64,000 nt of DNA, from NCBI GenBank assembly GCA_956465555.1, contig OY101117.1, positions 1,860,001 to 1,924,000 on the forward strand, read 5' to 3'. Both the position numbers and the translations under genes were made by a program. The DNA comes from Nitzschia sp. pyKryTriq1. Its lineage: Eukaryota > Bacillariophyta > Bacillariophyceae > Bacillariales > Bacillariaceae. Numbering within the stretch: the stretch's first letter is position 1; every line of letters begins with the position of its first letter. Under the pieces are notes generated by a model, which ran no database searches, had not been told where the DNA came from, and was given only the letters and a program-made list of their open reading frames with translations. Below, one piece after another: positions 1 to 64,000 of the stretch.

Positions 1-1111
1 AAGGTTCAATTGTCTGCGGAAGCTCTCATCTGCAGCATAACATACAACAGCCAAGGATGTGAGAGAGGCAACAACTCAGCATGATGCTTGCGACTCACTC
101 GTAGCAGGATGCGTACTTACATTTGCTTTGGTCGAAAAAGTTCGGCATGATTATATTGACGAATGAATCGCTATCATGTACCTTGAAAGCTGACCCATCC
201 TGTACCCACGATACGATATTGTGGAAGCCCTCGCGTCCCGCTTCTTCGAGTAGAGTGTGGAGTTTCCAGGGAAAGCTATGCTCCGGTTCTTTTGATGAAT
301 GAAACGCGGAACCATTCAAAATGTCGTAGCTGCTGTGATCATCGTTCGGATTGGCCGTGCCGCTGCTGCTGTCGCTGTTTGTCACTTTGCTAGTTGCACT
401 GATCGATCGAGTCGAGGCACCCAAAGAAAAGAGGAGCCTAACAGGGTCAAGGACAGATTCATCGAGTTTATTCTTGTACCTTGCTCGAACTTCTTTTTCA
501 AAAAGGCTCTCATCGGATTCCAAACTTCGTTTCAATCCCTAAAATCCATACAAACAAGCAGATAGAAGTTAGACAACGAGTCGTCCGTGGGTACTTGTCC
601 GAAAGAAGTAACACAGTCTAGAAATGCTCACTTTTGCCTCTTTGGGACTTTCTCCGCTCGTAGCCCCAGAAGTAGAAGCCCGCTGTGACTCTCCTTGACG
701 ACAGATGAGCTTGCACATGTCAGGCTGGGTTCTCTTGAAAAGAGGGTGACAATAACCTCCCTTGTTAGGACCATGATGAATTCTCTGAAACCTGAAGATT
801 GAAACCAAGCAAGATCGAGACATTCGTTAGCGGTGGCAGAGTCGAGAGGAAGTGAAAAACGATAACATCACCTACCCATATATGTTCAGCTGCCGAAGGA
901 ACGATTTGTACTTTCTGAGGGCAAAAAAATCGCTAGCGATTTCCGCAGCAAATCGCTCTGGCTTGAAGACACGAAACGATTCCCCTCCAGGTTGCCATGC
1001 TATCACATCGTCGAACCCCCGTTTTTGGCTCTCCTCAAGCATAGCAAAGAGTCTCGTCGGAAACGCCTGGGAGCTTGGAAGCTCCTTTTCTTTTCGCTTC
1101 GCCTGTTCCAT
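1..1111 (-). CDS. Heat shock transcription factor with two HSF DNA-binding domains (3' part outside window)
   Basis: Model: 1111-876, 791-632, 538-121 and 29-<1, all with GT-AG borders and matching phases (2, 0, 1). The first ATG in frame is at 1111. Domain 1 (about residues 15-115) begins at FPTRLFAMLEE, has VIAWQPGGESF and the recognition-helix region FLRQLNIYGFQRIHHG. After a short Ser/Thr linker a second domain starts at FPWKLHTLLEEAG, has IVSWVQDGSAF and FFDQSKYESFRRQLNL, and then leaves the window. The exon holding domain 2 has no ATG of its own before the domain, and its 5' edge is a good acceptor in phase with the exon before it, so I read one gene rather than two. HSFs are nuclear winged-helix activators of stress genes and normally carry one such domain, followed by a coiled-coil trimerisation region that cannot be seen here. 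The introns cut the two domains at different places (after IYG versus inside KY), so this is not a recent exon duplication. Confidence 0.85.
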
Positions 1112-2526
1112 TGTTTGGGCTGAAAATTGATAAACCAAAACCTAATGTGGAACAAGTACTGTAGTAATAGTAGAGATGGTACTGTAGATCTCCGTAATCC
1201 TGTCACACCAAGCAAGAGAGCCCTTGTCGCTGTGAGAGGAATCCAGAGAAGAAGGTTCACCTCTTCTTTGCAAAATATGAGTAGTGGTAGCACTACTTCT
1301 ACCGCCGGTACGAACAAAGAGAAGAGGAAACCGGCGCATGCGACACGGTAAATTGAAATATCGTGGTACTTGTACCGTACTGTAATGATCGCAGTAGAAA
1401 CCCAAACATGTGATGTGCCGATGTTGTGCCTGTTTCACGGGGGCTATAGCGTTACATTAAAAAATATTACTTACTGTGCAGTATGTACTGTACAAGTCCA
1501 CTGGTACCGTACTCGTACCGGTATGTACCACCGGTATGAGGTACAGCGTACGAGTACCACAGGTACTGTACTGTACTGTACTTGTGGACATCCCACGCAG
1601 AAGAAGCGTTCGCCGTGTTCCGCTTTCTTCCATCATATTCGGGGGATATTTAGGGGATTATTCTTTCCCCGACTTGAACAACCCTCGATACCCGTACAGT
1701 ACCGGTACACCGGTACAAGTACAGTAGACGCTGTCTATCTGGCTTTTAGACAGGGGTCCAAGGCTTACGGAACAGGTACTGGTCAGGATTGGGGGGGGTA
1801 TGCGCCTTGCGTGGACGGCTCTCGAGACTTAACGAAGTCTCTTTCCGGACAAACCAAAAGAATGCGAAATCCGTGGTAAAGCATTACTCTTATATAGCTT
1901 CGAAGGGGAAAATTATGCCTTCGTTTGGACTGCACTTCCGACAACAGATGTTGAAAGAAGACACGAGACAAACATTAGCGCACGTTGGAAAATGAGCTTC
2001 AACGATGATGGATCACCCACTGTGATCTATGTATTGACTACTGACCTTTCTGGTTGTTTATTCGTCTTTGAACACCAAAAAAATCCATCTTTCGATCGGC
2101 GGTCTAAAAGTCATTCTCTGACATGCGTGTGATGCGCAAATATTTACGCGCGTTTCTTCCGCCAACCAGTCAGGTGTCTTCTAGCACAATATCTTTTCTC
2201 AACAATTGATTTTGAAACAAGTAGTTCCAAGAGTACGAGCCGAAAATCTCACAAGCTCTGAGTCGTGGATCCTGTTCAGTCACGCTCGGGAACAACGTCG
2301 TCGTCGCGATTTTTGATTTTTTTGAAGCTGTGATCCGTGCTACTATCGACTATCGAGATACCGTACCGATACAGTATCAGTACTGGTACCAGCATTGTGC
2401 CCGAAACAAAATCTCTCGGGCGGAAAGCGGAAAAGCCCTGAGCTCTTTTGCTGTGCAATCCTACCTGCACTCGCACTCCTGAGCCAACACAATTCGATTC
2501 CGAGTGAAAAGCCACAACCAAGAGCT
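1112..2526. repeat. Intergenic region rich in GTAC palindromes
   Basis: No convincing coding region. From about 1370 to 1760 the sequence is dense in GTAC-based palindromes (GTACCGGTAC, GTACTGTACTGTAC, CGAGTACC), and a second short cluster lies at 2358-2393, just before the next gene. The stretch between the divergent HSF (-) and fucosyltransferase (+) genes presumably holds both promoters. I see no clear TATA box or tRNA. Confidence 0.6.
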
Positions 2527-4456
2527 ATGTCTCTTTTGTCTGTCAAAGCCGAACGGCGCCGGAATCGCGGCATATCATTTTCACACGTTGTTGCTTTTCT
2601 GGGAGGGATGACTGTTGCTACGCTCTTCATGACGTTTTTCCATGGGACAATTCTGCATGCGACAGGTTACTCTGATCCATTTGCTACCGGTAATGACCAG
2701 CCGAACTTGAACACATCGGCTCGTTCACCGCACATTGCAACGACAGATACATACCGATACCACTCAACTCCTCAAGCCGTTGCTGGATTGGACTGTTCGG
2801 CACACGGAGGGCCCAACACTGCGGAAATAACACAAGAGCTCGTTTACTGGAAAGACTTGCCACTGGACAATGAATATATCTCGCCCTTACGAAGCACGAC
2901 CGTTCGGCAGTACCTTACTTTCGAACCAGATGGAGGTGAGTTGACCGAATGCTGGAAATAACTACACTATCAATGGTCTGCTCACACTGTACCCCATTGA
3001 ACCATTCAAGGCGGTTGGAACAATATCCGAATGTCAATGGTAATTATGATATGAAGCTTTTTTTGTGGTGGTACATGTATCCTTAAATTGAAAATTCGCT
3101 AATTTTGTCATGCATGTTAGGAGACCGTACTAGCTATGGCTGTAGCAACGGGGCGTGTGCTTGTGCTTCCACCATCCCAAAAAATGTACTTGTTGGGAAC
3201 GCAAAGCATCCAGTTCGGGGACTTCTTTCCATTGGAGAAAATGGCAAGAGAACATGCCGGACTTGAGATTATTTCAATGAAGCAGTTTCTAGAAGAAACT
3301 CATGGACAAGTTAGAGAAATTGACGGTGGAAAAGTTGCCCTCCCTCCCAACGGACGAACAGACTGGGATGGTGACACAAAATCCGTGAGAATGTTTTTGA
3401 ATCCATGGCTTCAGAGCATCGCACCAAACCCTGATTGGAATCCCGATAGATGCATAGCAGCTTTCCCGAAGTCAACTGATCCCGAGGATTCTGCCGAACT
3501 CAAGAGAATTTTTGATGAGCTCCAGGCAAAGCTCCCTCCTGTGGAGGACTTCATAAATCATCCTACACCCGTTAATGAGACTACCGAAGAACGCATGCGA
3601 GAATTCGTGGCACAGAGAAAGGAGCTCTGCTTGTATACACCAGCGCTGCAAAATGCACAAATAATCCACTTCAATGGGAAGAAAGATTTGGGAGGGCGTC
3701 TACTGGTACATTTCTACGCGTTTCTTTTCTTTCAAGATTTTAAGGCCGACCTTTGGATGAAACGATTTGTTCGGGATCATGTACATTACGTAGAAGATGT
3801 ACAGTGTGCTGCCGGTAAGTGCGCACAGCGAGATCTCAACCTTAGCCTCACCAATCATACTCTAAAATCCACACTGACCTCTGACCAATCACAAAATATC
3901 AGCTCGTGTCCTAGAAGCCGTTCGCCAGCACTCCAAGGAGATGGGAAACGATGGAGTCTTCGACGCTTTTCATATCCGGCGTGGAGATTTTCAGTACAAG
4001 AAGACTCGAGTGGATGCAGACGAGATTTTGGCCGCAGCCAAGGATCAAATCCCAAAAGGAGCAACTGTGTATATTGGGACCGATGAAAGGAACAAGGAGT
4101 TTTTCAAAGTGATGGCCGAATACTGGGACATTCTGTTTCTGGACGACTTTATGGGATTACTGGGTGGAATCGATACAATGCATTATGGGATGATAGATCA
4201 GCTCGTCACGAGCAGGGGAAGATCATTCTTTGGGTGCTGGTTCAGCACTTTCACGTCTTATATTACCCGCCTCCGGGGCTACCATTCACAGATGGAAAAA
4301 CAGGAGGGCTATGAGATGGGCATGTTGCCGACAACATATTATTACGCGTTGAAAGATCACAAAACGAAAATGCACGACTACTGGCCTATCAAGAAACTAT
4401 TCTATGCAAGAGAATTCCCTGCTGCCTGGCGAAATATCGATTTTGATGTCGCTTGA
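2527..4456 (+). CDS. GDP-fucose protein O-fucosyltransferase-like type II membrane protein
   Basis: Model: 2527-2935, 3011-3039, 3121-3814, 3903-4456, giving 561 residues. ATG 2527 is the first in-frame ATG. The second exon is only 29 nt; it supplies GWNNIRMSM, which lines up with the neighbouring paralog. Residues about 15-45 form a signal anchor, so the catalytic part should face the Golgi/ER lumen. Family signs are ETVLAMAVATGRVLVLPP near the N-terminal half, FHIRRGDFQYKKTR (the Arg/Asp-bearing GDP-fucose motif) and the C-terminal DQLVTSRGRSFFGCWFSTFT. O-FucT-like proteins move fucose from GDP-fucose to protein or glycan acceptors; the acceptor here is unknown. The gene ends 176 bp from the end of a convergent paralog (4632-6716). 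The fold assignment is good; activity is inferred. Confidence 0.82.
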
Positions 4457-4631
4457 AGCTTCCATCTTATTGAGTACTACGCACGTAGATTTCCGATCGA
4501 AAGCTCAAGCCATCGAATAACGAGAACTGTGTATATTTCCTAAGTTCGTCATACTTCAGCCGATCGAAGCCAAAGCTAGGAGAACTGCTCACGGGCTTTT
4601 GAAGCTTGGTACTACTCGCATGCTGTTCTAG

Positions 4632-6716
4632 CTAGTCCTCGAGTCCAGTATCAATCAGCCGCCAAGCCGTTGGGAATTCCCGAGCATAAAAAGATTTCTT
4701 GACTGGATAAAACGTCTGCATGTGAAGAAAACGGTCTTTCAAAGCGTAGTAATAGCTTGGAATAATTCCATCCTCAAAACCTGGGCTTTGGTGATCATCC
4801 GCATGATACCCACGAAGACGATTGATATAGCCTGTTCAGAAAAAATGATAAGTCATACTGGTAATTTCGAAGCATACGCTGATGAGCTATTGGGTTGGAT
4901 TGAAGACAACTCACCTGTAAAAGTACTGAACCAACAACCAAAAAAAATCCTGCCACGGCTAGCCACGAGCTGATCAATCATACCTGTTCAAGTATTAGTC
5001 TCGTAGTCTCACTATCTGATCAAAAATCCAAAAACGAAAAGAGGACACTCACCGTAATAGTTGGAGTTGACTCCTTCAAGAGAATCCATGAAGTCATCGA
5101 GGAATACGACGTCATAGTGCGATTTGAGAGGATCGAAAAATCCTTTGTCACGCTCATCTGTCGCAATGTAAACAGTCGCGTTGTCAGATATTCGTTGAGT
5201 TGTCATTTCATAGATTTGCGGAGCATCGGATCGAGTCACAGTGTACTGAAAATCCCCACGGCGGACATGGAGAGTGTCGAAATCATTATCGAAGCCACGT
5301 TCCTTGACCCGCTTCCGAATTGCTTGGACTACTCTTGCCGCGGCACATTGGATTTCGTCAATGTAACGCACATGATCTCGAATGAATCGCTTCATCCACA
5401 GATCAGTGCGCCAATCTTGGAAATATAAGAAAGCGTAAAAATGTACCAGGAGCCGGTTGGCCATGTCTCCCTTGTGTTCCATAGGCCAGTGAACCCATCT
5501 TGCATTTTGCAAGCGGTCATCGTACAAACACAATTCTTTCCGTTCTGCCGAGTTTTCTTTGAGACGATCTTCAGCGCTTGCGTTGACTGGATTTGGTTTT
5601 CCAACATACTTCTCGTAGTTGGGCATTCCTCCTGTATCCATGATGTGCTTGTGCATTTCCTTCAAAGAATCCATATCCCCAGGATCTGCCGTTTTCGGGA
5701 ACGCAGCCAAACACTGTTCTGGGTCCCATCGCATTATTGTACTTGTGATGTTGTTTCTAAGCCACCTTTTGAGTTCACGCTGATCTTTTTCATCCGCACC
5801 ATCCCAATCAGTCCTGTTACCGGGTGGAAATAATGGTTTCTGCGTCTTTGGGTCCACAAACGTCCCTTCCATGACAATCTCTAGGAATTCCTTCATACTA
5901 ATAATGTCCAATCCCACGTGTTCTTCATGGATTCGTTCCATGTGAAAGAAGTGCTCAAACGAGAAGGCGTTACGTTGCCCCTGATCCTTGCTCGTCAGCA
6001 GGTACATTCGCTGGTGTGGGGGCAATACGAGCGTCCGCCCCATGGCAAACGCCATTCCTAGGACAGTTTCCATTGCCATTCTTGATACATGTACATATAC
6101 ATATACAATATACATAAAATTGTGAGCAAGAAATAATTGTTCAGCATCATTGCGTATCATCTTTGGGAGCGAAGAGTGCGTACAAGTACTCGTACCTGAT
6201 ATTGTTCCACCCACCTTGATCAGGTTCAAACGTCAAGTACTGCGTGGGCCCGTTTCGATGCTTGGAGTGAAAGGGCGAAACCCACTCGGCATCGCTCGGA
6301 ATATCCTCCCAGTAGACCAGCTCCTGCGCCCCCTCTAGACTCGGCCCACCAAACTTGTCGCAGTTGAGCCCAGCAACGTGGCTGGAATGTGGATTGGCGA
6401 GGCCTTTGTGCGGTGATTTCCCAGCGCCCGAGGTCACCAGCTGGTCGTTCGCTACTGGTGTGTCCCGCACTGCGTCGTCGAACATGTGCGCGGTATCGAT
6501 GGGTAGATAATGATTCTGCTTCAACACAATGGACTGCACGGAGTCTTTCAAGTAGCTTTCAATGATGCTGGCATCTTCCACCACGATGTGCGTAAATCGA
6601 CTATTCAGCATCAAGCTCAAGCAGGCAAAGCAAAACAAAATGACCAAGAAATACTTGGTCAAGAAGGAACCTCCACCGTTGGAACTACTTGTGCCGGTAC
6701 TTGTAGAGGCAGCCAT
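4632..6716 (-). CDS. GDP-fucose protein O-fucosyltransferase-like type II membrane protein, paralog of 2527-4456
   Basis: Model: 6716-6196, 6080-5053, 4983-4915, 4831-4632, giving 605 residues. Start at ATG 6716; the longer frame upstream opens only with GTG. Residues about 18-40 are a hydrophobic signal anchor after a Ser/Gly-rich cytosolic tail. The lumenal part has the same order of motifs as the paralog: QELVYWEDIPSD, METVLGMAFAMGRTLVLPP, LHVRRGDFQYTVTRSDAPQ, DERDKGFFDPL and, across the last introns, DQLVASRGRIFFGCWFSTFTG. It ends with KKSFYAREFPTAWR. Introns do not match the paralog: this gene has introns after YYG and after FTG that the other lacks, while the other has one inside AARVLEAV that is absent here. 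The duplication is therefore old, or introns turn over quickly. Role as in the paralog; acceptor unknown. Confidence 0.82.
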
Positions 6717-7472
6717 TTTACAATTGTATTTTGCCAATGTCAATTTCAATGTCAATTTCAATGTCAGAAACGAAAACGGCAGCCAGTGGTCTACTAGCTT
6801 GTTCACGCTTCAATCAGAGGTACAAGTACCGGTAGGCGGGAGCAGATGGATGGATGTTGCGTAATAATAAGGCGCAAATGCAATATGCGATGAGGAGTGC
6901 GTCTCTCTTATTCATACAATTTCAATTCTACGCCTGTCGTACTCGGGTATACTGTATCGGTATGAGTATTTACTACTGTACCCGTACAATCTTTCAATCA
7001 TAATTTGTATTGCCAATGCCACTACTGACTTGATGCGGTCCGCTAGCTATCGCCGAACGAAACCGCGTGAGAAGAAGATCGGGATCCATGCACGTACGTC
7101 GCCTCGTGAAAAGTAAGCGTACTTCGCGTCTACCTGTACCCTGTTGTACCGTACTGTACTAGTACTACTGTAAATACCGTACGTTGGTACAGTACCGGTA
7201 CCTGGTACTGTACCTGGTACCGGTACAGAAAGCTTGGACGAGATGCTCATGTGATGTCGACCACGACCACCTTGAACGTTTTAGTTGGACCTCCTTCCTT
7301 GCTGAACGGCTACAAAATTTGGTTGACCTTCTTCAATCATCAAAATAACTCGAGTACGAGTACCATACTTCGTATACCATTCGACGGGACGACGGCAACT
7401 CTCACTCCTCTTGCGACGCAACGTACCAATTCAATTCGTAAACTAATTGGAAGCATCATTTTTTTAGAAATC
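6717..7472. repeat. Divergent intergenic region with GTAC palindromes
   Basis: No gene seen. Lies between the start of the fucosyltransferase-like gene (-) and Pcc1 (+). GTAC palindromes cluster at about 6955-6990 and 7135-7230 (alternating GTACCTGGTAC and GTACCGGTAC). A pyrimidine tract ending in TTTTTTTAG lies just before the Pcc1 ATG and could be the acceptor of a 5' UTR intron. Confidence 0.5.
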
Positions 7473-7955
7473 ATGGCGGTTTCATCTCCTCTGCACGCAT
7501 GCGAAGTGCAGATCGACTTTCCTACCAATCTCCAGGCGGAACAAGCGATGCGGATCCTGCAGGTGGACGCGGAACCAACCGATCGGGTTACGAAATCATT
7601 CAGGATGGAAAACACGGAGGATGGCATGTCCATGCTAGTGTGAGTAGTCTATATGCAATACAATGCCAATACTCAATACTGATACTGGTACTGGTACTGA
7701 TTCTGCAATGGGAATCGGGAAGACTGCCGCGACGTTTCTTCATGACCTCACCTTGTTTCTACTACGTATACAACCACTGACTGTGCCCACTGCACTACGC
7801 GGTATGCAATGTATGATGGCTCCTTCCATGCCCGCGACAGTCGAATTGAATCAAAAGAACTCAAAATGCTGCGAGTTGCAGTTTCTTCCTTCTATGATTA
7901 CGCGATGGTAGTCATGAAGACTATGCAAGAATTTGATTCCACAATCATTGCTTGA
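7473..7955 (+). CDS. KEOPS (EKC) complex subunit Pcc1
   Basis: Model: 7473-7639 and 7841-7955, giving 93 residues, the usual size for Pcc1. Exon 1 encodes CEVQIDFPTNLQAEQAMRIL followed by LQVDAEP, and exon 2 encodes SKELKMLRVAVSSFYDYAMV and KTMQEF. The pattern (strand, helix with Ala, 'VD.EP', then LRV.V.SF...) is the Pcc1 fold. Pcc1 dimerises inside KEOPS, which makes the t6A modification on ANN-reading tRNAs and also affects telomeres and transcription in yeast. The intron falls in a Val codon inside the second strand, so neither exon alone looks like a gene. The stop lies only 58 bp before the next candidate start. The family call rests on pattern recognition, not a search. Confidence 0.72.
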
Positions 7956-8013
7956 AACACCACGGGTTGGGTTCTTGTCGTCGAGGGCAGATTCTTGTCC
8001 TAGATAGAGCGCA

Positions 8014-8269
8014 ATGCCGTTTCTGTTCATCGTTGGGGGTAAGCGAGTGGGGGTCTCTTGTTGGGAAGACTTAAGACTCGACGGTACTTGTATCAGTCGA
8101 ATGAATATATCTCATTCTCTACTTTGAACTAGGAAAAAGTATCCGGCAAAGTGCTACGGTGTTTTGGAAAGGAGCTGTTGCAGGCTCTGGCTTTCTTGCG
8201 GCGAATTCAGTGAGTTTTGATAGCATCCGCCCACAGCTCCAATTGCTAGAAGCCATGCGAGCGAGATGA
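8014..8269 (+). CDS. Candidate 53-residue hydrophobic protein with a 25-nt first exon
   Basis: Model: 8014-8038 and 8133-8269. Exon 1 encodes MPFLFIVG plus one base, followed by GTAAGC; the acceptor TTTGAACTAG joins in phase to a frame encoding KSIRQSATVFWKGAVAGSGF and then ANSVSFDSIRPQ up to TGA. It would be a single-pass or peripheral membrane micropeptide of the size of small mitochondrial complex subunits. I do not recognise a family. Support is limited to correct splice phase, an open frame across both pieces, and sensible composition. It starts 58 bp after the Pcc1 stop on the same strand, which leaves little room for its own promoter. Confidence 0.45.
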
Positions 8270-8845
8270 AATGATGTACTCTAGCAAAATGATCAATAGT
8301 TGTGTTTTTTGTTCTTTTCTACTATTTCTCCTACAGTTATTCTTCTTTTCTTGCGTCTATGTATCTATTGTTGGGGCTCCTCTGAGATTACAGGAAGTAC
8401 TATAGCCATCCCAGTCCAGGATTAATGGTGAAATGCGTATATTGGTAGTACATCTGGTACCGGCACCGACGATGATAAACAAAAGAGGAAATATTATTGA
8501 TTTTTTGACACTACGAGTACTAGTAGTAACCAATCGTCCTAATAGGCTCATTTTGCAAAATTTGCTTGAATCAATATATCTCACTAGCTACACGTGGTGA
8601 ATTAGCGGCCATTTGTGCACTCGTGGGCATCATACACTAGAGAGCTTCGCTTTTCGTTTGTATTGCTTGTCTGCCTGCAGTCCCAGCAGTAGCATTCGGC
8701 CACCGTTACAGAGTCTCTTATCTTTTGCTTCTTGTAATCCTAGTCTTTAGCACAATCACCAGCCAGCAATCGTACAACCATGACAGCATATGAGGCACTT
8801 TGATAAGCGGACCCCTCATCGAATATTCTATCCCAGTCAATACTG
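8270..8845. other. Intergenic, no gene recognised
   Basis: AT-rich, with pyrimidine tracts near 8310-8350 and short CTACTAGTAG-type runs near 8510. No ORF with protein-like content and no RNA gene recognised. Confidence 0.5.
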
Positions 8846-9247
8846 TTACGCAGCATAAGATATCTTGTGGAAGGATCTGGAGTAAGATGGGAGCACATGC
8901 TTGTTGCGAGAAAGATACTGACGCATTAAAAGATGCGATCTTCTCCAATTAGTCTCGCCTACCACTGGCCGCAATCTAGTTTCTAGTGTATCGATGAGAG
9001 GCGCGTACCCGGGGTCACCTTGCTTGTTTCTAGCAGTCACATACAGAAGCAGACGCTTTGCCTCTTGACATAAGGATTCCTCTCCGGATTCCTCAAGGCG
9101 CTTGAAGAGGATTTTCACGAACAACGCGAAGCGTACTCGCTCGTCGTGGTTCATTGGTCGTGCCATTGAAGCTCGTGATGAGATGTTTTGCCTGATTAAA
9201 TGAAGATTGTAGTAGGGATGTCGGAGGGGAACCGAAGGAGACTGCAT
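8846..9247 (-). CDS. Small conserved protein of unknown function
   Basis: A single exon of 133 residues from ATG 9247; a second in-frame ATG (MARPMNHDERVR) is at 9166. The core HDERVRFALFVKILFKRLEE, then AKRLLLYVTARNKQGDPGYA, then LETRLRPVVGETNWRRSHLL is helical with alternating Arg/Leu. From memory it resembles short proteins found many times in diatom and other stramenopile genomes (pattern ...RN.+GDP.Y.PL...+E.RLR..VG..HW.RA...). I know no function for that family. There is no signal peptide if the second ATG is used. Codon use looks coding. No neighbour suggests a role. Confidence 0.6.
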   Translation of the reverse strand: MQSPSVPLRHPYYNLHLIRQNISSRASMARPMNHDERVRFALFVKILFKRLEESGEESLCQEAKRLLLYVTARNKQGDPGYAPLIDTLETRLRPVVGETNWRRSHLLMRQYLSRNKHVLPSYSRSFHKISYAA

Positions 9248-10076
9248 TGTCGTCGTCAGTTCAGGAAGAGTAAGGGCTGTGTCTTATTTGGCAGGAAGGA
9301 AGCGTGCGGTGCCAATCTTTGTTGTAGTTCAATGAAGAGAGAGAAAATATGAAACGCAGTAGCAGGCAGAGAGTTTTGCTTTTATGAGAGGATAGGGATG
9401 ATTTGAGGTTGAACAGAGTGGCAACGTCAAACAAATCTACGGGGCCCTTCAAGATGTGGCTTCGGCCTTCGGGTTGCCCCACGATCGCTCCACGATGGCC
9501 TGCGCAGTACCGCACCGGTACGAGTAGAACTACTTGTACTCGTACCGGTATTTGTTATTCCTTTTTACGACATTTCGGACAAGAAGCCCGATATGTTGTG
9601 ATCATCCGGGCGAAAGAGAACGCCGACGAAGAAGCGAGTTTCTCGTCTCCTGCTTGCGTGCACGGTTCTCAAAGAATATAAGCCCTTCTGCGTGTCCTTT
9701 TCGCTTCGTGACGCGATCTGTCCAATAACACGACACACGACACACGAAAGTACCAGAAATTTCAATAAATAATCTGAGACGAGAACTCCACAATACAAAT
9801 AATACACAGCACGAGGGACGGAGCAATAGTCTACCTTACGTGGTAGATGAGTACCAGCAGGTACTTTATGTTCCATCTAACCTACCGGTACTACTAGCTG
9901 GTGGTGGGGGAGGATGTGGTAGTCTACTGGTATGTGGCGTGGAGAGACATAATGATCCTGTCGCTGTTGTCCCGTTTCTTTGATTTAAAATACGTGCCCG
10001 AAAAGCATCCCCATGGTGGATTACTGATTTTTTTGGTGGGTTGTGCCGCCAAGGGAAGACGATGTCATTTTGACGG
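9248..10076. repeat. Intergenic region with GTAC blocks
   Basis: No gene recognised. A GTAC block (CCGGTACGAGTAG...GTACTCGTACCGG) sits at about 9511-9550 and can fold as an imperfect hairpin. Another short one is at 9850-9895. Short ACACGAC repeats lie at 9729-9748. Confidence 0.45.
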
Positions 10077-10485
10077 TCAATCAGGGCGCTTGGCAACATC
10101 AAGAGATCGCTGTAGTTCGGCGTCCAGGCTGTTGGTCAGGAAGGTGCTAGCGTCCTTGTCATTGGATTGGTCGTAGGTGTCGTGCTTTGGTTGGACCAGC
10201 AGACACTGCGCAGATGCCAAGGTTAGATTGAAGTGAGAGTGCTCAGATATGACGCAACTCATGCGAGTGGAGTTGATGGGATCCGGCAGGGAGGTACGAG
10301 ATCGAATCCAGTCCATGCATGGTTAGGTGGGTCAGTACCTTTGTCTGAGACGTCTTGAGGTCGTCTCCCTTTTTGAAGGTGGGGGAGAGACCAGAGATGC
10401 GGTACTTGTGGCTCTTGATGGATGTTCCAACATGGTGGCTGCGCCACTGGCTTGGGTTTTCAGGTTCCAAAACGTACGAGTTTGT
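10077..10485 (-). CDS. Partial gene model: short protein of unknown function (5' end not found)
   Basis: Two exons are supported: one ending at 10339 (open upstream to about 10500) and one from 10205 to the stop at 10077. Reading gives SYVLEPENPSQWRSHHVGTS, then KYRISGLSPTFKKGDDLKTS, then across the intron CLLVQPKHDTYDQSNDKD and a helical tail LDAELQRSLDVAKRPD. The borders are AAG|GTACTG and GCGCAG|TGT. Third codon positions are nearly all C or G (AAG, CAC, TAC, CGC, ATC, CTC, ACC, TTC), a stronger bias than in its neighbours, which points to real and well-expressed coding sequence on this strand. I could not place the first exon or ATG, so the true start lies further right. No family recognised. 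Confidence 0.42.
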
Positions 10486-10873
10486 GATTTTGCAAATTGT
10501 GAGACTATTTTATGATGAAACTGAAGATGGGATCTTGATCAATCTAGAACTGCCGGAAGCAGTTTGGAAAGATCTTTTGCAGTTTCATTATTACACTTAT
10601 GACATTGAGGATGCACAGATGAAAGGTTTGGAAGAAGTAGAAACGCCAGAGTCGTGATCGGAAGTTTTGTAGCATGAGGCGAAGGTACCGTTAGATCTTT
10701 TCTTCGGCCTAAAACAGTTCGACTCGATTGACCCTGGTGGACAGGTTCGACTGAAGCTTCGAGGTCAGGTGGACAGACTGCCTCGATTGTCTTAATTTTT
10801 GTTTCATTGTTTCGAATTTGGAATTTGACAATGGCCAAGCCATAACACGGCCAAGAGTGAGTCGTCAACAAGC
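10486..10873. other. Intergenic; plus-strand open frame of doubtful status
   Basis: A plus-strand frame stays open to TGA at 10657 and ends with an acidic stretch (YDETEDGILINLELPEAV, then DIEDAQMKGLEEVE). It overlaps the better-supported minus-strand exon, its best start lies inside that exon, and it resembles nothing I know. I leave it uncalled. The remaining 200 bp should hold the promoter of the dihydrouridine synthase gene. Confidence 0.3.
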
Positions 10874-12559
10874 ATGGGATCCTTCCGTCTTCATTGCATG
10901 AAAATAATTGCCATTGCTGCTGCTGTCATATTTTTAGGTATAAGTAGAAGCTCTGGGTTCACCGCTCCGTCACCCTCCCATCGCAACCCTCCGAATGCCG
11001 GCAAAGAGTACCCGTCCATGCATCACCGGCATGAAGACCCAGAGCTCTTTTCCGTCGCCCCTATGATGGGTCACACAAATCGGCACTATCGCTTCATGTT
11101 TGGAAAAGTCAGTAAACGGGCGTGGCTCTACACCGAAATGATTCCGGCCAGCCGACTAGTGCAAAGCTACGTCCAGGCTGCTGCGAGCCTCAATGCATGC
11201 TGCAAGTACTACCAAAGAGGCAGCAACCATAATCACCGGGTACTGCTTTGCCTGGAAGAAATTCAACACCGTGTCGAGTTCATAAAACTTGAATATCGTG
11301 CGGGGACTTACAAGATCCATGATCCCATTATGGAAGAACTGCTGGATCCGGGCCCTAATCCCGCTGTCCTACAGCTGGGGGGACGAGATCCCGACCAACT
11401 CGCACACGCTGCGGCAATCGCCGCGGCGTTTGGCTTCAGGGCCGTCAATTTGAACTGTGGATGTCCCAGTACATCTGTGTCCGCCCGAGCAACAGGGGCA
11501 GCACTCATGAGAGAACCATCGCTAGTCGCGCAATGTTTGGAAGCCATGTCGCAGACCATGGATAAAGTTAATCCTTCAACAATTCTTTCCGTCAAGCATC
11601 GGCTGGGAGTGGCAGACACCGTTTCTTACAACGCCGAATGGGATCATGCACAAGATGACGAGGCGGCATATAGAACATGTTTCGACTTTGTCCAAAGGAT
11701 AAGCTATGCATCCAAACTTTCAAGAATTCAAGTCCATGGCAGAATTGCATTGTTGGGTTTTGATGCACCGTCTGGTACCGGTACAAACAGAAAAGAAGAA
11801 CAGTTATGGGTGCCATCATCTGATGAAGCTTTGTCATCTTCAACCACTGGACAACAACTGTCCATCAAAATCAATCACCAGCGCGTTCAGTATCATGCAA
11901 AGCTTCTTTCGCGTCAAGTGACGCTCCAAAACCGAAGTGTCCCCCCGCTTCGACCAGGTGTGGCAGACAAGATCGCCCAGGACTTTCCAAAGTTACAGGT
12001 CATCTCAAACGGTGGAATTAAGTGCATCGATGAAGTCCATACTCGCCTTTCTTGCGGAGTGGTGGGAGCAATGGTCGGACGAGCTGCCATCAACCATCCA
12101 TGTTCATTCGCAGGAGTTGACAAGGAAGTTTGGAGACAAGATGACGACTCCTCTCCAAGTCCAATGACGAGGGGCAAAGTTCTCCTGGATTACATTGATT
12201 ATTGCCAAGAAGAGGAGTCCCGATTGGAACATACACTTAGCGACAAACAAAGGGCACATAGTACTGCAAGAAGGCGGAGGGAAGACTTCGATTCCATAGC
12301 GTGGCATCGAAGGCGGCTTGTGGCACCGATCTTTCATTTGTTCATGGGAGAAGAGGGGAACGAAGCCTACCAGCGACGATTGAGAAAGCTTGTCAGTAGA
12401 GCCGATCGGCACCCTACCCCATCTATGATTTTGGCGGCCATGGCGGAGGTTCCGTCTCGTTCTTTGGACAAGCCTTTGAAGGAACACACACCTTGGGACC
12501 AAATACCGAAATACGACTTTACAAAGCGGTCTGGAGCCATGCAGCGAACCATTTATTGA
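10874..12559 (+). CDS. tRNA-dihydrouridine synthase (DusA-like), predicted plastid form
   Basis: Single exon, 561 residues. Residues 1-28 are a signal peptide ending at RSSGF|TAPS, a diatom plastid-type site with Phe at the cleavage point, so import into the plastid is likely. The enzyme reduces uridine in tRNA D-loops with FMN. Visible are the FMN-site start LFSVAPMMGHTNRHYRFMF, QLGGRDPDQLAHAA, the active-site Cys in VNLNCGCPSTSV (Cys about residue 195), VKHRLGVAD, the RIQVHGRIALLG motif, NRSVPPLRPG and the phosphate loop VISNGGIKC...GAMVGRAAI. Two additions are odd: about 45 residues after the SRLVQ helix, and about 50 residues between VHGRIALLG and NRSVPPL, where bacterial DusA has only a few. 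The second contains a GTACCGGTAC block (11774-11783) of the kind found between genes here. Confidence 0.88.
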   Translation: MGSFRLHCMKIIAIAAAVIFLGISRSSGFTAPSPSHRNPPNAGKEYPSMHHRHEDPELFSVAPMMGHTNRHYRFMFGKVSKRAWLYTEMIPASRLVQSYVQAAASLNACCKYYQRGSNHNHRVLLCLEEIQHRVEFIKLEYRAGTYKIHDPIMEELLDPGPNPAVLQLGGRDPDQLAHAAAIAAAFGFRAVNLNCGCPSTSVSARATGAALMREPSLVAQCLEAMSQTMDKVNPSTILSVKHRLGVADTVSYNAEWDHAQDDEAAYRTCFDFVQRISYASKLSRIQVHGRIALLGFDAPSGTGTNRKEEQLWVPSSDEALSSSTTGQQLSIKINHQRVQYHAKLLSRQVTLQNRSVPPLRPGVADKIAQDFPKLQVISNGGIKCIDEVHTRLSCGVVGAMVGRAAINHPCSFAGVDKEVWRQDDDSSPSPMTRGKVLLDYIDYCQEEESRLEHTLSDKQRAHSTARRRREDFDSIAWHRRRLVAPIFHLFMGEEGNEAYQRRLRKLVSRADRHPTPSMILAAMAEVPSRSLDKPLKEHTPWDQIPKYDFTKRSGAMQRTIY

Positions 12560-12639
12560 TTTTCACTGACAATGGTGTGGCTCCTAAGGTCTAAGAATTT
12601 TGAACTAGATTTCTCGCTCCGCATGGATACGACGTTGTA

Positions 12640-13467
12640 TTAAGATACTCCCGGTTTCAGGATCATGATACTGTATAGTACCACAAGAAAGGCACACGAC
12701 ACAATGTTGGACAGTCGACGTTGAATAACCTTGGAATCGTCGAATCCACGTTCCCGAAGACTGGCTTGAGAGCGACGGTCCGTCCAAGCCCACCAAATAC
12801 CAAACAACAGCATGACGTGCAGTGACGATTTTACATGTTTGGGTGCGAATCTCAGTGTGGCATAGTAATGAAAAGACTGAGCCACCCCTGAGATCAAGCT
12901 CATTGTGACAGCGGGTAGGACGAGCCTGGATTCGACCTGCCATAACCAGTTGAGCAGCACAGCGCCAGATTTGTTGTTTTGTTGCCGTTGCTCTTCCATT
13001 TTGTTTCCGATATATGGTAGATTCCACTCGAGCAAGGTTGTGGTTACAATGCCTCCGGCGAATACCATAGCCGAAAGAGCATGTATTAAACTCCAGACAT
13101 TTCGAGGGATCATGAGCAAAAACCCGGGATGAAGCGTGGGTCTCATGTAGTTGACAACGACGAATATAGAAACAGCATGAAGCCAGATAAGCAAAACCCG
13201 ACGTTCTGATTTGCTTTGTCGAAGAAGCGCGGGTGTGGGTGAATCGGGAGAAGAGTCGTCGCTGGACGCCGTACCGGAAGAAGTTTCCCACAACGGCGAC
13301 GTATGGTGAATCGAGCGCGGCCAAGGTTTACTATCAAAAGCACGTTCTCGTGGGAGACTTGCAGGTGGTGTAGAGGCAGCTTGGAAGCCACTGGAAGGCT
13401 TGCCAGTCAAAACGACCGCAAGCACCAATGGCAACATAAAAGGCGCGATTCTTGGGAAAGTCAGCAT
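12640..13467 (-). CDS. Plastid-type membrane protein, possibly DUF2269-like
   Basis: Single exon, 275 residues, ATG 13467. The N-terminus is a signal peptide ending in KPSSGFQAAS, again a plastid ASAFAP-like site, followed by a Ser/Pro-rich transit region to about residue 95. After that come four hydrophobic helices: LLIWLHAVSIFVVVNYM, VWSLIHALSAMVFAGGIVTT, a third around LVLPAVTMSLISGVAQSF, and VKSSLHVMLLFGIWWAW, then TDRRSQ and a final helix. The His-containing helices and Trp/Glu residues between them resemble the small bacterial integral membrane family DUF2269, but I am not sure. No enzymatic motif. It is convergent with the dihydrouridine synthase gene, 80 bp apart. Confidence 0.7.
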   Translation of the reverse strand: MLTFPRIAPFMLPLVLAVVLTGKPSSGFQAASTPPASLPRERAFDSKPWPRSIHHTSPLWETSSGTASSDDSSPDSPTPALLRQSKSERRVLLIWLHAVSIFVVVNYMRPTLHPGFLLMIPRNVWSLIHALSAMVFAGGIVTTTLLEWNLPYIGNKMEEQRQQNNKSGAVLLNWLWQVESRLVLPAVTMSLISGVAQSFHYYATLRFAPKHVKSSLHVMLLFGIWWAWTDRRSQASLRERGFDDSKVIQRRLSNIVSCAFLVVLYSIMILKPGVS

Positions 13468-15267
13468 TGTCTGCTACTGGGAGATGATGGCAAGTTACAG
13501 TATGATGTGTGTCAATGTAATTACGAATACCGGTACCTGGCACCTGGGGGGGGGGGGGGGCACCTCTGCTCTGGCACTGTTGTCTGTACCGTACCATGTG
13601 TACCGGTATGTCTCTCGCCTGCCTTCTCGCCTGTACAAGTACGGTACCGGTAGACTACATACCGGTACCAGGTGGTATCCTTGATCTCCCAGCATGCTTT
13701 AGCCTGCCGGTCTCAAACTTTTTTAATTGGCGCCGCCCCCGCCGCCGCCGCCGTCCATTGGATATTTCTTCTTACGCGTGGAATTTAAATGATGTGCCCC
13801 TTCCCAGAGTCCCAGTCCCACTAGTCAACTAGCAATACCACTACTAGTGCCTCGTCGGCGTGGGGTGGCCCACGCGGACCACGGACCACGTGGGCCGCGC
13901 GCAATTACCCGAATTATCATGGAATATTTCCAAGGCTCAACTTTGGAGTCGTCCCAAGCTGCCAGGATACCATTGCCAAACAAATGTTATGCATCATTCA
14001 GTATCATTACTTTATGAAGAAATATATTTTGTTTTCAAAAGCTGTGTTTGATGAATTATTTGATGTCCTCTTCGTGTTTTTCATTGCAGAGCGACCGGGT
14101 TGCTTTGAATCCAGTGGGTCAGCTACCACGTGGAGAATGTACCACATCCTACGTGTGGGCCGCACACAACAATTTTTTTGGTCGAACCAAAAATGCATCA
14201 TGGCCATCCTCCGGATGCACTGCAATAGACAATAAACTAAAGCCAAACAAAATTACTGCTACAAAGTTATCTCTTTATTATCATTAGATACTGTGGGAAT
14301 ATTGGAATTATTGTTTGATGCACTGTTTTGGACGAATTGTCCAGATTTCTACCGAAATTTACATGTTTATGTACCCCCCCCCCCCCCAATGTACATAGCG
14401 CGCGCGGGGGGATATGAAAATCGACGAATTCAAATCAACCAGTTTTGAACGATATTGTCCTCCGCGCTCGCGAAATCAAATTTTAAAATTCCGTGTTTGT
14501 GTGGATTCCCTTCCTTGTGTATCGTGAATCAAACATCATCTCCTCCGGGCGGTCGTCAAGAAAATCAGACTCCATGTTCAGATACCTGCACGCACGACAG
14601 CACTTGCTGGCCTGGTGTCATCGAACGGAGCCATCGGTGTTTCCACCATAATTGGTTGCGATGACGCTTTCTCTTTCGGCCTGTGAGTTGATTTGTAGAG
14701 TAGACTGGGGAATACATTGCAAAGGATATTTGTTGATGCATACTGCATGCTGCGATGAACAGAACAGAAAGCCGAAGAGCAAATCGCTCCGGCGCTGGCT
14801 GATGCTGCCTACCGGTATTCGACGAATCCTCCTCGAGATGCTTCTCGACTTTTCCGTGGTGGAACTCGTGAATTGAGATCGGTGGAGGGAATCCTTACCT
14901 CCAATCTCGAGACAGCCTGCGAGAGATTCCATGCACCGGTGATGTCAGCAAGCTGACGCAAAAATGTCGCAAAGCGAAGCCTAAACTCGCAATCCATGGA
15001 ATGACGGATTGTGGCCCACCACTCTATTAACCACCGCCAGCCCCACCACCGCAGGATCTTTCCGTGGAAAGGAGGCTGGTGTCTGGACTCACACGATTAC
15101 TAGTCCAAAACCACCACGCCAGACTCCCGTGCTGGTAGCTGTCCAATGCGAATTTCTGCTGGCGAAACGCGTCCGTCGTCTTTCGCCTACATACCGCGAC
15201 AAGTAATATTCTTGATAATTTCTGGCATCATCATTTTCTCGTTTTCGGTCATCACGACGACGTTCCC
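13468..15267. repeat. 1.8-kb intergenic region with homopolymer runs and GTAC blocks
   Basis: No gene recognised. Holds GTAC palindromes at 13531-13541 and 13588-13676, an uninterrupted run of 15 G (13546-13560), a GCCGCC-type run (13732-13756), a CACGTGG/GGTGGCC cluster at 13861-13895 and a run of 14 C (14374-14387) followed by a GC-rich CGCGCGCGGGGGG. Short ORFs on both strands have no protein-like pattern. Confidence 0.5.
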
Positions 15268-16947
15268 ATGAAGCAGACTTGTGCCACCAGGCGCTCACCG
15301 CCGTACTCCTTGCTATTGGTGCTTTTTCTCCCTTGTTCTTATGCATTTGTCATAAGAGGATCCCAGGTACCACGAAGAGATTCCTGGAAGAAAGTCCTTC
15401 AGAGTCAGAACAACGACGACGACTTGGCCAATGACGAAGGAATTTTCTTCGATGACTTTGACTTTACAGTCGGAAGTGGCGGCTCCGATCAATCCTCGTC
15501 GTCGACATCGTCGTCGTCTGCAGGCGCAAATGTGTTGCAACAGCGATTGAGTCAGCTAGTTGCGACTCAGGAAGAATCATCGCAGCAGGTTCTTGAAAAT
15601 TGGAAACAAGGTCACTGGAGCGTTCGAGGTTGTTCGTTGGACCCAGGAGATGCTGGATTCGGAGAGAGTAGAGTGCAAGTGTCATCCTTGCTGTCCTTCA
15701 TGGAAGACGAAGGCGATGAGACGATTCTAGTTGGCCGGACTGACGGCAGTCTGTGCTGGCTGGCGCTCGGCTCCGAATACTTGGCCACGTTTACGAACCA
15801 ATACGTCGCCAGGGAGGCGTCGAATGACACCATTGCTGTCACAGAAGAGCTAAAGCGTGATTCGGCGCATTCTATTCCAATGCCTCTGGAGGGTGTATCA
15901 AACGTAGACGAAGCTTCAGCTGCTCTGTCAGACAGGGCCACTTCCAATTTTGAAATTTTGGCACAGGTACAGGCATCAGACGCGGCTATTTTGGACATGG
16001 CTGTGGTCCGAGATGGCACATCGGACCATCAGGTGTTATATGCACTTAGCCAATCACTCACGGATCCGGTCCAGCAATTCCAGATCCAAGAAGATGGACC
16101 AGTAGGCAGAGAAGGCGCGTCGCTTCCAGTCAGTGACGTCGATTCTTCTTCCTCAGTGGTGCCGGTTGTCGCTATTCGTGCTCTTCGGGATCGATTCCTA
16201 CTATCTATCAGTCAAAGTGGCCTCGCCAGCGTATGGAGGCCCGAGAAAATGGCTTCATCTATGGTTACATCTTTCACTGTTCCACTGGAAGATGATGACA
16301 CTATTCTTTCATGTGACGCAGATGACGACTTTGTGTATGTGGGGACATCTCTCGGTTTTGTATTTGTCTATGCAGTTGACAAGATTCTTGACAACAAGAA
16401 TAAAATCCCACCTATCAAGACTTTTTCCGCTTTTACGAATGCTGGCGTTTCGAGTATATGTGCGGCCGGAGAAGGTGTCATGGGGAAGGGGCGGCCCACG
16501 CCTACACTTGCACTTGTTACCGGCAGTACATTGGGTGAAATCAAGCAATGGGAATTGCTCCCACGCGGGGTCAATTCTCTCGAATACTGGCCAAAAATGT
16601 CCAGTCAAAAACTGCCCGGCAAAGCTCATGTTTTAATGAAAGGTCCGGTGCAGTCATTGGCAGAATCGACGGCGGGATCGGCAATATTGAACTTACGTCC
16701 CGTTCAAGAAGGAGTCATCCTGTCAGCTACCAAGCACCAATTGACCATTTGGAACACTGCTACTGGTGATACGTTTTGTGATATGCATGGGCTCGACTTT
16801 GAACAAGGGGCTTGCTGTTTAGTCCTGTCGGAACATCTTTTGGTTACCAACGGTCTCAAACAGTACGTGTGTGTGCACGATTTTTCGATCGATCCTAACC
16901 TCACGGTGAAAGACATGATAGTTCCCATGGACGACGAAGACGAATAA
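15268..16947 (+). CDS. Predicted plastid-targeted beta-propeller (WD-like) protein
   Basis: Single exon, 559 residues, ATG 15268. A hydrophobic signal peptide ends at PCSYAFVIRG, matching the diatom plastid import motif. An acidic Ser-rich linker (about residues 45-95) is followed by repeated strand patterns typical of WD/beta-propeller blades: ILVGRTDGSLCWLALGSEYL, then DRFLLSISQSGLASVWRPE, then FVYVGTSLGFVFVYAV, then VTGSTLGEIKQWELL, then VILSATKHQLTIWNTATGD and LLVTNGLKQYVCVHDF. That makes about six to seven blades with weak WD signatures. Such proteins are assembly platforms; partner and pathway are unknown. No catalytic residues are evident. It resembles uncharacterised diatom proteins rather than a named family. 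Confidence 0.68.
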   Translation: MKQTCATRRSPPYSLLLVLFLPCSYAFVIRGSQVPRRDSWKKVLQSQNNDDDLANDEGIFFDDFDFTVGSGGSDQSSSSTSSSSAGANVLQQRLSQLVATQEESSQQVLENWKQGHWSVRGCSLDPGDAGFGESRVQVSSLLSFMEDEGDETILVGRTDGSLCWLALGSEYLATFTNQYVAREASNDTIAVTEELKRDSAHSIPMPLEGVSNVDEASAALSDRATSNFEILAQVQASDAAILDMAVVRDGTSDHQVLYALSQSLTDPVQQFQIQEDGPVGREGASLPVSDVDSSSSVVPVVAIRALRDRFLLSISQSGLASVWRPEKMASSMVTSFTVPLEDDDTILSCDADDDFVYVGTSLGFVFVYAVDKILDNKNKIPPIKTFSAFTNAGVSSICAAGEGVMGKGRPTPTLALVTGSTLGEIKQWELLPRGVNSLEYWPKMSSQKLPGKAHVLMKGPVQSLAESTAGSAILNLRPVQEGVILSATKHQLTIWNTATGDTFCDMHGLDFEQGACCLVLSEHLLVTNGLKQYVCVHDFSIDPNLTVKDMIVPMDDEDE

Positions 16948-17388
16948 AAATTAGAAATAACGCATACTGAAGAGGACCGGTAGCCTTTCCATGTACACTA
17001 GCCTCATCATAACATGCCAGTCTACTCCCTCCATGCCGTAGAAACGGGGCGGCTAGAGGTGGTATCTGTACAGAAGGCAATACTCAGATACGGTGATGAT
17101 ACCTGGTTGATTTTGGGGTTGATCATTTTCAAATATTTCAGTCGCTACCTCGCAAGCAAACGCCATCAATCTACGGTACTTGCAGAGGTTCGGTCAAGTG
17201 GATCTTGGGTCATACTGCAGGCAACAATTTCAAACCAGACTCACTCTACTCATGCAGCTGGCCTCTAGAGATGTTTGGAATGCTTCACACACCCGCACAC
17301 GAATTTTTCCGACCTGCACTCTGGAAGCCCTCATTTTTCCTTTGTTGTAGCTACTAGCTAGGCACCACCTAATGCCTATATGTTTTCT
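16948..17388. other. Convergent intergenic spacer, nothing recognised
   Basis: 440 bp between the 3' ends of two convergent genes. No repeats of note and no ORF with protein-like content. Confidence 0.5.
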
Positions 17389-17703
17389 TCATGTCTTTTT
17401 TCCTTTGTCGTGAAGCGCTTCTTTGGCCCGTACATGCTTGGTCGAGTATATGGTACCACTTGTAGCACCTCCTCCTCGGTTATCTTGACGGCGGTTTATC
17501 TTCTGGTTCTTGGTTCCGGAACCGCCACCGCCTCCTCCAGAATTCGCCATGCCAAAATCGTCGTATTTGTCGTATTCGTCCTCTTCGTAGAATGCGGATG
17601 AGTCTACGCTCTCCACTCTCTCGTTAACAGCCGGTGGACGATTCGGGATCGGAGGTTCTAGCTCCTTTTTGCTGCGATCAGACGAGTTGGTGGCTTTCGA
17701 CAT
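17389..17703 (-). CDS. Small disordered acidic/Gly-rich protein
   Basis: Single exon, 104 residues, ATG 17703. Charged N-terminus with PPIPNRPPAVNERVES, an acidic aromatic stretch FYEEDEYDKYDDFGM, a glycine run and a basic C-terminus TIYSTKHVRAKEALHDKGKK. No signal peptide or membrane helix; it looks like an intrinsically disordered nuclear or RNA-associated protein. The short C-terminal motif looks constrained, but I cannot name the family. Confidence 0.55.
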   Translation of the reverse strand: MSKATNSSDRSKKELEPPIPNRPPAVNERVESVDSSAFYEEDEYDKYDDFGMANSGGGGGGSGTKNQKINRRQDNRGGGATSGTIYSTKHVRAKEALHDKGKKT

Positions 17704-18174
17704 GGCAATTGATCTTTCACTACTACAGTATGCTTTCAGGTTTCAGGTTTCAGGCTATGGTTTTTGTGGCGAGGAGAGCTCTCTCTTCCACTGCATGCGG
17801 GCGCTCTTTCCAAGCTCTTTCTCGCTTTGGTCTGCCCGCCCATCCTCCCTCGAACGATACTTTTAGCTACGGCTCGCCTCGGCTCGGTAATCGGTTCAGT
17901 ACCAGTACATATACTGTGGGCTAACACACAACATAGGGAAATACAGACAATTCGTTAAATATGGTTCCTCTATGTGTGATATTAATTTAATATCACACAT
18001 AGGGAATTTGGTGTCACTATGACACAGTACATAGGAAGACAATGACAAATAATAATGTGATACTCTACTCGTATGTGTGGTAGAAATTAACAACACACAT
18101 AGGGAGACTCCATACAGTAGTGTCTAGTCCTCTGGAGTCCAGGGAAACCCGCTGATTCTCCGTTCCGGAAGCTG
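17704..18174. repeat. Palindrome and CACACATAGGG repeats
   Basis: 17970-18002 is a perfect 16-bp inverted repeat with a single-base centre (CTATGTGTGATATTAA and its complement). The same CACACATAG(GGA) word recurs at about 17932 (imperfect) and 18093, inverted at about 18072. A further copy of AATATCACACATAG lies at about 20160. The cluster flanks the left end of the Penelope-like remnant and may be the relic of an older insertion. Confidence 0.6.
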
Positions 18175-19230
18175 ATGGTAGATGCGAAGATGGAATTCCA
18201 CTACCTTGACATATCATTGTTTTGGACAGCGGAAGACTATCTCGGCATTAAAGTTGGACTACAAGTAAAACCCAACCAAGTGCTCTCCTACTTGAACTCA
18301 ACGTCTACGCACCCTCCCCACGTCTTCCGGGCAGTCGGAAAAGGAGTTTGTTCCCGACTGGCAACATTGACTCAAATCCCTGGCTTGTCCAATCAGTGCC
18401 GAATTAATTCGCTCTACCCGGAACATCCAGAGGCGCTGCGTAAATCTGATAACCATCCTCATCCTAAGTTCCCCAAAGTCAAGGCTTGGAAGCAACAGGC
18501 GGCAGCGGAAGCCGCAAAGCGGAAGAACCAACGATCGAGGTGGAGCTGAAAAGTTTTCTTCTGCATTGGCTTTTCCCATTTGTGGAGCTGCCCGATTCAC
18601 AGAATTCTGAAGAGGTTGAAGCAGCGGTTTGGTTTAAAGTGGTTGAGGTATTCAATGTCGTACCAAAGATTCCCGAACGTTCGAGAATTGCTCCAGCAGG
18701 ACCTCAAATCCAAGATGCTGAGTGATATTGAAAGTGAAGACTTCCGCGATCGACCTTGTAATTGCTCAAGTGGAAACTGTTTTGCAGACGGCAACTGCCG
18801 CAAGTCCATGGTGGTCTACAAGTTGGGCTGCCGCACCTGCGGCAAATTCTACATTGGCAATACACAGCAGAAACTCAAAACACGATTCCAACAACACTGC
18901 TCGAACATACGGTCTCTCCTGGAAAGGAATGTACCGAGTAATACGTTCGTCCACCATATGGCAGAGCACCTGAAGGAAGAGGAGGTTCAGTACAGTCCCC
19001 AAATCATTCGAGATCGTACCGAGGTTGAAATTTTATGGCAAGGCAAAGCAATTAGTTGTACTATGAAGACGTTTGGAGTCCTACGTTGCCAGTTATGCAT
19101 GGAAGAGAAGCTTGCAATTCTACGTGCCTACTGGGAACAGCCCGAGCTACTACTCAACTCAATTATTGAGGTCGAGGAAAGCTGCAAGCATAGGACTAGG
19201 TTCCATCGTCTCTTGAGATGTGCAGATTAG
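18175..19230 (+). mobile_element. Penelope-like retroelement fragment (end of RT plus GIY-YIG endonuclease)
   Basis: A 5'-truncated, broken copy. The left part carries the tail of a reverse transcriptase, recognisable from the STSTHPPHVFRAVGKGVCSR segment that follows the RT core in Penelope-like elements. The right part carries a Cys-rich lead-in and a GIY-YIG nuclease with YKLGCRTCGKFYIGNTQQKL then KTRFQQH. The CxxC before YIG is usual for this family. The RT core is missing and the coding region is interrupted at least once. The copy is followed by a MITE island. It appears moderately old. Confidence 0.65.
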
Positions 19231-19299
19231 CGCTGATGATCCCGAAAGGGTGAAAAGAGTCCATTGAGTCAATCAATTGGACTGTCTGGCGTAGATGGT

Positions 19300-19650
19300 A
19301 TCGTCCCGGCGGGGAGGAGATTAATTTCTCTCAACCGTCAAGGTAGCAACTAAATTAGACAGTGCACTTTTTCGCTGCTTTACGATATAGTACTACTAGT
19401 AGTAGAGTTGTTTTATGATATAGTAGTACTACTACTAACGGTAGAGTAGTAGTAGTAGTAGTAGTAGTAGAAGTAGAATACTAGCTAGTAGCAGAGTAGA
19501 GTAGTACTACTAGTAGTAGAGTTGTTTCATGATATAGTAGTACTACTACTACCGGTAGAGTATATCGTAAAGCAGCGAAAAAGTGCACTGTCTAATTTAG
19601 CTGCTACCTTGACGGTCGAGAGCAATGAATCTCTCTTGCGCCGGAACGAT
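19300..19650. mobile_element. MITE with about 90-bp terminal inverted repeats
   Basis: The left arm (19300-19389) and right arm (19562-19650) are inverted copies: ATCGTCCCGGCG... mirrors ...CGCCGGAACGAT, with the shared core CTGTCTAATTTAG, TACCTTGACGGTCGAGAG and CGTAAAGCAGCGAAAAAG. The 170-bp centre is low-complexity TAGTAG/CTACTA repeats that also fold back on each other. No coding capacity. Immediate flanks read GGT|AT...AT|ACC, extending the inversion; no clear target-site duplication could be fixed by eye. Confidence 0.65.
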
Positions 19651-19703
19651 ACCGGTAGAGTAGTAGTAGTAGTAGTAGTAGAAGTAGAATACTAGCATAC
19701 TAA

Positions 19704-19770
19704 CTATATCGTAAAGCAGCGAAAAAGTGCACTGTCTAATTTAGATACTACCTTGACGGTCGAGAGCAAT
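19704..19770 (+). repeat. Extra partial arm of the same MITE family
   Basis: Third copy of the arm in direct orientation to the right arm of the 19300-19650 element. It starts at TATATCGTAAAGCAGC and stops after GGTCGAGAGCAATTG. A fourth copy is at 55905-55992. Confidence 0.7.
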
Positions 19771-19861
19771 TGACATTTTGATAACAAATGAAGGGGCCAA
19801 ATTCCGAAACGATCCTCTGAGTCGAGCGAGGAGTAGACTGGATCGTCTGTGGGTGGTTTTG

Positions 19862-20209
19862 ATGGTGGCTGTCTTCGCATTTACGGTGCATTTAGCATTG
19901 AACGTTTATGGAATTGACAGCGTTGCTGTCGACGATGTCAGCCACTGTGTTGCCCTCTACCTCGGAAGATCAAATGCGATCGCAGTCCGAAAACAAGTCG
20001 TGACTGATGCATACGAGGAAGAAGCCCTTTTCAACACCAGCACCGTTGAATTAAACGACAACTGCATCAAAGCGGGGCTTGAGAATATCACCGGCGAGCA
20101 GAGCCAAGTGAAACAGCTTTCGACTCGGCGTCTGGGTTCGATTGAATGCCTCTGGATCAATATCACACATAGCAGTTTCGGAGCCTTGTTGAAACGTATC
20201 AAGAGATGA
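19862..20209 (+). CDS. Doubtful ORF, 115 residues
   Basis: Open frame from ATG 19862 with a hydrophobic N-terminus (MVAVFAFTVHLALNVYG) that could be a signal sequence, then a polar region with several Asn-X-Ser/Thr sites. The frame continues upstream without an ATG into the MITE region. No family pattern and no clear splice sites. It may be an exon of an unrecognised gene or chance. Confidence 0.22.
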   Translation: MVAVFAFTVHLALNVYGIDSVAVDDVSHCVALYLGRSNAIAVRKQVVTDAYEEEALFNTSTVELNDNCIKAGLENITGEQSQVKQLSTRRLGSIECLWINITHSSFGALLKRIKR

Positions 20210-20320
20210 GCTGCACTGCAACACGAGCGGTCCGGGAATTTCGGACGTGGCAGTAGAAATTAACATTACAAGATCGAACTTCGTTTCAGAGATAAGTTGT
20301 CGTGTCAATCCATTCTCAAA

Positions 20321-21253
20321 TCAATTTGCCTCCTTGGGTACACATTCTCTGTTAGATAAAGATCTAGATTGCGCCAGCGATTCCTCCACCTTTTGTTTTT
20401 GCGACATGCTACTGCTTGACAGACGTAACGAATTTACTGATGCAGGTAGGTTTTTCAACCACTTTCGTTTTGGGGATGGTTGCTTGTGAAGTGCCTCCTC
20501 CAATATATTCGCTTGTAGTATTCCGGACTGAGACGACTCAAAATATCTGTCCACGTAATGCTGCTGAGCTCCAAATTCCTTGATTGGAGGCGAAGAAGGT
20601 TGGAGGTGGCTAGACTTCGACTTAGGCGACGGTGCTTTTGCGGATTGCAGGGCCCCCTCGAGATACTTGACCTGTAGATCTGCTGGGCTTTTCTGGCCTG
20701 CAGCATCTCTGTATCTTTGTTGCTGTTCCCATCTTTCATAGAGTTTCATTTCAGTCTGCGGTGCTATCACGATGTTTTGTTTTGCTTGCACGTCAGGATG
20801 GTTGAGAGCCAAATTTGCACTGTCTTCTAGATCAGCCGACGAAATCTCCACCTTCTTTTGACTCAGAGACTGGTCGGCCAGGTGCCATCGATGATTTATT
20901 GTTTCCATGTTCTGAAATTCTTGAGTCGCTGGTATAGCAGGAGATTCCGAGAGCCGTGTTTCCTCTATTGCCCTCGGACTTTTTCCAGACGTCGAATTTG
21001 CGGTTGCTTCACCTAAAGATATTCCGTGGGACTCTCGATAGCTCTGTTTACCAGCACCCGACTCTGGAGCTCTGACTTTGCTGTTTCCGAGCTTTTCTCT
21101 TGCTTCTTGCACCTTTCGAAAAGATGGAACGTGTTCACCCATGATGCGTTGAAGAAATCCAGCATTTCGTTTAGAAGCTTTCTCCAGATATGCGGCTTGA
21201 AGAGCGCCTCCTTCCTTGGATCGATTATCCAATCGCTGATTGTATCCTTGCAT
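20321..21253 (-). CDS. Unknown disordered protein with repeated LQ..YLE.A motifs
   Basis: Single exon, 310 residues, ATG 21253. It is mostly polar (Ser, Gln, Lys, Glu) and predicted disordered. Three short helical motifs repeat: GGALQAAYLEKASKR (about residues 15-29), ADLQVKYLEGALQSAKAPSP (about 192-212) and GILQANILEEALHKQPSP (about 245-262). The last two are followed by SPK and preceded by an aromatic/acidic segment (YERWEQQQRYRDAAG; HYVDRYFESSQSG). The spacing suggests docking motifs binding one partner several times, or a scaffold. No signal peptide or membrane helix. No family recognised. Confidence 0.6.
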   Translation of the reverse strand: MQGYNQRLDNRSKEGGALQAAYLEKASKRNAGFLQRIMGEHVPSFRKVQEAREKLGNSKVRAPESGAGKQSYRESHGISLGEATANSTSGKSPRAIEETRLSESPAIPATQEFQNMETINHRWHLADQSLSQKKVEISSADLEDSANLALNHPDVQAKQNIVIAPQTEMKLYERWEQQQRYRDAAGQKSPADLQVKYLEGALQSAKAPSPKSKSSHLQPSSPPIKEFGAQQHYVDRYFESSQSGILQANILEEALHKQPSPKRKWLKNLPASVNSLRLSSSSMSQKQKVEESLAQSRSLSNRECVPKEAN

Positions 21254-22168
21254 CTCTATCTTTTTAATACCGCGGAAGAGAGGGGCAGAAGTGATGGTCG
21301 TAGAGGCAAGAGAGGTGGACTGTCATTATCGGCAGTCGGCAGACTCACCACTCAAGTACTGACTAACTGTACGAGTACTGTACATCATACCAGTACATTG
21401 TACATTACCCCAGAAATACAACTGAAGTACCGTCCTTCCTTGTAGCATGCCCACGCGGTCTACGTGCGCGCACCATGCGATTGAATAGGTTCGCTCTCGT
21501 GTAGTCGTAACGTCACATTTGCGCCTGGCACGAAATGGTACGAGATACAACCAAAAGTAGAACTCGGAGTTGTATAATTTCAATGAAAATACAACTGGCA
21601 CCGCGCCAATACGATCGCAAAATACAGCTGCTCGCTTCTCATACATATGGTTTGAACTATCCTCTATTACATATTATGAACACAAGTAACCGTGCCTGTG
21701 TCCGCCGCGATCAACAAAGGATTTCAGTCGAATCGATCGAACCAAGCATTGAATCCTAGTGATCGAACCTAGCATTGATTCCTAGTGATCGAACCAAATG
21801 GGGTGTTTTGGGGGCGGTGCATTTAGGTGTTAACCCTTTTGAGGGTCTAGGGTCCCTTGATGGGTACCAACTAACCCCTCTATCGAACCAACTAACCCCT
21901 CTATCGAACCTGGGCGGGGGTAGCAGCCCATACCTTCAGGTACCCATCATACTCGTACCCATCTCAACGAGAAGTCATTTCAGTACAGTACGAGTATTTT
22001 AGACAGGTACATTCGTAGTCTACACGCGTCCGTCGTTGCTAACCATTCCATCAAGCACCAAGCAGAACCGACTCTACCGGTAGCTTTAATTCTTACTCCT
22101 TGTAATTCTCATAGTTGTTGAGAAATCAGCGATATCGTGCCCTACAGCATCGAAGAAAGACTTTTACG
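21254..22168. repeat. Divergent intergenic region with short direct repeats
   Basis: No gene seen. Two small tandem families are present: about 25-nt units with GATCGAACC.AGCATTGA.TCCTAGT at 21736-21795, and two exact 21-nt copies of ACCAACTAACCCCTCTATCGA at 21866-21907. GTAC blocks lie at 21357-21410 and 21940-22010. Confidence 0.55.
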
Positions 22169-23644
22169 ATGAGCAGCTACAGCGGTAGAAGTAACAATAA
22201 CGAAGATTTGGCGGAGGCCCAAGCGCTGATTCCTCAGGAACATGACAGAGTTGGCCCGCTACCCATGACCCCAGATCAGGCGGCAGCTATGATGGCGCAG
22301 TACGGATCGGCTCATGCTGCAGCGGCGTATTCGGGGTACTATGGTGATCCAGCGGCTTTTGCTCAAGGCGTTCCGGGCGGCGCACCCCCGCCTCCGTATT
22401 TTTACCAAGGATATCCTCCGCCTCAGGGTTACCCACCAGTCGCACCTCCGCAGGGACAAGGATTTTTCCCGCCGCAAGCTTTTGTGTACCCGCCCCCTTT
22501 CGCTCCGGCACCGCAGGGAGCACAACGACCCCCGCGGTCGCAACGGCGCTCCTCGGGCTCCAAAGAAACCAGCCCATCTCCCACAAATAGCTCGCGGAAA
22601 ACCTATCCTTCCGACGCTCTATCTGAGGATCGAGAGAAAGTTCATTCCGCAATTCCACCATTGGGCGATATTTTCTCCGATTCGCAGCCGCTTCTGCAGA
22701 AGCCCCAAAGCATCGGCACTCAGCAGGGGGGCTACGGATCCACATTTTCGCAACCCCTGCAACAGCCGACACCAAAAGTATACAATGCTCCTCCGAGGGG
22801 GTCAAGCAGATCCGCAATTCCAAGTAGGACAGCTCCAGGACTTCCACGAACCAATAGTGCTGGCGATTTCAAGCACCCTTTGAAGTCCAGTTCGTCCGGT
22901 GGAACTGCAATGCACAGTCACCGACGCATCAACTCAGACGGCCCCCTACGTGCAATGCATCGACGCCTCGGATCCAGTGACGAACTGCCTCCCACTGGCA
23001 GTCATCGCCGCACTTCTTCTTCACGCAGTCGATCCTTCTCGGGGGGGAACCTCAAGAAACCGACGCATCGTCGCGCCGATTCGGCCTCGAGCATGCGTTC
23101 AAACGTCAGCATGAGTTCGGTTGTTTCCAACATTTCGAAATCTGAATTTTTTGGTGGAGTCGACGAACGGGGTCGTGTACAAATGCACTTTCCGTTTGAG
23201 GCTATTCGGTTGGTTATGATTGACCCCGAACAGCCGGCACTCCGACGTGGTCATCTATATTTGGATGGTCATGTTGGTGATTTTGAACAGTTTGAAGAGT
23301 ACCATCGGCTGACCGATGGAATCAATGATGGTGTCTTAGGTCCTCAGTGGGAATCACTGGACAAACCTGCGAATCTGTGTGGTTGCACCTGTAACAATTG
23401 CAATGGATGTCTCGGAAAGAAACACTTGTTGCCGCGGCCTAGTTACATGCTCGCTGTTGACGACAATGTGTACAAGGCAGTTATGGGAGAGATTGCTGAT
23501 GCCCAGGGGATGCCGTGCGGACTCTTCTTTTGTGGTCACCATGAAGATGTAGCCCACCCTTCCATTTCTATTGCGGTCGTGGTTGTGACTATTGTGTTTG
23601 CGCTGCTATTATATGTGGCAGTGTTCACTGGTGACATGCCGTAG
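22169..23644 (+). CDS. Tail-anchored protein with Pro/Gly-rich N-terminus and Cys cluster
   Basis: Single exon, 491 residues. The first true ATG is at 22169 (MSSYSGRSNNN); the frame before it has no ATG. Residues about 40-140 are rich in Pro, Gly, Tyr and Ala (GYPPPQGYPPVAPPQ), then a Ser/Arg region to about 325. A folded-looking part from about 335 contains VQMHFPFEAIRLVMIDPEQP, RRGHLYLDGHVG, a Cys-rich loop NLCGCTCNNCNGCLGKK, YMLAVDDNVYKAV and PCGLFFCGHHEDV. A single C-terminal helix IAVVVVTIVFALLLYVAVF anchors it, leaving almost nothing outside. It would face the cytosol. Metal binding by the Cys/His groups is plausible. I know similar proteins only as uncharacterised diatom sequences. Confidence 0.7.
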   Translation: MSSYSGRSNNNEDLAEAQALIPQEHDRVGPLPMTPDQAAAMMAQYGSAHAAAAYSGYYGDPAAFAQGVPGGAPPPPYFYQGYPPPQGYPPVAPPQGQGFFPPQAFVYPPPFAPAPQGAQRPPRSQRRSSGSKETSPSPTNSSRKTYPSDALSEDREKVHSAIPPLGDIFSDSQPLLQKPQSIGTQQGGYGSTFSQPLQQPTPKVYNAPPRGSSRSAIPSRTAPGLPRTNSAGDFKHPLKSSSSGGTAMHSHRRINSDGPLRAMHRRLGSSDELPPTGSHRRTSSSRSRSFSGGNLKKPTHRRADSASSMRSNVSMSSVVSNISKSEFFGGVDERGRVQMHFPFEAIRLVMIDPEQPALRRGHLYLDGHVGDFEQFEEYHRLTDGINDGVLGPQWESLDKPANLCGCTCNNCNGCLGKKHLLPRPSYMLAVDDNVYKAVMGEIADAQGMPCGLFFCGHHEDVAHPSISIAVVVVTIVFALLLYVAVFTGDMP

Positions 23645-23875
23645 TGGTAACCACCGCAAATCGCAGTGATGTCATCAATTGCTAATTTATGTACGTAGCA
23701 AGGCTTGAACATTGTGCATTGTGCATCGGATATTTTGATAAAGTAGCATATGTATTATCTAATTTTAGTTTGATCCAACCTAACTGCGCCTTTAGCAGCA
23801 CGAAGGGGTGCATTCTTTGCCTTCTCCTTGCACGCTCGAGGAATTTCTCGTACTCACTTGGACCTCCTACTGCTA

Positions 23876-24460
23876 TTACTCCGTTCTGTCAGTGATATAG
23901 ATGAGGTGGTAGCCAAATTGGGTTTTGACAGGTCCGTGAACTCTCCCCACTTGCTCTTTGAAGACAACCATATCAAATTCCTTCACCATGGCACCAGGCC
24001 CAAATTCACCAAGATTCCCCCCACTCGAGGCGGAAGGGCATTCGCTGTACTGAGCAGCTGCCTCTGCAAATTTGATGGGTGAGTCACCAATCTCAGCCTT
24101 CAAATCTTCTAGCTTGTTCTCTGCTTCGGCTCCACCCTTGATAAGAATATGAGATGCAGTCGCCTTGGTAGTGAAACCTTTCATGAAATTTCCAACGTCA
24201 TCGAGGAAGCCACCGAACAACTGGCAGTGTCGACTAGTTCTGGTCAAAGACGGGCGTGTAATCCCAGCAGCAGGTGGCAATCTCTTCCACTGACCCGGTG
24301 CGTTGCTGGCATGATGTTGGCGGAGGCCTTTTTCGTTCCACGAGGAGCGCGAGGCCCGCTGGTGGCTGCAAATGAAAGCTCCGCCTGCTGGTTGGAAGGC
24401 AACTGTGAACGAGTTCACATAATAGTATAGCCATAACAGTGCCAAAAAGGATCGTTCCAT
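23876..24460 (-). CDS. Parvulin-type peptidyl-prolyl isomerase, predicted plastid
   Basis: Single exon, 194 residues, ATG 24460. The N-terminus is a signal peptide ending at FTVAFQPAGGAF, a diatom plastid cleavage motif, followed by a basic Ser/Arg transit region. Residues about 95-194 are a rotamase domain: TASHILIKGGAEAENKLEDL, FAEAAAQYSECPSASSGGNL, GEFGPGAMVKEFDMVVF, and TQFGYHLIYITDR. The two His of parvulins (SHIL and GYHLI) are present. It would catalyse proline isomerisation during folding in the plastid stroma. There is no insert or truncation. Confidence 0.88.
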   Translation of the reverse strand: MERSFLALLWLYYYVNSFTVAFQPAGGAFICSHQRASRSSWNEKGLRQHHASNAPGQWKRLPPAAGITRPSLTRTSRHCQLFGGFLDDVGNFMKGFTTKATASHILIKGGAEAENKLEDLKAEIGDSPIKFAEAAAQYSECPSASSGGNLGEFGPGAMVKEFDMVVFKEQVGRVHGPVKTQFGYHLIYITDRTE

Positions 24461-24985
24461 TGTCCAACGAATTGATTATTGATGGTCGCAAAGCTCTGTC
24501 CAAGAAAAGATGAATAATAATTCAAAGCGCTACTACCAGTACTCTACCCCTATTCTGCAGTATCACAGTCGGTACGATACTCTCTCGATTTCATCTAAAG
24601 CAGGTACATACCGGTAGTATCCATACCGCAGGAATATTCTACCTACTAGCTAGTGCTTGGAATGTGGAATGAATAAAACCCGTTTTCGACTTTCATCATC
24701 ATCAATACTCAATACTCGTATGTACTGGTACCGCGACATTCGGCCCAGTACAAGTACTGTACGAGTACAAGAGTTCCCATAGCCCAGCCCGGCGCTCCCG
24801 CGGGCGCAGTCGGTGGACTACGTACTGCACCGTTCAAGTACCGGTACGTACCGGTACTGGTACCAGGTACCGAGTACCGAGAAAGACTAATGGTATGTCC
24901 GTGCGTCAACGGCCGCTAGACGACGTACGTCCGTGGCATGTCGTTGGTACGCCGGCCGACCGATGATACGCGTCGTGCCGCGGTA
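24461..24985. repeat. Intergenic region with dense GTAC palindromes
   Basis: No gene seen. 24604-24625 and 24722-24885 are packed with GTACCGGTACGTACCGGTACTGGTACC-type words, then ACGTACGTCC. It leads straight into the foldback element. Confidence 0.55.
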
Positions 24986-25485
24986 CTACAGGGACCTTCG
25001 GGAATTCGCTAAAAGTGGCGAGCTCGTTCGACCTCCGACCGTGTCCTTTCTCCCCGAACCGACGACTCATTGGAGCTTTTCCTGACGTGTTTCGGGTCTT
25101 TACGGAGAAAGGGTCAGCCGCGGTCGAACGAGTTCAACTTATTGATAGAATGCGCGGTAAAATAAGCGTTTTGGTATTGTATCAATTTTTCAACGTACCA
25201 GCGCATCGCTAAAACCACGGTTAACCGCGGCTAACCGCGTTTAAACTTTGTTGAACTTTTAGCGATGCGCTGGTACGTTGAAAAATTGATACAATACCAA
25301 AACGCTTCTTTTACCGCGCATTCTATCAATAAGTTGAACTTGTTCGACCGCAGCTGACCCTTTCTCCGTAAAGACCCGAAACACGTCAGAAAAAGCTCCA
25401 ATGAGTTGTCGGTTCGGGGAGAAAGGACACGGTCGGAGGTCGAACGAGTTCGCCATTTTTAGCGAATTCCCAAAGGTCCCAGTAG
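24986..25485. mobile_element. 500-bp foldback element (about 230-bp inverted arms)
   Basis: The left arm 24986-25214 and right arm 25256-25485 are inverted copies, by eye over 90% alike. Both begin at GGGACCT(T/C).GGGAATTCGCTAAAA and end at CCAGCGCATCGCTAAAA. The 41-bp loop contains a smaller palindromic run (GGTTAACCGCGGCTAACCG). No transposase is encoded, and no clear target duplication is seen (flanks CTACA / AGTAG are themselves inverted). It fits a non-autonomous DNA element or foldback MITE of fairly recent origin, judged from the few arm differences. Confidence 0.75.
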
Positions 25486-26104
25486 AGGAAGTGTATGTAT
25501 GTAAGGCTCAGAACCAGCGGGTTGTAAATCCAGTCAAAGTAGTCAAACGTTCAATATGCTACATGTTGTCCCCAACCAGAAGAAATGCTTAGGCCCGGTC
25601 CAGTACCTGTATGGTAGCGGGAAATTCAACTGATCGGAAAGGATCGGAATAAAAAAGTACAGTAGTACCTGTATGGTAGCGATTCTGTGAAAAGTGAGCT
25701 CTCCGATGATTGTTCCACCTCTCCCGAGCAACGACGAACATTCGTCCCTCGTCTCTCGCGCCAAAACCAAGGTCCCGATAGAGATCACACTTTGTCCGAC
25801 AGGCGCGCAGACCCGACGGACGAGGACTGACTGGTCTGCTCCCCGACCGTCCGGCTACCGCAGCGTTGCAATAATGTCCGGGTGCTTCTCGCGTGCTAGC
25901 CAATAATAAACCATGTGGGTGATGCATGGGCGATGGGCGATGATGGCTATTGGAGGTTATTGACAATGAGTTTGTTGTTGGCGTTATCTCTACAGTAGTC
26001 TATCTATTATACTACAGTATCTCAGGCTGAACACGTTAGGGACCTACAACTACCAAAGCAACAACAAGTGTTAATACAGCCGAGCAAGTATACTCGCCTG
26101 TGGC
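25486..26104. repeat. Intergenic, with a repeated CAGTACCTGTATGGTAGCG word
   Basis: No gene recognised. AGTACCTGTATGGTAGCG occurs twice, at about 25602 and 25665. Elsewhere plain sequence. Confidence 0.45.
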
Positions 26105-26722
26105 ATGCGAAACCTTTTCAGAGCCACAGTTTGCCTCTACGTGCTGCTGCCATTTTCCCCTATCCTGGCAAGTGCTTTCCTTCCTCGTTCAGCTCCGTCT
26201 TCTGCCTACTCCTATTTGCAACGGATTCCGAGTCGCCTCTGTGTCCTGTACGATCCTCAAGAAACTCTCGACGAATTCGTCGAGTTCCCCACCGCCTCTC
26301 AACGGATCTCATTGAAGAAAGAAGCTTCAAAACGACAGGCACGTAAAGAACTTGCAACCTTCACAATTCCAGAAGATGAGACCAGTGGACCATTTTCAGA
26401 TGAAACCCTACGAGAGCTGTGGCATATGGTTGCAGGGAATGAACTAGTGCTTGTCCGGGGTATTTCGAAGAGACAGCAGAAGTATGTCTTTAGCACGGCA
26501 GGACGGCTTTGTGCGGAACTAGAAGTCATGCAGAAGGAGCTACCAGTGACACTTTTATCGACCAAAGGCTATACTGCGATACTTTTTAGCCCTTCGTTGC
26601 CTGACGACCATCCTCTACACGTCCCCCTATACACAAGTGTTGGTCAGAAAAACACTTGGCGTGCCCGTCCAAAGCCTCCACGAGATAACAGGGGTCAGAT
26701 CATAAATCCTACACCTGAATAA
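26105..26722 (+). CDS. Predicted plastid protein with CRM/YhbY-like C-terminal region
   Basis: Single exon, 205 residues, ATG 26105. The signal peptide ends in an almost canonical plastid motif, PILASAFLPRSAP. A basic linker (RISLKKEASKRQARKEL) is followed by about 100 residues: ETLRELWHMVAGNELVLVRG, AGRLCAELEVMQKELPV, and STKGYTAILFSPS. The order 'ELV.V', helix with 'a..L', then 'G.tailfsP' resembles the second half of CRM/YhbY RNA-binding domains found in plastid splicing and ribosome factors, but the GxxG loop of that fold is not obvious. The tail is basic and Pro-rich (RARPKPPRDNRG). Plastid location is better supported than RNA binding. Confidence 0.6.
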   Translation: MRNLFRATVCLYVLLPFSPILASAFLPRSAPSSAYSYLQRIPSRLCVLYDPQETLDEFVEFPTASQRISLKKEASKRQARKELATFTIPEDETSGPFSDETLRELWHMVAGNELVLVRGISKRQQKYVFSTAGRLCAELEVMQKELPVTLLSTKGYTAILFSPSLPDDHPLHVPLYTSVGQKNTWRARPKPPRDNRGQIINPTPE

Positions 26723-27014
26723 ACCAACGACATAGGAAGAATCCAGTTGACTGCTTCTATGTTTCAGGCACCACGGCGCTGTTCATCCTGTGAATTTTCT
26801 GCTGAAATAGTCAAGTAAAAATAGATGAAATGTACTTCGAAATTGTTCTTCATAATTGTAAAGTTCTCAGGATCAAGAATCAAACGTTTGGAGTGGACCC
26901 TTATTTACATCCCCATTTCAAGCTGCTGCAAGTATCTCAAAGTTCAGGGTTGCTACCACGGCCGAATCAGAGTTTTCCAGAGCACTGACGAGATTAAACT
27001 ATTCCTGCTTACTC

Positions 27015-28737
27015 CTAGTTCTTTCTTTTTTTGTCGCGGTTTCTCGCCAACTCTTCTTCTGCTGGGTCCGTTGTTCTTGGTCTTTCTAGTAGGTTCGCAG
27101 CACGAGCCTCTGAATTGTCACTGCCAAACCCATGGCTTGAAGTCGGCTCACTATATGCTATTACTCGAGCAAGCCATGTTTTTAGTTCATCCCCCTTATC
27201 AGTCGTGGGTCTTTCTTCCAATAGAGATGCCCATTTGCTTGGTGAGTGGCCCTCGCTTGGAACATTTCTTGCCGCTTTCCTTCTTGGACCTTGAGACAAA
27301 GTTGATGTTGAGGAATCATCGTAGTATTCATCTTCACTGTCTTGATCTTGATCGATATTGTGACTGCTTTTGGTCGAGTACGTCTCGACGTCGTCATCGT
27401 CATCATCGTCTTCGCCATCTTCATCACCCATCGTCGTCGTCCTTTGAAACTGATTGGCATGCTCCCCCGGTGGTACCGAAGAAAGAGACGATGGTGCTCT
27501 GATGACTTGTTGGTGTCTTCCTGCTGAAGGCAAGTGGAAAAGTGAGGAAAAACCCACGCACCCATCGCCTTAGAATATCCGGTAACTTCATTGCCACTAC
27601 TTACTCTTTGTTTCACCATCTTTCCTCCTCTCACGACCTTCTGCATCATAAGCCGTTAACTCGTAAGAAGGAGGAGTGGGGGCTGCTATTGCGGCAGGGG
27701 TGGTCGATTTGCTCTCGTTCTGGCCTGGCTCCCGAGAGCTGCTCGCAGATGACTGTGACGTTGATCTGGTTTCACTTTGGTCGTGTGGCTTCTTGCTGGC
27801 GGAAGAAGAATCGTCTTTCGCCCGTGTTGGATTTTTTCGAACTTGGCCGGGATGGCTATGCCTCGTGGAAAAGTTGCCTTTTGCGACAGGTTCATCACAG
27901 TACGCACAATACAGAAACCTGACGCCACGTTTTCTACATACAACGTGAGAGCATAGGAGTGAATCACCGTGCTGTGTTCCTTCGTTTATCACGAGGTATG
28001 CCGTCTGCAACGAATACCCGAACAGCAACAAGGAGAGAGGGTGAGCAAGTGTCACTTGAAATACAACAACGAGCTTATAGGAGGGAGTCGCTGAATGTGA
28101 TTGCTACACCCCAGGAGGGCCGGGCGAAGTTGCAAGCAGCAGGGAGAATCATGAACCAACAACTTACTTTGGTGCTGTGGTCGGCTGGCATGCCTCTCGC
28201 ACGGCAAGGGATAACTATCTTTTTCTCAGCAGCAGGTAGTTTTCTTTTGCTTTCTTCCGCTGATGTCTTGTTAGTTGGAGGACTTTTCTGTACTAGTTCT
28301 GAAGCCATGTTGATGTGAATCATCAAGCGTGCTTGGCTCTCTTGCATTTCGTGTAGCGTAGCGCTAATGAAGTCATCTTGCTGCGTGGAAGTTGAATCTC
28401 GAAGAGCTAGTTGTGGCAGCAGACTTTGATTCTGGGGGTAATAGGAGTGGTAGGTAGGGGTAGCGCGACTGTTTCTTATGTATTCGGTACCAGGTGGGCA
28501 TACAGTTGAGGGCGCGGCGGAAGTGGCTTCCTCTTCTACCTTCGAAAAATTACCCTGTGGGCCGCGAGTCAGAGTGAGCCCTGGAATTTCCGATGACAAC
28601 GAAGAAGGGTTCATCGCTAGTAACAAACCATGTCGGAATGAAGCCTCTTCGTGTGTTTCTCTGACAGTAGAACTTCCACCAGCCGCATCAGAGATCCCTT
28701 CGTCGTGTTGACGATTGCTCGTACGATTGGTGGACAT
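27015..28737 (-). CDS. Cys/His-domain protein of a diatom-expanded type, disordered flanks
   Basis: Model: 28737-28168, 28004-27605, 27523-27015, giving 492 residues; phases 0 and 1 fit. The upstream part of the frame has only a non-ATG opening, so I start at MSTNRTSNRQ. Exon 1 is disordered with a helix HEMQESQARLMIHINMASEL. The intron joins to a compact domain CSHVVCRKRGVRFLYCAYCD then EPVAKGNFSTRHSH, a Cys4/His pattern that should bind zinc. I remember this motif as very common in centric and pennate diatoms, without known function. The C-terminal exon has an Asp run (DGEDDDDDDDVETY) and a helix SKWASLLEERPTT. The last acceptor is a CAGCAG tandem, so two in-frame products differing by one residue are possible. 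Confidence 0.65.
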
Positions 28738-30371
28738 CACGGGCCGAAGTTGCTTTTCCTCTTCTTCTTGGTTTGACTCCTTTTCCAAGGTATCGTTGTT
28801 TATTCTTCCGTGGTGCGTCCTGGTGATCGTATCTTTATTCGACGACAATGAAAGAGATACAAGGGCTTGGTCTCCGTCCGAGTAGGTCTTTGTGCTTTAT
28901 GCTTTGTGCATAGGACGAGTAGTGCTGTTGTAATACAGCTACAGTATGAGCATTTTCAACATCTGTGGGGCAGGTTCCTCAAGCATGCTCACTCGTAGCG
29001 ATGTACACGCAAAAACCACCTCTCCACAACATACAGTACCGAAAAAACGTGTCTTGTGTTTTAGACCTCGGGTGTACATAGAGGTATGTGCAGACGATTG
29101 TATGTATGTACTTGTATCATTCCGTCCGTCAGTTTCGCGCTCGGCGGGCGGGCCGTCGCGCCAAAATTCCGATGTGGTACAGATGAGATCCCCTTCCGGT
29201 GCCGTCGGCGGTGTTCGTTCGTTCGTCCGTGGTCGGTAGTGGCGAGTTTTTTTCTCCAAAATGTGATTCCCTTTAAATGTGGGCATATTTCGCCTGAAAT
29301 ACCAATTGAACGAGTATACTAAACACTTCAGTGTCCGCGCTAATTATTTTCTCTTGTAGGGAACAGATGACAAGAGAACTATTCAATGGATGGTTCTCTC
29401 GAACAGACTGCACGAGTAGACAGGATTGCGCCGCTTGTTTTCGTACCGGTACGAGTGTACGAGTTGAGTGCGCGCGACTCCGGGTTGACGTAGAATTCTA
29501 GGTACATAGTACCAGGACGCTCAATCGAATTGGTCAATCGTCGCACCGAACGCCCGCCGCCTCTCTTTCCGATTTCCAACATTGAGAGAAGTGCGGCAAC
29601 AAGTCGTACTCAACTTCAAGCTGCTTCAATGCTAGTACCAGCAAAAAGAGGCTTGGACTAGAGGATGTCCCATTGTAAAATGCGGCTTCCATCACCTCGT
29701 TGTCGGAACAAATTCCGCCCTGCAATAGATCCGACCAACACCTACTAGTAGCTGGGCAGCAGCACCAGGAGGGATTGCCCACATTTACGATGAGTCCGAG
29801 AGTATAGTAACACACAATTGACAAAAAAGATGGGCAGTCATTAACATGTAGTTAAGCCCTACTTCTTGTCCATAGAGTGTTGTTATCATAGAATTAATTC
29901 ACTCGAAAAGTCATTCTGTAGTAGCTGAAGGGATCGGATGCCTTGTCGCAGCCTCTCTTGAGTCACGGCCATTTGAGTCTTGGGACACGTGTACAGTAGG
30001 TGTTGACCGAAAAATCGGCAGAGGATCCACGCGTATTTACGTGTTGACATGGATCTGCGATTTTTTCGCGTTGGTGTCAACGCATCAAAACCTGCATGCC
30101 TGCCAGACATCATCGATCACTCGTAAATACTGCGGTACAGTACCAGGTACCGGTAGACTACACGTACTGTACACGTACTGTACAAGTACTGACTGCTGGG
30201 CCGCTCCCGAAACTGTCAAATACCCAGTCTGGCTATGGCCACGATCCACGATGCCGGTGTCTCCTATCCGCACCCGCTTACCGCTTACCATCTACCATCA
30301 ACAAGTCGTCGTCGCAATCATCTATAACTTCAAGTCGAAGACCCATTGCTCGGACTTTCATCCAACCAACC
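28738..30371. repeat. Divergent intergenic region with GTAC blocks
   Basis: No gene recognised. It lies between the Cys/His-domain gene (-) and the TPS-type gene (+). GTAC palindromes at about 29444-29465 and 30134-30190 (GTACAGTACCAGGTACCGGTAG, then GTACTGTACACGTACTGTACAAG). Several short ORFs on both strands lack protein-like content. Confidence 0.5.
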
Positions 30372-33300
30372 ATGACAGGAGCCCCGGTCCCTACGGGCCG
30401 CGTCGTCCGACTGCACTTTGAGTGCCATGCCGAGCTGCCCATTGGAAGCTACCTGCGAGTCACCGGGTCCAGCTTGTGGGCTCCCACCGCTATCGGAACC
30501 CCCAGTGACCCCATGAATGCGCACCACATTGCTCAAGAACGACAGCAAGATGCAGCCTTTGCCGGTGCCCTCGACGACGCCGACTATTGGTTTTCCCACC
30601 CCACAAACTTGTACACGTCGAGCGTCGAGATGGTGACTTCACCCGAAACCTATCCCCGCTGGAGGACGAAGCAGCCCGTGATCGTGGTGCTTCACACCAC
30701 GCACTCGGCTATTCAGCACCACTACTACCGCTATCTTGTAGTTACGCCGGGAGCTTCGATCGAAGAAAGCAGTTTGGTAGCTGCTACCGGAAATGATGCT
30801 CTCGGCGGTGTCAGCGAAGTTATGATGTGGGAGCAGCCCTTTGGACCTATCACTGGTCCAGTTGTGAGCACGCAGAGCTTTGGTGGTAAAAGTATGCAGA
30901 GCGATGAAGCAAGCCACTTTTTGTGGAATCTAACTCAGCTACCCTACCGAACATTGGATATCAATGTAGAGAGTGCGGAGGTGGTCTCGCCGGCTCCGGA
31001 AGACAGGCTGGATACCTGGAATTTTCCAGAAGATGCCTCGTTCCGGGCCTATCAAATCAGAGAGTCTATGAGCATGTCAAAGAACCAGCAGGCGGCCAAG
31101 CTCTTGCAAAGATCCAGCCAATCCACGTTGAGTGACGATGCCATGCAGGACGATGATGTCCAGGTCACTTCAGCCCCTCTCTCTGGGTTGAGCAGCAAGC
31201 AGGAGCTTACTTCGAATAAGAACACGGCACCAAAAATTCTTTTTATTTGCTTTCACCTACCTGTTGTCGTTGTCAAGGTTCAGGGGCAGTGGCAAGCCAC
31301 GTGGAGTGAATCTTTGCTGGCGCAAAAGGAAGGGTCCAAAATTGTATCCACCTATCGAGCGCACTGGATTGGTACCGTCACGCCTCACCCACCCATCGTC
31401 AATGAGGAGGACCGGCAAGCTGTTCGCAATGTTCTCGCTGAGCTGAACTGCACCCCCATCTTTCTGAATCCGTCTACTCGACAGGCTCACTACTACGGAT
31501 TTTGCAAACAGGTATTGTGGCCCGCCTTTCACAACATTGACTTGTTGGATTTGAGTACCAGTAGTGGCGTCGGTACCACGGGAAGTACTAGTGGATCCTC
31601 GGCCGGTCATGCCGCAAGTGACTGGGACCAATCGCGATTGGATCATTGGTGGCAAGCTTATCAGCAGGTCAACCAAGAGTTTGCCACCGTAGTTAACGGC
31701 CTGGTCGACAGCGATTCGAGTACCTACCTCTGGATTCACGACTACCACTTGAGCCTATTGCCTCGCTGTTTGAACAAAGAACCAGCCAGATCGTGCCGTA
31801 AGGTTTTCTTTTTGCACATTCCCTTTCCCACATCTCAAATCTTTCGGGAATTGGAATGTGGTGAAGATATTTTGACGGGAATGCTACATGCTGATGTGGT
31901 TGGCTTCCACGCGTTTGATCACGCTCGTCACTTTCTGAATGCAGCCAAGCGTATCTTGGGCCTCAACTACGAATCTTTGGTCGGGGGACTGATTGGTGTC
32001 AACTACCTGGCAAAGACAGTTCTAGTCAGTATGTCCAACGTGTCTATTGAACCGAAAATGGCCGAGGGTGAGTAATTGTGTCATGGAAGGGGGTTATTGT
32101 ACATCTTGTATATTCCCACGCTCATCGCCGGTTGATTCTCTGTTTTATAGCTGGTCTAGCCTTGCCGTCTGTGGCTCAAGGGGCTCAAGACTATAAAATC
32201 AAACACGGGGCTCGGCAAATCATCTGTGGTGTAGATATCGGGCAACGCTTGAGTGGAACATCGCTCAAATTATTGGCTTTCGAGCGTCTCTTGAGAGACT
32301 ATCCAAGCTGGCAGCAAAAGGTCGTAATGGTAGAGCGTGTCCTAGTACCAGGATCTCGTAAAACAGATGAACAACTCACTCTCCGAGAGTTGCGAGCTTT
32401 GGTACAGCGTATTCAAGAGAAGTTCGGCCCGGAAGTTATCGATTATCAGGAGGTGTCAGGTTCCAATCTCCCGATGGATCAAAGATTGGCCCTGTGGAAG
32501 GCCAGTGATGTACTCATGTTGACACCGATCCGCGAAGGACTCAACCATTGGCCGATGGAGTTCATTTACGCCAAAGATCCTGAGTCACCGGGTGTGGTGA
32601 TAGCTTCTGAATTCAGTGCCGTGTGTAGTATTTTGAATGGAGCATTGAGAGTCAATCCCTTTGATATTCAAATGACTATCACCACAATTGATAAAGCGCT
32701 GAGCATGGATGTGCAAGAACGAGAAGGCAGACGGTACCGTGATTTGGACTTTGTGTCTAACATGCCTTCTGATAAGTGGGTTCGAAACGTCTTGCGCGAC
32801 TTGAATGACGCGACGGCTGCCGCCAAGGCCTCCTCAAAGAACAATTCCAGCTCGGCGACTCCAACAACGCCTTCCTTTACGCCTCGTCGTCCGAAGCAGC
32901 AAGAGCTTCTGGAAGGAGCAGGGGGGTTCTTATTGAAGGAATCACATGCTTCTTTCACCCACCTGAGCTCCAGTACATTGAAGAAGGCCTATGATCACTG
33001 CCAGAATCGTGTGATAGTATTGGACTTCAATGGGACCATCGTCCTCAAAGAGCCTCCTGGTAAGTATCTGAAAAGAGAAATCTTGGGAACCTCTGGAAAT
33101 AAACCACCACCAGAAGTAATCGAGGCCCTGTCTCTGTTGTGTGAAGACCCCAAGAATACAGTATACGTGAACTCTGGTGATTCGGCAGAGAATGTCCTGA
33201 GTGCTCTCGGTCAGATTCCAAAACTTGGTCTAGCGGTATCAAACGGCGCCAATTTTAGTCCCCCGATGACCGACCAAGACTCGGAAAGACGTTGGCAGAC

Positions 33301-33964
33301 GTTCGACCTTGGTGTGGACTGGGATGCTGTTAAACGTGTGGCACTCCCTGTACTGAGCAAATACACGGCACGATCCAACGGGTCGTTCGTGAAACTCACT
33401 ACCTTTTCCATAGGCTGGTCGTACTATTCTTGCGATCCCGAATGGGGTTCGCTCCAAGCGTCTCACTTGGTGCTTGAGTTGGAGAACGAACTCAAAGCCT
33501 TCGATGTACGCTTTGTGACTTTGAAGGGCATTGTCGAGGTAGTCCCCCGAAAGCTTAACAAGGGACTAATCGTCAAGAAAGTCCTCCGGGACATCTCCAG
33601 GACCCACGCTGAACCAACCGACTTTATCTTGTGCTTGGGCGATGATATTTCAGACGAAAAGATGTTTACTAGTGTTTTCTCCTTCATCGCTGAAATGGGG
33701 GACGAAGCTCGGGCAACACCCGATCCCCCAGTGGTAGACAGAGACGGGACCCTAGAAAACCCTCCCGATTGGTCAACGATTCAGACAAGAATCAAGGATC
33801 CACTATATTGTTACACATGTGCAGTCGGGAAGAAACCATCGCATGCTTCGTTCTATGTGAATGATGCCCAAGAAGTCGCCAAAAGCCTGGTCCTTCTTGC
33901 CAAGGGGCGACAAGAGGAAAGCAATCCGTCATGGGGGGATGACAGCAGTCACATGTTCACGTAG
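30372..33964 (+). CDS. CBM20-trehalose-phosphate synthase/phosphatase-like protein (class II type)
   Basis: Model: 30372-32067 and 32151-33964, giving 1,169 residues. Domain order: CBM20 starch-binding-like domain (about 10-110, VRLHFECHAELPIGSYLRVTG), GT20 synthase-like domain (about 285-720) and HAD phosphatase-like domain (about 845-1130). GT20 signs are LWIHDYHLSLLP, FFLHIPFPTSQIFRE, GFHAFDHARHF and IREGLNHWPMEFIYA. The HAD part has VIVLDFNGTIVL and LCLGDDISDEKMF. Key residues differ from active enzymes: the phosphate-binding 'GVDR...KG' segment reads GVDIGQRLSGTS, 'NL..E' reads NHWPME, and the HAD DxDxT motif reads DFNGT, with Asn for the second Asp. It is probably weakly active or regulatory, like plant class II TPS, and may sense sugar phosphates in the cytosol. 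Confidence 0.85.
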
Positions 33965-34135
33965 AAACTCTTCTTTTCCAAAAATTTATATCTAAATTTG
34001 CTGTTTCTCCTAACGAAAGGAATGTCTGTGCATTTTTGCAGTCGTCAAAGAATCAACCATAGGGGCAGGTGATCCATAGTATCCTCCCAACCCGTACTTT
34101 AGGACCAGGAGTGACAAAGGAGGTGATGATCCCTC

Positions 34136-34992
34136 TCATTTCACGGTCAAGAGCACCGTAAGGTTGGCCAAAAGCTTCATGGGACGGCTGTAAACACGAA
34201 CGAATCCTTTGAACGGAAGCACCATCCAACCATTGTCTGGTAAAGCTCTCCAGAGATGAAACTGGATGGTATCAGAAATGTTGTGAGGGCTCAATGGGCA
34301 TGGAGGAAGACTCCAAGTATAATTGAAGTCCACAAATGGGACTTTCCACACACAGTCTTCTCCACAAAGAGAGCATCGGAAAGACCATGGGATTCGCGCA
34401 GCAATCTAGCAAAGAGTACGAAGCAATATCAATAACGAGCGTTGCAGTTCGAGGACTGGCACTTCTTTCTCGCAAGATTTCATACCTCAAATACACCATA
34501 TATATAAGCTTCTTCCGTCAAAGTCTCATCGATGAATACCGAATAGTTGGCGATGAGCTTATCATTCCAGTCAAAATGACATGCATTATCACCAAACTGG
34601 TCGGAGGTGTGACAGTGTCTTTTTCCATCGTGAGCTCCGTCGAAGTGAACGTTCAGAAGAGAGACGGGGTTGTAGGTTTGAATAGAACGGCGGAAGGATA
34701 TCCCTCCGCCTGTAGACTCCATACTCGTATCAAAACGATCGTTTCGTTGTTGTTCCTGATGCCCGAACAACAGTGGCACACGCCATTCTGCGCTGTGAAT
34801 GCCCTGTCGTCGATCGGTGACAGAAGAATCAAGCATTTTACCATCCAAAAATTGATGGGGAATGCAGTGCCGGTATGTACCGAAACAACCCCATGATATC
34901 AATATAAAACCTGTGCAAATCAAAGACATCGATAAAAGAGACAACCAAAGAACATTGGATTTCTTGGAAGGTCTCCGACGATATTCCACCAT
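34136..34992 (-). CDS. Type II membrane/secretory protein of unknown function
   Basis: Model: 34992-34486 and 34405-34136, giving 258 residues; phase 0. ATG 34992 (MVEYRRRPSKK); the longer frame opens with GTG. A basic cytosolic tail is followed by the helix VLWLSLLSMSLICTGFILIS, then a lumenal domain with VHFDGAHDGKRHCHTSDQ, HFDWNDKLIANYSVFID, EEAYIYGVFE and, in exon 2, RCSLCGEDCVWKVPFVDFNY, TIQFHLWRALPDNGW and a C-terminal VKLL-like strand. Several Cys (CSLCGEDC) and N-glycosylation sites fit the secretory route. It looks like a small beta-rich domain. No family recognised. It is convergent with the TPS gene, 171 bp apart. Confidence 0.62.
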
Positions 34993-35655
34993 ATGAATGT
35001 CCCTGACCAGGTATTGCACACCAACGCAGTTGCCTTTTCGCCACGGTAGAATGGGGCGTTTATAATATACAGTAAGTAGTATACGTGAGTCAGGAATAAT
35101 CAGTCAGAGTCACCTATCTCAGCACACTGTTTCAACCACAGTATGGGGTGCGGGCTGCAGTTACTTGTTACTTGTGGAGGAAATCAAGATGGCGTGAACT
35201 GAAGAAGACAATCGTCAAGCATCCAATTTAAATTTGTCCTCCGAAGCTTTTCCTGCGCAGCCTTGGGGGAGAATTTTGGGATTGAAGGGGGGCGCCTGAC
35301 GAGGCAATGCTTGCTATGCTACCGGTACAGCTACAGTATTACAGTGCCAGGTACTGGTACCGGTGTACTACCGGTAGTAGCTACCGTACGTACAGTATTT
35401 CCGGGGTAGCGCGACAGCAAGGTATTGGTATTTCACCGGCATGTACAACAATACTCCTTTTACTTTATATTCTCATTCCTCTTTGGTTGAGTACGAGTAC
35501 TTGTACCGCCGGTAGACCTACCGCCCCCCCCCCTCTTTATCGGTAGGAGGGCTAATCCCGATCTCATCTCATTCATTCGTGGTCTACTCGTGCTCGTACT
35601 CCGCAAGCCGAAGAACGGTACCTGGTACTTGTACGGCACTCGTAGTGGTGCGAAA
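34993..35655. repeat. Divergent intergenic region with GTAC blocks
   Basis: No gene recognised. GTAC words at 35325-35397 (GGTACTGGTACCGGTGTACTACCGGTAG) and 35491-35520, followed by a run of nine C (35524-35532) and an AT-rich stretch. Confidence 0.5.
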
Positions 35656-36912
35656 ATGAACCCTTCACCTTGCTTCTGCCATGCGGCCTTCCAGCACCGC
35701 CAAGGTCGGATAGGTTTCTTAGTGGCTTTGCTGGGCGCACTGGGAATTATTGTGTTTGCGTTCCAGTGGGAGGATGTTCTACCCCGATCAATCGTGACGA
35801 AAGGAGGTCGGGCCGACGTTGTTCACGTGTCCTCCTTCGTGGACTGTTCGGACACCTCTAACGCGATAGGCGTTCGGACTCCGGAAAACCACTGGGGTGC
35901 CTTTGACCCTGTTGTCTCGAGTACGAACTGTACGACGATGCTGGCTTCGAACAAGTCTTCCGATCCCAGGGACTGGTTGGAGATGTGCCGGGAAAACCAC
36001 GATATTTACCAGCGCTACATGGCCTCCAAGTCGAGAAATATCTTGAAGTCTATCATTCCAACCATCGAAGAAAGTGGCAACTGGACAAAGGCGCCCGGAC
36101 CCCAACACACAGCGAGCGATGGTATTACTACACGCAGAATGTCTATGCTGATCATTGGAGACTCGTTGGACAAATTCATGGCATACCACATTTGCAATCT
36201 AACTCGTGGAGTCGCCACCAAGGTTGACCCTCCCAAATTTTCCAACCGGCGCCCCTTTGTGTGCTCTTCGCCGACGCTGGAGATCGCCTTTTTCAACATT
36301 TTTGGAATGAAAAGAACTTGCGACAACGACGGTGTGGCTCGTCATCAAGACAGTCGGTTTTTCAATTCTACTGTCGACCGAGTTAAAGCATTGCTTCCTG
36401 ATGTCTTGAGGCTACTGGACAGGCCGCCCCAACACGTGCAGGTGAGCTCGGCGCTGTGGGATCTAAGTCAGGGCTGTGTCGCTCGAAATGGTGTACCGCA
36501 GCACTATAGAGACGAATACAGTCTGGGAATGCGAAGTATGTACGACTATTTAATGTCCGATCAGAGTGGCGTTGCTAAGGATGCACATATCTATTGGAGG
36601 AATAGTCCTCCAGTGCGAAAGAGCTACTCGGCAAAGTGGGCCCGCATTAGTTGGATTCCTTTCAACGTCGGTGGCCACGGACGGACACGACGGAACCAAA
36701 AAAATCTGAACCAAATCATGAATGAAACAGTCTCAGATTATCACCTAGGCAATGGTATCGTGGATTGGTGGCGGATCGCCCAAGGAGTTTCAGAGAAGTT
36801 TTTGAACCAAGAGCTTCCCGACGGACGCCACTATACATTTTGCTCAACTTTAGCATTTTTCAACGAATGGCTCGATCTGATTTACCAACAAGAAAACAAA
36901 ACAAAGGCGTAG
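35656..36912 (+). CDS. SGNH/PC-esterase-like type II membrane protein
   Basis: Single exon, 418 residues, ATG 35656; the upstream in-frame region has no ATG. After a short Cys/His tail comes the anchor IGFLVALLGALGIIVFAF. The lumenal domain contains SMLIIGDSLDKFMAYHICNL (GDS, the nucleophile block of SGNH hydrolases), VQVSSALWDLSQG, HIYWRNSPPV (an 'R.sP' block seen in TBL-type enzymes) and a C-terminal IVDWWRIAQG...LPDGRHYTF, where Asp and His of the triad would lie. It could be an O-acetyltransferase or esterase acting on glycans in the Golgi, by analogy with plant TBL/PC-esterase proteins. Six N-X-S/T sites suit a lumenal location. Substrate unknown. Confidence 0.65.
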   Translation: MNPSPCFCHAAFQHRQGRIGFLVALLGALGIIVFAFQWEDVLPRSIVTKGGRADVVHVSSFVDCSDTSNAIGVRTPENHWGAFDPVVSSTNCTTMLASNKSSDPRDWLEMCRENHDIYQRYMASKSRNILKSIIPTIEESGNWTKAPGPQHTASDGITTRRMSMLIIGDSLDKFMAYHICNLTRGVATKVDPPKFSNRRPFVCSSPTLEIAFFNIFGMKRTCDNDGVARHQDSRFFNSTVDRVKALLPDVLRLLDRPPQHVQVSSALWDLSQGCVARNGVPQHYRDEYSLGMRSMYDYLMSDQSGVAKDAHIYWRNSPPVRKSYSAKWARISWIPFNVGGHGRTRRNQKNLNQIMNETVSDYHLGNGIVDWWRIAQGVSEKFLNQELPDGRHYTFCSTLAFFNEWLDLIYQQENKTKA

Positions 36913-36961
36913 GCTGGGAAGTACAATAAAGCAATGTCCTGATGGTCAAAATCTCTTAATT

Positions 36962-39900
36962 CTAATCCTCCTCGTCTTCAGTCAGTGCACCTAAATCGCT
37001 GATCGCTGACATCTCTCCTGAACTGGCTCTGCTCCGGAAGTCATTGGATTTACGACTTGCAACATCCTTCTTATGCAAACTGAGGGATAAGTTCCCAACG
37101 TCAATCGTTGCAACCGAGTTGAAGACATTTTTGCTCTTTGCAATTCTCATTTCTAAATGGCGTTTCCGGGCTCTGATGTTGCTCACACGAGTTGGTGGAT
37201 AATGTTTCACTCGCGAAAAGCTATGCTTCGCGCGACGATTGGTTCCACTTAAAATGTGGTCAGCATCTTTTGTCAAATCATAGTAGGCGTAATCCCGGTC
37301 AGGATCCGTCCTACCGGTATACAGATGGAGTAAGAAAAAGGGGCGATGAGAAAATGTCTGTAACGGTCACCTTGCGGAAGAGGTAGTAAGAAAGACTTAC
37401 CAATCAAAAAGTTGCTGTCCGATTTTGTCACATTTACACGCAATTAGGGGATACGAGAAGATTTTGCTCCGGACTTGAGGAATGTAACCCGTGATATTGC
37501 GCACATCGTGAAAGTTAACCCCCTGATCATCACCAACTCCCTGTCGTGAAAGAGCCCGTGAGACGACAACATGACGATCTAGATTTGAAACAACTACAGT
37601 ACTGTCAGAAACGACACTACTAGTCGTAGAAAGAGAGCTTACCTCATGGGTGTGAGCGCCGGCAAAAGAGCTTCTGATCCAACCGAGGAACGACAAGAGG
37701 AATTTGCCACCAATCAAAGCCATCACGGCAACTGATGTCCACGCAAATAAATAGGCAATCCATCGTTGTTCACCGGTTGTCCATTCACGAGGGAAAAAGG
37801 GATATGACGTGCCCAAACTGCCCAAAATGTAGTCTTGTTCACAGAAGACGTATACCGTACTGTTTGCTTTCAAGGCAATCTCTTTCTCTGTGAATTCTGT
37901 ATTGAATCGGTTGGAGATTGTTGCTGTATATGTTCCTTCAAGAGTTTCAGGCAGGGATAGATCGTCCGCCTCACATATGTTGTCGAAGGGAAAAGCCGAC
38001 CAATAAAAGGAGCTCATTCCCGCCAAAAATATGCAAGACGACGAGAAAAAGAAATGTCGACTGTACGTAGATATCTCCGTGCTGACATGAGGAGCCCTCT
38101 TCCAAGTTCGCATGAGGCTGAATCGATCAGTGTAGTAGTTGACTAGAAGCGCCACAGCTGCAAGGAAGAGGGCCTGAGGGAAAATGGAGCAATACCAGAA
38201 GGCAAGGAACATAATCTTGGTCATGTTGGTATAACGTTCGGCGAGTTCTACCTCCAAGCCCTGAAAGCACAAATTCATTGAGTCTTGGGTTGTTGCCCTT
38301 GGGGCAACCACATGCCGCTGGAAATGCCCCCACACATCCGTGAGTTGGATAACGTTCGTCGTCACAATTTCAGCAAAGAATATGCCGAAAATTTGAGGGA
38401 TCAATCCCTCTTCCACTGCAAGCGTATGAGTGAATGGAGTGATGACTGTAATAACAATGGCTGTGTTGATCCCCGAAAAGAAGAAGTACGTGATGAGATG
38501 AGATCAGACATTTACACAACCCAAAACAACACCCAAGACGAACCTGTGTTGACCCAACGGAATAGCGCCACTTTCTGGAGTAGGGGTTGAGGAAAGGAAG
38601 AAGATATTACGTGATGAGATGAAACATTACACAACTCAACACCCAAGACCAACCAACGCTAACCCGTGCTTCGTTATCCAAACTTTACTTACCCAGTACA
38701 AAGACATCTGAAGCTTACTCTCATTTGGATGCGATTCGAGACTGACAAGAACCTTGGCAAATTCCGGAAATGCAAGGTTGAAACCTGAAAGAGAGAGAAA
38801 AAATGGTGTTGGTTTATGAAATACAGACATGCTTCGCCGCAAAGGAATCCCGTATTTTTCTTACCAGCAATGCAGAAAGCAGCACCTAGGTAGTGCAGGA
38901 CATCGGCGAACTGCACGATTTTCGCAACTGCAAGGATTGATCCAAATGTCAATATGCTTGTGAGTAGCATTTGGTCCGTCCGCTCGGCCACCGTCGCATT
39001 CAAGTCTTGCCACCTAACGGAATTTGGTTCCACACTTTCCAAGACCTCGAGGACCTTGCCTTGAAACAGATACTTCTCGTCGCCAAGAATTCGAGCATTG
39101 TTTCTTCGAATGTGAAACTGACCAACGGCCAGGCGATCCAATACTTCCCTTTGGTCAGACTCTTTCTCGAATGTGACAAAAACATTTGTACATGGATACC
39201 CCAGTTGAGCGAGCCCTTTGATACTTGTATTCAGGGCGACCAACCTAGACAAAAGATCTGGTAGTTGTGGCACAAAGACTGCCAACATTCTCTTGAGTAC
39301 GCCTCTGTTCTTACGGGCAGCTTTGGCAGCCAACAAAGCCAAATGATCAATGTCCATTGGCGTCCCGCTGTCCAATTGTAACTCCATCATTCGGAGAACT
39401 TCCCGTCTGGCAACAAGTGCCCTCACCAATAAATCATTATTCACTGCACACGTTACAGCGGCGCATTTGACACCAGGGAAGCTATTCTCGAAGTAACGCC
39501 TCCAATCATCAGGATCATTGGCCTTTGCAGGTGGATTGCTTATCTGTACTGAGTAGTCCTGCGCTGTCTTCTCGTCTTCGTCAAACTTGATGGTTTGCTC
39601 CTTCAGATACATTCCCAGACAAAAGATCGAGATTACAAGGAACAGAACCGTGCAATAATTGACTAGCCCGAGCTTCCTAAAAGCCCCATCTTGTTCCAAA
39701 CAATTGTTCTTCAAGATCAATGTCAAATTGTTTGCAGTTGATGCACAACGATTCGTCCGCTCCCATCCTTGAGTCTTATTGCTGCAACTGCAGTCATCGC
39801 AAAGTTCCCATGATGTATTGTTACATATTGCCGAACCGGAAAGAAATGGATGGGAAGTACCTATACCTGGGTCGGAGTATTCATCCGATGCAAAATAGAG

Positions 39901-40956
39901 AATGTTGAATAAACTGATACACCCTGCAACAAACAGAATGTATCCAATTGCCCTCAGTGTCTGACGCGCGACACGATACGACACGGCACGACAATGTATG
40001 CATGAGCTATGTAGGTGGATTTCACGACGGTTTCGTGGATCTGTTGCGAACAATACTTACGCTAAAGTAGAGACCAAACCCGAGCCCGAAATCACCAAGC
40101 TGTGGAACAATTGAGTCGCGGGTAAGTTGACAATCTGTAGAGACTGATTCAGTCTGTTTATCATCAAATTTCTTACCTGCATATTTGGAGTTGTGATAGG
40201 ATCATATAACTTCGTGGGTCTTTGATTCTCTCCTGGTTGAGCTCTTTCGAACTCTTCATTAAAGTTTTTGAAACTCTGAAGAATTTTGCGAAGGATTCCC
40301 CACCCTTCGATGCTAACGTTGTGCGGTTCGACAACATACCTCGTCAGAACGACGTGCTCAAAATAGGCCCACGCCTTTTGCAAGCTGGGTAAATTTGCAA
40401 AGCCTTCAAACCCTTCACCATCAGTTTCAACATCATTGTACTTTTTAAACTGAAGATTTGCTCTTGGATTGTACCATTTTTTGTACTGCAACCTCAATGC
40501 GATCTTTCGACCCAATGTCATCTGATCTGGGGGGTCTTTCAGAAAATCAATTCCCGGCTTTGAAAATTCACAACTTCCCGTACTGCCACACTCCAATTTG
40601 TCACGACTATGCTGGCGAATGATTGAAAAAGCAGATGACTTGGGATAACTGGGATTTTCTGCTACGAGTCCTGAGCGCCGGGTATCTTCACTTTCCATCC
40701 GCCCAGCACCTTTCTTGAGCGGAATTTCTTTGATTTCGTCACCATCTTCTTGTCGTGTATTCAATCTCCGCCTGGACAAACTGGAACGCGTCTCTCCAGC
40801 TCGAGCCGCTGGATAAGAATAGTCAAAATCGTCATCTTCGCTTTCGATCCCTGAATGACGTGAATGGCCGGCGGTTGCCAATTCCTCGGTCGAATAGCCC
40901 GAGTAGCTACTATCACGTGATGTTGCAGCCTGCTCAGACGAGCTGGATCGCCCCAT
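36962..40956 (-). CDS. OSCA/TMEM63 (DUF221) mechanosensitive cation channel-like protein
   Basis: Model of eight exons: 40956-40177, 40099-40061, 39960-38865, 38784-38693, 38574-38544, 38460-37643, 37540-37401, 37310-36962, giving 1,114 residues with consistent phases. Exon 2 (39 nt) encodes LGDFGLGFGLYFS, the family start of the channel core, and exon 5 (31 nt) encodes KVALFRWVNT; neither shows up as an ORF. The order is a 270-residue disordered N-terminus, TM1 (AIGYILFVAGCISLFNILYF), a cytosolic RRM-like loop (PCTNVFVTFEKESDQREVL), TM helices around LTFGSILAVAKIVQFADVL, FGIFFAEIVTTNVIQLTDVW and FLAFWYCSIFPQALFLAAVA, then SSCIFLAGMSSFYWSAF and a C-terminal cytosolic tail with YPLIACKCDKIGQQLFDWTD. 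These are hyperosmolality- or stretch-gated calcium-permeable channels. A 100-residue N-rich loop between late TM helices looks extended. Confidence 0.88.
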
Positions 40957-42396
40957 CTCGTCTGTTCACGAGATGGATTCAGCACAAATACACGTCAGAT
41001 CTTTTGGGTACAGCACCGGTCGAGATCACTCTACGTATGAAAGTGCTGGGTTTCCGATTTTGTTTCTTTGGTCACTTTCTTCTATCTTAGAGTGTCGCCT
41101 CTTCTGTCTCTCCAGTAAGAATCTCGAGAGACAACAGCAATAACAACAACTCAACGGGCAACTTTTGACAACAAACTGTCATCGTATTATGCCATCGGGC
41201 GGGAACCTGGAACATCTAATTATTATTTACATTGGACACTGGACACTATTTACTGCACAGGTGACAGGTTGGAGGCAAGGCACTATTACCAGGTACCTGG
41301 TACTGTAGCGAAAAACGTCAGCGGAAGCGAGAATGCGAGAATGCGCGAGGATGGGCGAATTTTTGGTCCGGACAAAGTATGATACTTACAAGTACAGTAC
41401 TACTTGTCCAGTACAGGGTACCAGGTACCCTGTACCGGCACGACAGGTACCGGTACCTGGTACCTGGTACCTGGTACCTGGTACCTGGTACCTGGTACCT
41501 GGTACCTGGTACTTGTACTTGTACTTGTACTTGTACTTGTACTTGTACTTGTACTTGTACTTGTACTTGTACCGTACCGGTACGATCAAGTTTAGCAAGG
41601 TCTCGCGGGTCTCGGCCGGTCATTTCAATGTCTGCGTGCCTGCCCGCCTTCCGGCATTCTGGATTCGCTCGCACACAAACGCGAAATGGAGGCTGTCAGG
41701 CAGCTCGCCCGCCGCGTACCGCCTTGCGCTCGCTCGCATGAAAGATATATTCAATTACTCCTGTATATGAATATGAATATGCTATGTTTGAACGCTAGGC
41801 ACGCCTGCCAGTCTGAAAACGCAATCGACTTAGAGTGAAATTCAAGCATTGAGAAAGGGCACATTATTCCCACAGACTTGTAAATTGAATAGTCTTCAGC
41901 GTTGTATACGATCATTCCTCTTTCATTCTTAATTGTATTGGAATTTCAACGTTTATTTTTTGGCGCCTGCCACTCGCCACTAATTCGCTCGCCATTCTCG
42001 CTAGACTTGTACCGGTACGTTGCGTACCGGTACAGGAGAGTATTGTACCAGTACCAGTACTGTACCATGAAACATGATGCTCGCGCCGACCGTCGACGAA
42101 AGTGGAAAACAAACAAAGACAAGATAAGACAAGAAGGGTTTGAAGACAAAGGACGGATCCATCGATCTTCTCCTCCTAAGTTCGGTGCTTGTAGTTATTG
42201 CCGGTGGATAGAGCCTGGTAGTTCCGGAACTGTACGGCTGAACTTTCGAGGCTTCAATAGTCGAATCAACCACCCGTCACCGTCACGGCACGACAATAAT
42301 CGCTTGAATTTGGACAGGCTGTCACATCATTTATTCGTAACTGGTCGGTGATTATTTGTGTTAAATCATTTTGTGAGGCACAGTCGAATATTGACG
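40957..42396. repeat. Divergent intergenic region with the largest GTAC array
   Basis: No gene recognised. Besides the tandem array at 41452-41572 there are GTAC palindromes at 41291-41302, 41417-41455 and 42009-42063. The region separates the OSCA-like gene (-) from the NRPS-like gene (+), so it holds both promoters. Confidence 0.55.
41452..41572. repeat. Two-phase microsatellite: (GGTACCT)n then (TACTTG)n
   Basis: About eight exact copies of the 7-bp unit GGTACCT are followed without a break by about ten copies of the 6-bp unit TACTTG, ending in TACCGTACCGGTACG. Both units keep the GTAC core, and the array is flanked by palindromes of the same words. Open frames across it encode only simple repeats and are not genes. 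Confidence 0.85.
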
Positions 42397-45300
42397 ATGC
42401 CGGGAACAAGACCAGAAAGCCCTGCCCCGCCTGCAGGAGCACATACACATTCTCGGTCTCCTCGAGGAACTGGAAGCACCAAGTTGGCGTCCCCTTTGGT
42501 CTCTGCGTGTCGGCATCTCCTGCAACCCAATGGCAGCATCAGTGGCGACGCTGTTGCCAATGCGATCTTGCCCAACTTCCCCGATCTGTGTAGTGCCTTG
42601 CCAGCAGACTACTTTGCGAGTCGACCCGCTCTTCTTGGCGTGGATGATAGGAAGCCTCTGACACATGCCCGCATCCGAGACTTCATCCTGAACGAGCTCG
42701 GACCCAGCCTCCACGAAATGGGCTACGGTCGAGGGAATCGTATCGCTCTCGTGCTCCCGAATGGACCTGAACTTGCTCTGGCGTTGCTAGGTCTCGCTCA
42801 GTGGGCTTCGTGCGTACCTCTAAACGCAAATGGTGCCCATGCCGAACTCAAAAAGGACTTGCACGCTGCTAAGGTATCGATGGTCGTTGGAATGTCCGAA
42901 GACTCAGCCTCCATTCAAGACATGGCCCGCGCCCTCAATATTCCCTTCTGCGGTCTTATCAAGTCGGAAACAGAAGTCGGCGTTTTCCGCCTTATTCCCA
43001 TGAGCCCGCCACATCACATAATGACGCCTTTCATTCTGCGAGAACCAGAGGACGAATACTGCTGTACATCGGATACTGTATGCCAGACTAGCACTGGGGG
43101 TAGGATCTACAAGACTTCCTCGATGGATCAGTCGGAACACACCATGTTTTCCAATGATCACAACGACGAGGTTCTCGTGCTTTTCACATCCGGGACTACT
43201 GGAAACAAGAAGTTGGTGCCCCACAAGCTCGGAGATATCCTTATCGCGTCTGCTGTCATCAGTGTCAGCTGGAATCTGTCACCAGAAGACATCAACTGCA
43301 ACCTCATGCCACTCTTCCACGTCGGTGGTATTGTTCGGCAGATCTTCGGCCCAACATTAAGCGCTGGAAGCGTCATCTGCTGTCCATCATTTGACCCACA
43401 AATGTTTTGGCAGCTGTTAACTAAGGATGGCTCATCGCCCAGTTTCACTTGGTACTATGCTGCACCGACAATGCATCAAGTTATCTTGGCGAGCATGCCC
43501 GATGACTTGAAGGAGGTACCAAAATTACGAATGATCGCTAATGCAGCTGGAGGGCTGTTGCCCTCGTTGGCCCAAGAGCTACGCAATACATTCGGTGCCA
43601 ATGTTCTACCCAGTTATGGTATGACGGAGTGCATGCCTATTTCATCGCCACCATTCTCATACAAACTCGAGAAACCTGGGACAAGTGGAGTTGCAGTCGG
43701 TCCACAGATCACAATCTTCTCCAACAACTTTGAAATCCTTCCACCAGGTAGCGAAGGAAACATCTGTGTCAGGGGTCGTCCTTGCTTCCATGGCTACGGT
43801 GGCCAGTCGCAGGACGAGTCCTTCTTGGAAGGTGGCTGGTTCAATACGGGTGATCTGGGCTACCTTGATAAGGATGGGTATTTATATATTACTGGGCGGT
43901 CGAAAGAAGTGATCAACAGAGGAGGCGAAATCATCAGTCCCATGGAAGTGGAGGAAGAAGTCCGTCACCACCCAAACGTGAAGGACTGCCTAGCGTTCTC
44001 CGCTCCACACGATGTGCTGCAGGAAATTGTTGGTGTTGTAATTGTCCCCAGACCAGACATACCGAAAATTGACTTGCCATCCCTCCATGAGTTCTTACAA
44101 GAAAAGTTGGTTCCTGCTAAGTGGCCCCAGTGCCTCGTATTCATGGACGCTCTCCCAAAATCACACACCAATAAGTTGTTAAGGGTTAAACTTGGACAGC
44201 GTTTAAACTTGCCGGAGCTGAGCGATGGGATGTATCCCGTTGAGCGCACATATGAAGCAACCTGTCCACCACAAGGAACGCCTGTTGGGGTATCTATTCC
44301 TTGCGAGCAAGTTGCAGTCGACACAGAGTACATCCAGGAAGTCCTCCACGACGAGCTCGGTCTCGTTTACGACAGCTATGTTGACCTCTTGGGCAACAAA
44401 ACCGCGGAAAAGGGCGAGGAATCTGAAAGACATTTGATTGTCAGGCCACACCCGACACGAATCGGTGGTATCGTCGTCCACTTGTCGAACATCGATCGAT
44501 TACAAGTCATCAAGAAGGCCAGCGGCGCGTTGGATGCCTACTTGCAACCATGTCATATCGTGTCGTATCCAAACAAGATGTCAATGACGAACCTAAAGAA
44601 AATGCCCGACGCAACCGATTCTGTTTCAGCCATTCTTTCAGGAAACTATCGCATGACATCCGACCCGATGATCCAAGATCTTCAAAAAATTATACAGGAC
44701 ATGGTTGATTTGGACTGCTTGCCAGCGCCAGACACGAATTTCTTCCACATCGGCGGCTCTTCGTTGATGGATTCGCAGTTGGCCAGCAAGCTTCGAAAGA
44801 AGTACAAGGTTTCTTTCTCTGGAGCCGACGTTTTCCGCTATAACACATGTCTGGATATTGCCAAAAGGATCCAGTACCAGAAGCCTGAACATCGCCAAGG
44901 TGTGGGCTCACAGAATCTCATGGACGATACTTTGTTGAGTGTGACGTCGAACCAAGGCGCGAACGCCGGAGGGTGCTGGGCCGACCCCTCCATGCAATGC
45001 CCGAGGGATTTGCAAGATGCGCCGTTAGAAACGAAACGACTACAGCCTCAGAACAATCTTTTTGCTGCTGTTGTGCAATTGATTCCTGGGTTTGCTCTTT
45101 TTCCATTGTTTCAGTTTTCTCGATTCTTCCTTTTCTTTATGAGTCTCCTTGCAATCTTGAACACAATGCCTGGGGAACATAATATACTGAAGTTTATCTT
45201 TACCCTGGTAGGGTATCACTTCCTTTGGACATTCATCACACCCTTGATTTTTATTCCTCTCAAATGGATCGTGATTGGTGAATACAAGCAAGGGAGATAT

Positions 45301-47421
45301 GCTATGTGGAGTTTCTACTATCTCAGGTGGTGGGTTGTTGATGTTTGCAGGAAAGTCATCGGTCGTGGTGTGTGGGGCTCCCACGAAGGCCTCTTGATTT
45401 GGTACTACCGAATGCTTGGTGCAAATATTGGCGCCAATGTTCGAATTTCCCTCATGGCTGATATCGCCGAGTATGATCTTGTCACGATCGAGAACAACGC
45501 CATGATCGAATACTCATCCGTCCGTGGTTTTGGAGTGGACAATGGTGCGATGATTCTTGGCCCTGTCCACGTTGGAGAGTCTTCCAGCATTGGGATCCGA
45601 TCTGTTGTTGCTCCATTTACAAAAGTTCCCTCAAAGGCACATGTTGGCCCCGCGTCTTCAAGTTACGAGCTCACGCACAACGACGACCGACATTTGTCTT
45701 ACCATCGCTACTCTGTTCCTGATCCAAATTTTTGGTGGCGATCTTTCGTGTGTGCGCCGATTTCTTTCTTTGTGGATACGATGTCACACTTACCTGCAAT
45801 GTTCGTTTTGTACGAACTGGTCATGATGCACGAAAGAGCGGACCTTGATAGAACTTTCCGCACCATGGATGATCTAATGGAATGGCTGTGTGAGCCAAGG
45901 CGGATTCCTTACTACATCGCTATCAGAGTTGCGAGGGGCATCCTGGCTCCATTTTTCTACATGGGTGCAGCTATACTTGTCAAGTGGTGGATCATCGGCG
46001 AGTTCAAGGAAGGCCCCAGAGACTTGGCATCTCAGTGGCAGCGCTCAAGACATTGGTTGGCATCCCGTCTATTTTGCCGGGAGAACATGCAGGAAATTAC
46101 CGATGTGTTGGGTCGACATTACGAGTCGATTAGCGTCTTGTACCGACTGCTTGGCGCAAAAGTCGGGAAGCGAGTGTTCTGGCCTGGGCACCAACCCACC
46201 TTTTCAGGCGAGTTCGACTTACTTCAAATAGGCGACGACGTCGTATTTGGTTCTCGCACGGTAATCATCTGCAGTTCACGGGAGCGCCTTGAAAGGGTGA
46301 TTTTTTGTGCCGGTGCAAACGTTTCCGATAATTCTGTTGTTCTACCGGGCGGCATCGTCGGTAAAAATGCTGTTCTAGCATCTAACACTGTATGCCCAGC
46401 AGGACGATACTTGCCAGAGTCCAGCATCTGGCTTGGGTCTACAGGCGGTGAGCCCATTCTTCTGGAACCAGGAACCGAAGCAAATGCCAACACACCTATT
46501 CTATCATGCAATGTCAAGAAGGACGCACTTCCAATGCAAGGCGACGAGACAACGTTGCGTCCTTTCGGCAAAGCTGTGTACAATCGTCAAGCTACTTACT
46601 TTGTATGGACGCCGGCCATGATGATTGCTTTCAACGTTCTCAGCGACACACTCTGTCAGATTTTTCATTCGCTTCCGCTTTTGTCATCAGTACATTTGGG
46701 CGGGATTGCTCTGTATGGGTTGCCTGTATCTTCCAGGGATTATGACGACGCCTACGTGTCTGCGCAAGAGCTCTATATGACTCTCATGCCCATATTTATT
46801 GCAATGCATCTGGTGCGAGTCGTTCTATGCTTTGCGATAGAGATTGGTGCGAAATGGTTCTTCCTTGGACGTAGAACTGAAGGGAGGTTCAACTGGGACC
46901 AATCTCGCTATGGTCAGCATTGGGAATTTTATCAAATCATCACCAGGATCCGACGGATGCATCGTATCAGCACACTGGACCTCATAGCTGGTTCGACGTA
47001 TATCACGTGGTATTTCAGGTCGCTAGGATCGAAGATTGGAAAAGACTGCTGCCTCTATCCCGCTGGAGGCGACCCCTTTATGCCTGAGCCGGATCTTGTG
47101 ACCATTGGTGATCGATGTGTAATCGACCTTGCATCGATTGTCGCCCACTTGAACACACGCGGTAACTTTGAGTTGGTAAGGATCAGGATCGACAACAATG
47201 TCACGCTACGTTCAAGATCCAGACTCCAGCAAGGTGTCCATTGCGAGTCAGGTTCTATGCTGATGGAAAAAAGTTTAGCTCTCACAGGCGAGATCATCGA
47301 AGCCAATAGCGTTTGGCAAGGAGCACCTGCTTCGAGAGTCTTTGAGTACGAACACAGGGACGGCGTTTCCCCGGCCACCTCCTTCGAAGGATCAAACGTG
47401 GGCTACACTGAATTTGTATAG
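42397..47421 (+). CDS. NRPS-like A-T-(membrane acyltransferase)x3 synthetase, Pls-type architecture
   Basis: Single exon, 1,674 residues, ATG 42397 (the earlier opening is GTG). Residues about 45-610 are an acyl/amino-acid adenylating domain: VLFTSGTTGNKKLVPH (about 258), PSYGMTECMPIS, FNTGDLGYLDKDGYLYITGR, SKEVINRGGEIISPMEVEE and the catalytic-Lys block SHTNKLLRVKL. It most resembles the AAE3/4CL branch. Residues about 745-830 hold a carrier domain with FFHIGGSSLMDSQLAS (Ser for phosphopantetheine). From about 888 on there are paired membrane helices and three left-handed beta-helix acetyltransferase-like units (about 1007-1085, 1248-1340, 1538-1648), each opening with YRMLGANIG, YRLLGAKVG or FRSLGSKIG. 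This matches bacterial epsilon-poly-L-lysine synthetase (Pls) and the NRPS terminal domain TIGR02353. It probably loads one substrate and couples or polymerises it at a membrane; product unknown. Confidence 0.85.
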   Translation: MPGTRPESPAPPAGAHTHSRSPRGTGSTKLASPLVSACRHLLQPNGSISGDAVANAILPNFPDLCSALPADYFASRPALLGVDDRKPLTHARIRDFILNELGPSLHEMGYGRGNRIALVLPNGPELALALLGLAQWASCVPLNANGAHAELKKDLHAAKVSMVVGMSEDSASIQDMARALNIPFCGLIKSETEVGVFRLIPMSPPHHIMTPFILREPEDEYCCTSDTVCQTSTGGRIYKTSSMDQSEHTMFSNDHNDEVLVLFTSGTTGNKKLVPHKLGDILIASAVISVSWNLSPEDINCNLMPLFHVGGIVRQIFGPTLSAGSVICCPSFDPQMFWQLLTKDGSSPSFTWYYAAPTMHQVILASMPDDLKEVPKLRMIANAAGGLLPSLAQELRNTFGANVLPSYGMTECMPISSPPFSYKLEKPGTSGVAVGPQITIFSNNFEILPPGSEGNICVRGRPCFHGYGGQSQDESFLEGGWFNTGDLGYLDKDGYLYITGRSKEVINRGGEIISPMEVEEEVRHHPNVKDCLAFSAPHDVLQEIVGVVIVPRPDIPKIDLPSLHEFLQEKLVPAKWPQCLVFMDALPKSHTNKLLRVKLGQRLNLPELSDGMYPVERTYEATCPPQGTPVGVSIPCEQVAVDTEYIQEVLHDELGLVYDSYVDLLGNKTAEKGEESERHLIVRPHPTRIGGIVVHLSNIDRLQVIKKASGALDAYLQPCHIVSYPNKMSMTNLKKMPDATDSVSAILSGNYRMTSDPMIQDLQKIIQDMVDLDCLPAPDTNFFHIGGSSLMDSQLASKLRKKYKVSFSGADVFRYNTCLDIAKRIQYQKPEHRQGVGSQNLMDDTLLSVTSNQGANAGGCWADPSMQCPRDLQDAPLETKRLQPQNNLFAAVVQLIPGFALFPLFQFSRFFLFFMSLLAILNTMPGEHNILKFIFTLVGYHFLWTFITPLIFIPLKWIVIGEYKQGRYAMWSFYYLRWWVVDVCRKVIGRGVWGSHEGLLIWYYRMLGANIGANVRISLMADIAEYDLVTIENNAMIEYSSVRGFGVDNGAMILGPVHVGESSSIGIRSVVAPFTKVPSKAHVGPASSSYELTHNDDRHLSYHRYSVPDPNFWWRSFVCAPISFFVDTMSHLPAMFVLYELVMMHERADLDRTFRTMDDLMEWLCEPRRIPYYIAIRVARGILAPFFYMGAAILVKWWIIGEFKEGPRDLASQWQRSRHWLASRLFCRENMQEITDVLGRHYESISVLYRLLGAKVGKRVFWPGHQPTFSGEFDLLQIGDDVVFGSRTVIICSSRERLERVIFCAGANVSDNSVVLPGGIVGKNAVLASNTVCPAGRYLPESSIWLGSTGGEPILLEPGTEANANTPILSCNVKKDALPMQGDETTLRPFGKAVYNRQATYFVWTPAMMIAFNVLSDTLCQIFHSLPLLSSVHLGGIALYGLPVSSRDYDDAYVSAQELYMTLMPIFIAMHLVRVVLCFAIEIGAKWFFLGRRTEGRFNWDQSRYGQHWEFYQIITRIRRMHRISTLDLIAGSTYITWYFRSLGSKIGKDCCLYPAGGDPFMPEPDLVTIGDRCVIDLASIVAHLNTRGNFELVRIRIDNNVTLRSRSRLQQGVHCESGSMLMEKSLALTGEIIEANSVWQGAPASRVFEYEHRDGVSPATSFEGSNVGYTEFV

Positions 47422-47556
47422 TTTTCACACGAATTCTAAAATCGGAATCGATACGCTAACATCTCAAAATGATAATGATATCATGTAAAATACACTCCTT
47501 TCTTTCACCGAATAATTCATCACTCCTGTTCCTTAGTAACTGGTCCTGACCATAGT

Positions 47557-48246
47557 CTAGTTTGCCTGGAATAACCTGGGTCGTAACCCGAACAAGAAGG
47601 ACAGAAGACAGGCCAGGACACCAAGGACCTTGCTGACAAGGACATAGGTGTCGTCATCCATCATTTCAATATTGTAAGTTGCAGCTGCATCCCCATTGAA
47701 GGCTTCCCAGGTGAGTCCCATTGCAAAATATCCACCAACGCACGCCCAAAACTGGAATGGATAGCCACCTTTTGCCAACAAGGCAGGAGAATCATAGATT
47801 TCTGCTAGGGTGGCCTGATTCTGGGTCAGATCAACCCAATGGAAGAGAATGGGCAAAAAGTGCATGTAAAATGCCCGGGCATAGACTAGCCACGCAGCCC
47901 GACCAGGAGGGGCCAAGTCAAACTCCATGTTGGGATTGGCAATCATTGTCCAGATGTACATCAGACACAGGGCATGAGCTCCTGTAAATGACGGTCCGTG
48001 CAGCAGCTTGGTCCGAATCGGGGAGGAAGGCACGTGCAGCTCAAAGTAGAGAGTATGGAGGATCCAGGACCACAGAGTCAAGTGGTCCAACACGGCAGCC
48101 CTGGAAGCGTAGACATCGGCGAGCAAAGAAAACAAGAGAACATAGAACACGAGGCACCGCGTCAACAAAAAATTAGTATTCTTGGATCCCGCCTGCTGTT
48201 GCTGTTGAGATTGTCGGAATTTGGCGTGTTTGTCATCAGTGTCCAT
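47557..48246 (-). CDS. Multi-pass membrane protein, possibly FAR-17a/AIG1-like
   Basis: Single exon, 229 residues. ATG 48246 (MDTDDKHAKF) is the first true ATG. After a polar Gln-rich tail come about six helices: NFLLTRCLVFYVLLFSLLAD, LDHLTLWSWILHTLYFELHV, FTGAHALCLMYIWTMIA, LVYARAFYMHFLPILFHWVD, FQFWACVGGYFAMGLTW and VLGVLACLLSFLFGL. The Thr in LTLWSWILH and the His in MHFLPILFHWVD are placed like the Thr/His pair of AIG1-type membrane hydrolases of FAHFA lipids, but the match is loose. Ends 135 bp from the convergent NRPS-like gene. Confidence 0.55.
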   Translation of the reverse strand: MDTDDKHAKFRQSQQQQQAGSKNTNFLLTRCLVFYVLLFSLLADVYASRAAVLDHLTLWSWILHTLYFELHVPSSPIRTKLLHGPSFTGAHALCLMYIWTMIANPNMEFDLAPPGRAAWLVYARAFYMHFLPILFHWVDLTQNQATLAEIYDSPALLAKGGYPFQFWACVGGYFAMGLTWEAFNGDAAATYNIEMMDDDTYVLVSKVLGVLACLLSFLFGLRPRLFQAN

Positions 48247-48719
48247 GCTGGCCAAACTATGTTCAATATAGACGATCAAATATTGTACTGTTGATCACGG
48301 TGCGATGCTTTTCGGTTCTCAGCAAGCAACTTTTGAAACTGACATAGACATCCGAGGTCAAAAATTCAGAGCGGATCGTTGAAACGAAAAAAAGAAAATG
48401 TCTCACTTCTCAGCTTTGGGGAGACATACCCCCAAGCAGGCATCAGGATAATATGGTACGGACTTGAATGGCTGATGAAGTATGTTGCAGCAACTCTCTA
48501 AAGGGGTAAGGTCACCTAGCGCCGATTTTTCAAGCAACTCCAGAGAAGTGACTGCGACACGACTGCTCTCTCCGTTACTCCTATAAAACGACTTTTCAGT
48601 GCCGAAGGTTGATGATTCATTATTCCTCCACTTCGCGGGGAGGCTATGTCAATCTACTGTACAATATCATACTTGCCGTATAAACAGCAAAACTAATATA
48701 ATCATACTATCTCTAGTCT
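48247..48719. other. Intergenic, nothing recognised
   Basis: 470 bp between the start of the AIG1-like gene and the end of eIF4G on the same strand. No repeat or ORF of note. Confidence 0.5.
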
Positions 48720-51700
48720 CTAGAGACCGGCTTTGAGGGAAGCCAACTTGTCTGGCCCGATCAGCCCCTCAATGGCAGAGGCACTGGCGTCCAAGATGCT
48801 TTTGGCTTCATCCGCACCCATAATATTTTTCATTGCAGTAGCTAAAGACTGCATGATCTTTCCAGGATTTTCCTCGCTGCTGGCCTTTGTCTTTGCCGCC
48901 TGCTCACAAATCCAATTGACGTCAACAGCCTTCACCTGGATCGTCGTAGCGAGCATATCTCCCAGATAATCGAATGCTTTGGGAGCGTCCCAGACAAAAC
49001 TGTCGATAAATTCAATCAAGTCCATCATACCGGCCTTCACGTCGCTAGACGTCAACTTCTCTTTCTGAACCAGGATGGCAAGCACCGAGTTTACTGCTGC
49101 CCTTTCATCGTCTTTGCAATCGATGATTCTGTCACAGTTGATTTGAACAAACTTAGCGCCAAAGTCTGGCGTTGCGGTAAGCTCGGTCACTGAAAGAATC
49201 AACTCGTCGACGTTCGATGGGTCTTGCATGTATTCAGCACAAATTGTAGTGATACGGCGTTTCAGCTTATCCTCGTCCATCGGTTCCGGAGCAGGCTTTG
49301 AAGGGGTGGCACTGTTGTCTTCCGAAAGTGCGGCGAAAGATTGCTTGGTCTCAACCTTCGTGGATTGACGTGAAGAAGCTTGCCCGGACGCAGCCTGGGC
49401 CAAAGATGACCTTGACTTACTACTAGCTCCACCTACGATGGTTGTGAAACCATCATCGTCTGTTTCCGTAGCAGGCTTCGACGGGCGACGGGCACTACTG
49501 CCACTGCCACCACCACCACCGCTTCCGAATGTACTCGGGCGACTGGTGGACCTGAAGTCAGTCCCACGCCTATTGTCAGATCGGTTGCCATAGTCGTTTC
49601 GACCGCCACCACGGAAGCCTGATGCCATCTGTTGAGATTGCTGCTGTTTCATGCGCTCTTCTTGTTCGAAATCTTTTCTAATTTCATCGATTGTCTTTGC
49701 CTTTTCATCTTTGCGACGTGGGATCCAGTTGTTCTGCCGGAGTTCGAGCAGATCCTTGTACATAAAACGAGATCGCGAAGGCAACTCGTTCGAGGTGCTC
49801 AGCCTCTGGATCTTAGTGAAGCAGAGGCTGATGAAATTCGCAGCAGCTGGACCATCGATCGTGGATCCGATTGTGCCAAAAAGATTGCAGATGGCCTCGT
49901 GGTCTTCTTCATCCATGTCGCCGTCACCAGCGTCGTGGTAGACAGGCATTTTCGACTGGGCATCGTCAGCTTCCAACTTCAACAGAGAGGCAATACAAAA
50001 ACGCATGATCTTTTCCTTCAGCAAGTTCTTTTTGTACAGCTGACCAATGAACTTGATATTGCCGAGCATCTGCTTCTTAATCTTGATGCGACGAAAGTCA
50101 AGTTCTTCCTCTTTCTCTGCCCGCTCCGCGTCTGTCAGCTTGCTCTTTGTTTCTTCATAAGCTTTTTTCTCCTTTTTCCAGTCGACATAGATGTCTTGCT
50201 TGTTGAACTCGTCTTCGCACTTATTGAGCAACGATCGTTTGAATGAGTTCTGCTTTGATACATCTGACATGCATTCGCGCTCACTTAGGAAAATCTTCGA
50301 AAGCTGCTGGCCACATTCTTCATGGTTGGCAACAGGGAAATAAACAGTGTAGTATTCACCCTCTTCGCCTTCTTCTGCTTCAGTAGGGGTCTTTTTCTTC
50401 AAGATTTTGATGAAAATCCCGCCTTTAATCTGCAATTTGACGAGCTCCAGCTCCATCTCTCCACGATCAACACGATCTTGGTCTGTGTCGGAAAGGGCAA
50501 TCTCAAAACACTCCTCGACGCTTGAGAATGGCCCAACAAGCTCAGAATCAGAAGTGCTAACATCGTTCGACCATCTATACGTAGAGTGAGCGCTTGGCTG
50601 TCCACTGGGAGCTTCCCCGGTGGTTTCCCCGTCGTCGGTTGGAGGTTCTTCGTCGGATTCAATGATTTGGACAAATGAGTCTGTCTGGACTTGTTGAGAT
50701 AACTTCACACACAAATCACCGTACATATCCCCAAACGTGGGTTCGTCAATGGCCTTTTCATAAACATTTCCGATCATCATAGTCAAGATATCATATGATA
50801 CCACAGGGATTTCACACATTTGTGCTGCCAAACGATCGAACTTTTCCTTGGTCATCTTGTTCAAAATTCCCTTAACCTGCTTTTCTGCAACGTCAAAGAC
50901 AGACGTACTCTTTTTCGGTCGCCAGCCAGTGCTCGACTTTGTAAGTGGCTCCACGGGACCATCAAAGAATGGAGGGCCACTGCCTCGCCCACCACGATCA
51001 CCACGCCCACCACGGCCCCCACGATCTTGAGGTTTGGGTGGCGGTGCCTGAAGTCCTCGAGTCCATTGTCCGCCACCGCCTCCAGCAGCAGCAGGACTGC
51101 CTCCGACGGCTTTATTGTCCTTATTTTCGGTGGAACTACGGCGAGGAGCTGGAGCGCCTCGTTGCCAGCTTCCTCCACCTCCACCTCCTCCACCGCCGCC
51201 TCCGTCGCGCTGTTGACGCCGGTCACCTCCACGGTCGGCGCCTCCGCGAGAAGGTCCTTTGGTAATGACAAATTCTGGAAGATCATCAGGACGTTTCATA
51301 CAAACAGGAAGACTCTTAAGACTACGAAATCAGCGAAGGTAGGGAATGTGGTGAGACAACAATCAGAAATGGACAATCAGATATGGCCAACTTCTCAGAT
51401 CAACCAATAGCAAACAAAAACATACCGCATCATCTCCTCTTTGGAGTACACGAATTTTCTCTTGGAACCACTGCTCGCGGACGGAGCTTTGTTTGAAACT
51501 GCCGGAGCTTCAGCAACCAGTGCAGGCTCACTTTCGCTACCGGCGGTCTTCTCTACGTTTTGTTTGGAGAGCATTGCACTCAGGGAGGATCTTGGTTTCA
51601 CCGAAGTCTTTGCTGCAGCCTCATCTTCGGCTTTCTTCTTCGCAGCTGCGGCCTCCTCTTCGGCCTTCTTCTTTGCGGCTTCAGCTTCTTCTTTCTTCTT

Positions 51701-52586
51701 CGCCTCCTTTTCTTCTTCAGCCTTTTTCATTCGAGCCGCTTCCTCTTCTTCAGCCTTCTTTGTCGCGAGATCCTCCTCTACTTTCTTTTTGGCAGCATCA
51801 GCCCCTTGAATACGTTCCAAGGCAGCTTGTCGCAATTTAGAACCCGCATCCGAAGATGGTGCCCCTGCCGAAGAATCCGTCGTAGTAGCAGTAGCAGTAG
51901 CTGGAGTCGTCGCGGCTTTCGGAGCGGACGGCTTTTTCAAAGAGCTGAGGTCAATTGGGTTGCCATCTTTGTCCTGGAAAGAATGAATCGTCGTCAGAGA
52001 ACGCGTGATGGTTCGTCGTAGATTATTTTGAATCCATATGCCAATAGAAAATAGCGATCAACAATTCGCACGTACGCACAGCATAAACTATGAGTACTTG
52101 ATACGAACTTACCGTGATTACGAGAGCCTTTTTAGGACGCGGGGCCGGAACCGCAGCAGCCACCGAGGCGCCTGGTGTCGCAGACTGTGGCTGCTGCTGC
52201 TGTTGAGGCGGAGGTCCTCCCTGAGGATAGTACATGGCTGCATTTGGGTTTCCATACATATTACCAGCATAGGCGGGGTTCCATCCCCCGACACGTCCTT
52301 GCGAAGGAGGGTACTGCTGTGCATATGGATTGTAGGCGTAGGGATTCATTTGTGGAGGTGGAACCGTGTAGCCGCCTCCACGCCCGGGTTGCTGTTGCCC
52401 ATACTGCTGCTGTTGCTGTTGCTGCTGTGGATTCGGTTGCTGCCCCTGAGACGCCATTTGCAAGGAAGTAGGAGCAGCAGGTTGCCAGGCTCCCATGGGG
52501 CGTGGATTGTTGTACCCTCCTGCAGCTCCGCGTTGCTGGGGACCCCCAGCGTAGGGATTGTTGTGTTGGTTAGGTGGCTGAGACAT
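48720..52586 (-). CDS. Eukaryotic translation initiation factor 4G
   Basis: Model: 52586-52113, 51973-51426, 51321-48720, giving 1,207 residues; phases 0 and 2. Exon 1 is Gln/Pro/Gly/Tyr-rich. Exon 2 begins DKDGNPIDLSSLKK, has a long Ala/Glu/Lys helix and ends with KRKFVYSKEEMMR, which continues into exon 3 as LKSLPVCMKRPDDLPEF. This is the eIF4E-binding site: Tyr334 to Met340 fits Y-X4-L-hydrophobic except that Leu is Met. Arg/Gly repeats follow. The MIF4G domain starts near VKGILNKMTKEKFDRLAAQM (about 485) and runs to about 860, with an acidic insertion after SQQVQTDSFVQIIESDEEPP. An MA3 domain follows (about 1020-1150, LKRRITTICAEYMQDPSNVD). eIF4G bridges the cap-binding protein, eIF4A and the 40S subunit. 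The 5' intron of exon 3 cuts just behind the eIF4E motif. Confidence 0.9.
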
Positions 52587-53292
52587 GAGTTTAATTGCTG
52601 CGTGCTGGTTGAAGCTTCGATTTCTCTCGTGTGTCTACTACTCGTATTGTCTAATGTAATTAAACGCGAGACCTTTCAATCTCCCTTCCGAGGATTTCGA
52701 TATCCACTATCTAAAGTAGAGGGCTGATCGGAAGTAGGCAGTGTTGCAGCCGCCGAAGACTGTGAACTGTGAAACAGAATGCAAAAGCTAGACGGCGCCG
52801 AGAAAACGAGGTTCGAGACTCGAGACGTTTCCCCCCAGCCTCTACGTACCGGTACCTACCGGTATGATACGCATACAGGTAGCATGGTACGGTACTCGTA
52901 TGTACCAGTAGAACAGTACCGGTTACCGGTACGAGTATGATACCCGCGAGAGAGAGAGGAGAGGGGGGAGGAAAAAATGGGCGGTCGAAACAACTTTTGG
53001 TCGAAATGTCGCTGTATCGTCCACGTATGCATGACAGACTCCACCGACTGCATTCCGTTACTGCACACGTTACACGTGTCCACAAGATGATGGGTCCATC
53101 CGATATCTTGTGTTGTTTATGTTGTGTGACGTTCGATCCGAAACGACACCCGACACACTCTCCTGCTCCTTGCATCTCAATAATATTACACGATACAGTA
53201 CCTGGTACCGCAGTACACGATGGGAACAACCTGTCTACATTGACAGCACAAATCTCTTTCGAAACCAGAATACTTGTGTATATTTCAAGACG
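52587..53292. repeat. Divergent intergenic region with GTAC blocks
   Basis: No gene recognised. GTAC palindromes at 52845-52940 (CGTACCGGTACCTACCGGTA and ACAGTACCGGTTACCGGTACGAGTA) and at 53197-53215. A purine-rich run GAGAGAGAGGAGAGG lies at 52949-52966. Holds promoters of eIF4G (-) and the next gene (+). Confidence 0.5.
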
Positions 53293-54468
53293 ATGAGGTC
53301 ATGTATTGGTTCGTCATGTTTGTTCTTTGGGGCCCTGCTAGTTGGTAATCTGTGCCTGAATGCCGCTGTTTCTTCAGCATTCTCTACACAGCCCACCGTG
53401 CTTTCAGGTCCAAGGTTCGGAACAACAACAGGCTGGAGAGACACGATCGAATGCAAAAGAGAGGTGTGCAAGTTTGAACATATAACACGGCAGGATTTCG
53501 TTGCTTTGCTAGCATCAGGGGGAAACGACGACGACTCGCCAGAAGAAAAAGGAAGCGCCCGACTTGGACGTCTTCGGCGCTGGAGGAAGCGACTGAACAG
53601 GTTGAGTAAAGCGTTGCTCTTGTCATCCGCTTTGCTGTTATCTAGAAGCAAGCCAGCGGAAGCAAAATTCTCCTATGAGATTCGAGAAGAACGAAAATAT
53701 TCGATTCGTCCAGGTGCCACTCAGGAGCAAGCTTCGAAACTAGTTGAGGGCGAGGTTCCCGATGACATCCCAGAAGCCAAGTCTGTGTTTGATACGGGTT
53801 CACAATCTGCAAAAAAGGGACAACAAGCTCCTGCAAAGTCCACTGCTGCCTATGATTACGGAGACGAAGATGACGACGAGGATGATTTATTGGATTTTCA
53901 AGATCGTCGAGAAAATATGCCCTCGAGAAAAGGAATACAAGCTGAAAAGGCTGTCGCTGAGCGGCTACAGACGAGTACTCGTGCTCAATTCTCTGGGATC
54001 GACACTTCGAAAACAAAGAGTAGAGCGATGTACATCAAGGTATCAGTCGGTCTGTTCATCCCCACTTGGGGTGCCATGGGTGTTCGTGAGTTCGTCCGGC
54101 GTCGTAAGGAAGAAGCATACGTGAAGAAAGGATTAGCAATCTTGGAGGCTCAGAAAGCTGAGTACTTCAATGTCACCGAAACGACCCCCGATTCGGATAT
54201 CGAAGACGAACTAAAGGACCTGAAAGATGGTGATGACGACGACGATGATGACGACGACGACGATGATGAAGACGACGATGAAGACGACGACGACGATGAT
54301 GACGATGATGAGCCCGACACGCCACCTCCTTCAGCGCGAAAGGGCCCAAAGCGACCTTCAGGAGGGGGAGGCGGCGATAGCAGCGGGGGTAGTGGTGGAG
54401 ACCCCGGATATGGTCGACCGAGTGACGATGACCTGAAACGGCTTGGCGATCTATTCAACAAGTCGTAA
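53293..54468 (+). CDS. Predicted thylakoid protein with twin-Arg-like signal and Asp-rich run
   Basis: Single exon, 391 residues, ATG 53293. It carries layered targeting: a signal peptide ending at NAAVSSAFSTQP (plastid motif), a transit region, then RLRRWRKRLNRLSKALLLSS and LLLSRSKPAEAKF, which looks like a second, thylakoid-type signal with an AEA|K cleavage site. The mature part begins FSYEIREERKYSIRPGATQE and has a helix MYIKVSVGLFIPTWGAMGV, a Lys/Arg segment, and an Asp/Glu run of about 33 residues near 310-345 followed by a Gly-rich tail. No family recognised. The acidic run may bind cations such as calcium; that is inference. The start was chosen because it gives a proper signal peptide. 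Confidence 0.65.
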   Translation: MRSCIGSSCLFFGALLVGNLCLNAAVSSAFSTQPTVLSGPRFGTTTGWRDTIECKREVCKFEHITRQDFVALLASGGNDDDSPEEKGSARLGRLRRWRKRLNRLSKALLLSSALLLSRSKPAEAKFSYEIREERKYSIRPGATQEQASKLVEGEVPDDIPEAKSVFDTGSQSAKKGQQAPAKSTAAYDYGDEDDDEDDLLDFQDRRENMPSRKGIQAEKAVAERLQTSTRAQFSGIDTSKTKSRAMYIKVSVGLFIPTWGAMGVREFVRRRKEEAYVKKGLAILEAQKAEYFNVTETTPDSDIEDELKDLKDGDDDDDDDDDDDDEDDDEDDDDDDDDDEPDTPPPSARKGPKRPSGGGGGDSSGGSGGDPGYGRPSDDDLKRLGDLFNKS

Positions 54469-54711
54469 AGGTCGTCTTCGCGCCCGTGCAAACTCCGATA
54501 GAAATATATACATTAACTCTAAAGACTTTCAACGTTGAGAGATGTACTAGTATTGTTTCATATGATCACACATGCATTTTGTCTTCATAGCAGTAGCATA
54601 CAACGAACGAAGATATTCCACTGTACTTATTTCAAATGTCTCTCTTTAAATAGCCGCACCCCGCAGCCGTTTGCGTTTGTGCCATTCAAGCATTCAACTT
54701 ATGTGATGCGA
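54469..54711. other. Short convergent spacer
   Basis: About 240 bp between two convergent genes. Nothing recognised. Confidence 0.4.
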
Positions 54712-55431
54712 TTATCGGGAGCCCTGACACTCTATACGAAGCGCCTCCAACTCCACACCCTTGGCTTTTGCCTCTTGCTTCCACCCTCTCACCTGAGTTT
54801 CCAGTTCTTTGATATAGTATTCGTCCTGAAGCTTGTCCTGCGACTGTAGCGCTCTGCAGTTTTGTATATCTTGTCGAAGTTCTCCTATGATAAGTCTCGA
54901 AGACATTTTTCCGTAGACCAACATACCAGTGGCGACGGCAAGCCAAAGTGCCAGAATCCAAATCCAATTTGCCCCTTTGAAGAATGATGTAACTATAGTG
55001 ATGCCGTCTTCCTTTGCCTCGACCAATTGACTTTTATTACCATTGGCCGTTTCTGTGACGCCTGCTTCTGGTTTCTCGGAAGAGACTGTCGGGACAGTTG
55101 CTGTTTCGGTGGGCTCCAGTGTAAGTTCAACAGCAGAAGCTGATGGCGGTACCAACATTTCAGAGTTTTCCTCAATACCTTCCAACCTGCTGCTATCTAC
55201 CTTGGGACTAGTAACTGCCAGCCTCGTATCGGATGCAGCGGCAACAGACGGGGACGGATGCTTCACGCCTCGAGGTGGTCGTACTGTGGTCCGCACGGGG
55301 GTCGTCGAGGTATTGCGCCGCTTTGTCTCCTTTGAGGAGTCGTCTGCATCGCCCTCGCTTTCCAGTTCGAGATCGTTCCTCGATCGCTTCTTCGTACTGT
55401 CTGCTTTCCTTTTGCTCGATGCTGCTTGCAT
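54712..55431 (-). CDS. Single-pass membrane protein with C-terminal coiled coil
   Basis: Single exon, 239 residues, ATG 55431. The N-terminal 145 residues are polar, with basic clusters KRKADSTKKRSRNDLE and ETKRRNTS that could be nuclear signals, then a Thr/Val/Pro-rich stretch. One helix, WIWILALWLAVATGMLVYG, is followed by a charged coiled coil (LIIGELRQDIQNCRALQSQD to ELETQVRGWKQEAKAKGVEL). The layout (disordered basic side, one helix, coiled coil) fits an inner nuclear membrane or ER-tethering protein, but nothing identifies the family. Confidence 0.6.
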   Translation of the reverse strand: MQAASSKRKADSTKKRSRNDLELESEGDADDSSKETKRRNTSTTPVRTTVRPPRGVKHPSPSVAAASDTRLAVTSPKVDSSRLEGIEENSEMLVPPSASAVELTLEPTETATVPTVSSEKPEAGVTETANGNKSQLVEAKEDGITIVTSFFKGANWIWILALWLAVATGMLVYGKMSSRLIIGELRQDIQNCRALQSQDKLQDEYYIKELETQVRGWKQEAKAKGVELEALRIECQGSR

Positions 55432-55904
55432 GGTGACGCAATTGTAATCAGAGCCAAAATGCAGGTCAGCGTAGTATTCAGCAGGTAGACGGAGAAGAGT
55501 TGTCGATGAAGCTTCTCCCTACTTTTCACAGTTACTGTCTGTTTGGTTACTTCTTACGATGATATCAGGAGTTCAGAGATGACGGCTAAGAAGTTGAGAT
55601 TTATGGATCGGTCGACAGTCAACAAAAAAGAGCCCAACAACAACATTGAAAATGGGTCATCGTAGATTTTCGTGGGCAGAACATGCAAATACCGGTACTG
55701 TACGAAGTGACGACTCAATGATACTGCTCCGGTACTCGTACTCGTACTTTACATACCCGGTATTCCGGGCCAGGGTACCACCAAACCTGAGTCGACCTAG
55801 TCCTTCAATCTCTCTGCTCGTGCAGTACCGGTACGAGTACCAATACCAGTATTGTGTAGAGCGGGAGAGCTAATAATACTTGTAGTCTACGAGTACTCGT
55901 ACAA
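55432..55904. repeat. Intergenic region with GTAC blocks
   Basis: No gene recognised. GTAC blocks at 55690-55745 (ACCGGTACTGTACGAAG; CGGTACTCGTACTCGTAC) and 55825-55850. Confidence 0.45.
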
Positions 55905-55992
55905 TATCGTAAAGCAGCAAAAAAGTGCACTGTCTAATTTAGCTGCTACCTTGACGGTCGAGAGCAACGAATCTCTCTTGCGCCGGAACAAT
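55905..55992 (+). repeat. Solo arm of the MITE family seen at 19.3-19.8 kb
   Basis: Starts TATCGTAAAGCAGCAAAAAA and ends CTCTCTTGCGCCGGAACAAT. By eye it differs from the 19562-19650 arm at only a few bases over 88 bp. It lies at the end of a GTAC block, before the 3' end of the next gene. Confidence 0.75.
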
Positions 55993-56065
55993 GTCAGTAG
56001 TCTACTGGTACCCTGTGTGCCATCTCCCGTCCAAGAGATTGTAAAAATAAAATACACTGGCGACT

Positions 56066-58064
56066 TTACACCAGCTCCTTCTTCCAAACGTCCATGGCGT
56101 CTTCAAGACGTTTCAATATCGTCTCTTCGCTCAGTTCCTTAATCACAGCGTCATCGGCATAGTTGCACCGTCTTGCGCGCACTCTGAGTTTGCTGTCTTT
56201 TGTAACCTCCACAACCACATCGATACCTCCTTCTCGTACTGTCCTCCGGAATGCAGGAGACGCTCCAGCTGTCCCAGCCTTCTTTCCCGACTGATCCTCG
56301 CGTTGACGCTCTTCATCCTTGCTCATATAGTACTTGCCTGTTTTGGTCGGCAAAAACAAAAGCTGTACTCCATCTTGTTTCTCAAGTAAGTGCGAGGACC
56401 TCGATTGAATGCCATTGAAGGAACGGACAGGTGTCGTCAACCCCTTACCGCTATCGGACACAATTTCCGCCCAACCTTGAACATACTCGAGAAGCTTTCC
56501 ATATTGGCTTGAATCGCCAATGTTCTCGATACGTAACACCTCCGGTCCCTCCAAACATAAAAAGGCAGTGTCCCAAAAATTCTCATCTGTTTCTTCCATG
56601 CTCGTTGGAAGTGTGCCACACAACGACAGAGTAGAGTTACGCGCGAATGGTTGATAGGCAACCGCTTGTACGATCCCCTGGGCTGTTGCTTCAACAGTTG
56701 CTGCATCATCCAGAACATCGCCAGGTCGAAGATCGAAGTCTTTGTTAGAAGCTTTCAAGTCTCCAACTTTGATTATTGTGAAATCCAATGGCGGTTCTGT
56801 AGTACGACGTTGAACTGTATTGATCAAAACTTCCTCGATTTGCCTTCGTTGGTCCAGCTTTCCAAGAAAATTCGCAACAGAATAGGGAAATTTATCCGTC
56901 CGCTCTGTGCCGAGAGTAGAAATACCGACCAGTTGTGTCGGGGGTCGTCCCACAGCTCCATTTGCTTGAAGAGTCTTACGGAGAAGTTTGTCCAAAATAT
57001 TGGACAGGGAACTAGCCTGAGTGATACTAGTACAAAAGACCAAAACACAAGCTGCATTGTTTCCCCCTAGAGGCATGGAAGCTGTTGGTGCCAACACTTC
57101 AATCTGGCAATTCGGAATATCGGTGGCTTCAAGGCGTTTGGTCAATGCGGGGACAAGTTGTTTCGCCAGCGCATCCTGTGCATAATAGAGTGAGTCCCGG
57201 GGATGGGACGTCGAGCATGAACAAGCATGTTTAATATAAAGCGAATGCTCATGAATGTTCACGTACCTGCTTAGTATCTGCCACCACAATGATCCGATTT
57301 TCGATGGGTGCTATGGTAGGAGTATCGGAAGATCCAGTTGTTGTTTCTCCTTTCCCTGCTGCTTGCTTACTCTGTTTCTGAACGGCGTTGTCTATGCTCC
57401 CCAGCAACGAACCACTCCCCGATGCAACCACGGTCCTACCCGACAAGGTTCCCCATGTTCCCATCTCAAGCCCCTTTCCACTTCCTTCCATAGCTTTCGA
57501 AGCAGCTGCTGCCGTTTTCGTGGAAGCTCGTGTTTCTTTCGTCGAATCAAGAAAATTCCCAGTCAGTTTGTCAATTTTTTTCATGAGCTCTTCGGATTTT
57601 CGTTGTGCTTCTAGTTCACTTGCAATCTGCATGATTTTTCGCGATTGCTCCATTTCTTTCGACATTTTCTTACGAAGTTTCTCGATATCCCGGATTCCTT
57701 CGTCAATGGCAGAGTTGATGATTCCCTCCGCCTCCTTTTTTATTTCTGCAGCCTCTTCTTCATTCAGCGGTTCCAAGTTGACCCCAATTCCCAGCCTCGG
57801 GGCTTCGGGCACGTTAGGGAGGGCATCCCACGCCGTCGACGGGTCGGGCGGGGCATCGTCCCGGGGCCATTCTTTGTCATAATCTACATTGGCATCCCAC
57901 GCCTCCTCCTCGTTATTGGCATCCCCCCTTGGACTATTCGTACTGCTTCGAGGGGTCGCCGAGGAGTCGAAGCGTATCTTTGAAGCCCCTGGGGCGAAGC
58001 CCTGGGCAAAGTTGCTCCAGCCAACAATGCCACATGTTATCCATGAAATGAAGAGAAGCTTCAT
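56066..58064 (-). CDS. Plastid-targeted NAD(P)-binding Rossmann-like protein with coiled-coil N-terminus
   Basis: Model: 58064-57267 and 57175-56066, giving 635 residues; phase 0. Signal peptide ends at FAQGFAPGASK, a textbook diatom plastid motif. Residues about 85-190 are a charged helix (AEGIINSAIDEGIRDIEKLR), probably a coiled coil. A Rossmann-type region follows: NRIIVVADTKQ|DALAKQLVP, CVLVFCTSITQ, VGISTLGTERTDKFPYSVAN and FTIIKVGDLKASNKDFDLRP, as in atypical short-chain dehydrogenases of the NmrA type, but the Gly-rich dinucleotide loop is poor. C-terminus RRTVREGGIDVVVEVTKDSK forms a separate beta domain. In plants, related atypical SDRs are plastid assembly or RNA factors. Enzymatic activity is doubtful. 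Confidence 0.68.
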
Positions 58065-58661
58065 CGTGCCTCGACAAAGTCTAATTCAAAGTTTGAAAGG
58101 CAGACAAGGAGGCGTACCGCCGGTAGACAAGTACCAGTATGACACCTACTCTATTATGTATTTACTATCTTGTCGGTAGATGAGTACTCATAACGGTACC
58201 GGTAGTATTTTATAAACCAGCCCAGTGAACGCATCAGACAGCCCGCAGATGAGGACGAGCACGGAGCAGAGCTGAGGGAGCGTGGGCGAGGATGAGGACC
58301 GCTGGCTCGGGGATATCCTGCGTGCGCGTCGGCTCGGCCGGGCGGCGGATGGTATCTGCCCAGACGTCAGGGGTCGTCTGTCCGTTGCGGCTTGCACTCG
58401 AGACAACACTCTGCGAAAATCCAACATTTGTAATATCCCTACAGTACCTTTTATCGCGCTATCGCTACTCGTACTGTACCGGTACGAGTACCGGTACGAA
58501 GCACGCAGGTAACGTCAGTTCGCCCGTCAGCTTCGAGTACAATAACACCGAGTATTTTTTTTAACCGGCAACCGGCACACGGCGTCTACAGCAAAATGAA
58601 AGTATAAGAGCTTGGTGTTGTAAAATGAAAATAAAAGCAAAGTAAGCATCAATGTTCTAAC
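58065..58661. repeat. Divergent intergenic region with GTAC blocks
   Basis: No gene recognised. GTAC words at 58120-58138, 58192-58205 and 58465-58500 (TACTGTACCGGTACGAGTACCGGTACG). Confidence 0.5.
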
Positions 58662-59063
58662 ATGGAAAACGGAGGCCCCAAGAGGCTCGTTCAAGTATCT
58701 TCCGCTGATGGCGAACCCAAATATCATCATGTGGAAACCCATTCAAAATCTTTCAAAGAATTTCGCATTTCGACGACAATGGAAGAACAACGTGACGTCG
58801 ACCAACAAGAGGACGACACTCCATCGAGTCGTCATTCTCATAAACTGTACGACGTGGAATCACAGGTTGTTAGGGGTCTTACAGTGAATCATCTATCAGA
58901 GCGAAATGACAAAACGGATCGATACCACGAGTACATGTCTCCTCTTCCAATCGAAGGCGAGGATGGATGCCCATTGCCTATTTGGATGGTTATCTCGATT
59001 ACATTACTCTCGATAGTTGGGATTCTCGGGGCTATATTTGAGTTACGGTACCAGTTCCAGTGA
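58662..59063 (+). CDS. Small tail-anchored membrane protein
   Basis: Single exon, 133 residues, ATG 58662. The first 105 residues are polar and acidic (MEEQRDVDQQEDDTPSS; VNHLSERNDKTDRYHEYMSP). A single helix LPIWMVISITLLSIVGILGA lies near the C-terminus with a short tail FELRYQFQ. No family recognised. Length and composition support coding, but it is a modest case. Confidence 0.5.
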   Translation: MENGGPKRLVQVSSADGEPKYHHVETHSKSFKEFRISTTMEEQRDVDQQEDDTPSSRHSHKLYDVESQVVRGLTVNHLSERNDKTDRYHEYMSPLPIEGEDGCPLPIWMVISITLLSIVGILGAIFELRYQFQ

Positions 59064-59624
59064 TATAGGACAGGTGCACTTCAGCAATTTGTTTACCCGA
59101 GTCAAAGCGGTTGTCCCAGGTCGGACGACAAATATCGCGCACAGCGGATGCTAGTGATAAGTTTCGTATCTTCAGTCTATCGGTAAATGACCGTGGCATC
59201 TTCACGACGGACCCTCTTGAATAATTGATAGCCAGGCGAGATAACACGACGAGATCGAAAAACGAATGAGGCTTGGTTGGTTACGTGGATACAAGGCAAC
59301 ATAGGTCTTTTCTTTCAGGTGGACCTCATTGTACCTTTCGAAGGACGAGTACGAGTACAGAATGCCTTTTTCCTCAGCATCGAGTTCCCGTAACTCATCA
59401 AGCCACCAAAACATATTCGAGCCAAGGATTCTTTGATACCCTATATTTTCCTCTTCTACTGATTCCAATTACAAGATGGATAGAGGCTATTTGCTAAGCC
59501 AGCACAGTGTTTCAAAAAGGAATAGTTACCGTGTAATTATATATGATTGTTCTTTTTCCACAAACTGTTCATGTCATAGGAGGCAGGGCATCACAGACCC
59601 TTGAAATATGCGTCGACGCACTCC
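59064..59624. other. Convergent intergenic spacer, nothing recognised
   Basis: 560 bp between the 3' ends of the small tail-anchored gene and the four-module gene. Only short, non-protein-like ORFs. Confidence 0.45.
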
Positions 59625-62600
59625 TTAGTAGTATCGCCACCAGCCACTCGTGCCACGAGGAATCATTTCGGGAACCTCTTCAATCAGACGCTCCCACATG
59701 ACTGCATCTACATTGCGGTAGACAATAGCGCCAACCTGTTGAGCGCGCTCTGGTAGAGACCAAAACAAAACCTTGAGGTATCGCACACGTTGCATGTGTC
59801 GCGGGAGATTCGAAATGACATAAGGGATGATGATCTCCCAGCGGTCGGCGTCAGTGATTTCCCAAACTTTACGGGAAATTTCCTTCTGGACTTCGAGAGG
59901 AAGGTACTTCTTTCCGATAGGTTGCAAGTTGTCTTCTTCGCCCTTGAGATGTTCCTCGAAGTGTGAAAAAAAGGGAGGAAGAGTCTTGTTGAGTACATCA
60001 AGCGCTTGTTGGCGCTGGGCGACGGGGAGAGAACTGTCGAGCAGGATGTTGGCATTCTTTTCAACCTCATCCATGACAACGTGGGACTCTTCGTGGTCAT
60101 CATTGAACTGCTTGGCGTGGTCGTGGAACCAGTCGTTGAAGACCTTGAAAATGACTTCATCTTCATGCTTGGAGTGCTCTTCGTGCAAAATGCTGAATCG
60201 GTTCAAGTGAACGGCGAACATGCTGAGATTCTGATTCATTTCCTCCGTGTTGGTCACGTCGAGGCTTCGCAGCGCCTCTCGCATGGTACTCATGTTTCCG
60301 CGGAAGGCTTCATGCGTAAGTTTCATGAACGAGAGAGGGCCCCACTTGTTCTCGGGGACAAAAATACCGCGCCGACGAATCAGAGCAACGCCCGTGTGAA
60401 GCAAGTTGGCAAGGTTAGCGACCGACGCCATGACCAACCCAATGGTTGCAAGAGTCTGGGCGGCGCGGAAGTCTGTGACTGCATAAAAGAGGCAAGCAGC
60501 AGCAGCAAATGCACCCAGCGCGAAACAGCCAATCCAGTATTCCATCCCCCACTTGTCCTTTCCGACGAATCCTATGTTAGGCATCGCCGAGTAGACGATT
60601 CCCAAAAACATGAAAATCGAAATGAAGTAGTAGTTTGAGAAGGAATTGACACACTCACTCTTGTCAATCGGACTCTTTGAGTAGAAGCACACCGAAAAGT
60701 CTGACATTCCCAGGACAGCCGGCGCAGCCAACCACGTGAAGATACCAAATCGAAGACGGGAGTCGCTGTTGTGCGTAGTGACAACCTTGAAGAAGGTAAT
60801 GGTGAAAAGGACCAAGAACATGAACACTGCGAACGCCTGGAAGAAGCGAGCAATATAGACAGTTCCTTCGGCGCTGTCGCTGTCGGTGGCGAAAAGAGGA
60901 ATCATAGGGGCAACCAATGCGGCAACGCTCAATCCAACAGGTAGGATGAGCCAGTGTGGATGGATGTGCTCCATCTCCAGTCGCCGAGCAATCCATTCAC
61001 CCATTTTGGCAACGGTTAGGAAGACCTGGGCGATGGCTCCGATCCAAAAGAATATACGGGAGACGATTTGGGGCGGCTCTTCATTGCCGGCCATCGCTTC
61101 ATCTTGATCGTAATCAATCTGATCATAGAACAAAAACGCAAAGCACATGAAACAGAGGGGAATCATCGAGAAGGAATTTCCACGGAGAGGGCAGTGCCAC
61201 TCAGTGACGCACTTGTGGGGATACATTGCTAGCCGAATCATGTAGAGACAAAACATGAGCAAAAATATCAGAAAGCCAACGGCTGAAATAGCCTGGAACG
61301 CTCCTTCGTGTACAATGAAGCCTCGCTCTTCCACACCGAGGGCGGTGCCGATACCGTTGGTCCAGTCAGAGGCAACTTTGAACGCAATGGCAAGGGCCGC
61401 AACAGAAAGTGGAAGAGCGAAGTACCCCACTTGCATGTGACGGATAAAGTCAAAGTCATCCTTGCTGTATTCATCAGTCTTCTTCTTGTATTTCAGGGAA
61501 ATGGGAGAGGTCAGATCACTGTTATGTACGGAAGCAATAGCAATCATGAAAACTAGTTAGAAAACATGCTTCTTTAGTGGAAAAAATAAACCACGTTACT
61601 CACGTGTCGACTTTGTCCGGGGTGGGCGCTTTCTGATCCAAAAACATGTAGTTCCAGCTCTCTTCGTTCTCCTCACGAGACGAAGTATAGATGCGGTAGG
61701 CGTACTGTGGTCATCATGTATGGAAGCAATAGCAACCATGAAAATTGGTTAGAAACTGGTTCGCTCGCTTCAGAAGAAACCATAAAGCACGGTACTTACG
61801 TCGGGAATCAGTCCCAGGTATATTCCGATCTGGAAGAATTTGCACCCGAGGCAGAAATCCAAGGCCCACTCCATACCCGAAGCACCAGCCAGTCCAGCCA
61901 TAAAGGCCATACCGACCCACTCATGGTATTTGAAATCAAGGAAATAAAAGAGGGTTCCCAGCCCAGAAAACATGACCCCGCAAAACGAGGCGAACTGTTT
62001 CGGGGGCCCGGGACGGAATTGCGGGCGGAAGGGCGAGACCAAAAAGGTGGCAATCATGCCCAAGGGCGAGGCCGAAGCACCGGCCATCATGCGCAAGCAA
62101 AAGTCGAGCAAGACAAAGACGGTGAGCCAGTGGGCCCAAAGCTCGTCCTTGAATACCGCGCAAACGACACTGAGGGCGCACACTTGAAAGCCGGTTACAC
62201 GGATGACGTAGTTGTTGACCACATTGGGGAACCAGAAAAGAGGGTTCATGGCCACGCCGCGGTCGGCAGGAATCAGGCGGGCAGTTTCTAGCCTGTCAGT
62301 ACCGACGGCGCGAGATTTGTTGACCAAGCCCTTGAGTAAGGTGTCGAGCTTGCCCTTGTGGTGGAGGGCCTTGACATCATCGCATCCTCCAATGAACGCG
62401 CCCTTGACGAACACCAACGGGACAGTGGACTTTCCAGTCTTCGACTTGGCGTAGGCAAAAATCTTGCCGCCCTCGGGGTGCAAGTTCACTTCGACGGAGT
62501 GAACGGTAACGCCAATCTTGTTGATCAAGAGATCCTTGACATCTCGGCAAAAGGGACAGGTGGACTTGCTGATCACCATAACGGCATGTAGGTCAATCAT

Positions 62601-62765
62601 AGCATCGATCTTCTCCGTAAGATCAGCCCCAGGATAAGATTGAATGTCGTTGATGACAATCGAACCACCAGCGGGGTCACGTTCCTTGGAAGCCCCAGCG
62701 GCGACTTCAATGTCCTCGAAGACCAGGGGAGAAACTTCGTTTGAGGCTTTCGTGTTGGGTGGCAT
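59625..62765 (-). CDS. Glutaredoxin-DUF4395-TDT/SLAC1-hemerythrin fusion protein
   Basis: Model: 62765-61800, 61704-61604, 61518-59625, giving 986 residues; phases 0 and 2 fit. ATG 62765 (MPPNTKAS); the earlier opening is TTG. Domain order: glutaredoxin (about 45-145) with KSTCPFCRDVKDLL (Cys70/Cys73), STVPLVFVKG and IGGCDDVKAL; DUF4395 membrane domain (about 147-322) with DRGVAMNPLFWFPNVVNNYV, PGPPKQFASFCGV and LDFCLGCKFFQIGIYLGL; a short linker; TDT/SLAC1 channel-like domain (about 365-690) with MQVGYFALPLSVAALAIAF, PHWLILPVGLSVAALVAPM and FQAFAVFMFLVLFTITFFKV; and a hemerythrin HHE domain (about 780-905) with HLNRFSILHEEHSKHEDEV, WFHDHAKQFNDDHEESH and FFSHFEEHLKGEEDNL, giving His/Glu iron ligands. 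The enzyme-channel fusion could couple redox or oxygen/NO sensing to anion or dicarboxylate/sulfite export. Confidence 0.85.
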
Positions 62766-63169
62766 GGTGCGAGTGAGTGACAGAAACAAGATATGAAATG
62801 GGGAGGCGCAAGCGGTTTGTCTGCTGCTCTCTTTTCAATTTTATGAACGCTTTTCTGGCATCGTCTTCGTTGCGGCCGTTGGTGCAGTCTACGTATTACG
62901 AATATTCACACCACCCGTGAAATCTTCGTTCTTGCTTCTTTCGAAAGCCGCCGTCCGCCTGCCGTGTGCTAAGGCCGTGCTAAACAGCGAACCGGTTCGT
63001 CGAATATAAATGAAGAATCATTCTACTATCATATATGCCGGTAGTACAAGTACTATTTTTTATAAAACTGTACCTGGGTACGGTGTACAGGGGCTCGCTT
63101 CGCTCCGCCCCTTCGGTTGCACATACTACTTCATTCATGTGCAAGACCTGCCCTCTGTTCCTTAGCGCG
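62766..63169. other. Promoter-side intergenic region
   Basis: Upstream of the four-module gene. Contains a GTAC cluster (about 63045-63090) and otherwise plain sequence. No gene recognised. Confidence 0.45.
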
Positions 63170-63400
63170 AATGGCGAACAGTAGGGGAAGGTCGACGAAC
63201 ATTTATATACACCCGTCGGAGTAGGGGAAGGTCGACGAACATTTTTAATTGATTACTTATATATACCCGTCGGAGTAGGGGAAGATCGACGAACATTTTT
63301 ATTGATTAATTATATGTGCCCTTCGGAGTTGGGGAAGGTCGACGAACATTTTTGATTCATTACTTATATAGGCCCTTCGGAGTTGGGGAAGGTCGATCGG
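63170..63400. repeat. Five copies of a 54-bp direct repeat
   Basis: The word GT(A/T)GGGGAAGGTCGACGAACATTT occurs at 63181, 63221, 63275, 63328 and 63382, spaced 40, 54, 53 and 54 bp. Between copies lies an AT-rich TTTTTGATTGATTACTTATATA segment and CCCGTCGGA or CCCTTCGGA. It is a minisatellite; copies drift gradually, and the last is cut short. Confidence 0.8.
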
Positions 63401-64000
63401 CGGGGAGCCTTGACGTATCATCGCTTCTTTGAGCTCATAACCTCAAGACGCAGTTTCCGTACGTCGTCCGGGAGAACCTCGCTCTACTCCTGATTCATTC
63501 GCTCCTTGCGCTGCTGTACTTGTACGGCAGCAACTCATACTTCGTTTCGATGGTTGTCATCTATCTCTCCGCCTTCTTGGCCCCTCTCGTAGAAGGCTTC
63601 GACTTTCTGTTTGGCCTTTTCAAGCTTTGTTTCTCTTGCATTTCGTGCCACACTTTTCATCGGGTTGCGGCTCCCATCGAAAACAGGGTTTATGGGTACG
63701 GAAGATGATGATTCCAATGACAAACCCACCGTACAGTACAGTACAGTACAGTACAGTACAGCACTACTGTAGAGTAGTGGTTCAGTACTGTACTGTTCCT
63801 ACTGGTAGACTGTCCAGTACTGCACCTTGTGGCGCACGCGCTAGTAACGTGTTTCGTGATGACGTGTGGAGTCTGTCCGTCGGCAGTAAGAGTTACATTC
63901 TCAGTAAGAGTTACACGGTAGCTCCAGATACCACATGTAACTCTCAGCGAGAACTGGCTGTACTGTATTCTAACACCCGCGTGCTTTTACGCGCGCAGCG
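63401..64000. repeat. Right edge: short repeats, possible exon fragment
   Basis: 63731-63763 is a (GTACA)n run. 63884-63897 and 63902-63915 are exact copies of CAGTAAGAGTTACA, and TGTAACTCTC at 63936 is the inverse. A minus-strand frame at 63535-63729 has protein-like content (NPMKSVARNARETKLEKAKQ) but only a late ATG at 63660. It could be one exon of a gene that extends beyond the window; I do not call it. Confidence 0.4.

Follow-up and report, generated by a model that had tools for sequence, protein, structure and literature searches.

A predicted SLAC1-type anion channel joined to a glutaredoxin-DUF4395 module and a hemerythrin-like domain in one protein

The window, which is the whole stretch of 64,000 nucleotides analyzed here, carries on its minus strand a gene whose three spliced exons (62765-59625) encode a protein of 986 residues. 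The introns and the genes present suggest a eukaryotic host, probably a diatom or a related alga. From the N to the C terminus, this protein combines a glutaredoxin domain with a CPFC active site, a DUF4395 domain, a SLAC1/TDT anion-channel domain, and a hemerythrin-like (Hr) domain. Its sequence suggests a channel under the control of the redox state of the cell and of O2, nitric oxide, or iron, and we give about an even chance to the reading in which the cytosolic ends of a SLAC1-type anion channel are formed by a thiol-redox module on one side and a sensor of the di-iron type on the other. A preliminary description of this DNA had already proposed the four domains, their order, and the three-exon frame of 986 residues, and the spliced translation reproduces that frame exactly. 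In Pfam searches with the two long open frames of the gene, the first matches glutaredoxin and DUF4395, and the second matches SLAC1 and Hemerythrin. The Glutaredoxin, DUF4395, and SLAC1 matches score well over the Pfam cut-offs, but the Hemerythrin match (PF01814; 1e-4, 23.2 bits) lies 2.1 bits under its cut-off of 25.3, and for this domain an alignment and a structure model were added.

All features lie on the minus strand. Exon 1 (61800..62765) encodes residues 1–322 with the glutaredoxin and DUF4395 domains, exon 2 (61604..61704) encodes a linker of ~34 residues from DUF4395 to the channel, and exon 3 (59625..61518) encodes the SLAC1/TDT domain, the hemerythrin-like domain, a C-terminal tail, and the stop. 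Exons 1 and 3 are placed by spliced translation and Pfam, and exon 2 is placed by its GT-AG junctions, frame continuity, and codon use. Intron 1 (61705..61799; 95 bp, from the spliced translation) and intron 2 (61519..61603; 85 bp) are clearly akin in a pairwise alignment, and their shared pattern has no other copy in the window when up to three mismatches are allowed. One alternative divides this region into two genes, a glutaredoxin-DUF4395 gene ending in intron 1, where reading past the exon 1 donor reaches a stop after nine codons, and a TDT-Hr gene starting in intron 2, which contains an ATG in frame with exon 3. Against it, each intron starts with GT, finishes with AG, and contains a branch-like CTAAC, and the reading frame is unbroken over both exon junctions. 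A codon-use model trained on nine other open reading frames (ORFs) of the window also scores exon 2 at +7.0 bits in the required frame versus −4.8 and −7.2 in the other frames, a score equaled by only 3 of 2000 shuffles, whereas both introns score negative in all frames. Because of the canonical splice sites and the coding-type codon use of exon 2, a single transcript for all three exons is likely, and this favors the earlier proposal that the 61800-62765 and 59625-61518 parts belong together; the division into two genes is very improbable.

The channel domain (60393..61439) is assigned from Pfam, profile matches, and an alignment. Domains of the TDT/SLAC1 family are anion channels for which nitrate, nitrite, chloride, sulfite, and malate would all be fitting substrates. 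The Pfam SLAC1 match is strong (PF03595; 2.3e-26, 93.2 bits versus a cut-off of 27.9), whereas the score against the NCBIfam tdt subfamily (TIGR00816) is 78.5 bits, far under its cut-off of 237.25. When the window domain is combined with 23 bacterial TDT rows, the resulting profile matches the structures of TehA, SLAC1, SLAH3, and SLAH1 over nearly the whole domain (9.3e-37 to 1.2e-25). The domain is distant from the bacterial rows, with an identity of 22–23% at best, and in a tree it forms an end branch of 3.37 within a very long-branched group outside the clade of TDTs linked to nitrate reductase (nar) genes, a placement that is unsure. With plant SLAC1/SLAH proteins and Haemophilus TehA, the channel shares its fold, as judged by profile, and its gate phenylalanine. 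This residue, F688 (60522-60524), occupies the same column as TehA F262 in TM9, and the column is invariant in the 24-row alignment. The pore-blocking F262 is described as the equivalent of SLAC1 F450 in the accessible part of PMC10645844. The residue following F688 is an alanine, whereas a proline is found at this position in at least 90% of the aligned rows and in plant SLAC1; the TehA chain 3m71 has a glycine there. Replacing that proline by alanine or glycine impairs SLAC1 conductance, according to the same part of PMC10645844, and for this reason the alanine counts against the reading of the protein as a redox- and iron-responsive channel.

The hemerythrin-like domain (59919..60335) follows the channel. 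Although weak in Pfam, its assignment is supported because six invariant columns are kept and the structure model is confident. The putative His/Glu iron ligands proposed earlier are retained, with no loss seen: in an alignment of 38 rows, 37 of them bacterial and one from the window, the six invariant columns correspond to H758, H804, E808, H831, H879, and E883 of the window protein, which we take to be iron-ligand-type positions. H835 lies four residues past H831, where a further ligand could sit. A mixed alignment of TDT and Hr rows placed the Hr rows on the channel, and so the Hr part was folded alone. Structure prediction, which the preliminary description had named as a check for the di-iron site, gave a confident helix bundle, with pLDDT values of 94–98 over residues 21–150 of the folded piece, and it resembles the Hr domain of FBXL5, which is the best Foldseek match (TM score 0.71 by target, probability 1.00, E 0.027). 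Of the top ten Foldseek rows, nine are FBXL5 Hr chains, with probability 1.00 and E values of at least 0.027; no row is below 0.001. When the profile of the whole Hr alignment is used, the nearest solved proteins are YtfE repair proteins, and ScdA and FBXL5 also match. The bundle is followed by a helical C-terminal tail of ~100 residues (59625..59918), over which the confidence of the model falls to low. Another, different Hr protein from a diatom has been described (accessible part of PMC5156380).

The domain thus has in common with FBXL5 and with bacterial YtfE and ScdA a helix bundle bearing the H, HxxxE, H, HxxxE set, but differs from all of them in being joined to a channel. In FBXL5, the Hr domain is an iron/oxygen sensor that governs protein stability, and an F-box or RING domain is the mark of the iron-sensing ubiquitin ligases of the FBXL5/BRUTUS type. 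The match to the fold of FBXL5 is the point in favor of a second alternative, in which the Hr domain would sense iron or oxygen to decide whether the channel is degraded or kept, the pore itself being ungated by Hr. Unlike in FBXL5, however, Pfam detects no F-box, RING, or CHY zinc finger in the two long frames of the gene, so any degradation signal would act through partners. We consider this alternative rather unlikely.

At the other end of the protein, the glutaredoxin domain (62391..62582) is identified by Pfam (PF00462; 7.3e-13, 48.9 bits versus a cut-off of 22.9) and by comparison with Protein Data Bank (PDB) sequences, where glutaredoxins come closest among the solved chains (best E 1.3e-15). 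Its CPxC active site is the CPFC motif at residues 70–73 (62547-62558). In sequence, CPFC, TVP, and GGCDD occur in the order expected of class I dithiol glutaredoxins, and presumably have the roles that these motifs have in that class. The domain differs from class I dithiol glutaredoxins in standing at the N terminus of a large membrane protein and in scoring under the NCBIfam cut-off for eukaryote glutaredoxins (TIGR02180; 77.7 versus 87.25 bits). The DUF4395 domain that follows (61830..62219; PF14340, 1.1e-22, 81.2 bits versus a cut-off of 24.5) has four membrane helices, seen as four long helices in a structure model of exon 1. Residues 305–308, CLGC (61842-61853), align with the CxGC of the family, in which both cysteines and the glycine are invariant over 40 aligned rows; in the model, this CxGC opens a short final helix. 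The exon 1 model as a whole has no convincing fold match in the PDB (best E 0.19), and its glutaredoxin part is poor because glutaredoxin rows were absent from its alignment.

The preliminary description held that DUF4395 accompanies thiol-redox proteins in bacteria, and this was borne out for some bacteria at least. Among 50 DUF4395 loci fetched from Chloroflexota, 30 as the best-scoring and 20 picked for long open frames, seven encode a DUF4395 protein that continues into a thioredoxin-fold domain bearing CTDC and an LVPT segment, and all seven fall in the 20 picked loci. The Thioredoxin family of Pfam matches every one of the seven, two of them over the cut-off. A model built from the seven fused domains finds a thioredoxin-like ORF within the fetched stretch at 12 further Chloroflexota loci; all six of these ORFs that were checked match thioredoxin families at E ≤0.01, one of them over the cut-off. 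The resulting 19 of 50 loci with a thioredoxin partner are not a rate because the loci were picked and one of them (L313) had no DUF4395 match with the model used. The same thioredoxin model finds no such ORF at any of 80 loci in a first, mostly actinobacterial DUF4395 set or at any of 60 TDT loci. For that first DUF4395 set, thioredoxin and glutaredoxin are absent among the 25 of 76 neighbor families listed, with 72 of 151 listed ORFs scanned, a coverage too narrow to be informative; the glutaredoxin, SLAC1, and Hr domains of the window have no Phmmer match in the 760 ORFs of the 80 loci.

The Chloroflexota fusions and the window protein both carry, in one chain, a DUF4395 domain with CxGC and a thioredoxin-fold redox domain. 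In the fusions, the thioredoxin-fold part with its CTDC comes after DUF4395, whereas here a CPFC glutaredoxin comes before it and the channel and Hr domain come after. A further difference concerns the cysteines beyond the domain. A second CxxC is found within 40 residues past the CxGC in 79 of 79 readable proteins from the first 80 DUF4395 loci (L053, which has no usable frame, was left out of this count). The window protein has no second CxxC after DUF4395 and continues as IPDYAYRIY; several Chloroflexota forms likewise have none.

These thioredoxin-fold partners are consistent with a third alternative, in which the protein would be a sulfur or thiol machine: glutaredoxin and DUF4395 would pass electrons or sulfur, the TDT domain would export a product such as sulfite, and Hr would have an O2-dependent or iron-buffering role. 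Some TDT proteins do export sulfite, and distant NarG/NarH-like oxidoreductases that could be sulfur enzymes occur at 6 of 60 TDT loci. Pfam scans of the gene and of 19 other ORFs in the window, however, detect no rhodanese, sulfite oxidase, or other sulfur enzyme. We regard this alternative as unlikely.

Of 60 bacterial TDT loci fetched by score with 1.5-kb flanks, four have an Hr ORF (L106, L107, L108, and L134). Because L106, L107, and L108 are near copies, these represent two independent cases, compared with 0.08 Hr genes expected from genome density (Poisson P ~0.003); the Hr search model was trained on ORFs that include those from the Hr-TDT loci. Among 60 wider stretches, chosen from 91 matches listed after Hr ORFs had been seen beside four of them, 4 contain an Hr ORF no more than ~4 kb from the TDT gene, or three independent cases, compared with 0.35 expected (P ~0.005, with a selection that was not blind). 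The score-fetched set gives the fairer count because the wider stretches were picked after Hr genes had been seen. The same Hr model finds no Hr ORF at the 80 DUF4395 loci, and none of 61 bacterial TDT ORFs and 64 Hr ORFs carries SLAC1 and Hr together. These data link some TDT channels with Hr proteins in a general way but support nothing beyond that.

Nitrate reductase genes adjoin three of the TDT loci (L227, L241, and L242). At L241, NarG, NarH, and NarI pass their NCBIfam cut-offs and NarJ is short by 0.15 bits. One Hr gene near the TDT gene of L227 encodes an iron-sulfur repair (RIC) protein, scoring over the cut-off, and three other Hr proteins that were scanned match RIC weakly. Over the 60 wider loci, all four nar-like genes are found at five, three of them at one, and NarI at a contig end at one; the six loci with distant NarG/NarH-like ORFs, mentioned above, have those ORFs only, and three of the six are near copies. 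The bacterial TDT and Hr neighborhoods lean to nitrate respiration more than to sulfite. Direct kinship of the window channel with the nar-linked TDTs was considered and rejected, as the tree sets the window channel in another clade, and the nitrate link is kept as an analogy only. (In the tree, L228 is labeled nar as a near copy of L227; it is a contig of 5.5 kb for which nar genes were not listed.) In the tree group of the window channel itself, Pfam finds no neighbor families shared between loci (10 ORFs from six loci).

That analogy bears on a fourth alternative, an O2- or NO-gated channel for nitrate or nitrite that would free stored nitrate for respiration in dark anoxia. When Hr lost O2 or gained NO under these conditions, the SLAC1 pore would open, and glutaredoxin and DUF4395 would then reset the channel. 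Diatoms accumulate nitrate that they reduce under dark, anoxic conditions, and the functional genes for this dark nitrate reduction were yet to be identified in 2015, as stated in the accessible part of a review of that year (PMC4686598). In a few bacteria, TDT, Hr, and narGHJI genes do lie close together. A diatom host is itself an inference here, and we judge this specific function quite improbable.

We favor the broader reading of a channel that is regulated at both ends. Plant SLAC1 also has soluble N- and C-terminal domains flanking its pore; in the plant channel, these domains are intracellular, and phosphorylation opens the gate (accessible part of PMC10645844). Whereas the ends of plant SLAC1 are phospho-regulated, glutaredoxin with DUF4395 and hemerythrin stand at those places here. 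The protein would be a single integral membrane protein built around a TDT/SLAC1-fold domain that conducts anions or exports them passively. Its N-terminal regulator would consist of the dithiol glutaredoxin and the four-helix DUF4395, with the CxGC pair past the last long helix, and its C-terminal regulator would be a di-iron hemerythrin-like domain joined straight after the last channel helix. TDT/SLAC1 channel domains have ten helices. If helix counts are even, as we assume from four in DUF4395 and ten in the channel, both soluble ends would be cytosolic.

In the redox- and iron-responsive channel that we favor, O2, NO, iron, or redox conditions would alter the state of the di-iron center. 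This change could move the gate region because Hr directly adjoins the last channel helix; a shift of the last channel helices would then open or close the F688 gate. Glutaredoxin and DUF4395 would reset or modulate thiols using glutathione. The preliminary description had inferred a gas- or redox-gated anion or sulfite exporter; the analysis supports its domains, their order, the frame, and the retained ligands, whereas gas or redox gating, sulfite export, and O2 or NO binding by Hr are putative. In addition to the alanine after F688, we count against our reading the score of the Hr domain under the Pfam cut-off, the lack of any ORF with both domains among the bacterial TDT and Hr ORFs compared, the small number of independent loci (two or three) behind the Hr-TDT neighborhood, and the position of the Hr-adjoining bacterial TDTs in another TDT clade, the place of the window row in that tree being unsure.

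Searches for relatives of the protein returned little. Both viral and genome contigs were scanned for patterns from exon 3, and viral contigs also for patterns from exon 1, from the C-terminal part, and from the aligned DUF4395 rows; these scans, which reach no further than close relatives, confirmed none. Exon 3 gave three weak matches in 296 genomes of one phylum (E 0.003–0.008) and two weak matches in plasmids. PADLOC and Rfam gave no matches. Each of the domains is already known, and it is their combination, judged from sequence, that appears to be new: the four-domain order is undescribed in the literature searched, which was mostly other than subscription papers.

Overall, DUF4395, a membrane domain to which Pfam assigns no role, gains a tie to thioredoxin-fold partners both in bacteria and in a eukaryote. 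If the redox and di-iron domains act on the pore, the protein would be a channel able to sense redox state and O2, NO, or iron directly. If it belongs to an alga that stores nitrate, it would provide a direct test case for the release of a stored anion on the loss of oxygen.

The two introns that border exon 2 of the minus-strand fusion gene (glutaredoxin, DUF4395, SLAC1/TDT, and hemerythrin-like domains), at 61519–61603 and 61705–61799, are related in sequence over almost their full length, and the donor, the branch region, and a TTTTCATGRTTGCTATTGCTTCC block are common to both. No third copy of this intron sequence was found within the window. Judged by sequence, the pair looks as if one intron were a copy of the other or as if a mobile intron had been the source of both. 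Upstream of the gene, at 63203–63396, lies a tandem repeat with a 54-bp unit (3.6 copies, 90% matches).

Elsewhere in the window, a glycosyltransferase 20 and trehalose-phosphatase fusion is spread over two neighboring open frames at 30048–33961, which are probably a single gene interrupted by an intron or a frame break. The open frame at 42352–47418 (1689 residues) carries an AMP-binding domain, an AMP-binding C-terminal domain, and a PP-binding domain, past which about 850 residues have no Pfam match at E 0.01.

All 79 readable proteins from the first 80 bacterial DUF4395 loci (L004–L083 without L053) contain a CxGC motif and a later CxxC motif, and these two cysteine pairs could bind a metal as well as work in redox chemistry. 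At the Chloroflexota loci L302, L305, L306, L308, L312, L315, and L317, the DUF4395 chain itself bears a C-terminal thioredoxin-like CTDC domain; at 12 further Chloroflexota loci, a thioredoxin-like ORF is located nearby.

Bacterial TDT/SLAC1 genes adjoin narGHJI-like nitrate reductase genes at L227, L241, L242, L265, L266, and L268, and at the first three of these loci hemerythrin genes are also close by. These neighborhoods suggest a possible link to nitrate or nitrite export.
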